A stretch of DNA of 64,000 nt, from the NCBI RefSeq assembly GCF_001713475.1, contig NZ_CP016499.1, positions 868,001 through 932,000 on the forward strand. Direction: 5' to 3'. The position numbers and the translations under genes were made by a program. Position 1 is the first letter of the stretch, and the number at the start of each line of letters is the position of its first letter. Shown here one piece after another: positions 1 through 64,000 of the stretch. Below the pieces are notes generated by a model, which saw only the letters and a program-made list of their open reading frames with translations, did no database searches and had not been told where the DNA came from. Origin of the DNA: Agrobacterium sp. RAC06 (GTDB lineage: Bacteria; Pseudomonadota; Alphaproteobacteria; Rhizobiales; Rhizobiaceae).

Positions 1-160
1 GTTTCATCGTTGCCCTCGTTTCGCCGAATCCTTTATCGCGATGCCGGGGACAAGCCAAGTGGCGAGATGCCGCGCCTGCGGAGCAAACGCCAAGGTGTCT
101 GCGCGCGCGCCAATCACGAGGCCTCAGCGACAATTATTTGTTCGGGAGCGACGCAGCCTC

Positions 161-188
161 TTGCCAAGCCGCCACACTGCCAGATAAT
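161..188 (+). promoter_or_regulatory. Putative sigma-70 promoter of the gcv operon
   Basis: A TTGCCA hexamer (161-166) and a GATAAT hexamer (183-188) are separated by 16 bases, and the predicted start near 195 falls just before the first glycine aptamer. This is a pattern match by eye. The 160 bases before it hold no gene I can support. Confidence 0.45.
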
Positions 189-198
189 GCCTTGAAGA

Positions 199-360
199 CC
201 TTGTTGGGAGATACCGGTTTGATCCGGAGCCGAAGGAGCAACCGCCCCGGAAACTCTCAGGCAAAAGGACCACAAGGCGTCGACTGCACTCTGGAGAGAG
301 GCCCGTTTCCAAAGCGGGCCGCGCCGAAGGGATAACAATCTCAGGCACAAGGACAGAGGG
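199..360 (+). promoter_or_regulatory. Tandem glycine riboswitch
   Basis: Two consecutive glycine aptamers lie directly upstream of gcvT. The first (about 201-276) has GGGAG, then CCGAAGGAGCAA, then CTCTCAGGCAAAAGGAC. The second (about 288-358) has GGAGAG, a strong GC hairpin (CCCG..CGGG), GCCGAAGGGATAACAA, then CTCAGGCACAAGGAC. These CCGAAGG and CTCAGGCAAAAGGAC blocks are the hallmark of the class. Known members bind glycine and turn on glycine cleavage genes, which fits the gcvT-gcvH-gcvP operon here. No clear terminator hairpin separates the second aptamer from the first start codons, so control may act at translation (inference). Confidence 0.95.
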
Positions 361-430
361 GGCTCATGAACCGGCACAACCGTGCCCTGATGTGAGCAAG
401 CGCGCGAGCGCGAACCCCGGAGGCGACGTC

Positions 431-1570
431 TTGGACGATCAGACCCAACTGAAACGCACCCCCCTTTATGATTTCCATGTGTCGCTTGGCGCCAAGATGG
501 TGCCCTTCGCCGGTTACGAAATGCCGGTGCAGTATCCGGCCGGCGTGCTGAAGGAACACCTGCATACGCGCGCTGCCGCTGGCCTCTTCGACGTTTCCCA
601 CATGGGCCAGGTCGAACTGGTTGCGGCCTCTGGCTCTTATGAGGACGCTGCCAAGGCGCTCGAAACCCTCGTTCCCGTCGACATCCTCGGATTGAAGGAC
701 GGGCGCCAGCGTTACGGCTTCTTCACGGACGAGAATGGCGGCATCCTCGATGACCTGATGATCAGCCGCCTCGGCCAGCGACTGCTGGTCGTGGTCAATG
801 CCGGCTGCAAGGATGCCGACATCGCCCATCTCAGGGCGAAGCTGCCTGATGGCGTCGAAGTTCTCGTGCATGACGACCGGGCGCTTCTCGCCCTGCAGGG
901 GCCGAAGGCGGAAGCAGTGCTCGCGGCGCTCAATTCCGATGTCGCAGCCATGAAGTTCATGGATGTGCGTGAACTGTCTCTGGGCGACATCCCTGCTCTC
1001 GTCTCTCGCACAGGCTATTCGGGCGAAGACGGCTTCGAGATCTCTGTGCCGGCTGATCGCGCCACCGATCTCGCCAAGGCTTTGCTCGACCAGCCGGACT
1101 GTCAGCCAATTGGCCTCGGCGCACGTGATTCCCTGCGCCTCGAAGCCGGCCTCTGCCTCTACGGCAACGACATCGACACGACGACGTCGCCTGTCGAAGC
1201 CTCGATCGAATGGGGCATCCAGAAGGTCCGCCGCTTGGGCGGCGCCCGCGAAGGCGGCTTTCCGGGTACTCATCGCATCCTTGGCGAACTGGAGAATGGC
1301 GTCTCTCGCCGCCGCGTCGGATTGAAGCCCGAGGGCAAGGCGCCGGTGCGTCAGCCGGCAAAGCTCTTTGCCGACGCCGAGGGCAAAACCGAGATCGGCC
1401 ACGTTTCCTCCGGTGGATTCGGCCCGAGCGCCGAAGGCCCGATCGCCATGGGTTACGTACCGACCGAGATCGCAGTGCCCGGCACCCAGGTTTTCGCGGA
1501 GGTCCGTGGCAAGCTGTTGCCCCTTACCGTCACCGCTCTTCCTTTCGTCACACCCACCTACAAACGCTAA
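431..1570 (+). CDS. gcvT: Aminomethyltransferase (glycine cleavage T-protein)
   Basis: GcvT releases ammonia from the aminomethyl-lipoyl arm of H-protein and passes the one-carbon unit to tetrahydrofolate. The protein is about 379 residues, normal for the family, with N-terminal [20 protein letters not shown] and the FDVSHMGQ block of the folate-binding fold, and a C-terminal barrel domain near residues 290-379. I chose the TTG at 431 because a GGAGG ribosome site sits at 419-423, seven bases upstream, and relatives begin with a similar M-D-D sequence. A GTG at 392 in the same frame would add 13 residues. It is first in a gcvT-gcvH-gcvP operon behind a glycine riboswitch. Confidence 0.95.
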
Positions 1571-1590
1571 AAAAATCTCCGGAGAGAACC

Positions 1591-1953
1591 ATGTTGAAAT
1601 TCACCGCTGAACACGAATGGCTGAAGATCGAAGACGGTATTGCCACCGTCGGCATCACCACGCACGCCGCCGGCCAGCTCGGCGATCTCGTCTTCGTCGA
1701 ACTGCCGGACGAAGGCTCGAGCTTCAAGAAAGACGGGACCGCCGCGACCGTCGAGAGCGTCAAGGCGGCGTCCGACGTCTACTGCCCGCTCGATGGCGAA
1801 GTGGTCGAAATCAACCAGGCGATCGTCGACGATCCGTCGCTGGTGAACTCCGATCCGGAAGGTGCCGCCTGGTTCTTCAAGCTGAAGCTCGCCAACCTAT
1901 CTGACGCCGACGCCCTGCTCGACGAGGCTGCCTACAAGGAGTTGATCGCCTGA
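1591..1953 (+). CDS. gcvH: Glycine cleavage system H-protein
   Basis: The lipoyl carrier of the glycine cleavage complex moves the aminomethyl group from P-protein to T-protein and L-protein. The 120-residue length is typical. The lipoylated lysine is K58 in the motif VESVKAASD, and the start [10 protein letters not shown] is a family signature. The ATG at 1591 has a GGAGAG site just upstream (1581-1586). It lies 20 bases after gcvT, and its stop overlaps the gcvP start (TGATG), implying translational coupling. Confidence 0.97.
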
Positions 1954-4811
1954 TGACGACAGAATTCCAGTTCACGGATTACGATCCGTACGACTTCGCC
2001 AATCGGCGCCATATCGGCCCCTCGCCCTCCGAGATGACCGAGATGCTGAAGGTGATCGGCTATCACTCGCTCGACGAGATGATCGACGCGACCGTCCCCG
2101 GCTCGATCCGCCAGAAGGTGCCGCTCACCTGGGGTGCGGCGATGACCGAGCGCGAAGCGCTCGACAAGCTTCGCGAGACGGCGAACAAGAACAAGGTCCT
2201 GACCTCGCTTCTCGGCCAGGGCTATTATGGCACGATCACGCCGCCGGTCATCCAGCGCAACATTCTGGAAAACCCGGCCTGGTACACGGCCTATACGCCC
2301 TACCAGCCGGAAATCAGCCAGGGTCGCCTTGAGGCGCTCCTCAACTACCAGACCATGGTGACGGATCTCACCGGTCTCGACGTCGCCAATGCGTCGCTGC
2401 TGGACGAGGCCACCGCTGCCGCCGAAGCAATGGCGCTCTGCCAGCGCAGCGCCAAGACCAAGGCGACCGGCTTCTTCGTCGACAAGGACTGCCACCCGCA
2501 GACGATCGCCGTCATACAGACCCGCGCCGAGCCACTGGGCTGGACGGTCACTGTCGGCGATCCCTTCACCGATCTCGATCCAACGGAAGTCTTCGGCGCG
2601 ATCTTCCAGTATCCCGGCACACATGGCGACGTGCGCGATTTCTCCGGCCTGATCGCCCGTCTGCACCAGACCGGCGCTCTGGCTGCCGTCGCGGCCGACA
2701 TCCTCGCACTGCTTCTGTTGAAGTCTCCGGGCGAAATGGGGGCTGATATCGCCATCGGTTCGACCCAGCGCTTCGGCGTTCCCATGGGTTACGGCGGTCC
2801 GCATGCGGCCTATATGGCAGTGAAGGATGCGATCAAGCGCTCGATGCCTGGTCGTCTTGTCGGCGTTTCCGTCGATGCCCGCGGCAACCGCGCCTATCGC
2901 TTGTCGCTGCAGACCCGCGAACAGCATATCCGCCGCGAAAAGGCCACGTCGAACATCTGCACCGCGCAGGTCCTGCTCGCCGTCATGGCGTCGATGTATG
3001 CGGTCTTCCATGGTCCCCAAGGATTGAAGGCGATTGCCCAGCAGGTGCACCAGAAGACGGTCATCCTCGCCAAGGGTCTGGAAAAGCTCGGCTACACGAT
3101 CGAGCCGGAGGCCTTCTTCGACACGATCACTGTCGAGGTTGGCCACATGCAGGGCCTCGTCATGCGGGCAGCCGTTGCCGAAGGTGTGAACCTGCGCAAG
3201 GTCGGTGAGACCAAGGTCGGCATCGCGCTCGACGAGCGCACGCGCCCAGCCGTGCTCGAAGCCGTCTGGCGCGCCTTTGGCGGCAATTTCAAGGTCGAGG
3301 ATTTCTCGGCCGACTACCGTCTGCCGACGGATCTGCTGCGCACCAGCGAGTATCTGACGCATCCGATCTTCCACATGAACCGTGCGGAAAGCGAGATGAC
3401 CCGCTACATCCGCAGGCTCTCAGACCGCGACCTCGCACTCGATCGCGCCATGATCCCGCTCGGCTCCTGCACGATGAAGCTGAATGCAACGGCGGAAATG
3501 CTGCCGATCACCTGGCCGGAATTCTCCGACATCCATCCCTTTGTGCCTGAGGATCAGGCGCTGGGTTACAAGGAGATGATCGACGATCTCTCGGAAAAGC
3601 TCTGCGCGGTCACCGGTTATGACGCGATCTCGATGCAGCCGAATTCGGGTGCTCAAGGGGAATATGCGGGTCTCTTGACGATCCGCGCCTATCACCTGTC
3701 GCGGGGCGATACGCATCGCACGGTTTGCCTCATCCCGACCTCGGCCCATGGCACCAACCCGGCTTCCGCCCAGATGGTCGGTATGACGGTCGTGCCGGTC
3801 AGGTCGAAGGAAAACGGCGACGTCGATCTCGATGACTTCCGCGCCAAGGCGGAACAGCATGCAGACAATCTCTCCTGCTGCATGATCACCTATCCTTCCA
3901 CGCATGGCGTGTTCGAGGAGACGGTGCGCGAGATCTGCGAGGTTACCCATCAGTTCGGGGGGCAGGTCTACCTCGACGGGGCCAACATGAATGCCATGGT
4001 CGGCGTATCCCGTCCCGGCGACATCGGTTCTGACGTGTCCCACCTCAACCTGCACAAGACCTTCTGCATTCCGCATGGCGGCGGTGGTCCGGGCATGGGT
4101 CCGATCGGGGTCAAGGCGCATCTTGCGCCCTTCCTGCCCGGCCATGTCGTGACCGACGGTCGTCCGGGCGCGGTCTCGGCCGGTCCCTACGGTTCGCCGT
4201 CGATCCTGCCGATCAGCTGGTCCTACTGCCTGATGATGGGTGGCGAAGGTCTGACCCAGGCGACCAAGGTGGCGATCCTCAACGCCAACTACATCGCGGC
4301 AAGGCTCAAAGGTGCCTATGACGTGCTCTACACGTCCGCTTCGGGTCGCGTGGCGCATGAATGCATCATCGACACCCGTCCGCTGCAGGCGTCCGCCGGC
4401 GTCACCGTCGACGACGTCGCCAAGCGCCTGATCGACTGCGGCTTCCACGCGCCGACCATGAGCTGGCCGGTTGCGGGAACGCTGATGATCGAGCCGACTG
4501 AATCGGAGACCAAGGCCGAGATCGACCGTTTCTGCGAAGCCATGCTGGCAATCCGCGAGGAAGCCCGCGACATCGAGGAAGGCCGGATGGACAAGGCCAA
4601 CAATCCGCTGAAGAACGCACCGCATACGGTGGAAGACCTCGTCGGCCAGTGGGATCGTCCCTATAGCCGCGAACAGGCCTGCTATCCGCCGGGTGCCTTC
4701 CGGGTGGACAAGTACTGGTCCTCGGTCAACCGCGTCGACAATGTCTATGGGGACCGTAACCTGGTGTGCACCTGCCCGCCGATGGAAGCCTACGCGGAAG
4801 CGGCAGAGTAA
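1953..4811 (+). CDS. gcvP: Glycine dehydrogenase (decarboxylating), P-protein
   Basis: PLP enzyme that decarboxylates glycine and loads the aminomethyl group onto lipoylated GcvH. At 952 residues it is the single-chain form, with both homologous halves in one protein rather than the split GcvPA/GcvPB type. The PLP lysine is K702 in HLNLHKTF, followed by the glycine-rich [10 protein letters not shown] loop. The start overlaps the gcvH stop by one base. A strong hairpin terminator follows at 4831, ending the operon. Confidence 0.98.
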
Positions 4812-4830
4812 CAGCCTGAAATTCGCCATG

Positions 4831-4861
4831 AGAACGCCGCCCTTGAGGCGGCGTTCTTCAT
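4831..4861 (+). terminator. Rho-independent terminator after gcvP
   Basis: An 11-base perfect stem (AGAACGCCGCC, 4831-4841, with GGCGGCGTTCT, 4847-4857) with a 5-base loop is followed by a short T-containing tract. Confidence 0.8.
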
Positions 4862-4946
4862 TTGTGGTGACATGCCGAAACGCCCTGTGATGGAACGGAT
4901 CTGGCCACTATCCGTTTCCCCCGCTATCCAACACAGGAGAACAGAC

Positions 4947-5276
4947 ATGCGCAACACTCCCATCCTCGCTGGTGCAGCGGCATTCATGCCGCTCTCGGCG
5001 TCGGCCCATGCGCAGGACACTGTCATCATCCAGCAGGCCCCGCCGGTCACCTCGCAGTCGACCATCATCGTGCCGGCTCCGGTCGAAACTTATGTCTTGC
5101 AGCGCGAAGTGCGCTCGGTGCCTTATGAAGGCGACGTCCTGATCGGTCGCGTGATCGAGGATCCGGTCGAGCTCTATCCCGTTGATGGCTATGAGGATTA
5201 TTCCTATACGATCGTTAACGAGCGACGCGTGATCGTCGATCCCGAAACCCGTCAGATTATCCAGATCATCGAGTGA
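4947..5276 (+). CDS. Small exported protein, DUF1236-like
   Basis: A 109-residue protein starting at ATG 4947, with AGGAGA six bases upstream. Residues 1 to about 23 form a signal peptide ending in SAHAQ, so it is probably periplasmic or surface-exposed. The mature part is rich in Val, Ile, Pro and acidic residues and ends with a VNERRVIVDPETRQIIQII segment. That tail resembles the repeat seen in small rhizobial DUF1236 proteins. No function is known. It stands alone between two terminators. The family assignment is by eye. Confidence 0.7.
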   Translation: MRNTPILAGAAAFMPLSASAHAQDTVIIQQAPPVTSQSTIIVPAPVETYVLQREVRSVPYEGDVLIGRVIEDPVELYPVDGYEDYSYTIVNERRVIVDPETRQIIQIIE

Positions 5277-5300
5277 CCCGATCGCTGGTCAAACCACCGG

Positions 5301-5326
5301 AACCTGGCTCAGGCCGGGTTCTTTTT
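5301..5326 (+). terminator. Rho-independent terminator
   Basis: The stem AACCTGGC/GCCGGGTT (one T-G pair) around a short loop is followed by CTTTTTG, downstream of the small exported protein gene. Confidence 0.7.
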
Positions 5327-5472
5327 GTGCAAGACGCTAATCAACTGTCCCTGTCCCGTTTTCACACAACTCTTCCCGGCGCAGTCATAAGCCGGAAACC
5401 CTGCCCGTTCGGAAAGTTCTAACACCTGCCGCTTATCCTGCGCTGAAGACCATCGAGACGGTTGGAAAGACG

Positions 5473-5799
5473 ATGAGCATATCAGCGATCATGGGCATCT
5501 CGCTTTCGGGCATGCAGGCGCAGCAAACGCGCCTTGCTGCGACCGCCAACAACGTCGCGAATGCCATGACACCTGGTTACGATCGTCTCGAAACCAGCTT
5601 TACCAGTCGCGCCCAGGGCGGCGTGTCCGCCACGGTTGCCCCGTCCGATGGACCGGTCGCCGATGACACGTCCAATGTCGACCTTGCGTCGGAAATGCTC
5701 TCGCTCGTCGAAACCGAGATCGGCTTCAAGGCGAATGCCGCGGCCTGGGAGACGGGTGCTGACATCTGGGACGTCCTGCTCAGCATCAAGCGCGACTGA
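5473..5799 (+). CDS. Short flagellar basal-body rod-like protein
   Basis: A 108-residue protein with the N-terminal rod signature (GMQAQQTRLAATANNVANAM, then TPGYDR, residues 14-38) and the C-terminal rod/hook signature (VDLASEMLSLVETEIGFKAN, residues 70-89). It therefore has both coiled-coil ends of FlgB/FlgC/FlgF/FlgG-type axial proteins and almost no central domain. FlgC is usually about 135-140 residues. There are no flagellar genes nearby, so its role in a real flagellum is doubtful. It may be a divergent, stand-alone rod paralog. Start ATG 5473, with a GGAAAG site upstream. Confidence 0.8.
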   Translation: MSISAIMGISLSGMQAQQTRLAATANNVANAMTPGYDRLETSFTSRAQGGVSATVAPSDGPVADDTSNVDLASEMLSLVETEIGFKANAAAWETGADIWDVLLSIKRD

Positions 5800-5826
5800 T
5801 TCCCTGACATGTATGGCACGCGTTTC

Positions 5827-5844
5827 CACCGTCAAAAGACGGTG
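5827..5844. other. Perfect small hairpin
   Basis: CACCGTC (5827-5833), AAAA loop, GACGGTG (5838-5844). It lies 28 bases after the rod-like gene and could be a weak terminator, but there is no T tract. Confidence 0.35.
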
Positions 5845-6019
5845 ACGCGAACGCGCGTTCCGTCATACCCTGTCTCCGCAAAGCTCGGATAGCACTGACT
5901 TTTTTAGGCCAATGGCTGCTCCGCCAGGCAAAAGCAGCCGAGGGAGCGAATTCTCCGATTGCAAAGATCCGGACATCCAGACACAGTCGGGAGTTGCATA
6001 AGGTTGCATCGAGGATGGC

Positions 6020-6322
6020 ATGTATAACGACTCACTCAACTACCTGAAGACACAGATCCTTTCCGCACAGGTCGGGGACGCCGCCGGCATCCGCGGCCTG
6101 ATCAAACAGCGTCTCGACCAAGCGCTCACATCCGTCCATACGAATGATTATGTCGAGGACTGTCTGTTTCAAATCACCGAGGCGCTCGAACAGCTCGACA
6201 CCGGGTCAACGGACCCGGCGAAGCTTCGCGACTACTTATTGGGCGCGATCGAGGCGTTGCGAGACGAACTCCATCTTTGCGACATCGAGCCGGATGTCCG
6301 CCAGTCCGCTGTCGGTTTCTGA
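6020..6322 (+). CDS. Hypothetical helical protein
   Basis: A 100-residue acidic, predicted all-helical protein without a signal peptide or membrane segment. I do not recognise a family. ATG 6020 has GAGG eight bases upstream, and ATG 6015 lies in another frame. Its last 87 bases overlap, antisense, the 3' end of the small gene behind luxI (6236-6538). If only one of the two is real, the overlap is artefactual, but both have sensible composition and ribosome sites. The convergent position means it cannot share a transcript with luxI. Confidence 0.55.
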   Translation: MYNDSLNYLKTQILSAQVGDAAGIRGLIKQRLDQALTSVHTNDYVEDCLFQITEALEQLDTGSTDPAKLRDYLLGAIEALRDELHLCDIEPDVRQSAVGF

Positions 6323-6538
6323 GGCACTGCGCTTGCGGCCTCCACCGGCGCGGCGGCGATCGAGACCGTCGGCAGCAGCAAGCGACACCATCTCCAGAAG
6401 ATGATCGAGGAAGAGCGCGTCATCGCTGAGCGGGGCTTTCTGCGAAACACCCTTGATGATCTCCCGAAGACTACGAACCTGCTCTTCCACGATCGAGCGA
6501 ACGTAGATTTCAGAGGATGGAAGTTGGCCATCCGGCAT
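6236..6538 (-). CDS. Small protein translationally coupled to LuxI
   Basis: A 100-residue protein starting at ATG 6538, one base after the luxI stop (TGA, C, ATG), with AGGAGA six bases upstream inside luxI. Residues 10-60 look like amphipathic helices rich in Ile, Val, Leu and Glu; residues 61-75 are Arg/Gly-rich. No family is recognised. A small gene coupled to a synthase gene is also found in Rhizobium leguminosarum, where cinI is followed by cinS, an anti-repressor. No sequence similarity to CinS is claimed. The likely role is an accessory or modulator of the LuxR/LuxI circuit (inference). Confidence 0.6.
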   Translation of the reverse strand: MPDGQLPSSEIYVRSIVEEQVRSLREIIKGVSQKAPLSDDALFLDHLLEMVSLAAADGLDRRRAGGGRKRSASETDSGLADIRLDVAKMEFVSQRLDRAQ

Positions 6539-6539
6539 G

Positions 6540-7241
6540 TCATTCTCCTGCAATTCTTGCATATTCTATATGTCCGTGAAGTTCTTCGGCGAAGGCCAGA
6601 CGTTGAAGGGCCGCCGCGGCGAAGGGATTTCCCGGTGCGCGCTCGAGATCGAGGACGCTGCCGGTAATCCCGTAGAGTTCGTGATGCCGCAGCAGCCCTG
6701 CCATGGAGGGTTTGGCCGTGATCGGAACGATCAGCGATCCGTCGAGCATGCTTGGAGCCGCCAGCGGCATCACATCCCAACCGGTCGTCAGAAGCAGGTT
6801 GACGAGCTTGGGATGTGTCTCGACAACCAGCGTGCCGATGCCCGCAACGAGGCAATACTCCATGACCCCGGTCATCAGGATGTTGGAAATCGGGACGCCG
6901 GCGATCGACCTGTCGGACACTTCGGCAATGCACCGGGTCCATTCATAGACACGCGGCCCACGCGGCCAGTCGGCACCGTCCATCAGATGCGGATAGACAT
7001 CCGACAGAAGATGCGGCTTCAGTGTCGGCAGGAGGCGGCTATATCCCACCACATTACCGCCGACGATGAGCGGCAGATGGATGGCCTCGTCACCGTCGAA
7101 CTGGTCGATCTCCCGTTCGTCGCCACGACGGCAGGCTTCCCATCCCAATCGGTCTACGAACTGGCGATGGCGAAACGCCCAGACCTGCTCCATGACGTCG
7201 GCATGGTCACGCGTGTTCCTGCCCAGAATTGTCGCAAGCAT
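6540..7241 (-). CDS. LuxI-family acyl-homoserine lactone synthase
   Basis: LuxI enzymes make an N-acyl-homoserine lactone signal from S-adenosylmethionine and an acyl donor. The 233-residue protein has the invariant set: R24, F28, W34, D46, D49 (in EIDQFDGDEA), R69, E100 and R103 (EWTR). By eye it is closer to the BjaI/RpaI type (for example YPHL after LPTLKP, and an MEYCL helix) than to CinI or SinI. That branch includes enzymes using CoA-linked branched or aryl substrates, so the signal could be non-standard (inference). It lies 72 bases downstream of luxR on the same strand, with a lux-box-like palindrome between them. Confidence 0.92.
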   Translation of the reverse strand: MLATILGRNTRDHADVMEQVWAFRHRQFVDRLGWEACRRGDEREIDQFDGDEAIHLPLIVGGNVVGYSRLLPTLKPHLLSDVYPHLMDGADWPRGPRVYEWTRCIAEVSDRSIAGVPISNILMTGVMEYCLVAGIGTLVVETHPKLVNLLLTTGWDVMPLAAPSMLDGSLIVPITAKPSMAGLLRHHELYGITGSVLDLERAPGNPFAAAALQRLAFAEELHGHIEYARIAGE

Positions 7242-7295
7242 GTAGATCCCCAGAAAATCCAGGGGCCAGATTGCGATAAGCGGACCGAATTCAAT

Positions 7296-7313
7296 ATAGG
7301 CCGTTCTGCCTAT
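7296..7313 (-). promoter_or_regulatory. Lux-box-like inverted repeat before luxI
   Basis: ATAGGC (7296-7301), 6-base spacer, GCCTAT (7308-7313): an 18-bp element with perfect 6-base arms, immediately after the luxR stop codon and 54 bases upstream of the luxI start. Its size and position match lux boxes bound by LuxR-family activators. It could instead be a short RNA hairpin. Confidence 0.5.
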
Positions 7314-8054
7314 TTATCGGATTATTCCAAGCCGAATCGATTCGGCAATCAGTTGCGCACGGTTCACGGAATTCAACTTACGGCACGCCGCCGCGATTTC
7401 GTGCTGAACTGTTTTCTCCGATATTCCAAGAATTTGGCCAATCTCCCAATTGGTCTTGCCGGCCGAGCACCAGAGAATAACCTCGCGTTCGCGCGGCGTG
7501 ACCTTGGCCGCAACTGCCGCGCTGCGCTCGCTGCTGTCGACGAGGAAGGCACGCAACCGGTTGTGCGCGTAGATTGAAACGATGTGCAGCGCACCGCGCT
7601 GCTCGCTGGACAGCTCGACCTTGCGCGCACCGAAGGTGACGATCGCCTGAAAGCCGCCGACAGAATGGAGCGGCACACTGTAACCATCCAGCATTCCGAA
7701 CTCGGTGGCCTCGTTCATGACGCGCTTGGCGGAGCGACTGAGCGGCTTGTCGGCCAGCGCTTCCGACCAGACGAATGCCTCGTTCGACATCTTCGTCCGG
7801 TAGATCACCGGATCGACATGCACATAGTTTTCCTGGACATAGCGCTCGAACCAGCCCTCCGGCCAGGCATTCAGCATGAAATAGGGATCGATCCGCTCGC
7901 CGGGGAGCGGGATGCCGGACACCGCATAGCAGTCCATGCCGAAGGCACCCGCCACCTTGCCAAGGCAGGCTAGGACTTCCTCATTGTCGCGGGCTCGCGA
8001 CGATTCGGTGATAAAATCGAACATCGCATTGGCTGTCGCCTGCCTGTCTGACAT
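7314..8054 (-). CDS. LuxR-family quorum-sensing regulator
   Basis: A signal-dependent transcription factor of 246 residues. The N-terminal autoinducer-binding domain keeps all conserved positions at a constant offset of 11 from TraR: W68, Y72, D81, P82, W96 and G124. The C-terminal LuxR helix-turn-helix (about residues 184-245) has E189 in TPREREV and G199, with I193 replacing the usual Leu. I chose ATG 8054, with GAGGG upstream, over an in-frame TTG at 8066. It is directly upstream of luxI, so it probably responds to that enzyme's product and activates luxI through the palindrome at 7296. Confidence 0.93.
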   Translation of the reverse strand: MSDRQATANAMFDFITESSRARDNEEVLACLGKVAGAFGMDCYAVSGIPLPGERIDPYFMLNAWPEGWFERYVQENYVHVDPVIYRTKMSNEAFVWSEALADKPLSRSAKRVMNEATEFGMLDGYSVPLHSVGGFQAIVTFGARKVELSSEQRGALHIVSIYAHNRLRAFLVDSSERSAAVAAKVTPREREVILWCSAGKTNWEIGQILGISEKTVQHEIAAACRKLNSVNRAQLIAESIRLGIIR

Positions 8055-8078
8055 CCGCACCCTCAAGATAGCCAGTCA

Positions 8079-8090
8079 TCACATTTGTGA
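8079..8090. promoter_or_regulatory. Palindrome upstream of luxR
   Basis: TCACA-TT-TGTGA, a perfect 12-bp palindrome 25 bases upstream of the luxR start codon. It could be an operator. No regulator can be named. Confidence 0.3.
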
Positions 8091-8211
8091 CTTCTAGCAC
8101 AGCCGGCGACCAGTCGATCCGATAAACATTGGATTTCCAAGAGAATCGATGGAGCATCCCACAGTGCTCACCTGCAGGGTGACGGCATGTGCCGACACGC
8201 GTTGAAGGGGT

Positions 8212-8835
8212 TCAGATGGCGTTCAATGCGGCATGCAGCAGCGCGATGATACCGAAGGCGATCAGAATGAACGCAGAGACCCGGCTGACCAGGGTTGCAA
8301 ATCCCTCGGGGAGCCGCGTGCGCACCACGGTCACGGCACCGCTCAGGAAGAACCACCAGGCAAGCGAGCCGAAGAAGACACCTGCCACCAGTAGCACGCC
8401 TTCCCAACCGCCCTCGCCCGCCGCGAGCCCCAGTCCGGCAAAAATCGCTGCGAAGGTAAGGATCGTCGCGGGATTGGCGATGGTGAGCAGGAAGGTCGCG
8501 GCAATTGTCGACAGCAGGCTGTGGGCCTGGACAGAAGCTGCGGAGACCTCTGGGCGCGGCTTGAGCGCCGCCACGCCAAGATAGAGCAGGAACAAGCCGC
8601 CTGCGACCTGCAAGGGAAACACGATCCAGTCGAGATAGGATCCGAGCGCGTTAAAGCCGGCTGCAGCCATGGCGGCATAGACGCCATCGGCAATCGCGGT
8701 GCCCAGCCCTCCGGCAACGCCGGCCCAGAAGCCACGCTCCAGCGTACGATTGATGCAGAGCGCCCCTATCGGTCCGAGTGGTGCCGCGATCGCGACGCCC
8801 AGCACGAGCCCTTTCCCGAAAAGGAGCGCGTCCAT
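8212..8835 (-). CDS. LysE/RhtB-family amino acid exporter
   Basis: A 207-residue inner-membrane protein with about six hydrophobic segments and the family signature near the N-terminus (APLGPIGALCINRTLERG, about residues 18-35). LysE/RhtB proteins export amino acids such as lysine, homoserine, threonine or leucine; the substrate here cannot be read from the sequence. Its ATG begins one base after the stop of the upstream lrp-type gene, so the two form an operon in which the regulator probably senses the exported amino acid (inference). Confidence 0.9.
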   Translation of the reverse strand: MDALLFGKGLVLGVAIAAPLGPIGALCINRTLERGFWAGVAGGLGTAIADGVYAAMAAAGFNALGSYLDWIVFPLQVAGGLFLLYLGVAALKPRPEVSAASVQAHSLLSTIAATFLLTIANPATILTFAAIFAGLGLAAGEGGWEGVLLVAGVFFGSLAWWFFLSGAVTVVRTRLPEGFATLVSRVSAFILIAFGIIALLHAALNAI

Positions 8836-8836
8836 G

Positions 8837-9286
8837 TCACTCCGTGCCGATCACATAGCTGCGTTCACTCGCCGTCGACAGCGCGATCATCGTCTCGCTG
8901 CGCGCAATCAGGCGCTCGCCCTTCAAGTCGGCGAGGAATGTCTCGATGCCCGTGAGGTCGGCCGTCCGGATCTTCAGCATATAGGACCAGCTACCGGTCA
9001 CATGATGACATTCGAGCACGGCCGGGTGGGATTCTGCATAATCGCGAAAGGCAGCCTGTTCGGTGTCCTGCGGCAGGGTCACCAGCATGAAGGCGGTGAT
9101 CGGCAGGCCCAGCGCCGCAGGATCCACCTCCAGGGTGAAGCGTCTGATGGCTCCCGACGCGACCAAGCGACGGATGCGTTCATTGACGGCGGAGGGCGAA
9201 AGCCCTACCACATCCCCGATGCTGGCGAGCGAACGGCGGGCATCCTCGGCCAAGAGATCGATAATTTTACGGTCACTGATATCCAT
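8837..9286 (-). CDS. Lrp/AsnC-family transcriptional regulator
   Basis: A 149-residue protein. Residues 1-60 form the AsnC-type helix-turn-helix (starting MDISDRKIIDLLAEDARRS); residues about 65-140 form the RAM ligand-binding domain (ITAFMLVTLPQ..., HHVTGSWSYMLKIRTADL). These regulators bind an amino acid and control transport or metabolism. It is transcribed ahead of, and in the same direction as, the LysE exporter, unlike the more common divergent layout. The upstream DNA (9296-9360) is AT-rich with a CGATATATCG palindrome at 9310-9319, plausible for Lrp autoregulation. Confidence 0.93.
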   Translation of the reverse strand: MDISDRKIIDLLAEDARRSLASIGDVVGLSPSAVNERIRRLVASGAIRRFTLEVDPAALGLPITAFMLVTLPQDTEQAAFRDYAESHPAVLECHHVTGSWSYMLKIRTADLTGIETFLADLKGERLIARSETMIALSTASERSYVIGTE

Positions 9287-9408
9287 AACCGCAGTTTATT
9301 TGCCTACATCGATATATCGCAAGATATTTTTTCGAATCTTGGCGAAAAAGAGTATTTTTACCGAATGAGAGCCGCCGAACTCTCCCGATCGGCGCATCGC
9401 CGTTCAAA

Positions 9409-9795
9409 TCAGGCAGGAGCTGCCTGTCGCTGTTTCGCGAGTTCCGATAGATCGGCAGCCTTCAACTCCACGGACTCGCCGCAACCACAGGCAGATGTCT
9501 GATTCGGGTTGTGGAAGGTGAAACCGGACCGCAGCGTTGTGGTCTCGAAGCCCATTTCCGTACCGAGCAGATAGAGAACTGCGGCCGGATCGATCCAGAC
9601 CGACGCGCCATCTTTCTCGATGCGGTCATCCCTCGGATTTGGTTCAGTCACCATATCGATGGTGTATTCCATCCCGGCGCAGCCACCCTTCTTGATGCCC
9701 ACGCGGATGCCCTTGGCATCGGGACCGGAATTCTCGACGATCGCCCTGACGCGTGCGGCAGCCGCATCGCTCATGGTCATTACCTGAAAGCCCAT
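9409..9795 (-). CDS. sufA: SufA/HesB-type iron-sulfur carrier
   Basis: An A-type Fe-S scaffold/carrier that receives clusters from SufBCD and passes them to target proteins. It is 128 residues from ATG 9795 (MGFQVMTMSD), with the three cluster-binding cysteines in GGCAGMEY and SACGCGESV. GGAGA lies upstream of this ATG; a further in-frame ATG at 9810 and TTG at 9816 would lengthen it slightly. In relatives it closes the suf operon directly after the DUF59 gene. Here the plus-strand rut operon lies between sufT and sufA, so sufA must have its own promoter. Confidence 0.92.
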   Translation of the reverse strand: MGFQVMTMSDAAAARVRAIVENSGPDAKGIRVGIKKGGCAGMEYTIDMVTEPNPRDDRIEKDGASVWIDPAAVLYLLGTEMGFETTTLRSGFTFHNPNQTSACGCGESVELKAADLSELAKQRQAAPA

Positions 9796-10102
9796 CGGCA
9801 CAGTCTCCATCAACAACCGGGTTCAAGGTCCGGCGTTTCTTCTGGCAATGTAAGGGAGGCGCCTCGTCGGTTCAATAGCTTAGGCTGCCAAGTGTGCCGC
9901 AGGCAGCGCATTGCGAACATGCCCGTCGCCTGATGATGATCAATCCTTGAGCACGACTGGATCACCCGAAAAACTTGATCTTTATCAGAAGCTTGAAACG
10001 CGCTCTTGCATGACGCTCCCCTCGTCCGCGATCAAAAATATTGCAGTGCACAGCGGGAACGGATGCAAACTCGGGCAAAAGCTCCCGAAATCGATGGAAA
10101 TT

Positions 10103-10118
10103 TTGACCATCCGGTAAA
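10103..10118 (+). promoter_or_regulatory. RutR-like operator
   Basis: TTGACCATCCGGTAAA matches the RutR palindrome TTGACCA-NN-TGGTCAA, as I remember it from E. coli, at 12 of 14 fixed positions. It lies about 125 bases before rutA. No rutR gene is in the window, so a TetR-type regulator elsewhere would have to act on it. Confidence 0.5.
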
Positions 10119-10169
10119 ATATTTCTCCAGTCAGCACCTAAGAAACTGTTCTTATTGTTTTTTTCGGAC

Positions 10170-10185
10170 TGGCATAGCGATTGCT
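10170..10185 (+). promoter_or_regulatory. Sigma-54-type promoter of the rut operon
   Basis: TGGCAT-N5-TTGCT matches the -24/-12 consensus TGGCAC-N5-TTGCA at 9 of 11 positions with exact spacing, 58 bases before the rutA start. The E. coli rut operon is also transcribed by sigma-54 under NtrC, so nitrogen control is likely. A T-rich stretch at about 10150-10164 could serve for DNA bending. Confidence 0.6.
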
Positions 10186-10242
10186 TCGTTCTCTGCGAAA
10201 CAAAAAAGGCGCCCGGCGCGCCTCCAGAAGCGGAGAACAGAT

Positions 10243-11334
10243 ATGGAAATCGGCGTCTTTATCCCGATCGGCAACAATGGCTGGCTATTGTCGGAGAATG
10301 CCCCCCAATACAAGCCAAGCTTCGAACTCAACAAGGCGATCACGCTCAAGGCCGAATCTTACGGCTTCGACTTTGCGCTTTCGATGATCAAGCTGCGTGG
10401 TTTCGGCGGCAAGACAGAATTCTGGGACTATAACCTGGAAAGCTTCACGCTGATGGCAGGCCTCGCCGCCGTCACCTCGAAGATCAAGCTTTTCGGGACG
10501 GCCGCGACCCTGATCATGCCGCCGGCGATCGTCGCACGCATGGCCACCACGATCGATTCGATTTCCAATGGCCGCTTCGGCGTCAACCTGGTCACCGGCT
10601 GGCAGCGTCCGGAATACAGCCAGATGGGATTGTGGCCAGGCGACGACTACTTCTCCGACCGCTACGAATATCTGACCGAATACACGACCGTGCTGAAAGA
10701 CCTTCTGACCACCGGTCAGTCTGACCTCAAGGGCAAACACTTCCAGATGGATGATTGCCGCATGAAGCCGATTCCCGAAGGCGATGTGAAGCTGATCTGC
10801 GCCGGATCCTCCAACTCTGGCATGGCCTTCTCGGCTCAGTTCGCGGACTATTCGTTCTGCTTCGGCGTCGGCGTCAACACGCCCAAGGCTTTCGCGCCGA
10901 CCAACGAACGGCTGCTGGCCGCCACCGAAAAGACCGGCCGTGACGTACGCTCCTTCGTGCTGACCATGGTTCTGGCCGAGGAAACCACCGAGGAAGCCTT
11001 TGCCAAGTGGGAACACTACAAGGCAGGCGCCGACGAGGAAGCGATCAAGTGGCTTGGCCTGCAAAGTGCCGTCGACACGAAATCCGGTTCCGACACCAAT
11101 GTCCGCCACATGGCGAACCCGGTGTCTGCTGTTAACATCAACATGGGCACGCTGATCGGCTCCTATGCCGAAGTCGCCGCCATGCTCGACGAGATGAGCG
11201 AAGTGCCGGGCACCGGTGGCGTGATGTTGACCTTCGACGACTTCCTCGAAGGCATCGAAAAGTTTGGCAAGTTCGTCCAGCCGCTGATGAAGAGCCGCGC
11301 GCATGTCAACCAGATGTTGGAGGCCGCCGAATGA
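10243..11334 (+). CDS. rutA: Pyrimidine monooxygenase RutA
   Basis: A flavin-dependent luciferase-like monooxygenase that opens the uracil (or thymine) ring to ureidoacrylate-type products, using FMNH2 supplied by RutF. It is 363 residues, starting [20 protein letters not shown], with [20 protein letters not shown] in the middle and a conserved C-terminal ([15 protein letters not shown]). GGAGAA lies upstream of ATG 10243. Its stop overlaps the rutB start (ATGA). It is first in rutABCDF, behind a sigma-54-type promoter. Confidence 0.96.
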
Positions 11335-12077
11335 GCGAGGCCGTTGTTGCAGGCTATCAGCCACGCCCGGAACTGACCAAAAGCGTCACGCTTCCGGCCC
11401 GCCCCGAACCGATCACGCTGAAGCCGTCGGAAACGGCAGTCGTCGTGGTCGACATGCAGAATGCCTATTCGACCGAAGGCGGCTATGTCGATCTCGCCGG
11501 CTTCGACATTTCCGGCGCCAAGGGCACGATCTCCAACATCAAGAAAACGCTTGATGCAGCCCGCGAAGCCGGTGTGCTGGTCGTCTATTTCCAGAACGGC
11601 TGGGATCCTGATTATGTCGAGGCTGGCGGCCCCGGATCGCCCAACTGGCACAAGTCGAATGCGCTGAAAACCATGCGCAAGCGGCCCGAACTGCAGGGGC
11701 AACTGCTTGCCAAGGGCACCTGGGATTATGCGATCGTCGACGAATTGCAGCCTAAGCCGGGCGACATTCTGGTGCCGAAGAGCCGCTATTCCGGCTTCTT
11801 CAACACCAACATGGACTCGGTTCTGCGGGCCCGCGGTATCCGCAACCTGGTCTTTGTGGGCATTGCCACCAATGTCTGCGTCGAAAGCTCGCTTCGCGAT
11901 GCCTTCCACCTCGAATATTTCGGCGTGATGCTCGAGGACGCGACCCATCACCTCGGCCCCGACTTCATCCAGCAGGCGACCGTCTACAATGTCGAAAAGT
12001 TCTTCGGCTGGGTCGCGACCGTCAACGACTTCTGCGGTGCGATCGGACAGGCAGCGCCTGCCGATGCAGCCGAGTGA
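11331..12077 (+). CDS. rutB: Ureidoacrylate amidohydrolase RutB
   Basis: An isochorismatase-family enzyme that hydrolyses ureidoacrylate peracid, releasing carbamate and aminoacrylate peracid. It is 248 residues with the catalytic triad D41 (VVVVDMQN), K150 (VPKSRYSGF) and C183 (TNVCVES), all at a constant offset of 17 from the E. coli residues D24, K133 and C166 as I recall them. ATG 11331 overlaps the rutA stop by four bases, so translation is coupled. Confidence 0.96.
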
Positions 12078-12123
12078 TCATCCCCATACGAACCAGGCCC
12101 CATCAAACCAGGAGAATGTGAGA

Positions 12124-12513
12124 ATGCCCAAGACCATCGTCGTCCCGGAAGGCACCCAGAAGCCGATCGCCCCCTATTCGCCCGGCGCCCTTGCCGATGG
12201 CGTGCTCTATGTCTCGGGGACCCTTCCCTTCGACAAAAACAACGACGTCGTGCATGTCGGCGACGCGGCCGCCCAGACACGCCATGTGCTGGAAACCATC
12301 AAGTCCGTCATCGAGACCGCCGGCGGCACGATGGACGACGTGACCATGAACCACATCTTCGTCACCGACTGGGCCAACTACCAGGCCGTCAACAAGGTCT
12401 ATGCCGAATATTTCCCGGGCGACAAGCCGGCGCGCTACTGCGTGCAATGCGGCCTGGTGAAACCCGACGCTCTGGTCGAAATCGCGACCGTCGCACACAT
12501 CGGGAAGAAGTGA
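12124..12513 (+). CDS. rutC: Aminoacrylate deaminase RutC (RidA family)
   Basis: A 129-residue RidA/YjgF-fold protein, a trimeric enzyme in this family. In the rut pathway it acts on 3-aminoacrylate. Visible family features are [20 protein letters not shown] at residues 18-37 and a C-terminal R-x-C-V-Q block containing the substrate-binding arginine. ATG 12124 has a GGAGAA site ten bases upstream. A palindromic repeat follows it, separating it from rutD. Confidence 0.94.
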
Positions 12514-12527
12514 GGGGAAGCACAGCC

Positions 12528-12655
12528 CCTCATCCCCTGCCGGGACTTTCTCCCCGCAAGAGGGGAGAAGAGACCTTTACGCAATCGCCTGCACCTGGGC
12601 TTCCCCTGCACAAAGGGCGGCCATCCCCTCTCCCCGCCTGCGGGGAGAGGGTCAG
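12528..12655. repeat. Palindromic intergenic repeat between rutC and rutD
   Basis: Two GC-rich inverted repeats: TTCTCCCC/GGGGAGAA (12548-12555 and 12562-12569) and a perfect 12-base pair CCCTCTCCCCGC/GCGGGGAGAGGG (12626-12637 and 12640-12651). The sequence style (CCCTCATCCC..., CTCTCCCCGCCTGCGGGGAGAG) is that of the dispersed intergenic repeats of Rhizobiaceae (RIME-like). It lengthens the rutC-rutD gap to 171 bases in an otherwise tight operon. Confidence 0.75.
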
Positions 12656-12684
12656 AGTGAAGGGCTAAGCCAGAGCAAAGACGT

Positions 12685-13470
12685 ATGCATTACAACATCC
12701 ACGGCCTTACCTCCCCCGATGCGCCGACCATCCTGCTCTCGTCAGGCCTCGGCGGCTCGGGCGGCTACTGGGTACCGCAGATCCCTGTCCTGGCCGAGCG
12801 GTTCCGCGTCATCACCTATGACCATCGCGGCTGCGGCAAGACGGGTGGCTCAGTGCCCGAGGTTGGCGGCATCACGGCCATGGCCGACGACGTGCTCGAA
12901 ATCGTCGATACGCTCAAGCTCGAAAAATTCCATTTCATGGGTCATGCGCTGGGTGGCCTGATCGGGCTGGATCTGGCACTGCGCAGGCCCGAGCTCATCG
13001 AGAGCCTGATTCTCATCAATGCCTGGAGCAAGGCCGATCCACATTCCGGGCGCTGCTTCGACGTACGCATCGCACTCTTGGAAAACGCCGGCGTGGAGGC
13101 CTTCGTCAAGGCGCAGCCGCTGTTTCTTTATCCGGCGATCTACATGGCCGAGAACCCCGAGAAGATGGCGGCTGAAGAGGCCCATGCGCTCGCCCATTTC
13201 CAGGGACACGACAACATTCTGCGCCGGATTGCAGCACTGCGCGCCTTTGATGTCGACGACCGCCTCGGCGAGATCCAGACGCCGACGCTTGTCGTTGCCA
13301 CTCGGGACGACCTGCTCGTTCCCTATTCGCGGTCGCTGCGCCTCTCAGACGGCTTGGCGAACGCAAATCTCGTGCTCACCGTCGCCGGTGGACACGCCGT
13401 CAACGTCACCTATCCGCAAACATTCAACAGCGCGGTGATCGACTTCCTGTCGACCCTCGAACACGCTTGA
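12685..13470 (+). CDS. rutD: Putative aminoacrylate hydrolase RutD
   Basis: A 261-residue alpha/beta-hydrolase fold protein. RutD speeds breakdown of aminoacrylate to malonic semialdehyde. The nucleophile elbow reads GHALGG, with A88 in place of Ser; E. coli RutD also has GHALG, so this is a family trait and not damage. Other matches are [20 protein letters not shown] near the N-terminus, QPLFLYPA in the middle and [14 protein letters not shown] with the C-terminal His. The next gene starts 11 bases later. Confidence 0.94.
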
Positions 13471-13481
13471 AGGAACCATCC

Positions 13482-14003
13482 ATGCTGGCCACCAAGACCA
13501 TCGCCCCTGTCGCAGCCGAAGGCAGCTCGCCGGAAGTGAGTGCGGCCTATCGCAACGGCATGGCCCGCCTTGCCGCAGCCGTGACCATCGTCACCACCGA
13601 TGGCCCTGCCGGACGCGCCGGCTTTGCGGCAACCGCCGTCACCAGCGTTTCGGACAATCCGCCGACGCTGCTCGTCTGCCTCAACAAGGGCAGTTCAGCC
13701 TATCCGGCCGTTACCGCCAACGGCCTCGTATCAGTCAACGTGCTCGCCGCCGAGCATGAACCCGTCAGCCGGCTCTTTGGCGGCAAGACGCCCGTCGATG
13801 AGCGCTTCGCCGCCGCCACCTGGGATACGACGGCATCAGGCACGCCGCGCCTCGCAGACGCCCTCGTCTCGTTCGAGTGCCGGATCTCCGAAGTGCATGA
13901 CGGAAAGACCCATGACGTTCTGTTCTGCGAAGTCCTCGATGTCACCACCCGCGAGGAGGGCCAGGCGCTCGTCTATTTCGACCGCGCCTATCGTACTGTT
14001 TGA
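13482..14003 (+). CDS. rutF: Flavin reductase RutF
   Basis: An NADH-dependent FMN reductase that feeds reduced flavin to RutA. It is about 173 residues of the flavin-reductase-like split-barrel family, with [19 protein letters not shown] (residues 23-41), [20 protein letters not shown] and the tail [15 protein letters not shown] 13482 has AGGAA seven bases upstream; an in-frame TTG at 13467 would overlap rutD. It is the last rut gene here. No rutE or rutG follows. Confidence 0.94.
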
Positions 14004-14023
14004 GTACCAATCGGCTGAATGCA

Positions 14024-14050
14024 AAACGGCCCGCGCGAGGCGGGCCGTTT
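14024..14050. terminator. Bidirectional terminator between rutF and sufT
   Basis: AAACGGCCCGC (14024-14034), 5-base loop, GCGGGCCGTTT (14040-14050): an 11-base perfect stem flanked by A and T runs, between convergent genes. Confidence 0.85.
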
Positions 14051-14069
14051 CGACGATTGCCTAATTCTC

Positions 14070-14444
14070 TCAGTACCAGCCGACGGCGACCTGCGCCTCT
14101 TCGGACATGCGGTCCGGCGTCCACGGCGGATCGAAGCTCATTTCCACTTCGACACCCGACACGCCTTCGACCGAACCTACGGCATTTTCGACCCAGCCCG
14201 GCATTTCGCCGGCGACCGGGCAACCGGGGGCCGTCAGCGTCATGACGATCTTGACCGTGCGATCGTCTTCGATATCGATCTTGTAGATTAGGCCGAGTTC
14301 GAAGATGTCGGAGGGAATTTCCGGATCATAGACTGTCTTCAGCGCGGCGATGATATCGTCCGACAGGCGGGCAACTTCATCCGACGGGATCGCGGTGTGG
14401 ATGATGCCGTCACGGACATCGGGCTTGGTTTCGGTATCACTCAT
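14070..14444 (-). CDS. sufT: SufT-type DUF59 Fe-S assembly protein
   Basis: A 124-residue MIP18/DUF59 protein with the family signature DPEIPSDIFELGLIYKIDI and the conserved cysteine in LTAPGCPVAGEMP. Members help mature Fe-S proteins and are common in suf operons. GAGGA spaced about nine bases favours ATG 14444 over ATG 14453. It starts 12 bases after the sufS stop. It is the last gene of the uninterrupted minus-strand suf operon, since the rut operon follows where sufA would be expected. Confidence 0.9.
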   Translation of the reverse strand: MSDTETKPDVRDGIIHTAIPSDEVARLSDDIIAALKTVYDPEIPSDIFELGLIYKIDIEDDRTVKIVMTLTAPGCPVAGEMPGWVENAVGSVEGVSGVEVEMSFDPPWTPDRMSEEAQVAVGWY

Positions 14445-14456
14445 GGTGTTCATTCC

Positions 14457-15701
14457 TCAGGCGAAGAAGCTGCGGGCGTAATCCAGCGCGTCCGCCAGCG
14501 CATCGACTTCTTCCCTTGTGTTATAGAGACCGAAGGACGCCCGGCAAGTGGAAGTCACGCCGAAACGGGCGAGCAGCGGCTGGGCGCAATGGGTTCCGGC
14601 GCGAACGGCAACGCCGCGACGGTCGATCATGGTGGAGACATCATGGGCATGAATGCCGGCGAGTTCAAAGGAGAAGATCGCCCCCTTGCCCGGTGCATTG
14701 CCGATGATCCTGAGCGAATTGATCGCCGAGAGACGCTCATGCGCATAGGCGCGCAAGCTTTCCTCATGGGCGGCAATTGCCGGACGCCCCAAGCTTTCCA
14801 TATAGTCGAGCGCATAACCTAGGCCGATCGCCTGGACGATCGGCGGCGTGCCGGCCTCGAAACGATGCGGCGGCTCGTTATAGGTGACGCGGTCTTCCGC
14901 GACTTCGATGATCATCTCACCGCCGCCCATGAAGGGGTCCATGTCGCGCAGGCGATCCATCTTGCCCCAGAGCACGCCGATGCCTGAGGGGCCGTAGAGC
15001 TTGTGGCCGGTGACGGCATACCAGTCGCAGCCGAGATCCTGAACATCGACGGGCATGTGGACAGCCCCTTGAGAGCCATCGACCATGACGGCTATTCCGC
15101 GCTCATGGGCGATCCGGCAGACTTCCTTGATCGGCACGACCGTGCCAAGCGCGTTCGACATATGGGTTATGGCGATCAGCTTTGTGCGCTCGGTCAGGCA
15201 AGCCACGAATGCTTCCATGTCGAAGGCGCCGTCATCGGTAACAGGCGCCCAGACGAGCTTGGCACCCTTGCGCTCGCGCAGGAAATGCCAGGGCACAATG
15301 TTGGAGTGATGCTCCATGATCGAGAGCACGATCTCGTCGCCCTCGCCGATATGCTTCATGCCCCAGCCATAGGCGACCGTGTTGATCGCTTCGGTCGACG
15401 ACTTGGTGAAGATCACCTCGTCAATCGAGGGGGCATTCAGAAAACGGCGCACCTTTTCGCGCGCCGCTTCATAGGCGTCCGTCGCGGCATTGGACAGGAA
15501 ATGAAGGCCACGATGCACATTGGCATATTCGTTCGAATAGGCGTAGCTGATCGCGTCAATCACCTGGCGCGGCTTCTGGGAAGAAGCTGCATTGTCAAGA
15601 TAAACCAGCTTCTTGCCATAGACCTCGCGCGACAGGATCGGGAAATCCCGCCTGACGGCTTCGACGTCATATCCTGTCTTTACCGCGATCGTGTCAGCCA
15701 T
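14457..15701 (-). CDS. sufS: Cysteine desulfurase SufS (type II)
   Basis: A PLP enzyme that takes sulfur from cysteine for cluster assembly. It is 414 residues. The PLP lysine is K234 (VTGHKLYGPSG) and the persulfide cysteine is C372 (RAGTHCAQPL), the short-loop SufS/CsdA pattern. It begins inside the end of sufD (8-base overlap). No sufE or sufU partner is seen in the window. A second, NifS/IscS-type desulfurase heads the same operon. Confidence 0.96.
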   Translation of the reverse strand: MADTIAVKTGYDVEAVRRDFPILSREVYGKKLVYLDNAASSQKPRQVIDAISYAYSNEYANVHRGLHFLSNAATDAYEAAREKVRRFLNAPSIDEVIFTKSSTEAINTVAYGWGMKHIGEGDEIVLSIMEHHSNIVPWHFLRERKGAKLVWAPVTDDGAFDMEAFVACLTERTKLIAITHMSNALGTVVPIKEVCRIAHERGIAVMVDGSQGAVHMPVDVQDLGCDWYAVTGHKLYGPSGIGVLWGKMDRLRDMDPFMGGGEMIIEVAEDRVTYNEPPHRFEAGTPPIVQAIGLGYALDYMESLGRPAIAAHEESLRAYAHERLSAINSLRIIGNAPGKGAIFSFELAGIHAHDVSTMIDRRGVAVRAGTHCAQPLLARFGVTSTCRASFGLYNTREEVDALADALDYARSFFA

Positions 15702-16971
15702 GATGCTCCAGCCAGTCGGTGATGATCTCTTCCAGGGCCTCGACGAGCGGCTCGTTTTCGAGCTCCTCGACGATTTCGGCGACGAAGCCGTTGATCAGCA
15801 GCGCGCGCGCCTTCTTTTCCGGAATGCCACGCGACATCAGGTAGTAGAGATGGCTCTTGTGAATGTCGGCAACCGTTGCGCCATGGGCGCACTGCACGTC
15901 GTCGGCAAAGATTTCGAGCTCGGGCTTGACCGAGAATTCGCAATCGTCGGACATCAGCAGCGTGTTGCAAGCCATGCGGGCATCGGTCTTCTGGGCGTCC
16001 GGGGCGACCCGGATCATGCCCTGGAAGACACCCTTGGCGCGATCGAAGACGACGTTGCGGATCACTTCCGTCGAGGTGGTGTTCGGCACGTCGTGGCCGA
16101 GCGTCATGGTGACGTCGGTATGGGTGTCACCGCCAAGCAGGTTGACGGCGCGCAGCGTGAAGTCGGAGCCTTCGCCAGCCGTCTTCACATGAATTTCCTG
16201 GCGCACCAGCTTGCCGCCAGCGTTGACGATGAAGAGGCGGAACTTGGCATCGGTGCCGAGCTCTGCACGGATCTGGCCGAGATGGGTATCGGCATCGCCT
16301 TCACCCTGGAGGATGATCCAGGTGATCTCGGCACCCTCGCCGAGCTTCAGGTCAGCCACAACAGAGGCGAGTGCGGCGGAACCGCTCTGGCCGACATGGC
16401 GCTCGATGACGGTGGCCTTGGAACCCTTGCCGAAGGTGGCCGGGAACCGCAGATGAAGTTGGCCTGCAGCATGCACAGACTGCAGTTCGATCGGTGCTTC
16501 GATTTCGGCGTCCTCGGCCACGTCGAGCGTGAAGCCGTCCCGCACGAAGGCGCCGTTCAGGCGGCCGATCGTGTCGTCGGCGCTGAAGGCGTTCAGGCCT
16601 TCGGCTGCGTCACCGTTCGTCAGCGCATCGCGATAGAGCGACACAGCAAGGCCTTCCGGCAGCGAAGCCGGCACCTCAGACACGCCCTGGAGGACGTTGA
16701 GCACGGTTGCGCCCGAAACCAGCGAACTGATCGCCTTGGCCACCGCCTGCGGCTCTTCGGCCGGAAGCGCGCGCAGCAGCGCCTTGAGGTCCGTGTAGTG
16801 GAAGGTCTCGACGCGGCGCGTCGGCAGACCCTGGCGCTTCAGGGCGTCGAACAGGCCGTCGCGCTTCAGAAGCACGGCGCCATCGCCCGGAAGGCTGCCG
16901 ATCTGGTTGGTATAGGCGTCGATGATCTGGGTCTCGGCTACGGTGAGCCGGTTCGCCGCTTGCAATGTCAT
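15694..16971 (-). CDS. sufD: SufD, Fe-S scaffold complex subunit
   Basis: A 425-residue SufD with the C-terminal beta-helix region (DVQCAHGATVADIHKSHLYY) that contains the conserved HGAT motif, and the ending YLMSRGIPEKKARALLINGF shared with SufB. With SufB and SufC it forms the SufBC2D scaffold where clusters are built. It lies 29 bases after sufC and overlaps sufS by eight bases. Confidence 0.96.
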   Translation of the reverse strand: MTLQAANRLTVAETQIIDAYTNQIGSLPGDGAVLLKRDGLFDALKRQGLPTRRVETFHYTDLKALLRALPAEEPQAVAKAISSLVSGATVLNVLQGVSEVPASLPEGLAVSLYRDALTNGDAAEGLNAFSADDTIGRLNGAFVRDGFTLDVAEDAEIEAPIELQSVHAAGQLHLRFPATFGKGSKATVIERHVGQSGSAALASVVADLKLGEGAEITWIILQGEGDADTHLGQIRAELGTDAKFRLFIVNAGGKLVRQEIHVKTAGEGSDFTLRAVNLLGGDTHTDVTMTLGHDVPNTTSTEVIRNVVFDRAKGVFQGMIRVAPDAQKTDARMACNTLLMSDDCEFSVKPELEIFADDVQCAHGATVADIHKSHLYYLMSRGIPEKKARALLINGFVAEIVEELENEPLVEALEEIITDWLEHHG

Positions 16972-17000
16972 CGTTGCAACTCCTTTAAACTTGAGAGCCC

Positions 17001-17756
17001 TTAGGCAGCCTGACCGGTGATGTCGGCATAGCCGTTGGCTTCGAGTTCCAGCGCCAGGCTCTTGTCACCCGACTTGATGATCTGGCCCTTGTAGAGGACG
17101 TGCACGCTATCCGGCACGATGTAGTCGAGCAGGCGCTGGTAGTGGGTGATCACGACGGTTGCGCGGTCCGGACGCTTCAGCGCGTTCACACCATCAGCGA
17201 CGATCTTCAGCGCATCGATGTCGAGGCCGGAATCGGTTTCGTCGAGGATGCAGAGCTTCGGCTCGAGCAGCGCCATCTGCAGGATTTCGGCGCGCTTCTT
17301 CTCACCGCCGGAGAACCCGACATTGAGAGGACGCTTCAGCATGTCGGGGTTGATCTTCAATTCGCCGGCGGCTTCCTTCACGCGGCGGATGAATTCCGGC
17401 GTCGTCAGCTCGTCTTCGCCACGCGCCTTGCGCTGCGAATTCATCGCGACCTTGAGAAACTGCATGGTGGCAACACCCGGGATTTCGACCGGATACTGGA
17501 AGGCGAGGAAAATACCCTTGGCAGCGCGCTCGGCCGGGTCGAGTTCCAGAATGCTCTCGCCGTTATAGAGGATGTCGCCTTCGGTGACTTCATAGTCTTC
17601 GCGGCCTGACAGGATGTAGGACAGCGTCGACTTGCCGGAGCCGTTCGGGCCCATGATGGCAGCGACTTCGCCGGCCTTCACGGTCAGGTTCAGGCCCTTG
17701 ATGATTTCGGTGCCGTCTTCGGCGATGCGGGCATGGAGATTGCGGATTTCAAGCAT
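17001..17756 (-). CDS. sufC: SufC, Fe-S assembly ATPase
   Basis: A 251-residue ABC-type ATPase with Walker A GPNGSGKSTLSY (about residues 36-47), signature NVGFSGGEKKRAEILQM and Walker B KLCILDETDSGLDIDALK, typical of SufC rather than transporter ATPases. It drives conformational change of SufB/SufD. It follows a small membrane ORF that separates it from sufB. Confidence 0.97.
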   Translation of the reverse strand: MLEIRNLHARIAEDGTEIIKGLNLTVKAGEVAAIMGPNGSGKSTLSYILSGREDYEVTEGDILYNGESILELDPAERAAKGIFLAFQYPVEIPGVATMQFLKVAMNSQRKARGEDELTTPEFIRRVKEAAGELKINPDMLKRPLNVGFSGGEKKRAEILQMALLEPKLCILDETDSGLDIDALKIVADGVNALKRPDRATVVITHYQRLLDYIVPDSVHVLYKGQIIKSGDKSLALELEANGYADITGQAA

Positions 17757-17771
17757 GTCTGTGTTCCTGTT

Positions 17772-17984
17772 TCAGGCAGCCGGATCACTTCGACCGCGTG
17801 TAAGAATGATGAGCAGCCCCCGCCAGATCATTTCCAACCAGTTGTTGGAATACAAGGCGACGAAGAGAACTAGGAAGACCCAAGAAATCAGGAAAACCTG
17901 CGAGGATCGCCTGCCAATGGCCTGCATCCTTTTCTTGAGATACTTATGCTCCTGCTTCTTCGTCTCGGGCGGCTCCGTTTCCAT
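17772..17984 (-). CDS. Small membrane protein inside the suf operon
   Basis: A 70-residue protein starting at ATG 17984, with a basic, charged N-terminus (about 26 residues rich in Lys/Glu), one long hydrophobic segment (VFLISWVFLVLFVALY, about residues 31-46) and a short second hydrophobic stretch. It sits between sufB (21 bases upstream) and sufC (15 bases downstream) on the same strand, so it is very likely co-transcribed. I do not recognise a family. A hypothetical gene is also found at this place in some rhizobial suf operons. Confidence 0.7.
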   Translation of the reverse strand: METEPPETKKQEHKYLKKRMQAIGRRSSQVFLISWVFLVLFVALYSNNWLEMIWRGLLIILTRGRSDPAA

Positions 17985-18005
17985 CAATGGCGTTTCAAGC
18001 TGACA

Positions 18006-19475
18006 TCAGCCGACCGAACCCTCCAGCGAGATGTTGATCAGCTTCTGCGCTTCAACCGCAAATTCCATCGGCAGCTGCTGGATGACGTCGCGGACGAAGC
18101 CGTTGACGATCAAAGCGATTGCCTCTTCTTCCGGGATGCCGCGCTGCATGGCGTAGAACTTCTGGTCCTCGGAGATCTTCGAGGTGGTCGCCTCGTGTTC
18201 GACCTTCGCCGTCGAGTTCTTCACCTCGATGTAAGGCACGGTATGCGCGCCGCAGGTGTCGCCAATCAGCAACGAATCGCAATTGGTGAAGTTGCGGGCG
18301 TTTTCCGCCTTGCGATGCATCGAGACCTGGCCACGATAGGTGTTCTGCGACACGCCGGCGGAGATGCCCTTGGAGATGATCCGGCTCTTGGTGTTCTTGC
18401 CGAGATGGATCATCTTCGTGCCGCTGTCGACCTGCTGGTGACCGTTGGAAACGGCGATCGAGTAGAACTCGCCCTGGCTGTCGTCGCCGCGCAGAATGCA
18501 GGACGGGTATTTCCAGGTGATCGCCGAACCGGTTTCGACCTGGGTCCAGGAGATCTTCGAACGGTCGCCACGGCAATCGCCACGCTTGGTGACGAAGTTG
18601 TAGATGCCGCCCTTGCCGTCCTTGTCACCGGGATACCAGTTCTGGACGGTCGAATACTTGATCTCGGCATCATCCATGGCAACGAGTTCGACCACGGCTG
18701 CGTGCAGCTGGTTTTCGTCGCGCTGGGGTGCCGTGCAGCCTTCGAGATAGGAGACATAGGAGCCTTCCTCGGCGATGATCAGCGTGCGCTCGAACTGGCC
18801 GGTGTTCTTCTCGTTGATACGGAAGTATGTCGACAATTCCATCGGGCAGCGAACGCCCTTCGGAATGTAGACGAAGGAGCCGTCGGTGAAGACGGCGCAG
18901 TTCAGCGTCGCATAATAGTTGTCCGTGACCGGAACGACCGAGCCGAGATATTTCTTCACCAGATCCGGATATTCGCGGATGGCTTCCGAGATCGACATGA
19001 AGATCACGCCGGCCTTCATCAATTCGGCCTTGAAGGTCGTGACGACCGAGACCGAATCGAAAACGGCATCGACGGCGATCTTCGAGGTCTGGACGCCTGC
19101 CAGCATTTCCTGCTCGCGCAGGGGAATCCCGAGCTTCTCATAGACCTTCAGAAGCTCCGGATCGACGTCGTCGATCGTGGTCGGGCCGGCTGTGCTCTTC
19201 GGCGCGGCGTAGTAATAGATGTCGTTGAAGTCGATCTTCGGATAATCGACGCGGGCCCAGGTGGGCTCGACCATCGTCAGCCAGCGCCTGTAGGCGTCGA
19301 GGCGCCATTCAAGCATCCATTCCGGCTCGTTCTTCTTTGCCGAAATGAAGCGGACGATGTCTTCCGACAGGCCCTTCGGGGCCTTGTCGACTTCGATGGT
19401 GGTTTCAAAACCATACTTGTACTGATCCACATCGATCTGGCGGACCTGATCGATCGTTTCCTGCACAGCAGCCAT
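18006..19475 (-). CDS. sufB: SufB, Fe-S scaffold subunit
   Basis: A 489-residue SufB. Visible features are the conserved beta-helix motifs ([38 protein letters not shown]), [20 protein letters not shown], and the C-terminal [21 protein letters not shown] used ATG 19475 (MAAVQETID) rather than the longer frame opening at 19541. It is the scaffold on which the nascent cluster is built with SufC and SufD. The preceding gene is the NifS-type desulfurase, 141 bases upstream. Confidence 0.97.
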
Positions 19476-19616
19476 GGTCGTTCTCCAATCTTGCCGGGCC
19501 AAATTCCGGCAGCTTGTTAACGTTGGGCGGTGACCCGCCATACTTAAGGTTCCCGAGCCACCATTTCACCCCTCTTGGCAAGGGAAAAACGACGTTTGGC
19601 CCGGTTTTTCGCCGCC

Positions 19617-20783
19617 TTAGGCGGCCTGCCCCGCCGGTTTGCGGCGGGCAGCAATCTTCACAAAGGCGCCCAGAAAGCGATCGATGTCGCTTTCCGTCGT
19701 ATCAGCGCCGATCGACAGGCGCAGCGCCCCGGTCGAGGCATCCTTACCCATGGCGGTCAGCACATGGCTCGCGCCGACCTTGCCCGACGAGCAGGCGGCA
19801 CCGGCCGATAGCGCAATACCTTCGAGATCGAAAGCGATCTGACCGGTTTCTGCCTTCAGCCCCGGCAGATGGAAGAAACTCGTATTGCCGACCCGCGCCT
19901 CGCCTCTCCCGTAGATGACCGTATCCGGTGCAGCAGCAAGCATACCGGCTTCGGCCTTGTCTCGCAGCGCTGCTATCGCGGCATTTCGCTCGACCAGATC
20001 CTTCGTCATCACGGAGGCCGACGCACCAAAGCCGGTCACAGCTGCCAGGTTCTCCGTGCCGGCGCGGTGGCCCTTTTCCTGGCCACCGCCGCGCACCAGA
20101 GGTTCCGGCATCAGCGTTTCGCCGCGCGACACAAGCGCGCCAACACCCTTCGGGCCGCCCAGCTTGTGGGCCGACAGGATCAGGAAGTCGGCGCCGAGAT
20201 CTGCGATCGACAGCGGAATGCGGCCTGCCGCCTGCACGGCATCAACCACCAGCAATCCGCCAAACTTCTTTACGGTGGCGGAGATCTCCCGGATTGGCTG
20301 GATGATCCCGGTTTCGTTGTTTACGAGCATGACGGCGACCAATGGCAGACCGTCTGCCGGATCATGCGACGCGAGCTGAGCGGCCAGCGCATCGACATCC
20401 AGTATGCCCGAACGGGTCACCGGAACTTCCGTCACCTGATCTGCGGAAAACCGGCCGCCGGCCCTCACTGCCGGGTGCTCAATGGCGGAAACATAAAGAC
20501 GCCCGAGCGCCACACTGGACTTACCCATGCGATAGATGGGCGACAACACCTGATTGGCGGCTTCGGTCGCACTCGCGGTGAAGGTCACATGCGCCGGCTC
20601 GGCACCGACGAGGTGCGCCACCTCGCGGCGTGCCTTCTCGATGACGGCCCGGGCTGCGCGCCCCTCGGCATGAACGGAAGACGGATTGCCGGGCATTGAA
20701 AGCGCATCGAGCATGGCCTCGCGCGCCGCGCCCATCAGGGGTGCGGTGGCGTTCCAGTCGAGATAGATGCGCGCAGCGGCCAT
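19617..20783 (-). CDS. Cysteine desulfurase, NifS/IscS type
   Basis: A 388-residue group I desulfurase with PLP lysine K207 (LSAHKLGGPKG) and the active cysteine C331 in SAGAACSSG, the extended loop of IscS/NifS. It differs from the group II SufS farther down the same operon. In Agrobacterium-type operons this first gene is often called sufS2. It is the first gene after the ICE-like palindrome at 20883. Confidence 0.94.
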   Translation of the reverse strand: MAAARIYLDWNATAPLMGAAREAMLDALSMPGNPSSVHAEGRAARAVIEKARREVAHLVGAEPAHVTFTASATEAANQVLSPIYRMGKSSVALGRLYVSAIEHPAVRAGGRFSADQVTEVPVTRSGILDVDALAAQLASHDPADGLPLVAVMLVNNETGIIQPIREISATVKKFGGLLVVDAVQAAGRIPLSIADLGADFLILSAHKLGGPKGVGALVSRGETLMPEPLVRGGGQEKGHRAGTENLAAVTGFGASASVMTKDLVERNAAIAALRDKAEAGMLAAAPDTVIYGRGEARVGNTSFFHLPGLKAETGQIAFDLEGIALSAGAACSSGKVGASHVLTAMGKDASTGALRLSIGADTTESDIDRFLGAFVKIAARRKPAGQAA

Positions 20784-20882
20784 CCTTGCTTCAGACTCCC
20801 ATACTCATGTCGGCGCATTTTCCTTGAAATATCCGCCGGGCTTGCCTTATGACACCTTCACCCCGGATGCGACGCCATCCAG

Positions 20883-20899
20883 TTTCGAACGGTTCTAAA
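20883..20899 (-). promoter_or_regulatory. ICE-like (Irr) palindrome upstream of the suf operon
   Basis: TTTCGAACGGTTCTAAA matches the iron control element form TTTRGAA-N3-TTCYAAA in all but one position, 99 bases upstream of the first suf-cluster gene. Irr is the heme-responsive iron regulator of rhizobia. A second palindrome TTCTAGAA follows at 20905-20912. Irr and RirA control of suf operons is known in the group; the site itself is read by eye. Confidence 0.6.
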
Positions 20900-20911
20900 C
20901 TTCGTTCTAGA

Positions 20912-20941
20912 AAAGCTGACTGACGCCGTCAAGTCAGCTTT
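20912..20941. other. Perfect inverted repeat in the suf/hydrolase divergent promoter region
   Basis: AAAGCTGACT (20912-20921) and AGTCAGCTTT (20932-20941), 10-base perfect arms, with a further nested GAC-GCC-GTC in the spacer. It lies between divergent genes, directly beside the ICE-like site. It may be an operator or a 5'-UTR hairpin. Confidence 0.5.
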
Positions 20942-20988
20942 CTAATTTGGTGTTGACGAACCGCAAAAATGTCAGGGACCGGAACCTA

Positions 20989-21666
20989 ATGCCCGAAGTG
21001 ATTTTCAACGGCCCCGCGGGTCGTCTCGAAGGCCGTTATCAACCCTCCAAGGAAAAGAGCGCACCGATCGCGATCATCCTTCATCCGCATCCGCAATTCG
21101 GCGGGACGATGAACAACCAGATCGTCTACCAGCTGTTCTACATGTTCCAGAAGCGCGGTTTCACCACGCTCCGCTTCAACTTCCGCGGCATCGGCCGCAG
21201 CCAGGGCGAGTTCGACCATGGTGCGGGCGAGCTTTCGGATGCCGCATCGGCCCTCGACTGGGTTCAGAGCCTGCATCCGGATTCGAAGAGCTGCTGGGTT
21301 GCCGGTTATTCCTTCGGGTCATGGATCGGCATGCAGCTCCTGATGCGTCGTCCCGAGATCGAAGGCTTCATGTCGATCGCGCCGCAGCCGAACATCTACG
21401 ACTTCTCGTTCCTCGCCCCCTGCCCGTCATCAGGCCTGATCATCAACGGCGACAGCGACAAGGTGGCCCCTGAAAAGGATGTGCTTGGCCTCGTCGACAA
21501 GCTGAAGACCCAGAAGGGTATCCTGATCACCCACAAGACGGTGCCGGGCGCCAACCACTTCTTCAACGGCCAGGTGGAAACGCTGATGGGCGAATGCGAA
21601 GACTATCTCGACCGTCGCCTCGATGGCGAACTGGTCCCCGAACCGGCCGCCAAGCGGATCCGGTAA
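20989..21666 (+). CDS. Alpha/beta hydrolase
   Basis: A 225-residue hydrolase-fold protein with nucleophile elbow GYSFGSW, a conserved early block HPHPQFGGTMNNQIVYQL, the oxyanion/fold block RFNFRGIGRSQGEFD and the C-terminal catalytic His in GANHFFNG. The substrate is unknown. Orthologs are commonly found divergent from the suf operon in rhizobia. ATG 20989 was chosen over a longer frame from 20947. Its stop is one base before the next start, so the PIN-domain gene is coupled to it. Confidence 0.88.
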   Translation: MPEVIFNGPAGRLEGRYQPSKEKSAPIAIILHPHPQFGGTMNNQIVYQLFYMFQKRGFTTLRFNFRGIGRSQGEFDHGAGELSDAASALDWVQSLHPDSKSCWVAGYSFGSWIGMQLLMRRPEIEGFMSIAPQPNIYDFSFLAPCPSSGLIINGDSDKVAPEKDVLGLVDKLKTQKGILITHKTVPGANHFFNGQVETLMGECEDYLDRRLDGELVPEPAAKRIR

Positions 21667-21667
21667 G

Positions 21668-22108
21668 ATGATCCGGATCGTGGCCGATACAAACGTTCTC
21701 GTCAGCGCTTGTATCGGCCGCGGCCCAGCCTCGAAAGTGATCGAGGCGTGCCTGGACGGGCGTCTCGTCCCTTTTCTGTCCGGTCCACTTCTGCTCGAAT
21801 ACCGCGACGTACTCTCCAGAACAGAGCCTTTTGCGAACGGACGAATGTCCGCCAACGAACGGCTAGCGCTGATGGATATCTTTGTTTCTCGCTGCCAATG
21901 GCGGACCGCGCATTTCAAGTGGCGGCCCAATCTCGTCGATGAAGCCGACAATCACCTGCTCGAATTGGCAATCTCGGCCAACGCGCATATACTCGTGACG
22001 TCGAACGTCCGAGATTTTGAAAAGGCGGAACTCAGGTTCCCGCACATCAAGATCGAGACACCAGCGGCTACTGTCCGGAGGCTTGAAGATGAACGCTTTA
22101 ACCGTTGA
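21668..22108 (+). CDS. PIN-domain putative toxin (COG1569 type)
   Basis: A 146-residue PIN nuclease. Acidic residues expected at the active site are visible in RIVADTNVLVS, LLLEYRDVL, DEADNHLLELA and TSNVRDF. Such proteins are toxins of toxin-antitoxin pairs that cleave RNA. It starts one base after the upstream hydrolase gene and overlaps the downstream antitoxin-like gene by 20 bases. The toxin-first order is the reverse of the classical layout. No separate promoter is evident. Confidence 0.85.
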   Translation: MIRIVADTNVLVSACIGRGPASKVIEACLDGRLVPFLSGPLLLEYRDVLSRTEPFANGRMSANERLALMDIFVSRCQWRTAHFKWRPNLVDEADNHLLELAISANAHILVTSNVRDFEKAELRFPHIKIETPAATVRRLEDERFNR

Positions 22109-22298
22109 GCTGAGTTCAGAGGTTCACGAAAAGGTGGATCTGATTGCAGCTGAGAAGGGTGTCTCTCCTGAACGCCTGGTGTCAGAGATGGCCGCGGAAA
22201 TGGTCAAGCAACATGAAGCCTACCGGCTGTTCGAGGAAATGGCGGCGCGCGGCAAGGGAAGAGAAGCGGAAGCTCTCGAACTTCTTCGGCGTGATTAA
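22089..22298 (+). CDS. Putative antitoxin of the PIN-domain pair
   Basis: A 69-residue protein, ATG 22089 inside the end of the toxin gene. The N-terminus (ALTVELSSEVHEKVDLIAAE) has the short strand plus helices of ribbon-helix-helix antitoxins, and the Glu/Arg-rich C-terminus could wrap the toxin. The function is inferred from position and shape only. Confidence 0.75.
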   Translation: MNALTVELSSEVHEKVDLIAAEKGVSPERLVSEMAAEMVKQHEAYRLFEEMAARGKGREAEALELLRRD

Positions 22299-22329
22299 AC
22301 ACTCTTTCGATTTCAGACTGTGATTTTGA

Positions 22330-23175
22330 ATGACCTCACCCCTCACCTTTGACGCCGTCGGCCTCGCAGGCGGCGGTAACCGCTGCTACTGGCAGAGCGG
22401 CTTCCTCAAGGCCTATAGCGAACATCATCCGCTCAAGCCGCGCTTCTATGTCGCCGTTTCGGCCAGCGCCTATCACGGCGCGATGCACCTTGCCGGCGTC
22501 GGCGACCGTGTCAGGGCTTCCGCCTTCGCCTTTGCCGAAAAGGGCCATCGCGGTGTTGACTGGCGGGCGCTCCGGCGGCGGGAATCGCCGCTCGTGGTCG
22601 GCGCGCTGTTCCGGCAACTGCTCGCAGACGCGTTTGGCGAACAAGAACTCGCCGCGCTAAAGGCGGCGCCGCCGATGCTGATCCAGCTCTCCGGCCTGCC
22701 GGACTGGATGCCCGGTGCGTTCGGTGCACTGGGCTCGATCGGCGCCTACCAGATCGAGAAGCTTCTGACCGACGGCACCCATTCCAAGGCTGGTCTGCGG
22801 ATGAGATTGCGCCCCACCTGGATCTCGACGCACAATTGCGACTATCCCGGCGAACTGGTCGATGCGCTGATGGCAACCTCGTCCGTGCCGCCCTTCATGC
22901 CGGTCGGGCGCGTCAGGGGTCGCGCCTATCTCGACGGCGGCCTCGTCGACAATCCACCGCTGATGAAACTGAGCGAGGTCGAGACCAAGGGCTGGAAGAC
23001 ACTGCTTCTGACCACCCGATTTGGCCGACAGCCGCCTTCCGCCCCCAATCGCGTGGTGGTCGGCCCGAGCGAGGACATCCCGGTCAGCAAGTTCTCTGTC
23101 GGCGACGCGGCCGGGATCCGGCACGCCTATGAAGTGGGTTTGCGGGACGGGCTGGCGTTTGCGAGATCCGCATAA
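22330..23175 (+). CDS. Patatin-like phospholipase-family protein
   Basis: A 281-residue protein with the patatin oxyanion loop AGGGNRCYW (residues 13-21) and the catalytic-dyad motif [11 protein letters not shown]. The nucleophile elbow, normally G-x-S-x-G, reads A-V-S-A-S (S44), so both glycines are replaced. A Ser and an Asp are still present, so activity is possible but uncertain. Its last 49 bases overlap, antisense, the 3' end of the AnmK-GNAT gene. Confidence 0.82.
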
Positions 23176-24791
23176 ACGGCTCGGGTCATTTCAAAGAAGC
23201 GGCAGGGTTCCCCTCGCACGGTGCGCATGTCGATGTCCCGGAAGCCTGTCTTTTTGAGGATGTGTAAGGAGGCCGCGTTGTCGACATGCGCCATGGCCTC
23301 CAGCCGCTCCCCAACCTCAGCCTCGAAGAACCACCCAACCAGAGCGCTAGCGATCTCACTCGCGTAACCCCTACCCCATTCGGACTGGGCGATCGAATAG
23401 GCAAGTTGATGGACTTGGGCGTCTTCGTACCAGCTGATGCCGGCGCGCCCGACGAATTGCGAACCACTGGCCGTCATCAGCTTCAAGGTGGAGAAGCCAT
23501 GGCGGTGAAAGCCTGTCCGCCACCCCGCCAGTCGCTCTCGTGCGTAGTCCCGATCCCAGGGCTTGCCGTTCCCGACATAGGCGCTGGTCTCCGGCGTGCC
23601 GTGCAATTCGACAAGACGCTCTTCGTCACCATCCAACCACCGTGTCAGGACAAGACGCGGCGTCCGCAGGATCACGGATGGCGCCAGCACACCACCAATG
23701 ACCGGCGCTTTCACGCCGGTCGTTCCCGGAAAGGTCAGCGGCAGCCCCCGCGCCGAGCGCACCGCAAGATAGGCCCAGGCCTCCGCCTCCATGGCATCAC
23801 CATCAAAGTCCGCCTCCTCGGCGGTTACCACCCTTGCTCCCTTTTCGCCGGCAAGTCGCACCAGATCCGCCATGATCGTTTGGTTCAGGCGTCCACCGCC
23901 GCAGATGACATAGGTCTTCGTCGGGGTTGGCAGATGGCCTGCCGATTTGAGGATCGCGGCTGCCGAGACGAAGGCAAGCGTACGGGCGCCGTCCGACAGT
24001 TCGGCCTCGTGGCCTTCAGGCGGACGAAAATCGTTGCGGTCCAGCGAGCGGCGCGTGCTTGCGGTGAAGAAGGAATTGTCCAGATAGCGCTCGGCGAGCG
24101 GCATGATGACCGAACCTTCAGAGGCGATGCGACCGCCGTCGTCGTAAGGTATGCCCGCATGGGCCTCGACCCATTGATCGATCAGCGTGTTGCCCGGTCC
24201 GCTGTCGAAGCCGATGATCGTGCCGTCGCGGTCGAGGAAGGTCAGGTTCGAGATGCCGCCGATATTGACGAAGCAGACCGGCCATTGATCCACCGGGATT
24301 TGATGCGCCAATGCCTGGTGATAGACCGGGACCAGCGGGGCGCCCTGCCCGCCATGGACCATGTCGTTGGCGCGCATGTCATAGACGACGTCGATGCCGG
24401 TTTCACCCGCCAGCAGCGGCCCGTCGCCGAGCTGTACGGTCAAGGCGTCATCCGGCCTGTGCAACACCGTCTGGCCGTGGAAGCCGATGAGGTCGATGTC
24501 CTCACGCTTGAGCTTCTCTTGCTGCAGGAAAAGCGCCACGGCCTGTGCATGACGTAGAGTCAGGTCCCTCTCCATACGGGAGAGTTCTCCCGGCCGTTCG
24601 TCGCGTTGCTTGATGGCTTTCGCGTCTTCCAATGCCTGCTTCAACCGGTCGCGGAAGGCGGGCTCGTAGGGCACGGAGAGGAAACCGCCGCGCTCGACGA
24701 CCGCCTCGCCATCGGTACGGACCAGCGCCACATCGATGCCATCCATCGAGGTGCCGCTCATCAACCCGATTGCCGTCCTGATTTCCGCCAT
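23127..24791 (-). CDS. anmK: AnmK kinase fused to a GNAT acetyltransferase
   Basis: Residues 1 to about 370 are anhydro-N-acetylmuramic acid kinase, a cell-wall recycling enzyme that phosphorylates and opens 1,6-anhydroMurNAc. Its motifs are [15 protein letters not shown] at the start, [32 protein letters not shown] and ICGGGRLN. It ends at [12 protein letters not shown]. Without a stop, residues about 371-554 form a RimJ/RimL-like GNAT domain ([12 protein letters not shown]; acetyl-CoA loop [32 protein letters not shown]). AnmK alone is normally about 370 residues. The fusion junction is near 23681. The GNAT substrate is unknown. ATG 24791 was chosen over an in-frame ATG at 24827. Confidence 0.9.
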
Positions 24792-24929
24792 TTCACACCC
24801 GATTCGGTCCGTCAACTCGCCGGACATTCATGACCGAGACGGGTGCACAATTCAAAAAACAATGCTAAAGCCCGCGCGGATTTCCAAGATTGCCACCGAA
24901 AGACCAGAGAAACCGAAAGCAACAGCGTC

Positions 24930-26186
24930 ATGACGAAGTTCAAGTCCGATTTCCTCCGCATCCTCTCCGAGCGCGGCTTCATTCATCAGATGTCCGATGA
25001 AACGGGGCTTGACGACCTGCTCGCCAAGGAGAGCGTGACGGCCTATATCGGCTATGACCCGACGGCATCCAGCTTGCATGTCGGCCACCTGATGCAGATC
25101 ATGATGCTGCGCTGGTTCCAGCAGACCGGCCACCAGCCGATCTCGCTGATGGGCGGCGGTACCGGCATGGTCGGCGACCCCTCCTTCAAGGAGGAGGCGC
25201 GCAAGCTGATGACGATCGAGACGATTGAAGAAAATATCGCCTCGATCAAACGCTGCTTCTCGCATTACCTCGACTACAACCAGGGGCCGAAGGGCGGCGC
25301 CCTGATGATTAACAATGCCGAATGGCTGCGTCCGCTCAACTATCTCGAATTCCTGCGCGATGTCGGCCGGCATTTCTCGGTCAACCGCATGCTCTCCTTC
25401 GACAGCGTCAAGACGCGGCTTGACCGCGAGCAGTCGCTGTCCTTCCTGGAATTCAACTACATGATCCTCCAGGCTTACGACTTCGTCGAGCTGAACCAGC
25501 GCTACGGCTGCAGGCTGCAGATGGGCGGTTCCGACCAGTGGGGCAACATCATCAACGGCATCGACCTCGGCCACCGCATGGGCACGCCGCAGCTCTATGC
25601 GCTGACCGCACCGCTGCTCACCACCTCCTCCGGCGCCAAGATGGGCAAGTCGGCCTCGGGCGCTGTATGGCTCAATGCCGACCTCTTGCCGGTCTATGAC
25701 TTCTGGCAGTACTGGCGCAACACCGAGGATGCCGACGTCGTGCGCTTCCTCAAGCTCTTCACCATCCTGCCGATGGACGAGATCGCACGTCTGGCAGCGC
25801 TTGGTGGCTCGGAGATCAACGAAGCCAAGAAGATCCTCGCCACGGAAGTGACGACGCTGCTGCATGGTCGCGACGCCGCTGAACAGGCTGCCGAAACGGC
25901 CCGCAAGACCTTCGAGGAAGGGGCGCTTGCCGACACGCTGCCGACCGTCGAAGTCGCGGCCAGCGAGCTGGAAGCGGGCATCGGCTTGCTCGGACTGATC
26001 GTCAAGGCGGGCCTTGCCGCCTCGAACGGCGAAGCCCGCCGTCACGTGCAGGGCGGTGCGGTCAAGATCAACGATGCAGGCGTCTCCGACGAGCGCATGT
26101 CTGTGGGCACTGCAGAGGTCACGGCGGATGGCGTCATCAAGCTTTCGCTCGGAAAGAAGAAGCACATTCTGATCAAGCCGGTCTGA
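24930..26186 (+). CDS. tyrS: Tyrosyl-tRNA synthetase
   Basis: A class I synthetase that attaches tyrosine to tRNA-Tyr, 418 residues. The HIGH-type motif is SLHVGHLM, the tyrosine-binding region includes GGSDQWGNI, the KMSKS-type motif is KMGKS, and a C-terminal S4 RNA-binding domain covers about residues 350-410 ([19 protein letters not shown]). ATG 24930 is the family start; the upstream extension of the frame is not conserved in style. A terminator follows. Confidence 0.97.
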
Positions 26187-26213
26187 TCAACGACCAAGCC
26201 CCGGAACGCCTTT

Positions 26214-26240
26214 GAAAAGCCCGAAATCGCGGGCTTTTCT
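26214..26240 (+). terminator. Rho-independent terminator after tyrS
   Basis: GAAAAGCCCG and CGGGCTTTTC around a 6-base loop, ending in TTTTCT. Confidence 0.8.
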
Positions 26241-26443
26241 GCATCGGTAAACGGGCGTTAACGCATGGCGCATTTTTCGCCAGCCAACCCGGCCTGCCAC
26301 ATATCACGGCAACCTCATGCACAAATGCATAGCAGTCGCACATTATTTGCACTGCACAATCTTGTTTTACAGGCGTATAAGAAGGTCAATCGCCGATGCG
26401 GGAAAGACCGCAGGATCAGCGAACATTCGACGAGGAAACGACC

Positions 26444-26587
26444 ATGAACCCGATCCGCATTGCAAAGAACTGGATCAGCTACCGCCGCACGATGAACGAA
26501 CTGGGCAACCTGTCTTCGCAGACCCTGAACGACATCGGCATCACCCGCTACGAAATCCGCAACATCGCTTCGCGCTCCTTCCGTTAA
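26444..26587 (+). CDS. DUF1127 small protein
   Basis: A 47-residue, arginine-rich protein with the DUF1127 pattern (ending LSSQTLNDIGITRYEIRNIA at residues 25-44). Short DUF1127 proteins are abundant in Rhizobiaceae and are linked there to RNA turnover and growth-phase or phosphate responses. ATG 26444 has GAGGAAA about seven bases upstream. It is monocistronic, with a terminator directly behind. Confidence 0.92.
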   Translation: MNPIRIAKNWISYRRTMNELGNLSSQTLNDIGITRYEIRNIASRSFR

Positions 26588-26612
26588 TCGGACCTGCGAG
26601 AAGCAGCCTGTC

Positions 26613-26639
26613 AAACGGCACCGCATGGTGCCGTTTTTG
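26613..26639 (+). terminator. Rho-independent terminator after the DUF1127 gene
   Basis: AAACGGCACC (26613-26622), 4-base loop, GGTGCCGTTT (26627-26636), followed by further Ts. Confidence 0.85.
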
Positions 26640-26729
26640 ATTCCTGCGTCGCGAATGTGAACGCTCGGCGAGCTGCATGGCTTCAGACATGATGGACCTC
26701 GCGCCGCGAGCCGTGATATGGAGCCGCCC

Positions 26730-28139
26730 ATGACAAACAGCTCCTTCTCCCCCATTCACATCATCGGCGGCGGTCTTGCAGGCTCGGAGGCCGCCTGGCA
26801 GGTGGCCCAGGCCGGCGTCCCGGTCATCCTGCACGAAATGCGCGGCGTGCGCGGCACCGATGCACACAAGACCGACGGCTTGGCCGAGCTGGTCTGCTCC
26901 AACTCCTTTCGCTCTGACGATGCGACATCGAATGCCGTCGGCGTCATCCATGCCGAGATGCGGCTCGCGGGCTCGTTGATCATGGCCTGCGCCGACAAAC
27001 ACCAGGTTCCGGCCGGTGGCGCGCTCGCGGTTGACCGCGACGGCTTCTCCGAGGCCGTCACGGCCGAGATCCAACGGCATCCGCTGATCGCAGTCGTACG
27101 TGAGGAAGTGACGGGCCTGCCGCCGGAGGACTGGGATCTCGCCATCATTGCGACAGGCCCCCTCACCTCGCCGGCGCTCGCCGAAGCCATCCGCGAGCGG
27201 ACCGGCAAGGATGCGCTTGCCTTCTTCGATGCGATTGCACCGATCGTGCATACCGACAGCATCGACATGGACACCTGCTGGTTCCAGTCGCGCTACGACA
27301 AGGTAGGCCCCGGCGGCACGGGCAAGGATTATATCAACTGCCCCCTCGACGAGACACAGTACAATGCCTTCATCGACGCACTGATTGCCGGTGACGCCGT
27401 CGGCTTCAAGGAATGGGAAGGCACGCCCTATTTCGATGGCTGCCTGCCGATCGAAGTCATGGCGGAACGCGGCCGCGAAACGCTGCGCCACGGGCCGATG
27501 AAGCCGATGGGCCTCACCAATGCCCACAACCCGACAGTCAAGCCCTATGCCGTCGTGCAGCTGCGCCAGGATAATGCGCTGGGCACGCTCTACAACATGG
27601 TCGGTTTCCAGACGAAGCTGCGCTACGGCGCCCAGGCCGAGATCTTTCGGATGATCCCGGGCCTGGAAAATGCGGAATTTGCCCGGCTCGGCGGGTTACA
27701 CCGCAATACCTATATCCACTCACCGACGCTTCTCGACCAGAGCCTGCAGCTGAAGGCCCGTCCGGGCCTGCGCTTCGCCGGCCAGATCACCGGTTGCGAA
27801 GGCTATGTAGAGAGCGCCTCGATCGGCCTGCTGGCCGGGCGCTTTGCAGCGGCCCAGCGCAAGGGCGAGACGATCAGCGTGCCACCGGCGACGACCGCGC
27901 TTGGCTCGCTGCTCAACCACATCACGGGCGGCCATATCGTTTCCGACGAGGAGCCTGGCAAGCGCTCGTTCCAGCCGATGAACATCAATTTCGGATTGTT
28001 CCCCGAGCTTGAGCCCGGATCGATCGTCAAGCCAGAGGGCGTCAAGCGCTTCCGCGGCAAGGACAAGACGATAATGAAGCGTCAACTGATCGCCGCGCGC
28101 GCCCTCGAACACTGCAAGACCTGGCTCGGCGCTGCCTGA
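26730..28139 (+). CDS. trmFO: tRNA uracil-54 methyltransferase TrmFO (folate/FAD)
   Basis: TrmFO makes ribothymidine at position 54 of tRNAs using methylenetetrahydrofolate and FAD. It is 469 residues from ATG 26730, with the N-terminal dinucleotide motif [15 protein letters not shown], the conserved EMRG...[17 protein letters not shown] block and the C-terminal GRFAAA. GGAG six bases before ATG 26730 favours it over an in-frame ATG at 26718. It is convergent, eight bases from the next minus-strand gene. Confidence 0.95.
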
Positions 28140-28147
28140 CGGCGGCG

Positions 28148-28597
28148 TCAGCCGGTCGTGCCTGAGGCGGGGTCCGGTTCTCGGTCGGCATGGCCGAGGT
28201 AGTTTCCGAGCAGCCAGAGGGAAACCTCTGCCGCGATTGCCGGGTTGGCAAAGGTGAACTCGCCGTTGTGGGAGGGGGCGTCGAGAAACTCGACGGCGAT
28301 CCCCTTGCCGTTCGGCAAGGCGCGGACGCGTACAGTGCCGGGCTCGATCAGATGGCAGGCGAAATGGTTGCGCATGCTGCGCATGAAACCTGCCTTATTG
28401 TCATGCAGACGGACGAAGACGGCCTTGCCGTCGACTGTGGCGTGCAGGCTGCGGATTGCCTCCTGCGGAAAGGCACGGCCGAATTCGAGGATAGCGAGGC
28501 CAGCGTCCTGAAATCCCTCATCCTCCTGGCGCATACTACGCGTAGAGAAATAGGCCAGCCCCATGACGAGCGCAAAGACGATACCCCAGGTCACCAT
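28148..28597 (-). CDS. Hypothetical membrane-anchored protein
   Basis: A 149-residue protein from ATG 28597 with an N-terminal membrane anchor (TWGIVFALVMGLAYFS, residues 3-18) followed by a soluble domain. No family is recognised. It is the last gene in the direction of the yajC-secDF block, about 100 bases after the squalene/phytoene synthase-like gene. It may be part of the same transcript. Confidence 0.65.
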   Translation of the reverse strand: MVTWGIVFALVMGLAYFSTRSMRQEDEGFQDAGLAILEFGRAFPQEAIRSLHATVDGKAVFVRLHDNKAGFMRSMRNHFACHLIEPGTVRVRALPNGKGIAVEFLDAPSHNGEFTFANPAIAAEVSLWLLGNYLGHADREPDPASGTTG

Positions 28598-28696
28598 GAT
28601 TTGATCTCGCCTCCTTCCGCGCACACACACTATCGCAATGGCTGCTAACAGGCGAGCCTTGCGTGAACGTGGTGTATCCGGGACGTGACCGCTGCG

Positions 28697-29551
28697 TCAG
28701 ACCCGCCCCGTCAGCAGCAGACGCATCATCGCCATCTGCCGTCGCCATTGCGGCGGGCGAATATCGGTCGAGAGAGTAGCATGGCCGATCTTCATCGCTC
28801 GCTTGAGCACCGGTTCTGCCAGCGTCGCCGGCAGGAAGGCGGCAAGCAGGCTCTTCGGTATTGCCCCGGCCGCACGCGCCTTGCGCAGGTGATCGAGACC
28901 GAAACCGGCAAAGGCCTGGATGGCGGCAGTCACCCGCTCGTCGTTGCCCCCGGCCAGAAATGCGTCCCGGTCCAGTCCGACGGAGGCAAGGATCTGTGTC
29001 GGCAGGTAAACCTGCCCTCGGGCCCGATGGATCGGCATCAGCAGGATCGCGCCGGCAACGGCAAGCGCCACACCCGCATGCCCTGCGATCTCGGATACAG
29101 CTTCGGCAGCCTCTACATCAAGGACCAGAGATGAAAGCTGGATGAGCGCCGCTGCCGTCTCGCCGGCATAGCCTTCGAACATCGCGGTCGTTTCCATCGG
29201 ATCGTCGTAAAGGTCGAAGATGCGCGCGTCGGCCATGGCGACGAGTGGCGCCACAGGCAGCCGCCAGGTCTGTACGGCGCGAAGAAGCTCGGCTGCAACG
29301 GGGTTTGCAGCGGTCTCGCCATGCGCCGAGCCCTCGTGCAGGTCGCGCCAGTATTGCAGTCGCACCTCGCCCGGCAAGGGTTCACGCACGACGTCACGCA
29401 CGCGGGCAAGCTCGGCGTTGTAGGCATAGAGCGCGACGATGGCGTCACGCCGATCGGCCGGCGTCAGAAGGCTCGCGAGATAGCGGTCGCGATCCGACTC
29501 TTGCAAGGCCCGCAGGCAAAGAGCCTCATTGGCCGACGGGGTCTCGCTCAC
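28697..29551 (-). CDS. Squalene/phytoene synthase-family protein, NDUFAF6-like
   Basis: A 284-residue all-helical protein of the SQS/PSY superfamily (AYNAELARVRDVVREPLPGE, then VRLQYWRDLHEG at about residues 43-75). The classic DxxxD metal motifs are not clearly preserved. Alphaproteobacterial members of this group resemble the mitochondrial complex I assembly factor NDUFAF6. No carotenoid or hopanoid genes are nearby, which argues against a biosynthetic role. The start is GTG 29551, 23 bases after the previous gene. Confidence 0.8.
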   Translation of the reverse strand: MSETPSANEALCLRALQESDRDRYLASLLTPADRRDAIVALYAYNAELARVRDVVREPLPGEVRLQYWRDLHEGSAHGETAANPVAAELLRAVQTWRLPVAPLVAMADARIFDLYDDPMETTAMFEGYAGETAAALIQLSSLVLDVEAAEAVSEIAGHAGVALAVAGAILLMPIHRARGQVYLPTQILASVGLDRDAFLAGGNDERVTAAIQAFAGFGLDHLRKARAAGAIPKSLLAAFLPATLAEPVLKRAMKIGHATLSTDIRPPQWRRQMAMMRLLLTGRV

Positions 29552-29574
29552 AATGCACCTTTCGAGGGACGGGT

Positions 29575-29973
29575 TCAGACTGCGATCAACGCGGCCGCGA
29601 CCGGACGCTGCTCGGCCAGCATGATGTTATACGTGCGGATTGCAGCACCGGTTCCCATGGGATCGGTCGCAATGCCCCTCGCCTTCAATGCGACCCGCAA
29701 ATCGGGGTCGACAAGGCGCAACTGCCGACCGGTGCCCAAGAGCAGGAATTCGATGCCGGTTTCGGCAAATACGCGCGCGAGTGAGGCTTGCGTGATCGGC
29801 TCCTCTTCGGTCTGCTCCCAGCCATAGACACCGGAGGGAAGCAGGAGAAGCGATCCACGATGCGACATGTCGGCAAAGCGGAAGCCACCATTGCCGTAAC
29901 TGTCGATACCGGGCCGCCCGGGGAAATGGGCGTCACGGATGGTGACGCCCTTGTCTCCGAAGCCAAAAACCAT
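29575..29973 (-). CDS. Mth938-domain protein, NDUFAF3-like
   Basis: A 132-residue protein of the Mth938/DUF498 group with the signature FRFADMSHRGSLLLLPSGVY and the ending of a small alpha/beta fold (EFLLLGTGRQLRLVDPDLR). Its mitochondrial relative is complex I assembly factor NDUFAF3. It begins four bases after secDF ends, so it is in the sec operon. The bacterial function is unknown. Confidence 0.88.
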   Translation of the reverse strand: MVFGFGDKGVTIRDAHFPGRPGIDSYGNGGFRFADMSHRGSLLLLPSGVYGWEQTEEEPITQASLARVFAETGIEFLLLGTGRQLRLVDPDLRVALKARGIATDPMGTGAAIRTYNIMLAEQRPVAAALIAV

Positions 29974-29977
29974 CGGA

Positions 29978-32530
29978 TCAGGCCCCGGCCTTGGCCGGAA
30001 CCTGCTCGCCCTCGGTCTCGTCCCGCTGGAAGTTTTCCGGACGCAGCTTGAAGGCGATCAGAACCGGGCCAGCGATGTAGATCGACGAGAAGGTTCCGAT
30101 CAGAACGCCTGCCAGCATGGCGAAGGTGAAGGAGGCAATGACTTCCCCGCCGAACAGATAGAGCGCCCCAAGAGCGAGGACCGTACTGCCGGCGGTCAGA
30201 ACCGTACGCGAGAGCGTCTGGTTGATCGATTCGTCGATCAACACCTCAAGCGGCATCTTCTTGTATCGCCTGAGGTTTTCTCGCATGCGGTCATAAACGA
30301 CGACCGTATCGTTCAGCGAGTAGCCGATGATCGTCAGGATCGCCGCGATACTCGTCAGGTTGAATTCAATGCCAGTCAGGACGAACAGGCCGAGCGTGAA
30401 GACAACGTCGTGCAGGGTGGCGATGATTGCGCCTAGCGCGAACTGCCACTCGAAACGGAACCAGATGTAGATCAGGATGCCGAAGAGAGCTGCCGCAACG
30501 CCGATCGTCGCCGAATAGGTCAGGTCGCTCGAGACCGATGGTCCGACCACCTCGACACGGCGAAAGTCGTATTCGGCCTCCAGTTCACCACGAACCTTGC
30601 TGAGAGCCGACTGTTCGGCGTTCTCGCCGCCATCCTGCGCCTGGAGACGGATAAGCGCGCTGGCATCGTCGCCGAAGCCCTGCGCCTGCACCTCGCCGAG
30701 GTTCAGCTGGCTCAGACGGTCGCGGATATCGGAGAGATCGGCGGTTCCGTCACGTGCCTGCACCTCGATGATGGAGCCACCCTTGAAGTCGATCCCGAGG
30801 TTCATGCCAACGGTCGCAAACCCGACCAGGGAGGCAACCGAGATGAGCATGGCCAGTCCGAAATTGAACTTGCGGGCCGCCATGAAGCGAATGTTGCGGT
30901 TGTCGAAGAAACCAGTGCGTACGCTTTTCGGAATGTGCTTCGGGCGCTTCCAGCGGTACCAGAAGGCCATCAACCAGAAGGTCAGGGTGAAGGCAGTAAA
31001 GACGGTCGTCACGATACCGATCGACAGGGTGACGGCGAAGCCACGCACTGGGCCGGACCCGAGGAAGAAGAGAACGACGGCCGCGATCAACGTCGTGAGG
31101 TTCGCGTCGATGATGGTCGCAAAGGCCTTCTTGAAACCGACCTCGATCGCCTGCACCAAGGGTCGGCCATTGCGGGCCTCCTCGCGAATGCGCTCATAGA
31201 TCAGGACGTTCGAGTCGACGGCCATACCCATTGTCAGAACGATACCGGCGATACCCGGCAAGGTCAGCGTCGACCCGATCATCGACAGGGCCGCGAGGAT
31301 CAGGGCAATATTGGCCGCGAGCGCGATGTTCGCCATCACGCCGAAGGTGCCATAGAAGGCGAGCATGAAGAGAACGACCGCGATGCCGCCAATGATGCTG
31401 GCGGTCACGCCGGCATTGATCGAATCCTGGCCGAGGCCGGGGCCTACGGTGCGTTCCTCGACGACCGTCAGCGTCGCCGGCAGAGCACCGGCACGCAGCA
31501 GAACCGCAAGATCGTTTGCGCCTTCGACCGAGAAATTGCCGGAGATCTGTCCGGAACCGCCGAGGATCGGCTCGCGGATGACGGGCGCGGAAATGACCTG
31601 CTGGTCGAGGACGATGGCGAAGGGATTGCCGACGTTTTCCTGCGTTGCCTGGGCAAAACGCTGGGCACCGCGGCTGTCGAAGCGGAAGCTGACGACCGGC
31701 TCATTGGTGCGCTGGTCAAAGGCTGCCTGGGCATCAACGAGGTTTTCACCCGAGATCAGCGCACGACGCTCGATGAGATAGGGAACGGCCGGGTCATCGG
31801 CCGAATAAAGGATCTCCGACTGTGCAGGCGGACGCGTGTTCATCGCTTCTGTGACCGGCATCGTCGTGTCGACCATGTGGAAGGACAGTTTGGCCGTCTG
31901 GTTCAGAAGCGCTTTCAGGCGCTGCGGATCAGTCAGGCCCGGGACCTGGACGATGATGCGGTCATCCCCCTGGCGCTGGATGAGCGGTTCGGTCGTCCCC
32001 AATTCGTCGACACGGCGGCGAACGACTTCCATCGACTGCGTCAGGGCAGAGGATACGCGGTAGTCGATGCCCGCGTCGGTCAGCGTCAGGCGCAGCACGC
32101 CGCCCTCGGCCTGCTCGAGAGCAACCTCCGTCACAGAACCGCCGGTCAGACCGCCGATGCTGACGGGATCGGTCAGCGAGCGCAGCGCTTCGATTGCTTC
32201 CGGCACCTTGTCCGCATCGGTAATGCGAACCTGGATCTGCTGGCCGACGCCGGAAAGGCCCGTATAGCGGATGCCGGCTTCGCGAAGCTGGGTCCGGACG
32301 TCGCCGACGATCGTCTCAAGGCGTTCCTTGACGATATCCTCGCGCTCGAGCCTCAGCATGATGTGCGAGCCGCCCTGCAGGTCGAGGCCGAGCGTCACCT
32401 TGCTCGTGGGGAACCAGGAGGGGAATGCTTCCAGTTCCTCGTCCGTGAAGGCATTGGGCAGGGCGACAAGGACGCCGAGCGCAACGGTCAACCAGATGAA
32501 CAATGTCTTCCAGCGGGAAATGTAAAGCAT
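29978..32530 (-). CDS. secDF: Fused SecD-SecF protein translocase subunit
   Basis: An 850-residue single polypeptide. Residues 1 to about 530 are SecD: first membrane helix near residues 7-25, large periplasmic domain, then five helices with GIAGIVLTMGMAVDSNVLIYERIREE. Residues about 545-850 are SecF, with NIRFMAARKFNF and GYSLNDTVVVYDRMRENL. SecDF uses the proton gradient to pull secreted proteins out of SecYEG. Fusion is common in rhizobia and some Gram-positives. It follows yajC by 62 bases, which hold a GC hairpin. Confidence 0.96.
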   Translation of the reverse strand: MLYISRWKTLFIWLTVALGVLVALPNAFTDEELEAFPSWFPTSKVTLGLDLQGGSHIMLRLEREDIVKERLETIVGDVRTQLREAGIRYTGLSGVGQQIQVRITDADKVPEAIEALRSLTDPVSIGGLTGGSVTEVALEQAEGGVLRLTLTDAGIDYRVSSALTQSMEVVRRRVDELGTTEPLIQRQGDDRIIVQVPGLTDPQRLKALLNQTAKLSFHMVDTTMPVTEAMNTRPPAQSEILYSADDPAVPYLIERRALISGENLVDAQAAFDQRTNEPVVSFRFDSRGAQRFAQATQENVGNPFAIVLDQQVISAPVIREPILGGSGQISGNFSVEGANDLAVLLRAGALPATLTVVEERTVGPGLGQDSINAGVTASIIGGIAVVLFMLAFYGTFGVMANIALAANIALILAALSMIGSTLTLPGIAGIVLTMGMAVDSNVLIYERIREEARNGRPLVQAIEVGFKKAFATIIDANLTTLIAAVVLFFLGSGPVRGFAVTLSIGIVTTVFTAFTLTFWLMAFWYRWKRPKHIPKSVRTGFFDNRNIRFMAARKFNFGLAMLISVASLVGFATVGMNLGIDFKGGSIIEVQARDGTADLSDIRDRLSQLNLGEVQAQGFGDDASALIRLQAQDGGENAEQSALSKVRGELEAEYDFRRVEVVGPSVSSDLTYSATIGVAAALFGILIYIWFRFEWQFALGAIIATLHDVVFTLGLFVLTGIEFNLTSIAAILTIIGYSLNDTVVVYDRMRENLRRYKKMPLEVLIDESINQTLSRTVLTAGSTVLALGALYLFGGEVIASFTFAMLAGVLIGTFSSIYIAGPVLIAFKLRPENFQRDETEGEQVPAKAGA

Positions 32531-32565
32531 GGAACTCTCGAATCAGGGCATCGGAAAATGGCAAA

Positions 32566-32584
32566 GGCCGGCGCAAGGCCGGCC
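32566..32584 (-). other. GC hairpin between yajC and secDF
   Basis: GGCCGGC (32566-32572), 5-base loop, GCCGGCC (32578-32584), with no long T tract. It could reduce read-through or stabilise the yajC message. Confidence 0.45.
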
Positions 32585-32592
32585 CAGCGGGA

Positions 32593-32940
32593 TCAGGCGG
32601 CGGTTTCGGTCTTGACCGGTTCGCCCTTGACGCGGACTTCCGCCACATACTGGCGCATTGCACGAACCTTCACGCCGTCGGCGATTTCGAGTTCGAGTTC
32701 CTTGTCGTCGATCACCTTGGTGACCTTGGCGACGATGCCGCCACCCATGATGACCTGATCGCCACGACGGATGGCAGACAGCGTCTCTTCACGCTTCTTC
32801 ATCTGCTGGCGCTGCGGACGGATCAGGAAGAAATACCAGACCACCATCAGCGGTGCGAAGAGCAGCAGCATTTCCAGTCCGGATCCCATCGCGCTCGGGG
32901 CAGCAACTGCGTCCTGGGCAAAGGCCTCGGTGATAAACAT
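32593..32940 (-). CDS. yajC: Preprotein translocase accessory subunit YajC
   Basis: A 115-residue protein from ATG 32940 with one membrane helix (MLLLFAPLMVVWYFFLIRPQ, residues about 22-41), followed by the conserved RPQRQQMKKREE and RRGDQVIMGGGIVAKVTKV. It associates with SecDF. First in the yajC-secDF-Mth938-SQS/PSY run. Confidence 0.95.
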   Translation of the reverse strand: MFITEAFAQDAVAAPSAMGSGLEMLLLFAPLMVVWYFFLIRPQRQQMKKREETLSAIRRGDQVIMGGGIVAKVTKVIDDKELELEIADGVKVRAMRQYVAEVRVKGEPVKTETAA

Positions 32941-33145
32941 GAAAGACTCCCTATTGAAGCGTATTGGGGAGCCGCCCGGCCCCCTCGTCAGGTCGCCGGA
33001 ATATAGTGAGAGAGCCCATGAATGCAACAGAAACAGCGCCGGGGCGTACCATTTTCAGGCCCCTTACCCTTTATGCCCGCAATTCTGCGTGATACCGCCC
33101 AAGCTCAGGCTTGCACAGCCGGACCGGACGACGAGGAGCAGGACG

Positions 33146-34018
33146 ATGGATGATCAGACCGTGAGCGCACTTTTGGCGGAAGTGAAGCGTCTCACCGAGG
33201 CCGTGGAACGGCTGGCAGGGCCGGCACCCGCCTTCAACGACTGGGAGGCCGCAGACTGTTTCGTCTGGTCTCCGGCACGGCTTCACCTGCAACCCGTCAA
33301 GCGACCGAACCGGGTGGAACTGGGCCTGATCCGCGGTGTCGACCATGTGCGCGACATCCTGCACGAAAATACATTGCGCTTCGCCGAAGGTTATCCTGCG
33401 AACAACGTGCTGCTCTGGGGTGCGCGCGGCATGGGCAAGTCGGCACTGGTCAAGGCCGTCCATGCCGACATCATCAAGACCAACGGCATCGCGCTGAAGC
33501 TCGTCGAAGTGCATCGGGAGGATATCTCGACGCTGCCGGGGCTGCTCGAGATTATCAAGGATGCGCCGCACCGGATCGTCGTCTTCTGCGACGACCTCTC
33601 CTTCGACCATGACGACACCGCCTACAAATCTCTGAAGGCAGCGCTGGACGGCGGCGTCGAGGGCCGGCCGGACAATGTGCTTTTCTACGCCACCTCTAAC
33701 CGGCGCCATCTTTTGCCGCGCCACATGATGGAAAACGAGCAGTCGACGGCGATCAACCCGTCAGAAGCCGTAGAGGAGAAGGTCTCGCTCTCGGACCGGT
33801 TCGGCCTCTGGCTCGGCTTCCACAAATGCAGCCAGGACGACTATCTGACGATGATCGACGGCTATGCAGCGCATTTCGCGCTGCCGCTGCCCCGCGAGCA
33901 GTTGCATCATGAAGCGCTGGAATGGGCAACCACGCGCGGCGGCCGCTCAGGGCGCGTTGCCTGGCAATACATTCAGGATCTCGCCGGACGCCTCCGGATC
34001 TCCACCGAACGCCGCTGA
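33146..34018 (+). CDS. DUF815-family AAA-type ATPase
   Basis: A 290-residue protein with Walker A LLWGARGMGKSALVKAV (about residues 89-105), Walker B IVVFCDDLSFD and sensor-like TSNRRHLLPRH, the standard DUF815 set. The biological role of the family is unclear. ATG 33146 has AGGAGCAGG upstream. It is divergent from yajC and convergent with the LysM/M23 gene, with a shared terminator at 34041. Confidence 0.9.
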   Translation: MDDQTVSALLAEVKRLTEAVERLAGPAPAFNDWEAADCFVWSPARLHLQPVKRPNRVELGLIRGVDHVRDILHENTLRFAEGYPANNVLLWGARGMGKSALVKAVHADIIKTNGIALKLVEVHREDISTLPGLLEIIKDAPHRIVVFCDDLSFDHDDTAYKSLKAALDGGVEGRPDNVLFYATSNRRHLLPRHMMENEQSTAINPSEAVEEKVSLSDRFGLWLGFHKCSQDDYLTMIDGYAAHFALPLPREQLHHEALEWATTRGGRSGRVAWQYIQDLAGRLRISTERR

Positions 34019-34040
34019 ATCTCTCCACCCGCAGAATCAG

Positions 34041-34072
34041 AAAGGCCCGGAGCGCGAGCTCCGGGCCTTTTC
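34041..34072. terminator. Bidirectional terminator
   Basis: AAAGGCCCGGAGC (34041-34053), GCGA loop, GCTCCGGGCCTTT (34058-34070): a 13-base perfect stem between convergent genes. Confidence 0.9.
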
Positions 34073-34092
34073 ACTGACCTGTACGCAATACA

Positions 34093-35622
34093 CTATTCCA
34101 GGTAAGTGATCGGGTTGACCGGTGCTGCATCCTTGCGGACTTCGAAGTGCAGCATCGGACGCTTGACGTTGCCGGTCATGCCGGATGTAGCGATGGTCTG
34201 GCCGCGCTGGACCTTCTGGCCACGCTGAACCGACAGGCTGTCGGCATGGCCGTAGACGGTGACCTTGCCATCGTCGTGACGGACGAGAACCGTGTTGCCG
34301 AGTTCCTTGAGGCCGTTGCCGGCATAGATGACCACGCCGTTCTCGGCGGCCTTGATCGGCGTGCCCTGCGGCACGGAGATCGCGATACCGTCGCTGCGCT
34401 TGCCATCGATATTGGCGCCAAAATTGGCGATCACGGCACCGCGGGCCGGCCAGCGATACTTGCCGATGCCGGTCAATTCGGGTGCGGCCGTTTCCGGCTT
34501 GGCAGCGGCGACTTCCGTCACCGACTTGTTAGCGGCCGGGGCTTGGTATTGAGCGGGCTGACCGGCAGCCGGCACGGAGGCCGTCTTGACCGGATCGGCG
34601 GCCGCTGCAGCCGGAGCCTGGGCAACTGCGGGTGCCACGGCCCTCTTTGCCGGGACGACGAGCGGCTGTCCGATGCGGATGTTCCCGGTCGTCAGACCGT
34701 TGGCGCTCTTAAGATCATCGACCGAAACGCCGTTGGCCTTGGCGATGCGCGCCAGGGAATCGCCAGGCTTCACGATGTAGGAGCCGGCACCAGCACCGGC
34801 GCCCGCATCCGACTTGCCGGTGGCGGCTGATGCCGAAACCTGCTGCTTTTCGCGGGAATTCGGGGCATTCGGCAGGACGGCCACGTTCTGCTGCTGGTCG
34901 CCCGGCAGCACAGGCTTGCGGCCATCGGTCGGCAGGCCGGACGCATCGGCCGCAGCGCGGGCCGCATTGGGACCGCCGAAGGTCGGGATGATCACGAGTT
35001 GGCCGGGGGCCGCATCGCTGAGATGGGTCAGACCATTGGCCTTGAGGAGTTCCTTCTGCGGAACGCCATAGCGATCAGCGAGCGTCGCGATGGTCTCGCC
35101 GGGCCGCAAGGTCACGCGGGCAGCACCGGCCGTCGACCAACCGCCCTGACGGGGCGTCGAACCGGTCGATGTCGGCTCGGCCAGAACCTGGCCTGGGTTG
35201 ACCGCAGCCACCTGACCGGCTTGCGGCTGAGGTGCAGACGGGAAGGGCTGCGCAAGCGCTGCAGCACGCTCGGAATTGTTGCCAGATGCAGATGGCGCGG
35301 CGAGTTCGGCGCGCTGCACGGAGGCCGGCGTGCTTGCCGCCCGGGCAGATGCCGGCGCCTCGTAAGCCGGGCTTGCCGGCATCGGCTGCGCCATGGCCTG
35401 AGACTGACCGTACATGCCGCCGCCACCGATATTCTCGGCAGGGACCGGCGGCTGATTGCGCTGCTGACGAGGAATGGACGCCGTGGTCAGACTGTCGGTG
35501 GAGAAGACCGAGCTGAAGCGCGAGGCGTCTGAACTACACCCGGCTGCCGTACCGGCCAGGAGGAGCGCGCCGCACAAACGAGCGACAGACAATCCAGCTT
35601 TCGGCGATACACTTTTACGCAT
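34093..35622 (-). CDS. LysM/M23 lipoprotein (NlpD/DipM-like)
   Basis: A 509-residue envelope protein. Residues 1 to about 29 look like a lipoprotein signal peptide with Cys in LLLAGTAAGC. Two LysM domains follow (VTLRPGETIATLADRYGVP and YIVKPGDSLARIAKANGVS), separated by Ala/Pro/Gln-rich linkers. A C-terminal M23 domain (last about 125 residues) ends in HFEVRKDAAPVNPITYLE. Metal-binding residues are missing: SDGIAI stands for H-x-x-x-D, and LHFEVR for HxH. This is as in NlpD/EnvC, which activate amidases instead of cutting peptidoglycan. ATG 35622 was chosen. Confidence 0.88.
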   Translation of the reverse strand: MRKSVSPKAGLSVARLCGALLLAGTAAGCSSDASRFSSVFSTDSLTTASIPRQQRNQPPVPAENIGGGGMYGQSQAMAQPMPASPAYEAPASARAASTPASVQRAELAAPSASGNNSERAAALAQPFPSAPQPQAGQVAAVNPGQVLAEPTSTGSTPRQGGWSTAGAARVTLRPGETIATLADRYGVPQKELLKANGLTHLSDAAPGQLVIIPTFGGPNAARAAADASGLPTDGRKPVLPGDQQQNVAVLPNAPNSREKQQVSASAATGKSDAGAGAGAGSYIVKPGDSLARIAKANGVSVDDLKSANGLTTGNIRIGQPLVVPAKRAVAPAVAQAPAAAAADPVKTASVPAAGQPAQYQAPAANKSVTEVAAAKPETAAPELTGIGKYRWPARGAVIANFGANIDGKRSDGIAISVPQGTPIKAAENGVVIYAGNGLKELGNTVLVRHDDGKVTVYGHADSLSVQRGQKVQRGQTIATSGMTGNVKRPMLHFEVRKDAAPVNPITYLE

Positions 35623-35699
35623 GACTCGACCCACATATGACACAACTTGATGTGGGTTCATTAAAGCGCGTTAGTATTACCGGGCAGTTAACCCCGTGG

Positions 35700-35716
35700 A
35701 TTCGTTATGAACGAAT
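35700..35716. other. Inverted repeat between pcm and the LysM/M23 gene
   Basis: ATTCGTT (35700-35706), ATG spacer, AACGAAT (35710-35716), perfect arms in the 179-base gap upstream of the lipoprotein gene. Possibly an operator; the regulator is unknown. Confidence 0.3.
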
Positions 35717-35801
35717 TCGGCGAAGCGCATATAAATTATGCAGAGACGGGCGCTCTTGCGCCTGCGCTCAATGGGATCTGCAAAGTTCGAAAAATCTGAA
35801 T

Positions 35802-36455
35802 TCAGAGGTGCTGGGCAATCTTCGGCTGCAGGGGCAGGAAGGGTACCTCGAACAGATCCTCCCGTTCGAAGCGGCTCCCGGTCTTGGTCAGACGGACCAT
35901 GACGCAGCGCTCCTCGTCCAGCATGATCGGCGCAAGCAGCATGCCGCCGGACACGAGTTGTTCGGCAAAGAAACGGGGCATGACGGGATAGGCCGCCGTG
36001 GACACGATTCGGTCGAAGGTCCCCTCGCCCGGCAGCCCGTTCGAACCGTCGACCTGGCGCAGGATAACGTTACGAAGCGCAAGCCGCTCCAATCGACCCT
36101 GGGCGCTCGCAATCAGTGTCTTGTATCGTTCGATCGAGATCACCCGCTCGGCGAGCCGCCCGAGAACGGCGGTCGCAAAGCCACTGCCGGTGCCGATCTC
36201 AAGCACGCGATGTCCTGGCTTCACCTGCAGCATGGAAAGCAGTCGAACGGCGAGATCCGCGCCTTCCATGAACTGCCCGCATTCGATCGGGATGGAGCGG
36301 CTGGAATAGGCGCTCTGGGCATATTCGGGCGGAACGAAGCTCGAGCGATGCGTCTGCTCGACGGCCGTCAGCAGGTCGAGATCGGTGATGCCTTCAGCCC
36401 TGAGCCGCAGGACCAGAGCCGCAAAGCCCTCGCGCTCGACCAGGGCAGACCTCAC
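35802..36455 (-). CDS. pcm: Protein-L-isoaspartate O-methyltransferase
   Basis: A repair enzyme that methylates isoaspartyl residues with S-adenosylmethionine, 217 residues. The SAM loop is [18 protein letters not shown], preceded by the conserved [10 protein letters not shown], and the post-I region [10 protein letters not shown] is present. Its GTG start overlaps the surE stop (GTGA). surE-pcm pairing is common in proteobacteria and fits a stationary-phase maintenance role. Confidence 0.94.
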
Positions 36456-37222
36456 ACTGCATCCCCATTGGCGAGTGCTGCCGCAACCATGTCCTGCACT
36501 GCATAGTCGGTCATGTCGAGCTTCAGCGGCGTCACGGAAATCTTCTTCTCACGCAGCGCATGAATGTCGGTTCCGGCGCGGAAGTTGCCCTTGCGGTCGC
36601 CGAATCGCAGCCAGAAATAGGGAAGGCCGCGACCATCCTGACGCTCTTCCACCGAGAGGCCGAAGTCCAGCTTCCCCTGCGAGGTTACATCGATGCCCTG
36701 CACCTCTTCCGGTTCACAATTCGGGAAGTTGAGATTGAGAAATGTGCCGGGCGGCAAATCGATCGTCGAGAGCTTCTTCAGAAGGTCGGGCGCCAGCGCC
36801 TCAGCAACATGCCACGGGATCGGCGCACCCGCCTCGTAGCTATAGGCCTGACTCAGCGCAAAGGACCTGACACCGTGCACCGTCCCTTCGATCGCACCGG
36901 CAACCGTGCCCGAATAGGTGACGTCGTCGGCCATGTTGGCGCCGGCATTGACGCCGGACAGGACGAGATCAGGCTTGCGATCGAGTACCTTGCGGATCGC
37001 CATGATGACGCAATCGGTCGGCGTGCCACGCAGGGCAAACTTCTGATCTCCGAGCTCTCGCAGACGCAAGGGTTCGGACAGCGTCAGCGAATGGGCAAGC
37101 CCGCTCTGGTCGGTCTCTGGCGCGACGATCCAGACATCGTCGGACAGGCTGCGGGCGATGCGCTCCAAGGAGGCAAGGCCCGGAGCGTGGATACCGTCGT
37201 CATTCGTCAGCAGGATGCGCAT
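36452..37222 (-). CDS. surE: 5'-nucleotidase SurE
   Basis: A metal-dependent nucleotidase/polyphosphatase of 256 residues. The metal site at the N-terminus is [14 protein letters not shown] (Asp-Asp at residues 8-9), with [20 protein letters not shown] in the middle. ATG 37222 was chosen; GTG 37228 is possible. It starts 22 bases after serS and overlaps pcm. Confidence 0.95.
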
Positions 37223-37244
37223 GGCCACTCCGGTTGCGGCGTGA

Positions 37245-38528
37245 TCAGGCCGCCTTCTCGATTTTCTTGATGCCGCCCATATAGGGCAGCAGAACGTCAG
37301 GCACGGTGATCGAACCGTCCTCGTTCAGGTAGTTTTCCATCACCGCGATGAGGCAGCGGCCGACAGCCGTGCCCGAACCGTTCAGCGTGTGCACGAAGGT
37401 CGTGCCCTTGCCGTCCTTGTTGCGGTAACGCGCATTCATGCGTCGCCCCTGGAAATCGCCACAGACAGAGCAGGAGGAGATTTCGCGATAGGTGTTCTGG
37501 CCCGGCAACCAGACCTCGAGGTCATAGGTCTTGCGGGCGCCGAAGCCCATGTCGCCAGTGCAGAGCGTCATGGTGCGGAAATGCAGACCGAGACGCTTCA
37601 GGACTTCTTCGGCGCAGGCCGTCATGCGCTCATGTTCGGCCATCGAGCTTTCGGCGTCGGTGATCGAAACGAGTTCGCATTTCCAGAACTGGTGCTGGCG
37701 CAGCATGCCGCGGGTGTCGCGACCGGCAGAGCCGGCTTCCGAGCGGAAGGACGGTGTAAGGGCCGTAAAGCGCAGCGGCAGCTTTTCCTGGTCGAGGATT
37801 TCGCCGGCAACGAGATTGGTCAGCGTCACCTCCGCCGTCGGGATCAGCCAGCGACCATCGGTCGTCTTGAACAGGTCTTCGGCGAACTTCGGCAGCTGGC
37901 CCGTTCCATACATGGCGTCGTCGCGCACCATCAGCGGCGACGAGACTTCGGTATAGCCGTGTTCGCTCGTGTGCAGATCGAGCATGAACTGGCCAAGGGC
38001 TCGCTCAAGCCTCGCGAGCTGACTCGTCAGGACCGTGAAGCGCGAGCCGGAGAGCTTGGCCGCGCGCTCGAAATCCATGTAGCCGAGGCTTTCACCGATT
38101 TCGAAGTGCTCGAAGGGCTTGTGATTCCAAGTCGGCTTTTCACCGACAACGCGGGCGACGACGTTGTCGTGCTCGTCCTTGCCGACGGGCACGTCATCAT
38201 GGGGAATGTTCGGGATGCGCGACAGGGCGTCGTTGAGCTCAGCGGTAAGCTGGCGCTCTTCCTCCTCGGCTGCCGGCAGCGTGTCCTTGAGCGAAGCGAC
38301 TTCCGCCTTCAGCTTCTCCGCGAGCTCCATGTCTTTCTGCGCCATGGCGGCGCCGATTTCCTTTGAGGCCGAGTTGCGGCGAGACTGCATGTCCTGCATC
38401 GCCTGGGCGACAGACCGGCGCTTCTGGTCGAGCGCGATCAGCGAGGCAGACAGAGGCTCGGCACCGCGCTTGGCGAGTGCGGCATCGAAGGCCTCGGGGT
38501 TTTCACGGATCCACTTGATATCGAGCAT
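37245..38528 (-). CDS. serS: Seryl-tRNA synthetase
   Basis: A class II synthetase of 427 residues. The N-terminal long coiled-coil arm (about residues 25-105) binds the tRNA-Ser variable arm. Motif 2 is in [20 protein letters not shown] and motif 3 in [18 protein letters not shown] 38528 ([14 protein letters not shown]) is the family start. Part of the tatC-serS-surE-pcm run. Confidence 0.97.
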
Positions 38529-38632
38529 CGTCGTTCCAGGTCTTGGTTTTCGACCGGGATCGGAGCTGGCCGGCGGCCACGTCCGGCCCCATGTCGGCAT
38601 GGGTTAAATGCGGCGGGACCGCCCGGTCTGCC

Positions 38633-39442
38633 TCAGGCCTGCTCTTTAGCGCCGGCCTCGGCGAGTTCCGTGGCAGCGCGCTTCTTTTCGATGAGTCGCG
38701 CCGCATAGATCGCAACCTCGTAGAGAAGGATCGTCGGCAGTGCAAGACCGATCTGGGACAGCGGATCCGGCGGCGTCACGATGGCTGCGATGACGAAGGC
38801 GACGACGATGAAATACTTGCGCTTGTCGGCCAGCCACTGGCTCTCGAGGATGCCGACCCGCACCAGAAGACTGGTCACGACCGGCAGCTGGAAGACGAGG
38901 CCGAAGGAGAAGATCAGGGTCATAATCAGACCCAGATATTCCGAGACGCGCGGCAACAGCGAGATCGCAACGCCGCCCTCTTCAGGCGCCTGCTGCATGG
39001 CAAGGAAGAACCACATGACCATAGGCGTAAAGACGAAATAGACGAGCGAGGCGCCGAGCAGGAAGAGGATCGGAGACGCCACCAGGAACGGCAGGAAGGC
39101 AGCGCGCTCGTTCTTGTAGAGGCCCGGTGCCACGAACTTGTAGACCTGCGAGGCGATGACCGGAAAGGCGATGACCATGGCGCAGAAGGCGGCAACCTTC
39201 ACCTGGGTGAAGAAGAATTCCTGCGGCGCCGTATAGATGAGTTCGGTCTTCGTTACGTCGAGCCCGGCCCAGTCCACTGCCCATTTATAGGGGACGACCA
39301 GCAGGTTGAAGAGCTGCTTGGCGAAGTAGAAGCAGACGAGGAAAGCGACGAAGAAGGCGCCGAGCGCCCACATCAGGCGCGAACGCAATTCGATCAGATG
39401 CTCAATCAACGGCTGGGGCTTGTCGTCCATATCGCCGCTCAT
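38633..39442 (-). CDS. tatC: Twin-arginine translocase subunit TatC
   Basis: A 269-residue polytopic membrane protein with six predicted helices, starting with the conserved LIEHLIELRSRLMWALGAFF that recognises twin-arginine signals together with TatB. VSEYLGLIMTLIFSFGLVFQ is the other family block. ATG 39442 overlaps the tatB stop by four bases. Confidence 0.96.
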   Translation of the reverse strand: MSGDMDDKPQPLIEHLIELRSRLMWALGAFFVAFLVCFYFAKQLFNLLVVPYKWAVDWAGLDVTKTELIYTAPQEFFFTQVKVAAFCAMVIAFPVIASQVYKFVAPGLYKNERAAFLPFLVASPILFLLGASLVYFVFTPMVMWFFLAMQQAPEEGGVAISLLPRVSEYLGLIMTLIFSFGLVFQLPVVTSLLVRVGILESQWLADKRKYFIVVAFVIAAIVTPPDPLSQIGLALPTILLYEVAIYAARLIEKKRAATELAEAGAKEQA

Positions 39443-40245
39443 GCGCGGTCCTCACTCTTGCTCTTGCGTGCCTTGGGCGCCGGCTTGGCAGCAGGTTCGG
39501 AGCCTGCCGCAGCCTTTGCCTTGGCAGAAGCAGTCCCAACGGTCGCCGGCTTCGGCTTGGGCTTCGCGGATTTGGTGGCCGGCTGCGCTTCGACAGCGAC
39601 CGGCACAGTCTTGGTCGACTTGGCAGGCGCTTTTACAGCGGCTGGCGCCTTGGCGGCCGGTTTGCGGGCTGCCGTCTTCTTTGCAATCACGGGCGTAGCT
39701 GCCGGTGCGGAGGTCGCCGGAGCCGTGGCAGCAACAACGGGCGCCGCTGCGGCTGCGGCCGGCGCAGGTGCTGCTGTTGCGGCGGGTGCTGGCGACGCGG
39801 GCTGGGCGACTGCCGCCGGCGTAACAGGCTGCTGGACCACGGGCTTCAGCTCCTCGGGCGGTTCGCCAAGGCCGAGCGGCACATCGGGCAGGATCGAGTT
39901 GTCCTCGTAACCGTCGTCCAAAGGCGCGGGTTTTGGATCAAGACGCGTGGAGCGCTCCAGGTCGGACTTGATCTCCTGCCCCATCTGGCGCAGCGGATTG
40001 AGCGTCTCGCGGATCGTGTTTGCCGGATTGAGCGAGCGGATGTCGTTGACCGAATTCTTCAGGTCATCGAGCTCCGCCTCGCGCAGGGCCTCGTCGAACT
40101 GTGCACGGAATTCGCCTGCAGTCTGACGCAGGCGCTTGGTCATCTTGCCAAAGGCCCGGATCATCGGCGGAAGGTCCTTCGGACCCACCACGACGATCAG
40201 GATGACCGCAATCACCAAAAGCTCGGTCCAGCCTATATCCAGCAT
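39439..40245 (-). CDS. tatB: Twin-arginine translocase subunit TatB
   Basis: A 268-residue TatB. One N-terminal helix (MLDIGWTELLVIAVILIVVV), then the GPKDLPPMIRAFGKM amphipathic helix, then a very long Ala/Pro/Lys-rich tail (about residues 150-268). The tail makes it longer than E. coli TatB (171 residues) and is low complexity. Start ATG 40245. It pairs with TatC as the receptor complex. Confidence 0.94.
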   Translation of the reverse strand: MLDIGWTELLVIAVILIVVVGPKDLPPMIRAFGKMTKRLRQTAGEFRAQFDEALREAELDDLKNSVNDIRSLNPANTIRETLNPLRQMGQEIKSDLERSTRLDPKPAPLDDGYEDNSILPDVPLGLGEPPEELKPVVQQPVTPAAVAQPASPAPAATAAPAPAAAAAAPVVAATAPATSAPAATPVIAKKTAARKPAAKAPAAVKAPAKSTKTVPVAVEAQPATKSAKPKPKPATVGTASAKAKAAAGSEPAAKPAPKARKSKSEDRA

Positions 40246-40317
40246 GCAAACGGGCTCCTGATGCCACGCCATGGCGCCTCAAGACGGGCGCCGGTCTTCC
40301 AAGATTTCAACGAAGAA

Positions 40318-40361
40318 CGGGCAGCTCAAGGAGCCGCCCGTCCGATCGGCTGAAGCCGATC
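40318..40361 (-). promoter_or_regulatory. Hairpins at the tatA stop, between tatA and tatB
   Basis: A perfect stem GATCGGC/GCCGATC (40344-40350 and 40355-40361) with a 4-base loop overlaps the tatA stop codon. A second imperfect GC stem (CGGGCAGCTC/GAGCCGCCCG, about 40318-40340) follows in the transcript. They may protect the tatA 3' end or partly terminate, raising TatA over TatB/TatC. Confidence 0.5.
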
Positions 40362-40581
40362 ACTTTACCTCGTCGGCCTTGTGGTCGACCGTCTTCGTCA
40401 CGGTGGGCTGTGCGTTGGAGGCGGTCTGCTTCTCGCTCTCGTCCTCTTCGCTGATGCCCTTCTTGAAGCTCTTGATGCCCTTGGCAACGTCACCCATCAG
40501 TTCCGGGATCTTGCCGCGACCGAAGAGAAGCAGGACGATCGCCAGAACGATGATCCAGTGCCAAATGCTAAACGAACCCAT
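40360..40581 (-). CDS. tatA: Twin-arginine translocase subunit TatA
   Basis: A 73-residue pore-forming subunit. N-terminal helix [15 protein letters not shown], then the [20 protein letters not shown] signature, and an acidic/polar tail. ATG 40581 (MGSFSIWHW) was preferred over GTG 40590. It is the first tat gene, after an unrelated ABC ATPase. Confidence 0.95.
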
Positions 40582-40593
40582 GCCTGCCACTCC

Positions 40594-41721
40594 TTAGATT
40601 TTCGTTTCCCCGATGTAGGGGCTTTGCGGTGTCTTTTCAAACACCAAAATGTCCTTGGGCTCAACCGCAATCGTCACGTCGCGCACACCCGCTGACAACA
40701 TGTCGGCCCGAATCCGCGCTCGAACCGGTCGCTCTGTGCCGGGAACGGCAAGATCGAGCAACTCGACGACGCCAAGGAAGCGCCGCGCGATGATGCGGGC
40801 CGGAATAGGACCGCCGCTTTCGCGAACCGACAGACCGGAGAGCCGCACGGCGACCTCAACCTCGGCGCCTTCGGCAATGTCTCCGGAATCGGCGGCCCCC
40901 AAGGGCGTCTCGACGCGACCGCCACGCACTCTCCCGGAGAATTCGTTAATCTCCGAGAAGAAGGCAGCCGCGAAAATGTCGTTGGGCCGGCGATAGAGAT
41001 CGTCCGAGGTCCCAACCTGCACGAGCCGACCATTCTTCAGCAATGCAATCCTGTCGGCCATGCGCATGGCTTCCTCGGCGTCATGGGTGACGACGACGGC
41101 AGTCGCGCGGGTCTCACGAAGAATTGCGAGCGTGTCCGCCCGCACGGTGTCTTTCAGGCGCGAATCGAGGCCGGAAAAGGGCTCGTCCATCAAGAGCACG
41201 CTCGGCCGGGGTGCGAGCGCTCTCGCCAGTGCCACGCGCTGCTGCTCGCCGCCCGACAGGGCATGCGGAAACTTCTCGGCATAATGCGCGAGGCCGACGC
41301 GCTCCAGCGCAACCATGGCTTCGGCCACAGCCTCTTTGCGTGGCAGTGCAGTCAGGCCGAAGCGGGCATTGTCGAGAACGCTCATGTGCGGGAATAGGGC
41401 AAAATCCTGAAACATCAGCCCGATGCCACGCTTCTCCGGCGGCAGAAAGGTTTGGGGACCGGCCACTTCGCGATCGTTGATCAGAACCCGGCCTGCGGCC
41501 TGCGCCTCAATACCGGCAGCGATCCTGAGCAGTGTCGTCTTACCCGATCCGGAGGGACCCAGCAGGCAAAGCACTTCGCCCGGTTGGGCGGTCAGCGACA
41601 CGCCACGGATCGTCTCCTTGCCGTGATAGCGATGCTGAATGTCCTCGAAGGTCAGGCGCGCGGCAAAGGTTACGCCCGCCGTGCGCTGGCCGTCTCCATG
41701 CTGGATCTTCGCTGGGTTCAT
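40594..41721 (-). CDS. ABC transporter ATPase, FbpC-like
   Basis: About 375 residues. Walker A LLGPSGSGKTTLLRIAAG, Q-loop FQDFALFPHMSV, signature LSGGEQQRVALARALAP, Walker B VLLMDEPFSGLD, H-loop VVVTHDAEEAM, then a C-terminal TOBE-type domain (from about residue 240). This is the pattern of iron(III)/spermidine/sulfate importer ATPases. No permease or binding protein is nearby, so it is an orphan subunit. The start is uncertain: ATG 41721 or ATG 41742, neither with a good ribosome site. It is placed between scpB and tatA, genes that are usually neighbours in rhizobia. Confidence 0.88.
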   Translation of the reverse strand: MNPAKIQHGDGQRTAGVTFAARLTFEDIQHRYHGKETIRGVSLTAQPGEVLCLLGPSGSGKTTLLRIAAGIEAQAAGRVLINDREVAGPQTFLPPEKRGIGLMFQDFALFPHMSVLDNARFGLTALPRKEAVAEAMVALERVGLAHYAEKFPHALSGGEQQRVALARALAPRPSVLLMDEPFSGLDSRLKDTVRADTLAILRETRATAVVVTHDAEEAMRMADRIALLKNGRLVQVGTSDDLYRRPNDIFAAAFFSEINEFSGRVRGGRVETPLGAADSGDIAEGAEVEVAVRLSGLSVRESGGPIPARIIARRFLGVVELLDLAVPGTERPVRARIRADMLSAGVRDVTIAVEPKDILVFEKTPQSPYIGETKI

Positions 41722-41810
41722 TCTGCCGTCCGCGCGGCTCATCCCGGATCGTTGCGGATTTTTGGAGCCGCACGACCCGGCATCACCGGTCACCGTTGAA
41801 AAAGCTGACC

Positions 41811-42545
41811 CTATTCCTCTGCTTCACCGCCCGGAGTCAAGAGGCCGAGTTCCTCAAGGTCGAGCTGGGTAATCGGATCTTCCTCGTCGGTCAGATCGTC
41901 GTGGGCCATGGGAAGCGGTATGTTGAAGTTGGCGGGGATGCGGCCAGACAGCAGCCCTGCCCCCTTCAATTCTTCGAGACCGGGCAAATCACGCAGCTCT
42001 TCCAATCCGAAATGGTCGAGGAAATCGCGGGTCGTGCCGAGCGTGACAGGACGGCCGGGCGAACGACGGCGACCGCGAAACCGCACCCAGCCGGCCTCCA
42101 TCAGCACGTCGAGCGTGCCCTTGGAGGTCTGGACGCCTCTGATGTCCTCGATCTCGGCGCGCGTTACCGGCTGGTGATAGGCAATGATCGCAAGCACTTC
42201 GAGGGCGGCACGCGAGAGCTTCTTGACCTCCGCCTCGTCGTTGCGGATGGCAAAGGACAGGTCTGCGGCTGTGCGAAAGGCCCAGTGGTCATCGACCTGC
42301 ACGAGGTTCACCCCGCGCGCCGCGTAGTCCTGCTTCAGCTGGTGGAGGATTTCGGGCGCGGAAATACCGCGTGGCAGGCGCTCCTCGATAAAGCTTGTCG
42401 AGACGGGCTGGGCCGAGGCGAAGACGAGGGCTTCAGCGATCCTCAGCGCCTCGCGGCGATCGAGCTCGGCGCGCAGGGATGCGGAATGACCGCCCTCCTC
42501 TGGTTCCATGCCCTCCTCCGGCTCGAGATCGTCCACATCGGCCAC
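41811..42545 (-). CDS. scpB: Segregation and condensation protein ScpB
   Basis: A 244-residue winged-helix kleisin-interacting protein. Core ALRIAEALVFASAQPVS, then ALEVLAIIAYHQPVTRAEIE and IRGVQTSKGTLDVLMEAGWV. With ScpA and SMC it forms the condensin-like complex for chromosome segregation. Acidic N- and C-terminal tails are present. The GTG 42545 start, with GGAG upstream, is three bases after the scpA stop. Confidence 0.94.
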   Translation of the reverse strand: MADVDDLEPEEGMEPEEGGHSASLRAELDRREALRIAEALVFASAQPVSTSFIEERLPRGISAPEILHQLKQDYAARGVNLVQVDDHWAFRTAADLSFAIRNDEAEVKKLSRAALEVLAIIAYHQPVTRAEIEDIRGVQTSKGTLDVLMEAGWVRFRGRRRSPGRPVTLGTTRDFLDHFGLEELRDLPGLEELKGAGLLSGRIPANFNIPLPMAHDDLTDEEDPITQLDLEELGLLTPGGEAEE

Positions 42546-42548
42546 GGC

Positions 42549-43418
42549 TTACTCCACCGCCTTGAGCGCCTCGGCCCTCGGGCCGCTGCGCATGTAGATC
42601 GGCTGAAAGGCACCGTCCTGGCGGAGTTCGAGGCGGCCCTCGCGCACCAGCTCAAGCGAGGCTGCGAAGGCACTGGCGATCGCGGTCACCCGCTCCTCCG
42701 GGCTCGGCAAGTAGCGCAGCAGGAAATGGTCGAGCGCCGTCCAGTCGGAGATCTCGCCGATCATGCGGGTGAGAATGCCGCGCGCGTCCGAGAGTGACCA
42801 GACGCGCCGCTTCTCAATGGTCACCTGCGTGATCGCCTGGCGTTGACGCAGTGAGGCGTAGGCGGTCAACAGATCGTAGAGCGACGCCTCATAGGCACTC
42901 ACCGCGCGCGAGGGCACATGCTCCGGCGCCCCGCGCTGGTGGACATCACGACCGAGACGATTGCGATTGATGAGGCGGCTTGCGGCCTCGCGCATCGCCT
43001 CCAGCCGCTTCAGGCGGAAGGCAAGCGTCTGGGCCATTTCCTCGCCCGAGGGACCATCGTCCTTCGGCTGCTGCGGGATCAGAAGACGCGACTTCAGATA
43101 GGCGAGCCAGGCGGCCATCACGAGATAATCGGCGGCAAGCTCGATGCGAATGCGCCGCGCACTTTCAATGAAAAGAAGATATTGCTCCGCCAATGCCAGC
43201 ACCGAGATGCGGGCGAGATCGACCTTCTGGTTTCGGGCGAGGAAGAGCAGCAGATCCAGCGGCCCTTCGAAGCCGGCGACATCGATCAGCAGCGCGGGGT
43301 CGCTTGCGGCCCTCTCCTCGGCCGTATCCTGCCAGAGGCTGTCCATCGGCGTCGGTGCCGGTGTCTCCCCGTTGGAAGTCCGGTTCAAAACCGTCGGCTG
43401 GACGGGGCCACGCACCAT
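42549..43418 (-). CDS. scpA: Segregation and condensation protein ScpA
   Basis: A 289-residue kleisin subunit with the N-terminal FEGPLDLLLFLARNQKVDLA and AADYLVMAAWLAYLKSRLLI motifs, and a C-terminal winged helix. ATG 43418 overlaps the nagZ stop. A longer upstream frame (to 43586) lies inside nagZ and was rejected. Bridges the SMC heads together with ScpB. Confidence 0.95.
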   Translation of the reverse strand: MVRGPVQPTVLNRTSNGETPAPTPMDSLWQDTAEERAASDPALLIDVAGFEGPLDLLLFLARNQKVDLARISVLALAEQYLLFIESARRIRIELAADYLVMAAWLAYLKSRLLIPQQPKDDGPSGEEMAQTLAFRLKRLEAMREAASRLINRNRLGRDVHQRGAPEHVPSRAVSAYEASLYDLLTAYASLRQRQAITQVTIEKRRVWSLSDARGILTRMIGEISDWTALDHFLLRYLPSPEERVTAIASAFAASLELVREGRLELRQDGAFQPIYMRSGPRAEALKAVE

Positions 43419-44446
43419 CAGGCCACCGCCATCAGGTTGGCGAATTCGTCGCGAAGGGCCTGCTCGTCGGCAGCTTCCGGAACACCAAATGCCGCCTCGA
43501 CGGCATCCGCCCGCTCCCGTGCCTTCCGGGAGAGCTCCGACACGGCTGCTGCAACGCCTTTCATCTCGTCCATATGGCCATGGCAATGCAGGACAACGTC
43601 AAGGGCCGCAGCGACACGCACCGCCCGCTCGCCGATCGTGCCCTTCAGTGCATTCATCGAGATATCGTCGGACATCAGCAGCCCCTCGAAGCCGATCGCC
43701 TTGCGCACGATTTCCTCGGTGACAATCTGGGAGGTCGAGGCGGGATGATCGGGGTCGATGTCGGTATACACGACATGGCAGCTCATGCCCATCAACTCGT
43801 GGGCCAGCGCCTTGAAGGGCACGAAATCATGGGCTTCGAGTTCAGCCCGCGGCACGGTCACAACAGGCAATTCGTGGTGGCTGTCGGCCATACCCCGACC
43901 GTGGCCAGGGATGTGCTTGATGACCGGCAGCACGCCGCCGGCCTTCAGGCCATCGGCTGCCGCCTGCCCCATCTTGGCAACGACATGCGGATCGTTGGAA
44001 TAGGCCCTGTCGCCGATGACGTTGGAGGCACCGACGATCGGCACATCCAGCACCGGGAGGCAGTCGACATTGATGCCGAGGCGATAGAGATCGAAGGCGT
44101 GCAGGCGCGACATCAGCCATGCGGCGCGCAGCCCCTTCTCAGCGTTCCGGTCATAGAGCGCACCGAGATCGGAGCCGGAGGGATAACGCGGTGCGATCGG
44201 CTCGCGGATGCGCTGCACGCGCCCGCCTTCCTGGTCGATCAGCACCGGAACTTCGTGACCGCCACCGACCGTCTCGCGCATTTCGGCGACCAAATCCTTG
44301 ACCTGCTCCGCCTCGCCGATGTTGCGCCCGAAGAGGATGAAACCCCAGGGCTGTTCATCACGATAGAAAGCCTTCTCGTCAGGGCTCAAGCGCTGGCCGA
44401 GGCAACCGAGGATCATGGCTTTGGCGGGTCGGGACTGTGTTGTCAT
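43418..44446 (-). CDS. nagZ: Beta-N-acetylhexosaminidase NagZ
   Basis: A GH3 cytoplasmic enzyme of cell-wall recycling, removing GlcNAc from anhydro-muropeptides. It is 342 residues. Catalytic His/Asp loop KHIPGHGRGMADSHHELP, substrate block LIDQEGGRVQR, nucleophile Asp in LLMSDDISM. ATG 44446. Its product feeds AnmK, encoded at 23127-24791 in this window, though the two are not linked in an operon. A strong terminator separates it from the upstream SPOR gene. Confidence 0.95.
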   Translation of the reverse strand: MTTQSRPAKAMILGCLGQRLSPDEKAFYRDEQPWGFILFGRNIGEAEQVKDLVAEMRETVGGGHEVPVLIDQEGGRVQRIREPIAPRYPSGSDLGALYDRNAEKGLRAAWLMSRLHAFDLYRLGINVDCLPVLDVPIVGASNVIGDRAYSNDPHVVAKMGQAAADGLKAGGVLPVIKHIPGHGRGMADSHHELPVVTVPRAELEAHDFVPFKALAHELMGMSCHVVYTDIDPDHPASTSQIVTEEIVRKAIGFEGLLMSDDISMNALKGTIGERAVRVAAALDVVLHCHGHMDEMKGVAAAVSELSRKARERADAVEAAFGVPEAADEQALRDEFANLMAVA

Positions 44447-44513
44447 GGCAAGACCATATCGAGAGGGAGAGGAAAGCGAAGGGCCCGGCAGTGAGCGCCA
44501 AGCCCTCATACAC

Positions 44514-44545
44514 AAAAAAAGAGGCGGAACACGCGGTTCCGCCTC
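44514..44545 (-). terminator. Rho-independent terminator after the SPOR gene
   Basis: On the minus strand GAGGCGGAAC/GTTCCGCCTC (10-base perfect stem, 5-base loop) followed by seven Ts. Confidence 0.9.
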
Positions 44546-44572
44546 TCGAAGATCTGAAAATTGGGTCTGACC

Positions 44573-47500
44573 TCAGCGTGAGACGAGGCAGCTTCCGCCG
44601 GCGGCGCGATACTGCTCACAGAGCGCCACGGCGTCATCCTTGGAGCCCGCGACGACCCGCACGCGGTAGAAGGTGCCCTTGCCGGGAATGTCCGCCTGAC
44701 GGATTTCCCAGGGCTTGCCACCCAATACGCCAGCAAACTTGGTGGACAGGTTGCGATAGCTCTTCTGGGCGTCGGCCTCGGACGGCAGGGACGCGATCTG
44801 AACGCCGAAGCTGCCCGCCGGTGCTGCAGTGGCAGGAGCAGGCGTTGCCGCGGCCGGTGATGCGGCAGCAACCTCAGTCGGGGCTGCTGGCTGCGCCGGT
44901 GCCGTGGCAGCAGGAGCAGACGGACGAAGATTGCCCTGATCCGTTACGGTGCCGACGACGTTGACCGGCTGGTCGGCCGGGCGGGTCGTCGGGACCGGCG
45001 CACGCGATGCGGTTGTATCTGCGGGAGCCGCTACCGTCTCTGCCGTCACAGGCGTTGCGGCAGCCAGCTCAGCTGCAGCGGTCGTCGTGGCGGCAGGGGC
45101 AGTCGCCGACGCCGCAGCGTCGGTCGTACCACCCGGGGTCACGACGCGGGTATCGACGGTCCTCACAGTATCGGCGGCATTGGTGTTCGGGACGCTCGGC
45201 GGTGCAAGCACCGGAGCGTCGGCTGTCGATTGCGACGAAGGCGCAGACGCCGTCTCGACCGGAGCCGGTGTCGGCTCGGCTGGGACTTCCTGAGCGACTA
45301 GCGTGCCGTCGGGGCGAACGATCATCGTGCGCACCTTGCGCGGCGTGATCGTCGCCGGGTCTTCGGCGGCGGCCTGCGGCAGCTGGCCATCGGGGAGCAG
45401 GCGCGGATCCTCGGTTTCGCCAACAGGCGTCGCCAGGGCTTCGCTTCCACCATCCATCGGCAGCGTTTCCGGAATCAGGGTACGCTGGACAACATCGATC
45501 GGCTGCTCTTGCGAGGAAATCAGGCTGGGCTGCGTGGGATCCTCGACCCCATTGCCGGCCACGCGATCATAAACTGCCTTGTCCTGGTTCGGGACGGACT
45601 TGCCGCCCGGGTCCTCGGGGACAATCTTGACCGGAGACTTGTCAGCAGCGATCACCTGCGGCTCGCCGCTGCTCAGCGTGCCAACTGCTCCGCTGCCGAG
45701 CCAGGCAAAGAGGCCGCCTGCACCAGCGAGCAGCACGATGACGGCCGTGCCTGCCATCAAATACGGCTTGATGTGACGGAAACGGAAGCCCTGCCCCTCA
45801 CCTGAAATGGTGATGTGGCCACGACTTTCAGGCTCCAGAGCCCCCGAGGAGGTCATCGAGCTGCGGAAATCTTCCTCCAATGCCTTCTCGAAAGCGTCGA
45901 AGTCATCCAGCGGTGCGCCAGGTGCTCGGGCGCCCGTTGCTGCGGCCGGTGCAACCTCTGCAGCAACACGGCTCACTGCGGTCGGGTTCGGCTGGCGTGC
46001 TGCCGGTACCACGGGCTGCTCGAACAAGGTTGCCAATTCCGCATCGATGTCGATGTCGTAATCTGGCTGGGGCGCCTGTGCAGGGCGTGCATCAGCCACC
46101 GGAACGTCCGGCACGTCCATGCCGCTCAGGGTTTCCAGCAAATCGTCCTGCTCGGAGATCTCGGACGGATCGAAGGCAAAGCTGTCGTCGACCGGCGTTG
46201 CAGGGCGCGCGGGCGCGCTTGGCATGGCGGGCGTAGCCACTTGGCTTTCAAAAGCCGGGCGAGCGACGGCCGCTGCAAAGGCGGAGGCCGATACGGTCGG
46301 CGCGGCAACATAGGCAGGTGCCGAGGTGCTGGCGCCGTAGGACGGTGCCGTGACAGCAGGCTCGACGCGGGCCGGTGCGACAGCAGGGGCAGTGGCAGCC
46401 GCGAACGCAGCAGCGCTGACGGCCGGTGCAGGCTGCGGCACAGATTTCTGAGGTGCGACGTCGAGTTCGGAAAGATCGAGCTCGATATCGTCAAGCTGCA
46501 GATCGAATTCCTGGTCATGGAAAGGATCGAATTCCTCGTCGGCAATCACAGGGGCCGCGCGCTGAACGACCGGCTCTGCGGCCTGGGGCTGAACGACAAC
46601 ATCCTCGTCGATAGCCAGTTCGTCGAGAAAATCGAAGCTGAAATCGACGTCGTCGCGGTCCGCTACAGGCGCTGCCGGAATGGGCGCAGGTGCCGCAACC
46701 GTCGAGGTGGTACGCGGCTCCCGCCTGCACGGCGAAGCCTTCGAAATCAGCCGAAACGGCAGGAGCAACAACGGGCTCGATCCGCTGCGGAGCGGGAGTG
46801 CTTGTCGGAATGGGCTCTACCGGACCCGCAGCCCAGTCAAAGCTTGCCTTGCCGAAATCAAGCGCCATCGGCTCCTTCTCGACCGAAATCGACTGAACGC
46901 TCGGGGCATCGTAACCCTGCAGATCGAGTGCCGGAATTTCGCGTGGCGGCTCGACCGCGAGCTGCGGCTCCGGGCGACGGGCCGGCTGGGCGGAAAAATT
47001 GGCGAGCGGCAGCCGCAGACGCGGCGGCTCGACCTGAGCCGGCTGCGGCGGCGCGACCGGGCGCAGATCAGCATCGGCGACAGCGAATTCAAGCTCGTCG
47101 GCAAGATCGAACGTCACTTCCGGCTCGACCTGCTCCGCGACAGGCGCGTGATCGACACGACCCGGCTCCTGGGCATCGGCCACGTACAGATCCATATCCG
47201 ATACATAGGCGTCTTCATAAGCCGAGACGGACTTAGAATATTCGACCGATTCGGGCGCATAGGCCGCCTGCGGCGCAGAATAGGAAACGGTCGGCTCCGA
47301 CTCGAAACGCGGCTCTTCGCGGTACTGAGCCACAGGAACGCTCTCGACGATGGCCGGACGCGCGACGACCGGCTCGGGCACAGACAGCGGCGGCGCATAG
47401 GACGGCGGCGCGGGCGAGGCCTCATAGCCCTCGAACTCGCGCATCAATTCGTCTTCGAGATTGAATTCGGCCGAGCGCATGTCGGGCGCCTGCGGAAGCG

Positions 47501-47627
47501 AGACAACCGGCTCACGCTTCAGCGGCTGATCGAACCCAACGATGCGGGCGAGTTCCGCCAACGGATCATCATCCGCGAAACCGTCGCCCTGCGATCGAAT
47601 GCTGTTTGCAGCCTGCTTCTGTACCAT
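44573..47627 (-). pseudogene. SPOR-domain protein, frameshifted
   Basis: One gene read in two frames. From ATG 47627 the frame runs to about 46720, then the coding signal (Ala/Pro/acid-rich linker, FDFLDELAID) moves to the frame ending at 44573. Past the switch the first frame becomes Arg/Cys-rich noise. Removing one G from a GGG run (plus-strand CCC at 46720-46722) restores a 1017-residue protein. The product has a long disordered acidic N-terminal region, a membrane helix (YLMAGTAVIVLLAGAGGLFA) and a C-terminal SPOR domain (FGVQIASLPSEADAQKSY to CLVSR) that binds denuded septal peptidoglycan. It follows argS. It may be intact in the organism if the base is a sequencing error. Confidence 0.85.
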
Positions 47628-47692
47628 TACCTGTTCCACTCACTCACGCGACTCAACGCCTGCCAGCGCAATGTGGGGAATTGGTGACGATA

Positions 47693-49453
47693 CTATCGCA
47701 TTTCTACCGGAGCTTCGGTGCCAGTAATGGCCAGTCCCGACTTCAACACGGAGGCGACAGCATGCACCAGCCCAAGCCTGGCGATGGTTAATTCTCTATG
47801 TTTATCGTTAACAAAGCGTAATTCGGGCGAATCCTTGCCCTTGTTCCAGTGAGTATGGAGCGAGCTTGCCAGATCATGCAGGTAAAATGCAAGTCGATGC
47901 GGCTCCTGCGACAGTGCGGCCGCCTCGATGATTCGGGGATATTCGGCAAGCTTGGCAATCAGGGCGAGTTCCGTCGGATCTTCGATCTGTCCCATTACGG
48001 CACCGGCAAGGTCGAGCTGCTCGATATCGAGATCGGGCAAGGCTTCCTTCGCCTGGCGCATGATCGACATGCAGCGGGCATGGGCATACTGCACGTAGAA
48101 GACCGGGTTGTCCTTCGACTGCTCGGTTACCTTGGCGAAGTCGAAATCGAGCGGTTCGGAGTTCTTCCGGTAGAGCATCATGAAGCGCACCGAATCGCGG
48201 CCGACTTCCTCAACCACTTCACGCAGCGTTACGAAGTCGCCCGAGCGCTTCGACATCTTCACCGGCTCGCCGTCGCGGTAGAGCTTGACCAGCTGGCAGA
48301 GCAGCACGGTCAGCTTCGACTTGCCTTCCGAGACCGCGCGGTTTACGGCTTCCAACCGCTTCACATAGCCGCCGTGGTCGGCACCGAGCACGTAGATCAT
48401 CTCGGAGAAGCCGCGGTCGAACTTGTCCTTGAAGTAGGCGACGTCGGCGGCAAAGTAAGTGTAGGAGCCGTCAGACTTCATCAACGGACGGTCGATGTCG
48501 TCACCGACCTCGGTCGAGCGGAACAACGTCTGCTCGCGGTCTTCCCAGTCTTCCGGCAGTTGCCCCTTCGGCGGCGGCAGCGTGCCGCGATAGACGTGGC
48601 CCTTGAAGGTCAGGTCGTTGATGGCGGTACGGATCTTGGCGGCACCATTGGCATGCAATGTGCGCTCAGAGAAGAAGATGTCGTGATGCACATTCAGCGT
48701 GGCGAGATCGTCGCGGATCATCACCATCATCGCATCGATGGCCTTTTCCTTGACGATGGCCAGCATGTCCTCTTCCGGCATGCCGTAAAGCTTGGTGCCG
48801 TATTCGTCGGCAAGCGCCTTGCCGACCGGTACGAGATAATCGCCCGGATAAAGCCCCGTCGGGATCTCGCCGATATCCTCACCGAGCGCCTCGCGATAGC
48901 GCAGGAAGGCCGAGCGGGCGAGCACGTCGATCTGTGCGCCGGCGTCGTTGATGTAGTATTCTTTGATTACCTCATAGCCGGCAAAGCCAAGCAGGTTGGC
49001 GAGTGTGTCACCGACGACGGCGCCACGGCAGTGGCCGACATGCATCGGCCCGGTCGGATTGGCCGAGACATATTCGACATTGACCTTGTGGCCGGCACCG
49101 ACGGTCGCGCGACCGAAATCGGTCCCCTGACGGATCATGGTCGCCAGCAGACGCTGCCAATAGGGCACCGACAGGCGGATGTTGATGAAGCCTGGACCGG
49201 CGACGCCGACGTCTGCGATGTCGGGATCCTGCTTCAGCTTTTCGCCGATCAGGTCGGCGAGCGCGCGCGGGTTCATGCCCATGCCCTTGGCGAGCACCAT
49301 CGCGGCATTGGTCGCGGCATCGCCATGGCTCGGATCGCGTGGCGGCTCGACAACGATGCGGCTGAAGTCGAGGCTGTCGCGCTTCTCGCGCACCGCCTCG
49401 ATCTCGTCGAGCGCTGCTTTGATCCGGATTTCGAAATCGGCGAAAAGGTTCAT
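47693..49453 (-). CDS. argS: Arginyl-tRNA synthetase
   Basis: A class I synthetase of 586 residues. N-terminal Add-1 domain, HIGH-type motif in [20 protein letters not shown] motif [16 protein letters not shown], and the DALR C-terminal domain ([15 protein letters not shown] onward). Start ATG 49453. It heads the argS-SPOR pair with a 65-base gap and is 60 bases downstream of dgt. Confidence 0.97.
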
Positions 49454-49513
49454 GGCGTGTCCCTGCGCGCCGGAGCTCAGTCCCGGCGTTCTCTAAAGAA
49501 TTTCGTCGGGTGC

Positions 49514-50731
49514 CTATCGCAATTCAGGAGTCCGGTCAAACAGCTCGCGATGCGTTCGCACCGCATAGGTGTCGGTCATGCCGGCCAGATAGTCCCCGAC
49601 ATGGCGGGCCTTCTGGCCATCGTTGAGGCCCGAGATATGGTTCACCCAGAAGTGGCTCTTCATCAGCTTCGGGTCGTTCATATAGGCATTGAAAAGATCG
49701 GTGACGATCTCGGCCGCCGCGGCCCGGATGCGCATGATGTCGGGGTGGCGGTAGATACGGCTGAACAACAGCTTCTTGATTGCCTTATCGGTCTCGGCCA
49801 TCTGATCGGAGAAGGTCGCGATCGTCATTGAGGCCGCCCTCACCTCCTCGACGCTCTGCGGTTGGACCGTCTTCAGCCGCTCCTGCGCCACGCTGATCAC
49901 GTCCTCAACCATGCGGGTGATCTGCCGGCGCATGATCTCGTGGGTGAACCTGTCAGGATCGAGATGCGGATAACGGTCGCGCACCTCCTTCATCAGGCCG
50001 GCGAGGAAGGGAACGTCTTCCAACATCTCGAAGGTCAGGTAGCCCGAGCGCAGGCCGTCGTCGATGTCATGGGTGTTGTAGGCGATGTCATCGGCAATCG
50101 CTGCGACCTGCGCTTCCAGACCGGCGAAACTTGCCAGTTCCAGATCGTGGATTTCGCAATAGTCGAGGATCGGCTGCGGAACCGGGCCACGCGTCCCCTG
50201 CCCGTCCCTGGTCAGCAGAGGCCCGTTGTGCTTGACCAAACCTTCAAGCGCTTCCCAGGTGAGGTTCAGCCCGTCAAAATCCGCATAGCGGCGCTCCAGC
50301 TTGGTGACGATGCGCAACGACTGGGCATTGTGGTCGAAGCCGCCATAGGGTTTCAGCACCTCGTGCAGCGCATCCTCGCCCGTATGCCCGAATGGCGTAT
50401 GACCGAAGTCGTGAACCAGCGCCACACCTTCTGCCAGGTCCTCGTCGAGCTTCAGGGCGCGGGCGAGAGCACGGGCGATCTGGGCCACCTCGATCGTATG
50501 GGTAAGCCGGGTGCGGTAGTGGTCGCCATCCGGGCCGATGAAGACCTGGGTCTTGTGCTTGAGGCGGCGAAAGGCGGTCGTATGGACGATGCGGTCACGG
50601 TCGCGCTGGAATTCGGAGCGGGTGAGGCTGCCGCCCTCTTCGAAGAGACGGCCGCGGCTCGCCCACGGATTGGTCGCGTAGATCGCCCGTTCTCCGGTCC
50701 CGAAACCCAATGCTGCTTGATCGATCGTCAT
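49514..50731 (-). CDS. dgt: dGTP triphosphohydrolase-like protein
   Basis: A 405-residue HD-domain dNTPase. Metal motif: [20 protein letters not shown] (first His), [19 protein letters not shown] (His-Asp) and [17 protein letters not shown] (Asp). These enzymes remove triphosphate from dGTP or other dNTPs. ATG 50731 ([11 protein letters not shown]) was selected over an upstream extension. It is divergent from erpA. Confidence 0.93.
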
Positions 50732-50928
50732 GCGCGTGCCGCCTGCTCCCCATTGACGCAACTCGTGTGCCTTCATACCTATAGCGGACAAAGCCGCAAG
50801 GCGATGCAGGTTCCGAAGGGTCTTCGGGCCGTCTCGCCGGATCAAAAGTCGCGCAATTGCGTGACATTGTGGTGATTTGCGCCGAATAGAACCGTTTTCA
50901 CCGGGCCTTGAACCCGGCAGGAGGCAGA

Positions 50929-51261
50929 ATGAGCACCGAAACCGTTACCCTTTCCGAAGCCGCAGCGAAGCGAATCGCCGCAATCGTCGCAGCCGATGCC
51001 GACAAGCAGGCGCTGCGCGTGTCCGTCGAAGGCGGCGGCTGTTCCGGCTTTTCCTATAAGTTTGACCTGGACGGCCAGCCTGCTGGCGACGACATCGTGA
51101 TCAGCCGTGACGGCGCCACGGTGCTGATCGACCCGATGTCGATCATCTACATGGCTGGCTCCGAGATCGACTTCGTCGACAACCTGCTCGGCCAGTCCTT
51201 CCAGATCAAGAACCCCAACGCGGTGGCGAGCTGCGGCTGCGGCACCAGCTTCTCCGTATGA
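50929..51261 (+). CDS. erpA: Iron-sulfur insertion protein ErpA
   Basis: A 110-residue A-type Fe-S carrier with cysteines in [12 protein letters not shown] and [11 protein letters not shown], the IscA/ErpA pattern. AGGAGG lies upstream of ATG 50929. It is distinct from sufA (9409) in this window, giving at least two A-type carriers. Its stop overlaps the xthA start (ATGA). Confidence 0.94.
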
Positions 51262-52052
51262 GCATGATGAAAATAGCCACCTGGAACATCAACGGCGTCA
51301 AGGCGCGCATCGAGAACCTGTGCCAGTGGCTGAAGGATAGCCAACCGGATATTGCCTGCCTGCAGGAGATCAAGTCGGTCGACGAAGGGTTTCCGCGTGG
51401 AGAGATCGAGGCGCTTGGCTATCACGTCGAGACCCATGGTCAGAAGGGCTTCAACGGCGTGGCGCTCCTCTCGAAGATGAAGCCCGACGAAGTGAACCGC
51501 GGCCTGCCGGGTGACGAGACCGACGAGCAGGCGCGCTTCATCGAAGGCGTCTTCTCCGTCGAGGGCGGCGTCCTTCGTGTCGTCTCGCTCTATCTACCCA
51601 ACGGCAATCCGTCTGACGACCCGGTGAAATATCCCTATAAGCTCGCCTGGATGGCACGCCTTGAGGCCTTTGCGCGCGATCGTATGGCGCTCGAAGAGCC
51701 GCTGATCCTTGCCGGTGACTACAATGTCATCCCCGAGCCGCATGATGCCAAGGACCCGAGCCAGTGGGTCACGGATGCACTCTTCCTTCCGCAGACACGG
51801 GCGGCCTTTCGCCGCCTGGAAAACCTCGGCTTCGTTGACGCCGTTCGTGCGACCAATGACGAGACGCCGCTGTTTTCCTTCTGGGACTATCAGGCGGGTG
51901 CCTGGCAGAAGAACAATGGCATCCGCATCGACCACCTGATGCTTTCGCCCGAGGCGTCCGACCGGCTGCGTTCGACGGCGATCGAAAAACACGTGCGGGC
52001 CTGGGAAAAGCCATCCGACCACGTGCCGGTCGTCGGGCATTTCGCGTTCTGA
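51258..52052 (+). CDS. xthA: Exodeoxyribonuclease III / AP endonuclease
   Basis: A 264-residue endonuclease/exonuclease/phosphatase-family enzyme cutting at abasic sites. Motifs: KIATWNINGVKAR, CLQEIKS (metal Glu), LAGDYNVIP (Asp-Asn) and the C-terminal SDHVPVVGHF (Asp-His). Coupled to erpA by a four-base overlap. Confidence 0.95.
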   Translation: MSMMKIATWNINGVKARIENLCQWLKDSQPDIACLQEIKSVDEGFPRGEIEALGYHVETHGQKGFNGVALLSKMKPDEVNRGLPGDETDEQARFIEGVFSVEGGVLRVVSLYLPNGNPSDDPVKYPYKLAWMARLEAFARDRMALEEPLILAGDYNVIPEPHDAKDPSQWVTDALFLPQTRAAFRRLENLGFVDAVRATNDETPLFSFWDYQAGAWQKNNGIRIDHLMLSPEASDRLRSTAIEKHVRAWEKPSDHVPVVGHFAF

Positions 52053-52076
52053 GACAGCGACGGATCGCAGACACAG

Positions 52077-52103
52077 AAATGGGCGCCGAGGCGCCCATTT
52101 TCA
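52077..52103. terminator. Bidirectional terminator between xthA and exoR
   Basis: AAATGGGCGC (52077-52086), CGAG loop, GCGCCCATTT (52091-52100), between convergent genes. Confidence 0.85.
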
Positions 52104-52127
52104 TATGCACCATCAGCCACAAAGGGT

Positions 52128-52919
52128 TCAGTCGCCCTGCTCGTAGACCTGTGGCGCAAGCGCCACCGCCACCCTGCGGTCGTCTTCGGTGGCGAGGGAA
52201 AACGCCCGCTCCTGCAATTCCTGCATCCAGGGACAATCCTTGGCGCTGCAACGATCCAGGGCTGCAGTCAGGAAAGCGAGCCCGCGCACCGTCTGGCCTT
52301 CTTCGAACAGTACATTGCCGAAGATCGACATGGCGCCGGCATGGCCGCTCTTGCGGGCCATGTTCAGCCACTTCTTGGCCTGCTGGACATTCACCCTGCC
52401 GCCCTCGCCAGCAAGGATCATACGCGCCAGCTGGAATTGCGCTTCCGGCACACCAAAGGTCGATGCTACCTGGAAATAGATCTGCCGTGCCTGCGCGAGG
52501 TCCGCCTTGACGGGGCTGTCCGGGATCCCCTGCCGGTAATAGCGGGCAAGCGAAAGAAGCGCGTTGACGAAGAAACCGGTATCCGCCGACCCCGGCTCGA
52601 CACCCTGATTGGCAATCTCCGCATAGATCTTGAAGGCCTCGAAGTCGTTTTCGACGACGCCGTCGCCAGCCGCATACATGTTGGCCAGCGCCCAGCGCGA
52701 GCCGGTATGGCCCTTTTCCGCTGCGTAGCGATAGGCCTCAACCGCCTCTTCCTTCTGGCCCTTCTTGTAGGCGTTGAAGCCGAACTTGAAGAGATCGAAG
52801 GGACCGGATTCCTTATTCACGCCGGCGTTCATATCGAATGCACGAGCAGACGGGCTCGAGGACAGCAGAAGAGCCGCCGTCAGAAGCATTGCCGAAGTCT
52901 TCCAGTCACCGAGACGCAT
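52128..52919 (-). CDS. exoR: Periplasmic regulator ExoR (Sel1 repeats)
   Basis: ExoR binds the sensor ExoS in the periplasm and holds the ExoS/ChvI two-component system off, controlling succinoglycan, motility and symbiosis or virulence. It is 263 residues from ATG 52919, with a signal peptide ending near SARA|FDMNAG, then Sel1/TPR-type repeats: EEAVEAYRYAAEKGHTGSRW, then ALANMYAAGDGV; and KKWLNMARKSGHAGAMSIFG. The sequence closely resembles Sinorhizobium meliloti ExoR as I recall it. ATG 52952 is an unlikely alternative. Confidence 0.9.
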   Translation of the reverse strand: MRLGDWKTSAMLLTAALLLSSSPSARAFDMNAGVNKESGPFDLFKFGFNAYKKGQKEEAVEAYRYAAEKGHTGSRWALANMYAAGDGVVENDFEAFKIYAEIANQGVEPGSADTGFFVNALLSLARYYRQGIPDSPVKADLAQARQIYFQVASTFGVPEAQFQLARMILAGEGGRVNVQQAKKWLNMARKSGHAGAMSIFGNVLFEEGQTVRGLAFLTAALDRCSAKDCPWMQELQERAFSLATEDDRRVAVALAPQVYEQGD

Positions 52920-53415
52920 GGGTCCGCACAATTTCCAAGTCATGATGGACATCAGAAGCCTCGCCCCACGTGTGCGACGAGTTCACCTGCGCCCGATCCG
53001 AAGAATACATCCAACCGATGAATAGACGGTTCATGACCGATTGCCCGGTCGGAGCTTCCGTCATCGCTCCTTCTTGTTCTCGTCTGCATGGAAGAGAGAC
53101 TAGACTCGATTTCCGGCAAGACCGGGGCGATCGATCGCGCCCGATCCATTTTCCCTTCGAGACAGTCTGGACGCTCCCCAAAAGCGACCGAAGTCATTGC
53201 TATCAGCACCGAATTTTCGCCCCAGAGGCTCATGTGAAACTCTTAACACCACGCTCGGAAACAGCCCCCGCCGTTCCACGCAACACCGGTGCTCTTCGTT
53301 TGTGGCGGGAAATGGACAAATTCGCCCGATGAGCGGCCTGACAGGAAGGATAGAGGCGATGTTGCAGAATCATCACATTCCGGAAAGCTGAAAGACCGTT
53401 GCACGGGCTTAAACG
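52920..53415. other. Intergenic region upstream of exoR
   Basis: About 500 bases with no gene I can support. Short open frames on both strands have mixed composition and no recognisable domain. The part next to exoR must contain its promoter. Confidence 0.6.
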
Positions 53416-53441
53416 AAAGAAGCCCGGACAAGCCGGGCTTC
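53416..53441 (-). terminator. Rho-independent terminator after the FadL-type gene
   Basis: On the minus strand AAGCCCGG/CCGGGCTT around a 5-base loop (53420-53440), followed by CTTTCGTTT. Confidence 0.75.
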
Positions 53442-53463
53442 GATCAATTCGATGTCGCAGAGA

Positions 53464-54689
53464 TCAGAAGCGAACCTTGAGCGAGGTCGAGACTGCTGCG
53501 GCGAGGTCGGTGCCGAAGTCGTAGGAGACGTCGCTGCCATAGGTTTCACCGCCAGTGGTGATCTGGCCCGAACTACCCGACGTGAGCACGCTGACAGCAC
53601 CTGCGAGACGGAATTCAACATTCTCCGTCGGCGTGTAGGAAACACCGGTGCCGAAGATCCACGTGTCGCTCTGAGCACCAAAGCCCTGAGAGGTGCCACG
53701 ATCCCAGGTCACGGAACCTGCAACGCTCCACTGGTCATTAAGCTTGTGCCCGATGCCGCCACTGACCGTCCAACCGTCACGATAGGCCAGATCAAGCGAG
53801 GTGCGCTCAGTGGTAGTCCCTACACGGTAGAAAACGCACTTTCTGCAACTGGCTCCAATCGGTCCACTTAACCGAACCGAAGGCCAACCAGTCAGGGGCA
53901 ATACCTGACTGAATCTTCATTTCGATGGAGTCTGGCATCGCCGCCGAGCCATAGACATTTTCGAGGGTCTGACCAACTTGCCTTAAGTCAAGTGTGCCGG
54001 TGATGTCATCCAACTTCACCTGGCTGTTGTAAACAAGGCTTGCACGAAGCGCATACTCGGGAATTTCGTATGCGGCACCAATCCTCCAGCCGTAACCATC
54101 GCCCTCAAGATCCAGGCGCCCAACCCCCGTCAAGGTACCGAGGCCGGCTTGAACAGGATCGATTACAAGCCGCTCCTTGAATCCGTCAACTTCCTGATAG
54201 AAGCCGCCGCCGATGATCCTTGCCTGTCCAGGACCAAGATCGAACTTGTAAGAGCAGGTCAGCCCGTAATTGTGGCTATTGACCTTCGTCTCGATATTTT
54301 GGTTTGCGCCAGCCCAGTTAGATCCAGGCTTGGTATGGGCACCCCATGGCTGGGAGTAGTCCGCGACGCAATCAACGCCCTCGACAAGTCTTGCCTTGAC
54401 GCCGATCCGTGGCACGAAATAGCTTTCGGTCTCCCCGACGCTCGTGGCGCGGTTATTCAAGTTACCACCCTGAATTGCGTTAACGCCAGTTTGCGTATCG
54501 CGTACGTTCTTAAGCGTGCGGTCCGGCGCGACATACGTCACGCCACTCTCGAACACATACTGGCCCGGATCGAAACAGAAGGTCGATGTTGTAACCGCCA
54601 CGTTCAAGACCGCCTGCCTGCGCGCCTCCCACGAATGCGCATGCTGCGATCAGCCCGAGGGCCGTTGTCTTCATCAAATGGTTCGCCAT
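53464..54689 (-). pseudogene. FadL/OmpP1-family outer membrane protein, two frameshifts
   Basis: From ATG 54689 (GGGGAGAG upstream) a signal peptide (ALGLIAACAFVGGAQA) leads into GLERGGYNIDLLF, a FadL start. The frame then breaks. DPGQYVFESGVTYVAPDR continues in a second frame to about 53835, and YRVGTTTERTSLDLAYRDGW in a third to the C-terminal Phe at 53464. Each break is repaired by removing one base from a homopolymer: AAA at 54573-54575 and AAAA at 53831-53834 (plus strand). The repaired protein has 407 residues, the usual FadL size, a beta-barrel for hydrophobic substrate uptake. Real decay or sequencing error cannot be separated here. Confidence 0.88.
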
Positions 54690-55069
54690 GTCTCTCCCCA
54701 ATTCAGGCAAAACTGTGATTGGCATACTAGACATGTGCGAGAGGATGGCAATCCGGTGACGGCCATCACAGGATTGTTCCCTCACCCAAATTTTTACGTA
54801 ACGATCCTTACGCGCACGTCAAAACGCCGGGGCCATGGACAAAAATTCTCCAATGCCGCCCAAAGATCCTGATCCGTGAGAAAAAAATTTTACACAAAAC
54901 ACCATGCGTTGCGCGTGCGCCACAGTATTGCCGATCATCACCTTGGTCGAATTTTATGCATCTCGCCCGACCCAGGCAGGCAATGAGGACCTTGGCAACG
55001 AGATAACGCTCAGAATCAATATGAAATAGAGCAAAACACCCTTTTCAGCATGGTGCAGCGCAAAAAAGA
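54690..55069. other. Intergenic region between the valS terminator and the FadL-type gene
   Basis: About 380 AT-richer bases with no supported coding frame. It must contain the promoter of the FadL-type gene. Nothing else recognised. Confidence 0.6.
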
Positions 55070-55096
55070 AAAGGCCGGATGCAAGATCCGGCCTTT
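55070..55096 (-). terminator. Rho-independent terminator after valS
   Basis: AAAGGCCGGAT/ATCCGGCCTTT, 11-base perfect stem with a 5-base loop; on the minus strand it continues into TTTTCTTTTTTG. Confidence 0.9.
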
Positions 55097-55124
55097 AGAA
55101 TTTCATTCCTGAAGCTTTTGCAGA

Positions 55125-58055
55125 TCAACCTGCCTCGATAACCCGCGAAAGCGCGGTCAGGAGGCTCGCCTTCTGCACTTCAAGCTCCTGCTGGCGTTCG
55201 CGCTCGGCAGCCACCACCTCCGGATTGGCATTGGCGACGAACTTCTCGTTGCCCAGCTTTCCGGCGATGCGGCCCAGTTCCTGGTCCACCTTGGCGATTG
55301 CCTTTTCGATTCGGGCCTTTTCGGCAGAGAGATCGATCAAGGCCCCCAGCGGCAGGCAGGCGGTTGCCTCACCGACGACGATCTGGGCAGCGCCCTTCGG
55401 TGCGACATCGGCAACGGTAATCGCCTCGACACGGGCGAGACGCTTGATCGCCGCATCATGGCGGATCAACCGCTCCTGGGTCACGCCATTGGCGCCGACG
55501 ACGACGAGCGGGGCTGTCGCGCCCGGCGGCACATTCATTTCCGAACGGGCAGAGCGGATACCGGTGACCAGATCGATCAGCCAGTTGATGTCAGCTGCCG
55601 AATTCTCATCGGAGAATTCCGGCGTCGGCCAGTCGGCGTGGCAGAGTAGCATATCGCGGGACACACCCTCGCCTGCCGTATGGGCCCAGAGCTCTTCCGT
55701 CATGAAGGGCATGAAGGGATGCAAGAGCTTGTAGATCTGCTCAAGCACAAAGGCCGCGCAGGCCTGCGCTTCCTTCTTGGCGCTTTCGTCCTCGCCCATG
55801 AAGACGGGCTTGAGCAATTCCAGATACCAGTCGCAGAACTGGTTCCAGACGAAGCGATAGAGGCTGCCGGCGGCGTCGTTGAAACGATAGTTCTCGATCG
55901 CCTCTGTCACCTCGGCTTCCGTGCGGGCAAGCTCGGTGAGGATCCAGCGGTTGATGGCGAGCGAGGTTGTCTCCGGCAGGAATGCCGGATCGGCCTTCAC
56001 GCCGTTCATTTCGGCAAAACGCGTGGCGTTCCACAGCTTGGTGCCGAAGTTACGGTAGCCAGCAATACGTGCCGGGTCGAGCTTCACGTCGCGACCCTGG
56101 GCTGCCATGATCGCCAGCGTAAAGCGCAGCGCGTCGGCACCGTATTCGTCGATCAGCTCCAGCGGGTCGATGACGTTGCCCTTGGACTTCGACATCTTCT
56201 GGCCGTTCTTGTCGCGAACCAGCGCATGCACATAGACCGTGTGGAAGGGCTCGACCGGCTTGCCGTCCTCGTCCTTCATGAAGTGCAGGCCCATCATCAT
56301 CATCCGGGCGACCCAGAAGAAGATGATGTCGAAGCCGGTGACCAGCACGTCGGTCTGGTAATACTTCGCCAGTTCCGGCGTCTCGTCCGGCCATCCGAGC
56401 GTCGAGAAGGGCCAGAGTGCGGACGAGAACCAGGTGTCGAGCACGTCCTCGTCGCGAGTCAGGATCTCGCCGGGCTGGAAATTCTCGAGCTTCTCTTCGA
56501 CCCAAGCCTTCCAGGGGCCTTCATGGGCGATGTAGTGCTGGATCGCCGAATGCAGCGCCTCTTCCTCGGTCTTCTCGACGAAGACCTGACCGTCGGGACC
56601 ATACCAGGCAGGGATCTGGTGACCCCACCAGAGCTGGCGGGAAATACACCAGGGCTCGATATTCTCCATCCACTCGAAGTAGGTCTTTTCCCAGTTCTTC
56701 GGCACGAAGTTGGTGCGGCCTTCGCGCACGGAAGCAATCGCCGGCTCGGCCAGCGTCTTTGCGTCAGCAAACCACTGGTCGGTCAGCATCGGCTCGATGA
56801 CGACGCCGGAACGGTCGCCGAAGGGCTGCATGATTTTCTTGTTCTCGACGAAGGGCATGTCATTGCCTTCGGCGTCCTTCACCGTGACGGCGAGACCTTC
56901 CGCATTGATCGTCTCAACGATGCGTTTGCGGGCTTCGTAACGGTCGAGGCCGCGATACTCTTCCGGGACCAGATTGATATCGTCAACCTCGGTCTCGTTC
57001 GGCAGTTCGCCTGATTTGGCGATGTCGAGGGCACGCGCGGCGTAGACGGCATAATCCTCGCCATCGGCGCGCATCTTCGCCTGGGTGTCCATCAAGCGGT
57101 AGAGCGGGATCTTGTTGCGGCGGGCGACCTGGTAGTCGTTGAAGTCATGCGCGCCGGTAATCTTCACCGCACCCGAGCCAAACTTCGGATCCGGATATTC
57201 GTCGGTGATGATCGGGATCAGACGACGATGCTCCTTGGGTCCAACAGGGATCTCGCAGAGCTTGCCGACGATCGCCGCGTAACGCTCATCCGAGGGATGG
57301 ACGGCCACCGCGCCATCGCCGAGCATGGTCTCAGGCCGCGTCGTTGCGATCGCGATATAGTCGCGCTCCTCCTGGAAAGTGACGTTGCCGTCCTCATCCT
57401 TCTCGACATAGGTATAGGTCGCACCACCGGCGAGCGGATATTTGAAGTGCCACATATGGCCTTCAACTTCCTTGTTCTCGACCTCGAGGTCGGAGATCGC
57501 CGTCTCGAACTTCGGATCCCAGTTGACCAGCCGCTTGCCGCGATAGATCAGGCCCTCTTTATAAAGCGAAACGAAAACTTCGAGGACTGCGGCCGACAGA
57601 CCCTCATCCATGGTGAAGCGCTCGCGCGACCAGTCACAGGAGGCGCCGAGGCGCTTCAGCTGGTTGAAGATCAACCCGCCCGATTCTTCCTTCCATTCCC
57701 AGACCTTCTCGATAAAGGCCTCACGGCCCATGTCACGGCGCGAAAGGTTCTGGCCGTTTTCAGCAAGCTTGCGCTCGACGACCATCTGGGTCGCAATGCC
57801 GGCATGGTCCATGCCCGGCTGCCACAGCACATCCTTGCCGCGCATACGCTCGAAGCGGACCATGATGTCCTGCAGCGTGTTGTTCAGCGCGTGACCCATA
57901 TGCAGCGAACCGGTGACGTTCGGCGGCGGGATCACGATGGTGAAGGTGTCCTCGCCCGGCTTCGCATTGGCGCCGGCACGAAACGCATCGGCGTCTTCCC
58001 ATGCTTTCGCGATTTTCGGTTCGACGGCGGCTGAATCATAGGTCTTTTCGAGCAT
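55125..58055 (-). CDS. valS: Valyl-tRNA synthetase
   Basis: A large class I synthetase of 976 residues. HIGH-type motif in PPNVTGSLHMGHALNN, editing domain (TTRPETMLGDGAVAVHP), KMSKS motif in DKNGQKMSKSKGNVIDP, and a C-terminal coiled coil (about residues 905-975). Start ATG 58055. It lies downstream of popZ with a terminator between, so it is likely transcribed separately. Confidence 0.98.
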   Translation of the reverse strand: MLEKTYDSAAVEPKIAKAWEDADAFRAGANAKPGEDTFTIVIPPPNVTGSLHMGHALNNTLQDIMVRFERMRGKDVLWQPGMDHAGIATQMVVERKLAENGQNLSRRDMGREAFIEKVWEWKEESGGLIFNQLKRLGASCDWSRERFTMDEGLSAAVLEVFVSLYKEGLIYRGKRLVNWDPKFETAISDLEVENKEVEGHMWHFKYPLAGGATYTYVEKDEDGNVTFQEERDYIAIATTRPETMLGDGAVAVHPSDERYAAIVGKLCEIPVGPKEHRRLIPIITDEYPDPKFGSGAVKITGAHDFNDYQVARRNKIPLYRLMDTQAKMRADGEDYAVYAARALDIAKSGELPNETEVDDINLVPEEYRGLDRYEARKRIVETINAEGLAVTVKDAEGNDMPFVENKKIMQPFGDRSGVVIEPMLTDQWFADAKTLAEPAIASVREGRTNFVPKNWEKTYFEWMENIEPWCISRQLWWGHQIPAWYGPDGQVFVEKTEEEALHSAIQHYIAHEGPWKAWVEEKLENFQPGEILTRDEDVLDTWFSSALWPFSTLGWPDETPELAKYYQTDVLVTGFDIIFFWVARMMMMGLHFMKDEDGKPVEPFHTVYVHALVRDKNGQKMSKSKGNVIDPLELIDEYGADALRFTLAIMAAQGRDVKLDPARIAGYRNFGTKLWNATRFAEMNGVKADPAFLPETTSLAINRWILTELARTEAEVTEAIENYRFNDAAGSLYRFVWNQFCDWYLELLKPVFMGEDESAKKEAQACAAFVLEQIYKLLHPFMPFMTEELWAHTAGEGVSRDMLLCHADWPTPEFSDENSAADINWLIDLVTGIRSARSEMNVPPGATAPLVVVGANGVTQERLIRHDAAIKRLARVEAITVADVAPKGAAQIVVGEATACLPLGALIDLSAEKARIEKAIAKVDQELGRIAGKLGNEKFVANANPEVVAAERERQQELEVQKASLLTALSRVIEAG

Positions 58056-58119
58056 TTTCCGACCGGATTTTCGAGTTCTGGATGTGGCTTGGTAAATAGG
58101 ACTGACAAAACCAAGTCAA

Positions 58120-58147
58120 TAAAAAAGGCCGCTCTTGCGAGCGGCCC
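58120..58147 (-). terminator. Rho-independent terminator after popZ
   Basis: GGCCGCTC/GAGCGGCC (58127-58134 and 58139-58146) with a 4-base loop, followed by six Ts on the minus strand. Confidence 0.88.
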
Positions 58148-58169
58148 ATGATCCCCAAAGGGAGTTCAA

Positions 58170-59132
58170 TCAGCGTCGCGGGCCGCGGGCGACGCGTTCG
58201 ATTTCCTCGCGCACGAGACGCTCCACCAGCGTCGGCAGATTGTCGTCGAGCCAGTCCTTGAGCATCGGACGCAGCATCTCCTCGGCAACCTCGTCGAGTG
58301 AACGGCGCTCGCTGCCGTCAAAGGCGGCCGCGAGTTCGGAGAAGGAGCGCGAAACCTGCTCGACTGTTGCGGCGGAAACAAGGGCGGTCAGATCCCGTCC
58401 CTCGTTTTCCGTCTTCTGATGCATATCGGTGGCGGCGGACGTCGTCTGCATGTCCACCTCGAACGATGGCTCTGCCTGCTCCGTGGCGGGTTCCAGGAAT
58501 GTCGGCTCCCTGCGTTCAGCGCGAACCTCAACATGGGCCATGCGCCCGATCGGCGACGGTTCTGCGGGGCGCTCGGCTTCCCGTTCGACACGCGGCGCTG
58601 GTGCCTGAGCCGGTTCGGCGGCGTTCGTCGGGCGCAGCTGCTGGTCGCGCATCTCGGAGAGACGCGTCGACATGACAGGCACCCTATGCTGCGCCTCGTC
58701 GGCCGAAATTTCGCTGTCGCGACGTGGCTGCGAGACCGTCACATGGGCAGTCGTGTTGGACAATTGCGGCGGGCTCGGACGTTCGGTGCGTTCGGAGGCG
58801 GATCGTACACGGGCGGCGAGATCGGCAAGCGACACGCTCTTGGGTGCTTCCGGAGCCTGTTCGAGGACCGGCTCGCGACGCGGCTCGACTTCGGCGCGCT
58901 CCATGTCCCGCTGCGGAAACAGGGGGAAAGCGGAACCGGCATCGTTGGCCGGGACGAATTCGCCGCCGTCATAGCCCATGTCCTCGTCGCTTTCGCCCTG
59001 ATCGTCGGTCAGCGACGCTGCATCCTGCGTCAGGCTTCCACCGTTCACGGGATCATTGCTCTCGATGATCCGGCGGATGGATGCCAGGATCTCTTCCATG
59101 GACGGTTCACGCGCTACGCTTGGCTGAGCCAT
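58170..59132 (-). CDS. popZ: Polar organizing protein PopZ (DUF2497)
   Basis: A 320-residue protein from ATG 59132. The short N-terminal helix contains REPSMEEILASIRRIIES, the middle is a long disordered Pro/Glu-rich region, and the C-terminal multimerisation helices read RSLDEVAEEMLRPMLKDWLD, then DNLPTLVERLVREEIERVA. This three-part layout is that of PopZ, the hub at the cell pole that holds the chromosome origin and cell-cycle proteins. In Agrobacterium-type cells it marks the growing pole. Its neighbour is a pcm-like gene. Confidence 0.93.
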   Translation of the reverse strand: MAQPSVAREPSMEEILASIRRIIESNDPVNGGSLTQDAASLTDDQGESDEDMGYDGGEFVPANDAGSAFPLFPQRDMERAEVEPRREPVLEQAPEAPKSVSLADLAARVRSASERTERPSPPQLSNTTAHVTVSQPRRDSEISADEAQHRVPVMSTRLSEMRDQQLRPTNAAEPAQAPAPRVEREAERPAEPSPIGRMAHVEVRAERREPTFLEPATEQAEPSFEVDMQTTSAATDMHQKTENEGRDLTALVSAATVEQVSRSFSELAAAFDGSERRSLDEVAEEMLRPMLKDWLDDNLPTLVERLVREEIERVARGPRR

Positions 59133-59276
59133 ACTAATCCCCGTTGTCCTCAGAAATTCTCGGTCGGGAGATAAGCACCCACACCGATTCGCGCTCACCC
59201 TAGGATACGCGCCTCTCGAAAAAAATCACGTGCGCAGAATGAATTGCCGTGATGCACAGCTTTGTTGCGCACCAAC

Positions 59277-59303
59277 GAAAAGGCCCGCACGCGGCGGGCC
59301 TCA
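59277..59303 (-). terminator. Rho-independent terminator after the pcm-like gene
   Basis: AGGCCCGC/GCGGGCCT (59281-59288 and 59294-59301) with a 5-base loop; on the minus strand followed by TTTTCG. Confidence 0.75.
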
Positions 59304-59327
59304 AACGCACTCGTTGAACGTCGAGCT

Positions 59328-59999
59328 TCAGAAGACGAATTCGGCTGCCTTACGGAAACCGGGCAACGGCTTCACGGCGGCATTGAAATATTCGGTGTGG
59401 GAGGTGATGCCGCTATTCTTGACATAGAGGCGGGCGCGGGCCGCATTGCCATAACCGACGACGGCGACAAGACGACCACCCTCGCGCAGCTGCGCCAGCA
59501 GGGCTTCCGCCAGCTCCTCGACGGCACCGTTGACGAAGATGACATCATAGGGTGCTTCGGCGGCATAGCCGTCCTCCAGCTTGGCGGAGACGACGGCGAC
59601 ATTGTCATAACCGAGTTCGGAGAGCGTTTCGGTCGACCGGGCCACAAGCGCCTCGTCGCTCTCGGTCGCCACGACGGAACCGGCGAGCAGCGACAGGAGC
59701 GCTGCGGCGTAACCTGCACCACAGCCGATCTCGAGCACCAGGTCATCCTTGGTGATGGCGGCCAGCTGCAGAAGCTTGGCGAGCGGCGACGGCTCCATGA
59801 TGTAGCGAGCCGGATTGCCATTGGCGGCGGGCGCCACCTGCATATCCTCGTCGATATAGGCGAGCGGCTTCAGCTCGGCTGCAACGAAGGCTTCGCGCGG
59901 CACCGAAAGAAAGGCGGTCAGCACGGAATGGGACGTGACGTCCGTCGTCCTGATCTGGTTGTCCACCATCTTGGTGCGTGCTGCTACGTAATCCATCAT
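59328..59999 (-). CDS. Second protein-L-isoaspartate methyltransferase-like protein
   Basis: A 223-residue member of the PCMT family. N-terminus ARTKMVDNQIRTTDV, SAM loop VLEIGCGAGYAAALLSLL, then VVATESDEALV. It differs clearly from the pcm at 35802 and belongs to the alphaproteobacterial branch usually found beside tolC and popZ. The substrate may not be isoaspartate. ATG 59999 or 59996; neither has a strong ribosome site. No tolC lies between it and popZ here. Confidence 0.88.
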   Translation of the reverse strand: MMDYVAARTKMVDNQIRTTDVTSHSVLTAFLSVPREAFVAAELKPLAYIDEDMQVAPAANGNPARYIMEPSPLAKLLQLAAITKDDLVLEIGCGAGYAAALLSLLAGSVVATESDEALVARSTETLSELGYDNVAVVSAKLEDGYAAEAPYDVIFVNGAVEELAEALLAQLREGGRLVAVVGYGNAARARLYVKNSGITSHTEYFNAAVKPLPGFRKAAEFVF

Positions 60000-60207
60000 T
60001 TCATTCGCGCCCCGTGTCGACCGGCCATAGCGGCTTATTCCACCCGTGTCTTTAATTGCAGGGCGAGGCGCTTTCAAGCCGGTCTTCTTCTCGCACACGA
60101 GAATATCGCGGTCGCGAAGTGACGCAGTCGCTCTTGCGGAACGCGCAAAGACGACATCACCGATGCCGCCGGGATAAGGTCGATTGTATCTATGGAGAGA
60201 GTTCGGA

Positions 60208-60281
60208 TGGAGGCCTCGCCCGGAATTGAACCGGGGTACAAGGATTTGCAGTCCTCTGCGTCACCACTCCGCCACGAGGCC
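60208..60281 (-). tRNA. tRNA-Cys (GCA)
   Basis: A 74-base tRNA with encoded CCA. Acceptor stem GGCCTCG/CGAGGCC, anticodon loop CTGCAAA with anticodon GCA, T-loop GGTTCAATTCC, discriminator U. It is minus strand, between a pcm-like gene and small hypothetical genes. Confidence 0.96.
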
Positions 60282-60410
60282 ATCCGAGTAGAAAAGTGCG
60301 TGTGGTGGGCGGCATTTAGAACGGATCGAGAGTGAGCGCAAGGGGAAATTCATCAAATTTCGCGGCGCTCCTGTGGATGCCCGAAGGCGCCCTTCCCCGC
60401 CCGATTTTCC

Positions 60411-60665
60411 TTAAGAGTCCTCTCGCCAGCGACGACGATCAAGCAGGCGTGTTGCGGCCATGGTGCTGGCGGCTTCGGCCAGGCGTCCGGGATCGGTCAT
60501 GCCCGATGTATAAAGCCGGATCACCGCCTTGCCCACCGCTTCGCGATGGCCGTCATCGGAATAAGCGGGCTGTGCCGGTTCGGCCGCCCGCATCGCGTGA
60601 TCGATAATGTGAAAATCTCTTGGCGTCAGAATCAAGGAACTCTCCGCCTGGATTAATATGTTCAT
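60411..60665 (-). CDS. Hypothetical protein
   Basis: An 84-residue protein from ATG 60665, soluble and mostly helical (SSLILTPRDFHIIDHAMRAA; GKAVIRLYTSGMTDPGRLAE). Not recognised, though the composition and codon use look like a real gene. The longer frame to 60752 has no better start. It stands alone on the minus strand. Confidence 0.55.
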   Translation of the reverse strand: MNILIQAESSLILTPRDFHIIDHAMRAAEPAQPAYSDDGHREAVGKAVIRLYTSGMTDPGRLAEAASTMAATRLLDRRRWREDS

Positions 60666-60790
60666 GTCGTATGACCTTTCCGGGAACCAGACGGCGAGCG
60701 CCGCGTTCGGTATCCCCGATTGAGTCCGCCCAGGGTATCGGGTTGGAACCATCAGGTCATTTCACTATGACATGTGCCGCGTTGTGGGAG

Positions 60791-61072
60791 TCAGCTCCCG
60801 CTGCCGGGGCGTGACGCGTCCTTGCGGCGACTCCACCAGACGGTCAAACGCCGACGACGGCGTCGAACGGCCGGTAGGTCATGCGAGAGAACGATCAGGC
60901 CAAGCGGCACCATCCAGAAGCCCAGGATCGGCAGGAAGCCCAGAAAGCCACCGCCGACGAGTGCCGTTCCCGTCACGATTCGACCGGCCTTGGAGCGCGG
61001 AACGGGGATCTCGAGCCTGCCGAGGACAAGGCGCCCTCGCTGTTGGTCGAGCCGATACCGACGTTCTGGCAT
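60791..61072 (-). CDS. Small membrane protein, hypothetical
   Basis: A 93-residue protein. Charged N-terminus (about 30 residues), hydrophobic hairpin-like region (TALVGGGFLGFLPILGFWMV at residues 35-54, then PLGLIVLSHDLPAVRR), and an Arg-rich C-terminus. It resembles small alphaproteobacterial tail proteins of unknown function. Start ATG 61072. Confidence 0.6.
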   Translation of the reverse strand: MPERRYRLDQQRGRLVLGRLEIPVPRSKAGRIVTGTALVGGGFLGFLPILGFWMVPLGLIVLSHDLPAVRRRRRRLTVWWSRRKDASRPGSGS

Positions 61073-61236
61073 TCACGAGACTCCCTACGTTTCAGCGGTT
61101 TTGGGCCCCCTTCCCACGGCCCTCCAGATGGTGAGCCCACAAATAAAAACAAGACGATGACATTTTTTTTGAAAAACCGCTTGGCAAACGGAGCGAGCAT
61201 CAGTATTACCCCGCTCACACCGCGGCAAGCGGCTGT

Positions 61237-61311
61237 TCCCTGGTAGCTCAGCGGTAGAGCATTCGACTGTTAATCGACAGGTCGCCGGTTCGAATCCGGC
61301 CCGGGGAGCCA
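61237..61311 (+). tRNA. tRNA-Asn (GUU)
   Basis: A 75-base tRNA with encoded CCA. Acceptor TCCCTGG/CCGGGGA, D-arm GCTCAGCGGTAGAGC, anticodon loop CTGTTAA with GTT, T-loop GGTTCGAATCC. Followed by a terminator. Confidence 0.97.
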
Positions 61312-61320
61312 TCTAATTTC

Positions 61321-61355
61321 AAAGCCCGCGCCTCACAAAGGCAGCGGGCTTTTTA
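61321..61355 (+). terminator. Terminator after tRNA-Asn
   Basis: AAAGCCCGC and GCGGGCTTT around a 14-base loop, then TTTAA. Confidence 0.75.
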
Positions 61356-61481
61356 ATTGAATGCTCGTTGCCGGCCCACAAGATCCAATGTGGACTTTCC
61401 GGCAATGGTTCCGAAACCCCCTCTTCACCTTTCGCTGCTATCTCCCTCCTCGTACGGAAAAGAATGCAAGGAGGACGGCCG

Positions 61482-61706
61482 ATGTGGCTTGAGCTTCACG
61501 ATGGGGACGGCTTTCCCTTCTACGTCAACATGGACAATGTGGTGGATTTCCGCTGGTACGAGCGGGAAGGCTATACCTGCCTGCTGACCACCGCCCCGGT
61601 CGCCGAAAAGCTGCATCGCCTCTATGTCCGCGAAAACGCCCAGGAAATCATGGCCATGCTTCGGGCCGAACAGGCCCGTCGCATCCCTGCACGCTCCGCC
61701 GCCTGA
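61482..61706 (+). CDS. Hypothetical protein
   Basis: A 74-residue soluble protein from ATG 61482, with a strong AAGGAGG site upstream (61468-61474). It is beta-strand-rich at the start (WLELHDGDGFPFYVNMDNVV) and helical at the end. No family recognised. Transcribed toward the photolyase gene, 108 bases away. Confidence 0.65.
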   Translation: MWLELHDGDGFPFYVNMDNVVDFRWYEREGYTCLLTTAPVAEKLHRLYVRENAQEIMAMLRAEQARRIPARSAA

Positions 61707-61814
61707 CAGACCGGGCTGCAGGCGCATGCCAGAGTGTGAGATTCGTGACAGCGGCGTGATCTTGTCGCGGTAACCCTTCGTATGGCTTTGAAAGCCAACG
61801 AAGAAGAACAACGC

Positions 61815-63260
61815 ATGCCGCAATCCGCCAAGACGCTCATCCTCTGGTTCCGCAAGGATCTCCGGATCTCCGACCACGCCGCGCTCGCAACCGCGGCGGA
61901 CGAGGGGTTTCGCATCGTCCCTCTTTATATAAGGGAGCCGGAGCACGCCGGCACCGGACCGCTCGGCGCGGCGCAAGCCTGGTGGCTGCATCACTCGCTT
62001 GAAGCCTTCGGGGAATCGCTGGCAAGGCTCGGCTCCAATCTGATCCTGCGCAGCGGCGCCGCAGACGCCATGCTCGCCGATCTCATCACAGAAACCGGCG
62101 CTTCGGCCGTCTTCTGGAATCGTCGTTATGATCCCTCAGGCATTGCTGTCGACAAGGCGTTGAAGGCAAAACTGATCGCTGATGGCATCGACGTGCGCAC
62201 CTTTGCCGGCCAGATCCTGCACGAGCCGACCAAGCTCAAGACCGGCGCCGGCGGCCATTTTCGCGTCTATACGCCCTTCTGGAAGGCGCTGGACGGGTCC
62301 GGCGAGCCGCCCGAGCCGATCCCTGCCCCGAAGTCGCTCACCGCACCTGAGCATTGGCCGAAGAGCGAGACGCTTTCGGACTGGAACCTGCTGCCGACCA
62401 GGCCGAACTGGGCGAAAGGCTTTGAAAGCGAATGGCAGCCCGGCGAAGACGGCGCAAGCAAGCGCCTCGCCGCTTTCATCGCATCCGGCCTCAAGGGCTA
62501 TCGCACCCGCCGCGATTTTCCCGGTGAAGCGCATGTCTCGATGCTCTCGCCGCACTTAGCGCTGGGCGAAATTTCGCCCGCGTCCGTCTGGCACGCGACG
62601 CGCGGGCTGCCGGACGCCTATTCGAGTGAGGACTATATCCACTTCCGCAAGGAGCTCGTCTGGCGCGATTTTTCCTATCATCTGCTCTTCCATTTTCCCG
62701 ATCTCGCGACCAAAAACTGGAACGCCAAGTTCGACGTCTTCCCCTGGCGCGACGCGCCGGATCTGCTCGAAAAGTGGCAGCGTGGCCAGACCGGCTACCC
62801 GATCGTCGATGCCGGCATGCGCCAGCTCTGGCAGACGGGCTTCATGCACAACCGCGTGCGCATGATTGTCGCCTCCTTCCTGATCAAGGACCTTTTGATC
62901 GACTGGCGCGAAGGCGAACGCTGGTTCCGCGACACGCTTGTCGATGCCGACCCGGCCTCGAATGCAGCCAGCTGGCAATGGGTCGCCGGCTCCGGCGCCG
63001 ATGCCGCTCCCTTTTTCCGCATCTTCAACCCCACCAGCCAGGGCGAGAAATTCGATCCCGAAGGGGCTTACATCCGTCGCTTCGTACCGGAGCTGAGAGG
63101 CATGTCGAACAAGTTCATCCACAAGCCATCGGAGGCGCCCTTCGCGATGCTGAAGGAAGCAGGCGTGAGCCTCGGCAAGACCTATCCGCTGCCGATCGTC
63201 GATCACGGCAAGGCAAGGGATGCGGCGATGGCGGCGTTTCAGGGGTTGAGGGGGGAGTGA
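61815..63260 (+). CDS. phrB: Deoxyribodipyrimidine photolyase
   Basis: A 481-residue class I CPD photolyase from ATG 61815; an in-frame ATG at 61782 is possible. The N-terminal antenna domain starts LILWFRKDLRISDHAALATA. The FAD domain carries RRDFPGEAHVSMLSPHLALG, ELVWRDFSYHLLF, GYPIVDAGMRQLWQTGFMHN, then RVRMIVASFL, and DADPASNAASWQWVAGSG, with the Trp residues expected for electron transfer. It repairs UV pyrimidine dimers with light. Confidence 0.96.
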   Translation: MPQSAKTLILWFRKDLRISDHAALATAADEGFRIVPLYIREPEHAGTGPLGAAQAWWLHHSLEAFGESLARLGSNLILRSGAADAMLADLITETGASAVFWNRRYDPSGIAVDKALKAKLIADGIDVRTFAGQILHEPTKLKTGAGGHFRVYTPFWKALDGSGEPPEPIPAPKSLTAPEHWPKSETLSDWNLLPTRPNWAKGFESEWQPGEDGASKRLAAFIASGLKGYRTRRDFPGEAHVSMLSPHLALGEISPASVWHATRGLPDAYSSEDYIHFRKELVWRDFSYHLLFHFPDLATKNWNAKFDVFPWRDAPDLLEKWQRGQTGYPIVDAGMRQLWQTGFMHNRVRMIVASFLIKDLLIDWREGERWFRDTLVDADPASNAASWQWVAGSGADAAPFFRIFNPTSQGEKFDPEGAYIRRFVPELRGMSNKFIHKPSEAPFAMLKEAGVSLGKTYPLPIVDHGKARDAAMAAFQGLRGE

Positions 63261-63323
63261 TGCGGCCACGCCGAGTTGTGCAAATCGACGGGCGCCCAGC
63301 AAAAAGAGAGCAAGAGTTGCTTC

Positions 63324-63343
63324 TTGTACGCGATCAAGTACAA
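63324..63343 (+). promoter_or_regulatory. Operator-like palindrome of yefM-yoeB
   Basis: TTGTAC (63324-63329), 8-base spacer, GTACAA (63338-63343), ending eight bases before the yefM start. YefM-type antitoxins are known to bind TGTACA-type palindromes, so this is the probable autoregulatory site. Confidence 0.6.
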
Positions 63344-63350
63344 TAAAGGG

Positions 63351-63605
63351 ATGAGAACGACATCCTACAGCGACCTGCGCAAGAACCTGGCCTCTCTGCT
63401 CGACAGCGTGACTGAGGACCGGACGCCTGTGCTGATCACCCGTGATCGCGGAAAACCAGCTGCCGTTCTGATGTCGGTGGAGGATTTTGCGTCCTATGAG
63501 GAAACGCAGCATCTCCTAAAGAGCCCCCGCAACGCCGAACGCCTGCTTGAAGCGGTGCGGGACCTCGATGAAGGCAAGGGCGAGGCGCGCGAGCTCTCGG
63601 AGTGA
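63351..63605 (+). CDS. yefM: Antitoxin YefM (Phd/YefM family)
   Basis: An 84-residue antitoxin. N-terminal DNA-binding fold TTSYSDLRKNLASLLDSVTE, then RTPVLITRDRGKPAAVLMSV, and an acidic C-terminus that should bind the toxin. ATG 63351. The stop overlaps the toxin GTG start, giving coupled synthesis. It represses its own promoter together with YoeB. Confidence 0.94.
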   Translation: MRTTSYSDLRKNLASLLDSVTEDRTPVLITRDRGKPAAVLMSVEDFASYEETQHLLKSPRNAERLLEAVRDLDEGKGEARELSE

Positions 63606-63856
63606 AGCTCATCTTCCATGCGCGTGCCTGGGAGGACTACCTGTATTGGCAGTCTACCGATCCGAAGATGCTGGCGCGCGTCAATCAATTGATCAAGGAC
63701 AGCAGCCGATCACCCTTTCATGGCATCGGCAAACCGGAGCCGCTGCGGGGCGAGTTGCGCGGCTGGTTGTCGCGGCGGATCGATCAGGAGCATCGGCTCG
63801 TCTATCGTCCGAAGGAAGACGGGCTCCTGATCGCGCAGTGCCGCCATCACTACTGA
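63602..63856 (+). CDS. yoeB: Toxin YoeB, ribosome-dependent mRNA endonuclease
   Basis: An 84-residue RelE-superfamily toxin. N-terminal KLIFHARAWEDYLYWQSTD; KPEPLRGELRGWLSRRID with the catalytic Glu/Arg set; QEHRLVYR; C-terminal QCRHHY with the catalytic His-Tyr end. It cuts mRNA in the ribosomal A site. GTG 63602 overlaps yefM by four bases. Confidence 0.95.
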   Translation: MKLIFHARAWEDYLYWQSTDPKMLARVNQLIKDSSRSPFHGIGKPEPLRGELRGWLSRRIDQEHRLVYRPKEDGLLIAQCRHHY

Positions 63857-63938
63857 TCGACTTTGGGAAGGACCCTAGTGGCCAGTTCGACGGCCAGCAA
63901 ACTCAGCCCCCCGCACTGGACCTTGATCCATCTCTCCG

Positions 63939-63966
63939 CTAAAATGACCATACATAGTCATTTTAG
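63939..63966 (+). promoter_or_regulatory. Operator-like palindrome before a partial gene
   Basis: CTAAAATGAC (63939-63948), 8-base spacer, GTCATTTTAG (63957-63966): 10-base perfect arms ending nine bases before a start codon. Typical for an autoregulated antitoxin promoter. Confidence 0.6.
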
Positions 63967-63975
63967 GAGATCCAC

Positions 63976-64000
63976 ATGTCGAGCATGAGTGTTGCCGATG
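63976..64000 (+). CDS. Start of a gene cut by the window end
   Basis: ATG 63976 with AGGAG seven bases upstream. Only eight codons are visible (MSSMSVAD). The preceding palindrome and the adjacent yefM-yoeB suggest a second Phd/YefM-type antitoxin, but this cannot be confirmed. Confidence 0.4.

Follow-up and report, generated by a model that had tools for sequence, protein, structure and literature searches.

A conserved small gene coupled to a probable acyl-CoA-type luxI in Agrobacterium sp. RAC06 and its probable distant kinship with cinS

PraR-binding small proteins encoded behind a signal synthase gene are already a known kind, with CinS of Rhizobium leguminosarum and MmaP of Methylobacterium as the described examples. 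The MmaI signal is 3R-OH-5Z-C12:1-HSL. CinS binds PraR and displaces it (PMC4149787, PMC10790750, PMC5977203), and MmaP, a protein of 59 aa whose gene is co-transcribed with mmaI, is also reported to bind PraR (PMC10790750). The Mesorhizobium R1-I1-crotonase circuit likewise links three genes and uses a CoA-type synthase, but its third gene belongs to an enzyme family and is needed for the signal (PMC10470506). In Burkholderia the regulator gene BCAM1871 lies behind cepI and is co-transcribed with it (PMC3356288), a case set beside the present one by its description only. CinS is absent from the main text of a 2026 survey of Rhizobium quorum sensing (PMC13133039), and among titles and abstract openings, with few subscription papers included, we found no published description of the small gene analysed here or of a CinS-like gene behind bjaI.

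Here we analyse a 64,000-nucleotide stretch of the Agrobacterium sp. RAC06 genome (the window, to which all coordinates refer), in which a luxR–luxI pair is followed by a small gene, designated A, that overlaps a convergent small gene, designated B. The first-pass annotation had put the locus forward as its best candidate for an undescribed system, which is too strong a description given CinS and MmaP. What is new here is the combination, in what would be a synthase-plus-antirepressor circuit, of a LuxI that is probably CoA-type with a distinct A protein and a convergent gene inherited along with them.

Layout of the locus

The locus is composed of the following features.

7314..8054, minus strand: luxR-type regulator gene with Autoind_bind and GerE domains, ATG start at 8054
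7296..7313, no strand assigned: lux-box-like palindrome ATAGGC-N6-GCCTAT between luxR and luxI
6540..7241, minus strand: luxI-type acyl-HSL synthase gene, 233 aa, Autoind_synth domain, on the acyl-CoA side of the LuxI tree and without the ACP-docking charges
6236..6538, minus strand: small gene A, 100 aa, residues 1–69 conserved and residues 70–100 a weakly constrained tail overlapping gene B
6020..6322, plus strand: small gene B, 100 aa, running towards A and sharing sequence with the 3' end of A

LuxR and LuxI are both complete and carry their invariant residues, as had been claimed before. Matches to Pfam Autoind_bind (1.2e-31) and GerE (3.7e-15) in LuxR and to Autoind_synth (1.4e-18) in LuxI lie above the curated cut-offs, and the canonical positions are present in both proteins: nine in LuxR (TraR W57, Y61, D70, P71, W85, G113, E178, L182 and G188) and R24, F28, W34, D46, D49, R69, E100 and R103 in LuxI (window numbering). 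An in-frame TTG at 8066, upstream of the ATG, is a possible alternative start for luxR. The ATG of gene A is positioned one base past the luxI TGA, and an AGGAG ends six bases ahead of it, in agreement with the earlier reading of a 100-codon gene directly behind luxI with its own ribosome site. To that reading we add the lux box, gene B on the opposite strand and the tail of A that overlaps it.

Directly upstream of luxR and on the same strand are genes for a LysE-family exporter (8212-8835, minus strand) and an Lrp/AsnC regulator (8837-9286, minus strand); the LysE/RhtB proteins include some exporters of homoserine lactones. At 5473-5799 (plus strand) there is a gene for a 108-aa protein carrying a flagellar basal-body rod domain, and a pyrimidine utilisation (rut) operon begins at 10054-12077 (plus strand), with RutA and RutB above the NCBIfam cut-off. 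The genome carries three luxI genes in total. The second (L002) is followed by what we read as a trbB-like sequence, and no ORF of our set starts within 260 bases behind the third (L001).

The LuxI synthase and its relatives

A tree of 75 rows, chosen from a larger LuxI set and built by a quick search with several long branches, places the window LuxI on the same side of one bipartition (SH-aLRT 99) as BjaI, RpaI and the LuxI of P. hirschii, with LasI, TofI, CinI and the TraI-type rows, the TraI labels being our own assignment, on the opposite side. The enzyme is thus not grouped with the acyl-ACP synthases, and the kinship with BjaI and RpaI that the first-pass annotation had seen extends to the side of the tree. 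Within that side the window LuxI belongs to another, well supported subclade than BjaI and RpaI, to which it is only 33% and 35% identical, respectively. It is 97% identical both to a protein filed under Rhizobium rosettiformans and to the LuxI of Rhizobium sp. RU33A, 79% identical to the LuxI of R. rosettiformans W3, 56% to that of Agrobacterium vitis, which we take to be AvsI, 51% to the pRL10 LuxI of R. johnstonii 3841 (L118), and 38–40% to the LuxI proteins of eight Methylobacterium loci.

The ACP-docking positions divide the tree in the same way. Lysine or arginine is found at LasI positions 150, 154 and 161 in 16, 15 and 13 of the 16 ACP-side rows (1.0, 0.94 and 0.81), compared with fractions of 0.03, 0.12 and 0.03 in the 59 other rows. 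In the window LuxI the residues aligned with LasI K150, R154 and R161 are N, T and P, leaving it without the three basic docking residues; BjaI also lacks the docking charges at these positions, whereas CinI has arginine at two of the three. Loss of these charges has been linked to CoA use in the BjaI clade (PMC4234381). On the basis of its branch and its docking positions, the window LuxI is probably an acyl-CoA-type synthase.

The CoA side of the tree is not restricted to enzymes with unusual products. The pRL10 LuxI, which we take to be RhiI from its location, falls on this side and has few of the basic residues for ACP docking; also on this side are the Methylobacterium rows, which we take for MmaI, with its 3R-hydroxy product, from the small ORF behind each gene. 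The products of RhiI are plain C6–C8 signals (PMC5977203). An unusual signal, which had been suggested earlier from the BjaI/RpaI-like branch, therefore does not follow from the position of the enzyme, and it is no more than possible that the acyl group is branched or aryl.

Genes A and B

Gene A is a real gene. An orthologous luxI, defined by at least 65% identity, was found in 18 of 63 genomes of the genus, and gene A is present in all 18 of these and in none of the 45 others, five of which have a more distant luxI (32–59%) and no A match at E 0.001. The gap between the luxI and A matches is exactly four bases, the stop codon plus one, in 17 of the 18 genomes, the luxI match being partial in the remaining one (G885). 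Likewise, the start of A lies at the same +1 offset in 14 of 15 related loci and at −11 in L047. A search of 394 genomes of the family with the A1 profile returned the own genome only; the same-genus members of that set were this genome and five without an orthologous luxI, and the genus search replaced it. Residues 1–69 show a pN/pS of 0.20 across 16 sequences (the window and the 15 related loci) and of 0.14 in the 13 long forms, and these ratios, together with the distribution of 18 of 18 against 0 of 45, make gene A more than a chance ORF.

The tail of A behaves differently, with a pN/pS of 0.78 where it overlaps B. Three related loci (L045, L046 and L075) have a 69-aa gene A that stops before B, and in three of the 18 genomes (G857, G867 and G879) A is also short, the profile match spanning stop codons. 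The proposal that the whole 100 residues form one gene is accordingly upheld for the strongly conserved residues 1–69, while the remainder is weakly constrained and is preceded by a stop in three genomes.

Protein A is predicted by AlphaFold2 to form a helical hairpin (residues 8–34 and 39–57) followed by a low-confidence tail (mean pLDDT 68.7). Neither A nor B has a convincing family in Pfam, NCBIfam or PHROGs; the sole Pfam match among the 31 members of A1, to Lambda_Bor, is due to chance, and PDB sequence and fold searches with A gave nothing significant (best Foldseek match at E 1.4). A small protein that is predicted to be helical, is coupled to luxI and is about the size of TraM could act on the LuxR of its own operon, antagonising or modulating it as a TraM-like antiactivator that gives negative feedback, and would then not be a partner of PraR. 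TraM has a Pfam family of its own, and the window protein matches no Pfam family at E ≤ 1 and hence is not a member of it. The sequence trail, such as it exists, points to CinS (see below) rather than to a TraM-like role, and we regard such an antiactivator as rather unlikely.

The coupling of A to luxI in 18 of 18 genomes could also be expected of an accessory factor of signal making, for example one that channels substrate to a CoA-type LuxI, and a three-gene circuit of this sort is known from Mesorhizobium, where the CoA-type I1 is accompanied by a crotonase-family gene (PMC10470506). Protein A has no enzyme domain and is predicted to be a two-helix structure, and CinS, its presumed relative, sits behind a synthase from the ACP side of the tree; all three points speak against an accessory role, which we consider improbable.

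Gene B shares the distribution of luxI and A exactly, occurring in those 18 of the 63 genomes, and a database search returned 44 B proteins. Counted from the luxI stop, B ends at +206 to +221 both in the window and in all 15 related loci, and the long A forms overlap it by about 87 bases, with the last ~30 residues of A overprinting B. In contrast to the high ratio in the A frame, the pN/pS of the overlap is 0.30 in the B frame, and the same part of B has a ratio of 0.54 in the three short-A loci. Silent change is lowered in the overlap in both frames (0.24 and 0.34), so the two constraints are not fully separable; the overlap looks like one in which B is the constrained reading and the tail of A a by-product. 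The two genes were also considered as paralogues, a relation not supported by their profile scores of at most 4.6 bits either way.

We place B in the circuit by inference only. A and B could form a jointly acting pair in a four-gene circuit, B modulating A through protein contact or antisense transcripts, and their common distribution and the steady position of the B stop are in keeping with this, as is the more distant locus L056, where the best B-profile match outside the 15 loci, at no better than E 0.25–0.32, is an ORF on the opposite strand that ends at +206. The shared pattern would be given equally by vertical inheritance of one locus, however, and conservation is lower in B, whose residues 1–71 have a pN/pS of 0.50, than in A, which leaves a joint action of the pair unlikely in our estimate.

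Kinship with CinS and the proposed circuit

The first-pass annotation had asked whether homologues of the small protein accompany luxI elsewhere, and the genus search and an iterated HMM both found relatives in that position. The HMM was started from 31 A sequences and run with an inclusion E of 0.05 on 5574 ORFs from 115 of 139 luxI loci; L001–L004, L100 and L123 were set aside, as were loci that had no luxI ORF in our set or whose LuxI was the same as that of another locus. Beyond the 15 close loci the iterated profile reached 10 more, in every case through an ORF behind luxI on its strand: those of A. vitis (L058), R. rhizogenes (L061), Shinella (L057), Hoeflea (L060), Sinorhizobium (L048 and L052) and R. 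leucaenae (L055), together with L056, L089 and L011. The R. leucaenae ORF starts at +341 nt, beyond the 320-nt limit used for 'downstream'. Besides these luxI-linked ORFs none of the 5574 matched the iterated profile at E ≤ 0.05, and many other luxI loci, including that of pRL10, have no A-family match. Before iteration, only L055 and L056 were significant beyond the close loci.

The A. vitis locus shares with the window an A-family ORF behind luxI as well as the palindrome ATAGGC-N6-GCCTAT, but its ORF is shorter (61 aa). If G907, one of the five genus genomes with a more distant luxI, is the A. vitis genome, as its coordinates suggest, the A1 profile did not pick up this ORF in the genus search. 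Four Jiella loci (L072, L077, L079 and L081) have a different ORF of 103–105 aa closely behind luxI, which is absent among A-profile matches at E ≤ 20.

CinS of strain 3841 is a 67-aa ORF overlapping the end of the chromosomal luxI (L113), which we take to be cinI. As in the window, the small gene is coupled to luxI, but CinS is smaller (63–67 aa in 14 distinct sequences, compared with 100 aa for A) and has no direct sequence match to A. Four A profiles were tried. The starting profile scores CinS at the level of noise (1084 of 3567 ORFs as high), and the later three give 3.6, 7.9 and 6.7 bits; the 7.9 bits of the third profile are reached by one of 3567 ORFs and by two of 2000 CinS shuffles. 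In the reverse direction, the CinS profile ranks ten A-family proteins, that of the window included, above the 3567 ORFs (MWU p 3e-7; L052 dropped as a near copy of L048), but the window protein by itself is not matched (−0.7 bits, a score that 330 of the 3567 reach). Taken together, these profile scores suggest that A is probably a distant homologue of CinS, through a link that is indirect and weak but above controls.

The relation to MmaP is less direct. MmaP resembles A in being small and a predicted hairpin (AlphaFold2 helices 4–23 and 26–47, pLDDT 86.2, for 55 residues from an inner Met), and its synthase lies on the same side of the LuxI tree, but it scores with the CinS profile and hardly with A profiles. 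With the iterated A profiles it is mostly noise (427 of 3567 ORFs as high for L091 and 100 of 3567 for L021 with the third), one MmaP (L021) reaching 4.9 bits with the second profile, a score equalled by two of 3567 ORFs. The MmaP profile in turn matches the A family weakly (p 0.016) and gives the window protein −0.2 bits, with 300 of 3567 ORFs as high. Between CinS and MmaP themselves, the profile scores exceed those of the controls. As to the hairpins predicted for A and MmaP, two-helix proteins readily come to resemble one another.

Among other downstream ORFs, the top matches of the CinS profile are MmaP-like ORFs and those that follow bjaI-like genes. For five such genes (L124–L128, three placed with BjaI in the tree and two alike by start) the small ORFs score 2.8 to 8.7 bits, and by these scores they are possibly a CinS-like partner of BjaI.

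The lux-box palindrome ATAGGC-N6-GCCTAT is perfect in 14 of the 15 related loci, with one change in L045, and is also perfect in the A. vitis, R. rhizogenes and Shinella loci. A variant of it is seen in L056, different palindromes are present in L048 and the pRL10 locus, and none was found in the stretch examined for L055 and L060. In the genome the perfect palindrome is a single copy. The bare palindrome with two mismatches gives 235 matches compared with 144 in the control, and a fuller consensus with up to three mismatches gives 14+13, near the control of 16+9. A single perfect site and a consensus near control fit an output that passes through A, and there may be weaker LuxR sites elsewhere in the genome. 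One two-mismatch site before an ArsR-type ORF (L169), considered as a LuxR target, was taken as chance.

An XRE-family protein encoded before metK and a trmB-like ORF was found by family in this genome, and we read it as PraR and the neighbouring ORF as trmB. The same gene order is given for praR in PMC10790750. Its closest counterpart in R. johnstonii 3841 shares 91% identity with it, a further likeness to the CinR-CinI-CinS system with PraR. Matches to PraR were found in six of six other genomes tried, several with paralogues, and its presence is therefore weak evidence.

We favour, with moderate confidence, a quorum-sensing circuit of the cinRIS/mmaRIP type. LuxR with its signal would bind the lux box at 7296-7313 and drive luxI and A as a co-transcribed operon, the signal being made by LuxI, probably from an acyl-CoA. 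Protein A, a predicted helical hairpin, would bind the XRE-family regulator PraR as CinS and MmaP do and relieve its control of target genes, and cell density would be relayed through A instead of through many LuxR sites.

A broader reading is more speculative, and we hold it only tentatively. The LuxI-linked hairpin proteins (CinS, MmaP, the A family and the bjaI-linked ORFs) may belong to a single class of PraR-type antagonists, old and quick to diverge, whose members accompany ACP-type as well as CoA-type synthases. A signal synthase with an antirepressor would then be a general arrangement of quorum sensing in alphaproteobacteria; in the present genus A would have gained a tail by extending into a fourth gene, convergent and inherited with it, by which it is modulated. 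The overlapping tail of A looks like a natural extension of a protein into an antisense gene. For bjaI/bjaR1, the regulated phenotypes are given as unknown (PMC5977203, Table 1). If the broader reading is true, the small unannotated genes behind bjaI and its relatives would gain a testable function, and quorum sensing in many alphaproteobacteria would act less by LuxR binding to many promoters than through a single autoinduced operon, from which a small protein is released to antagonise a conserved regulator.
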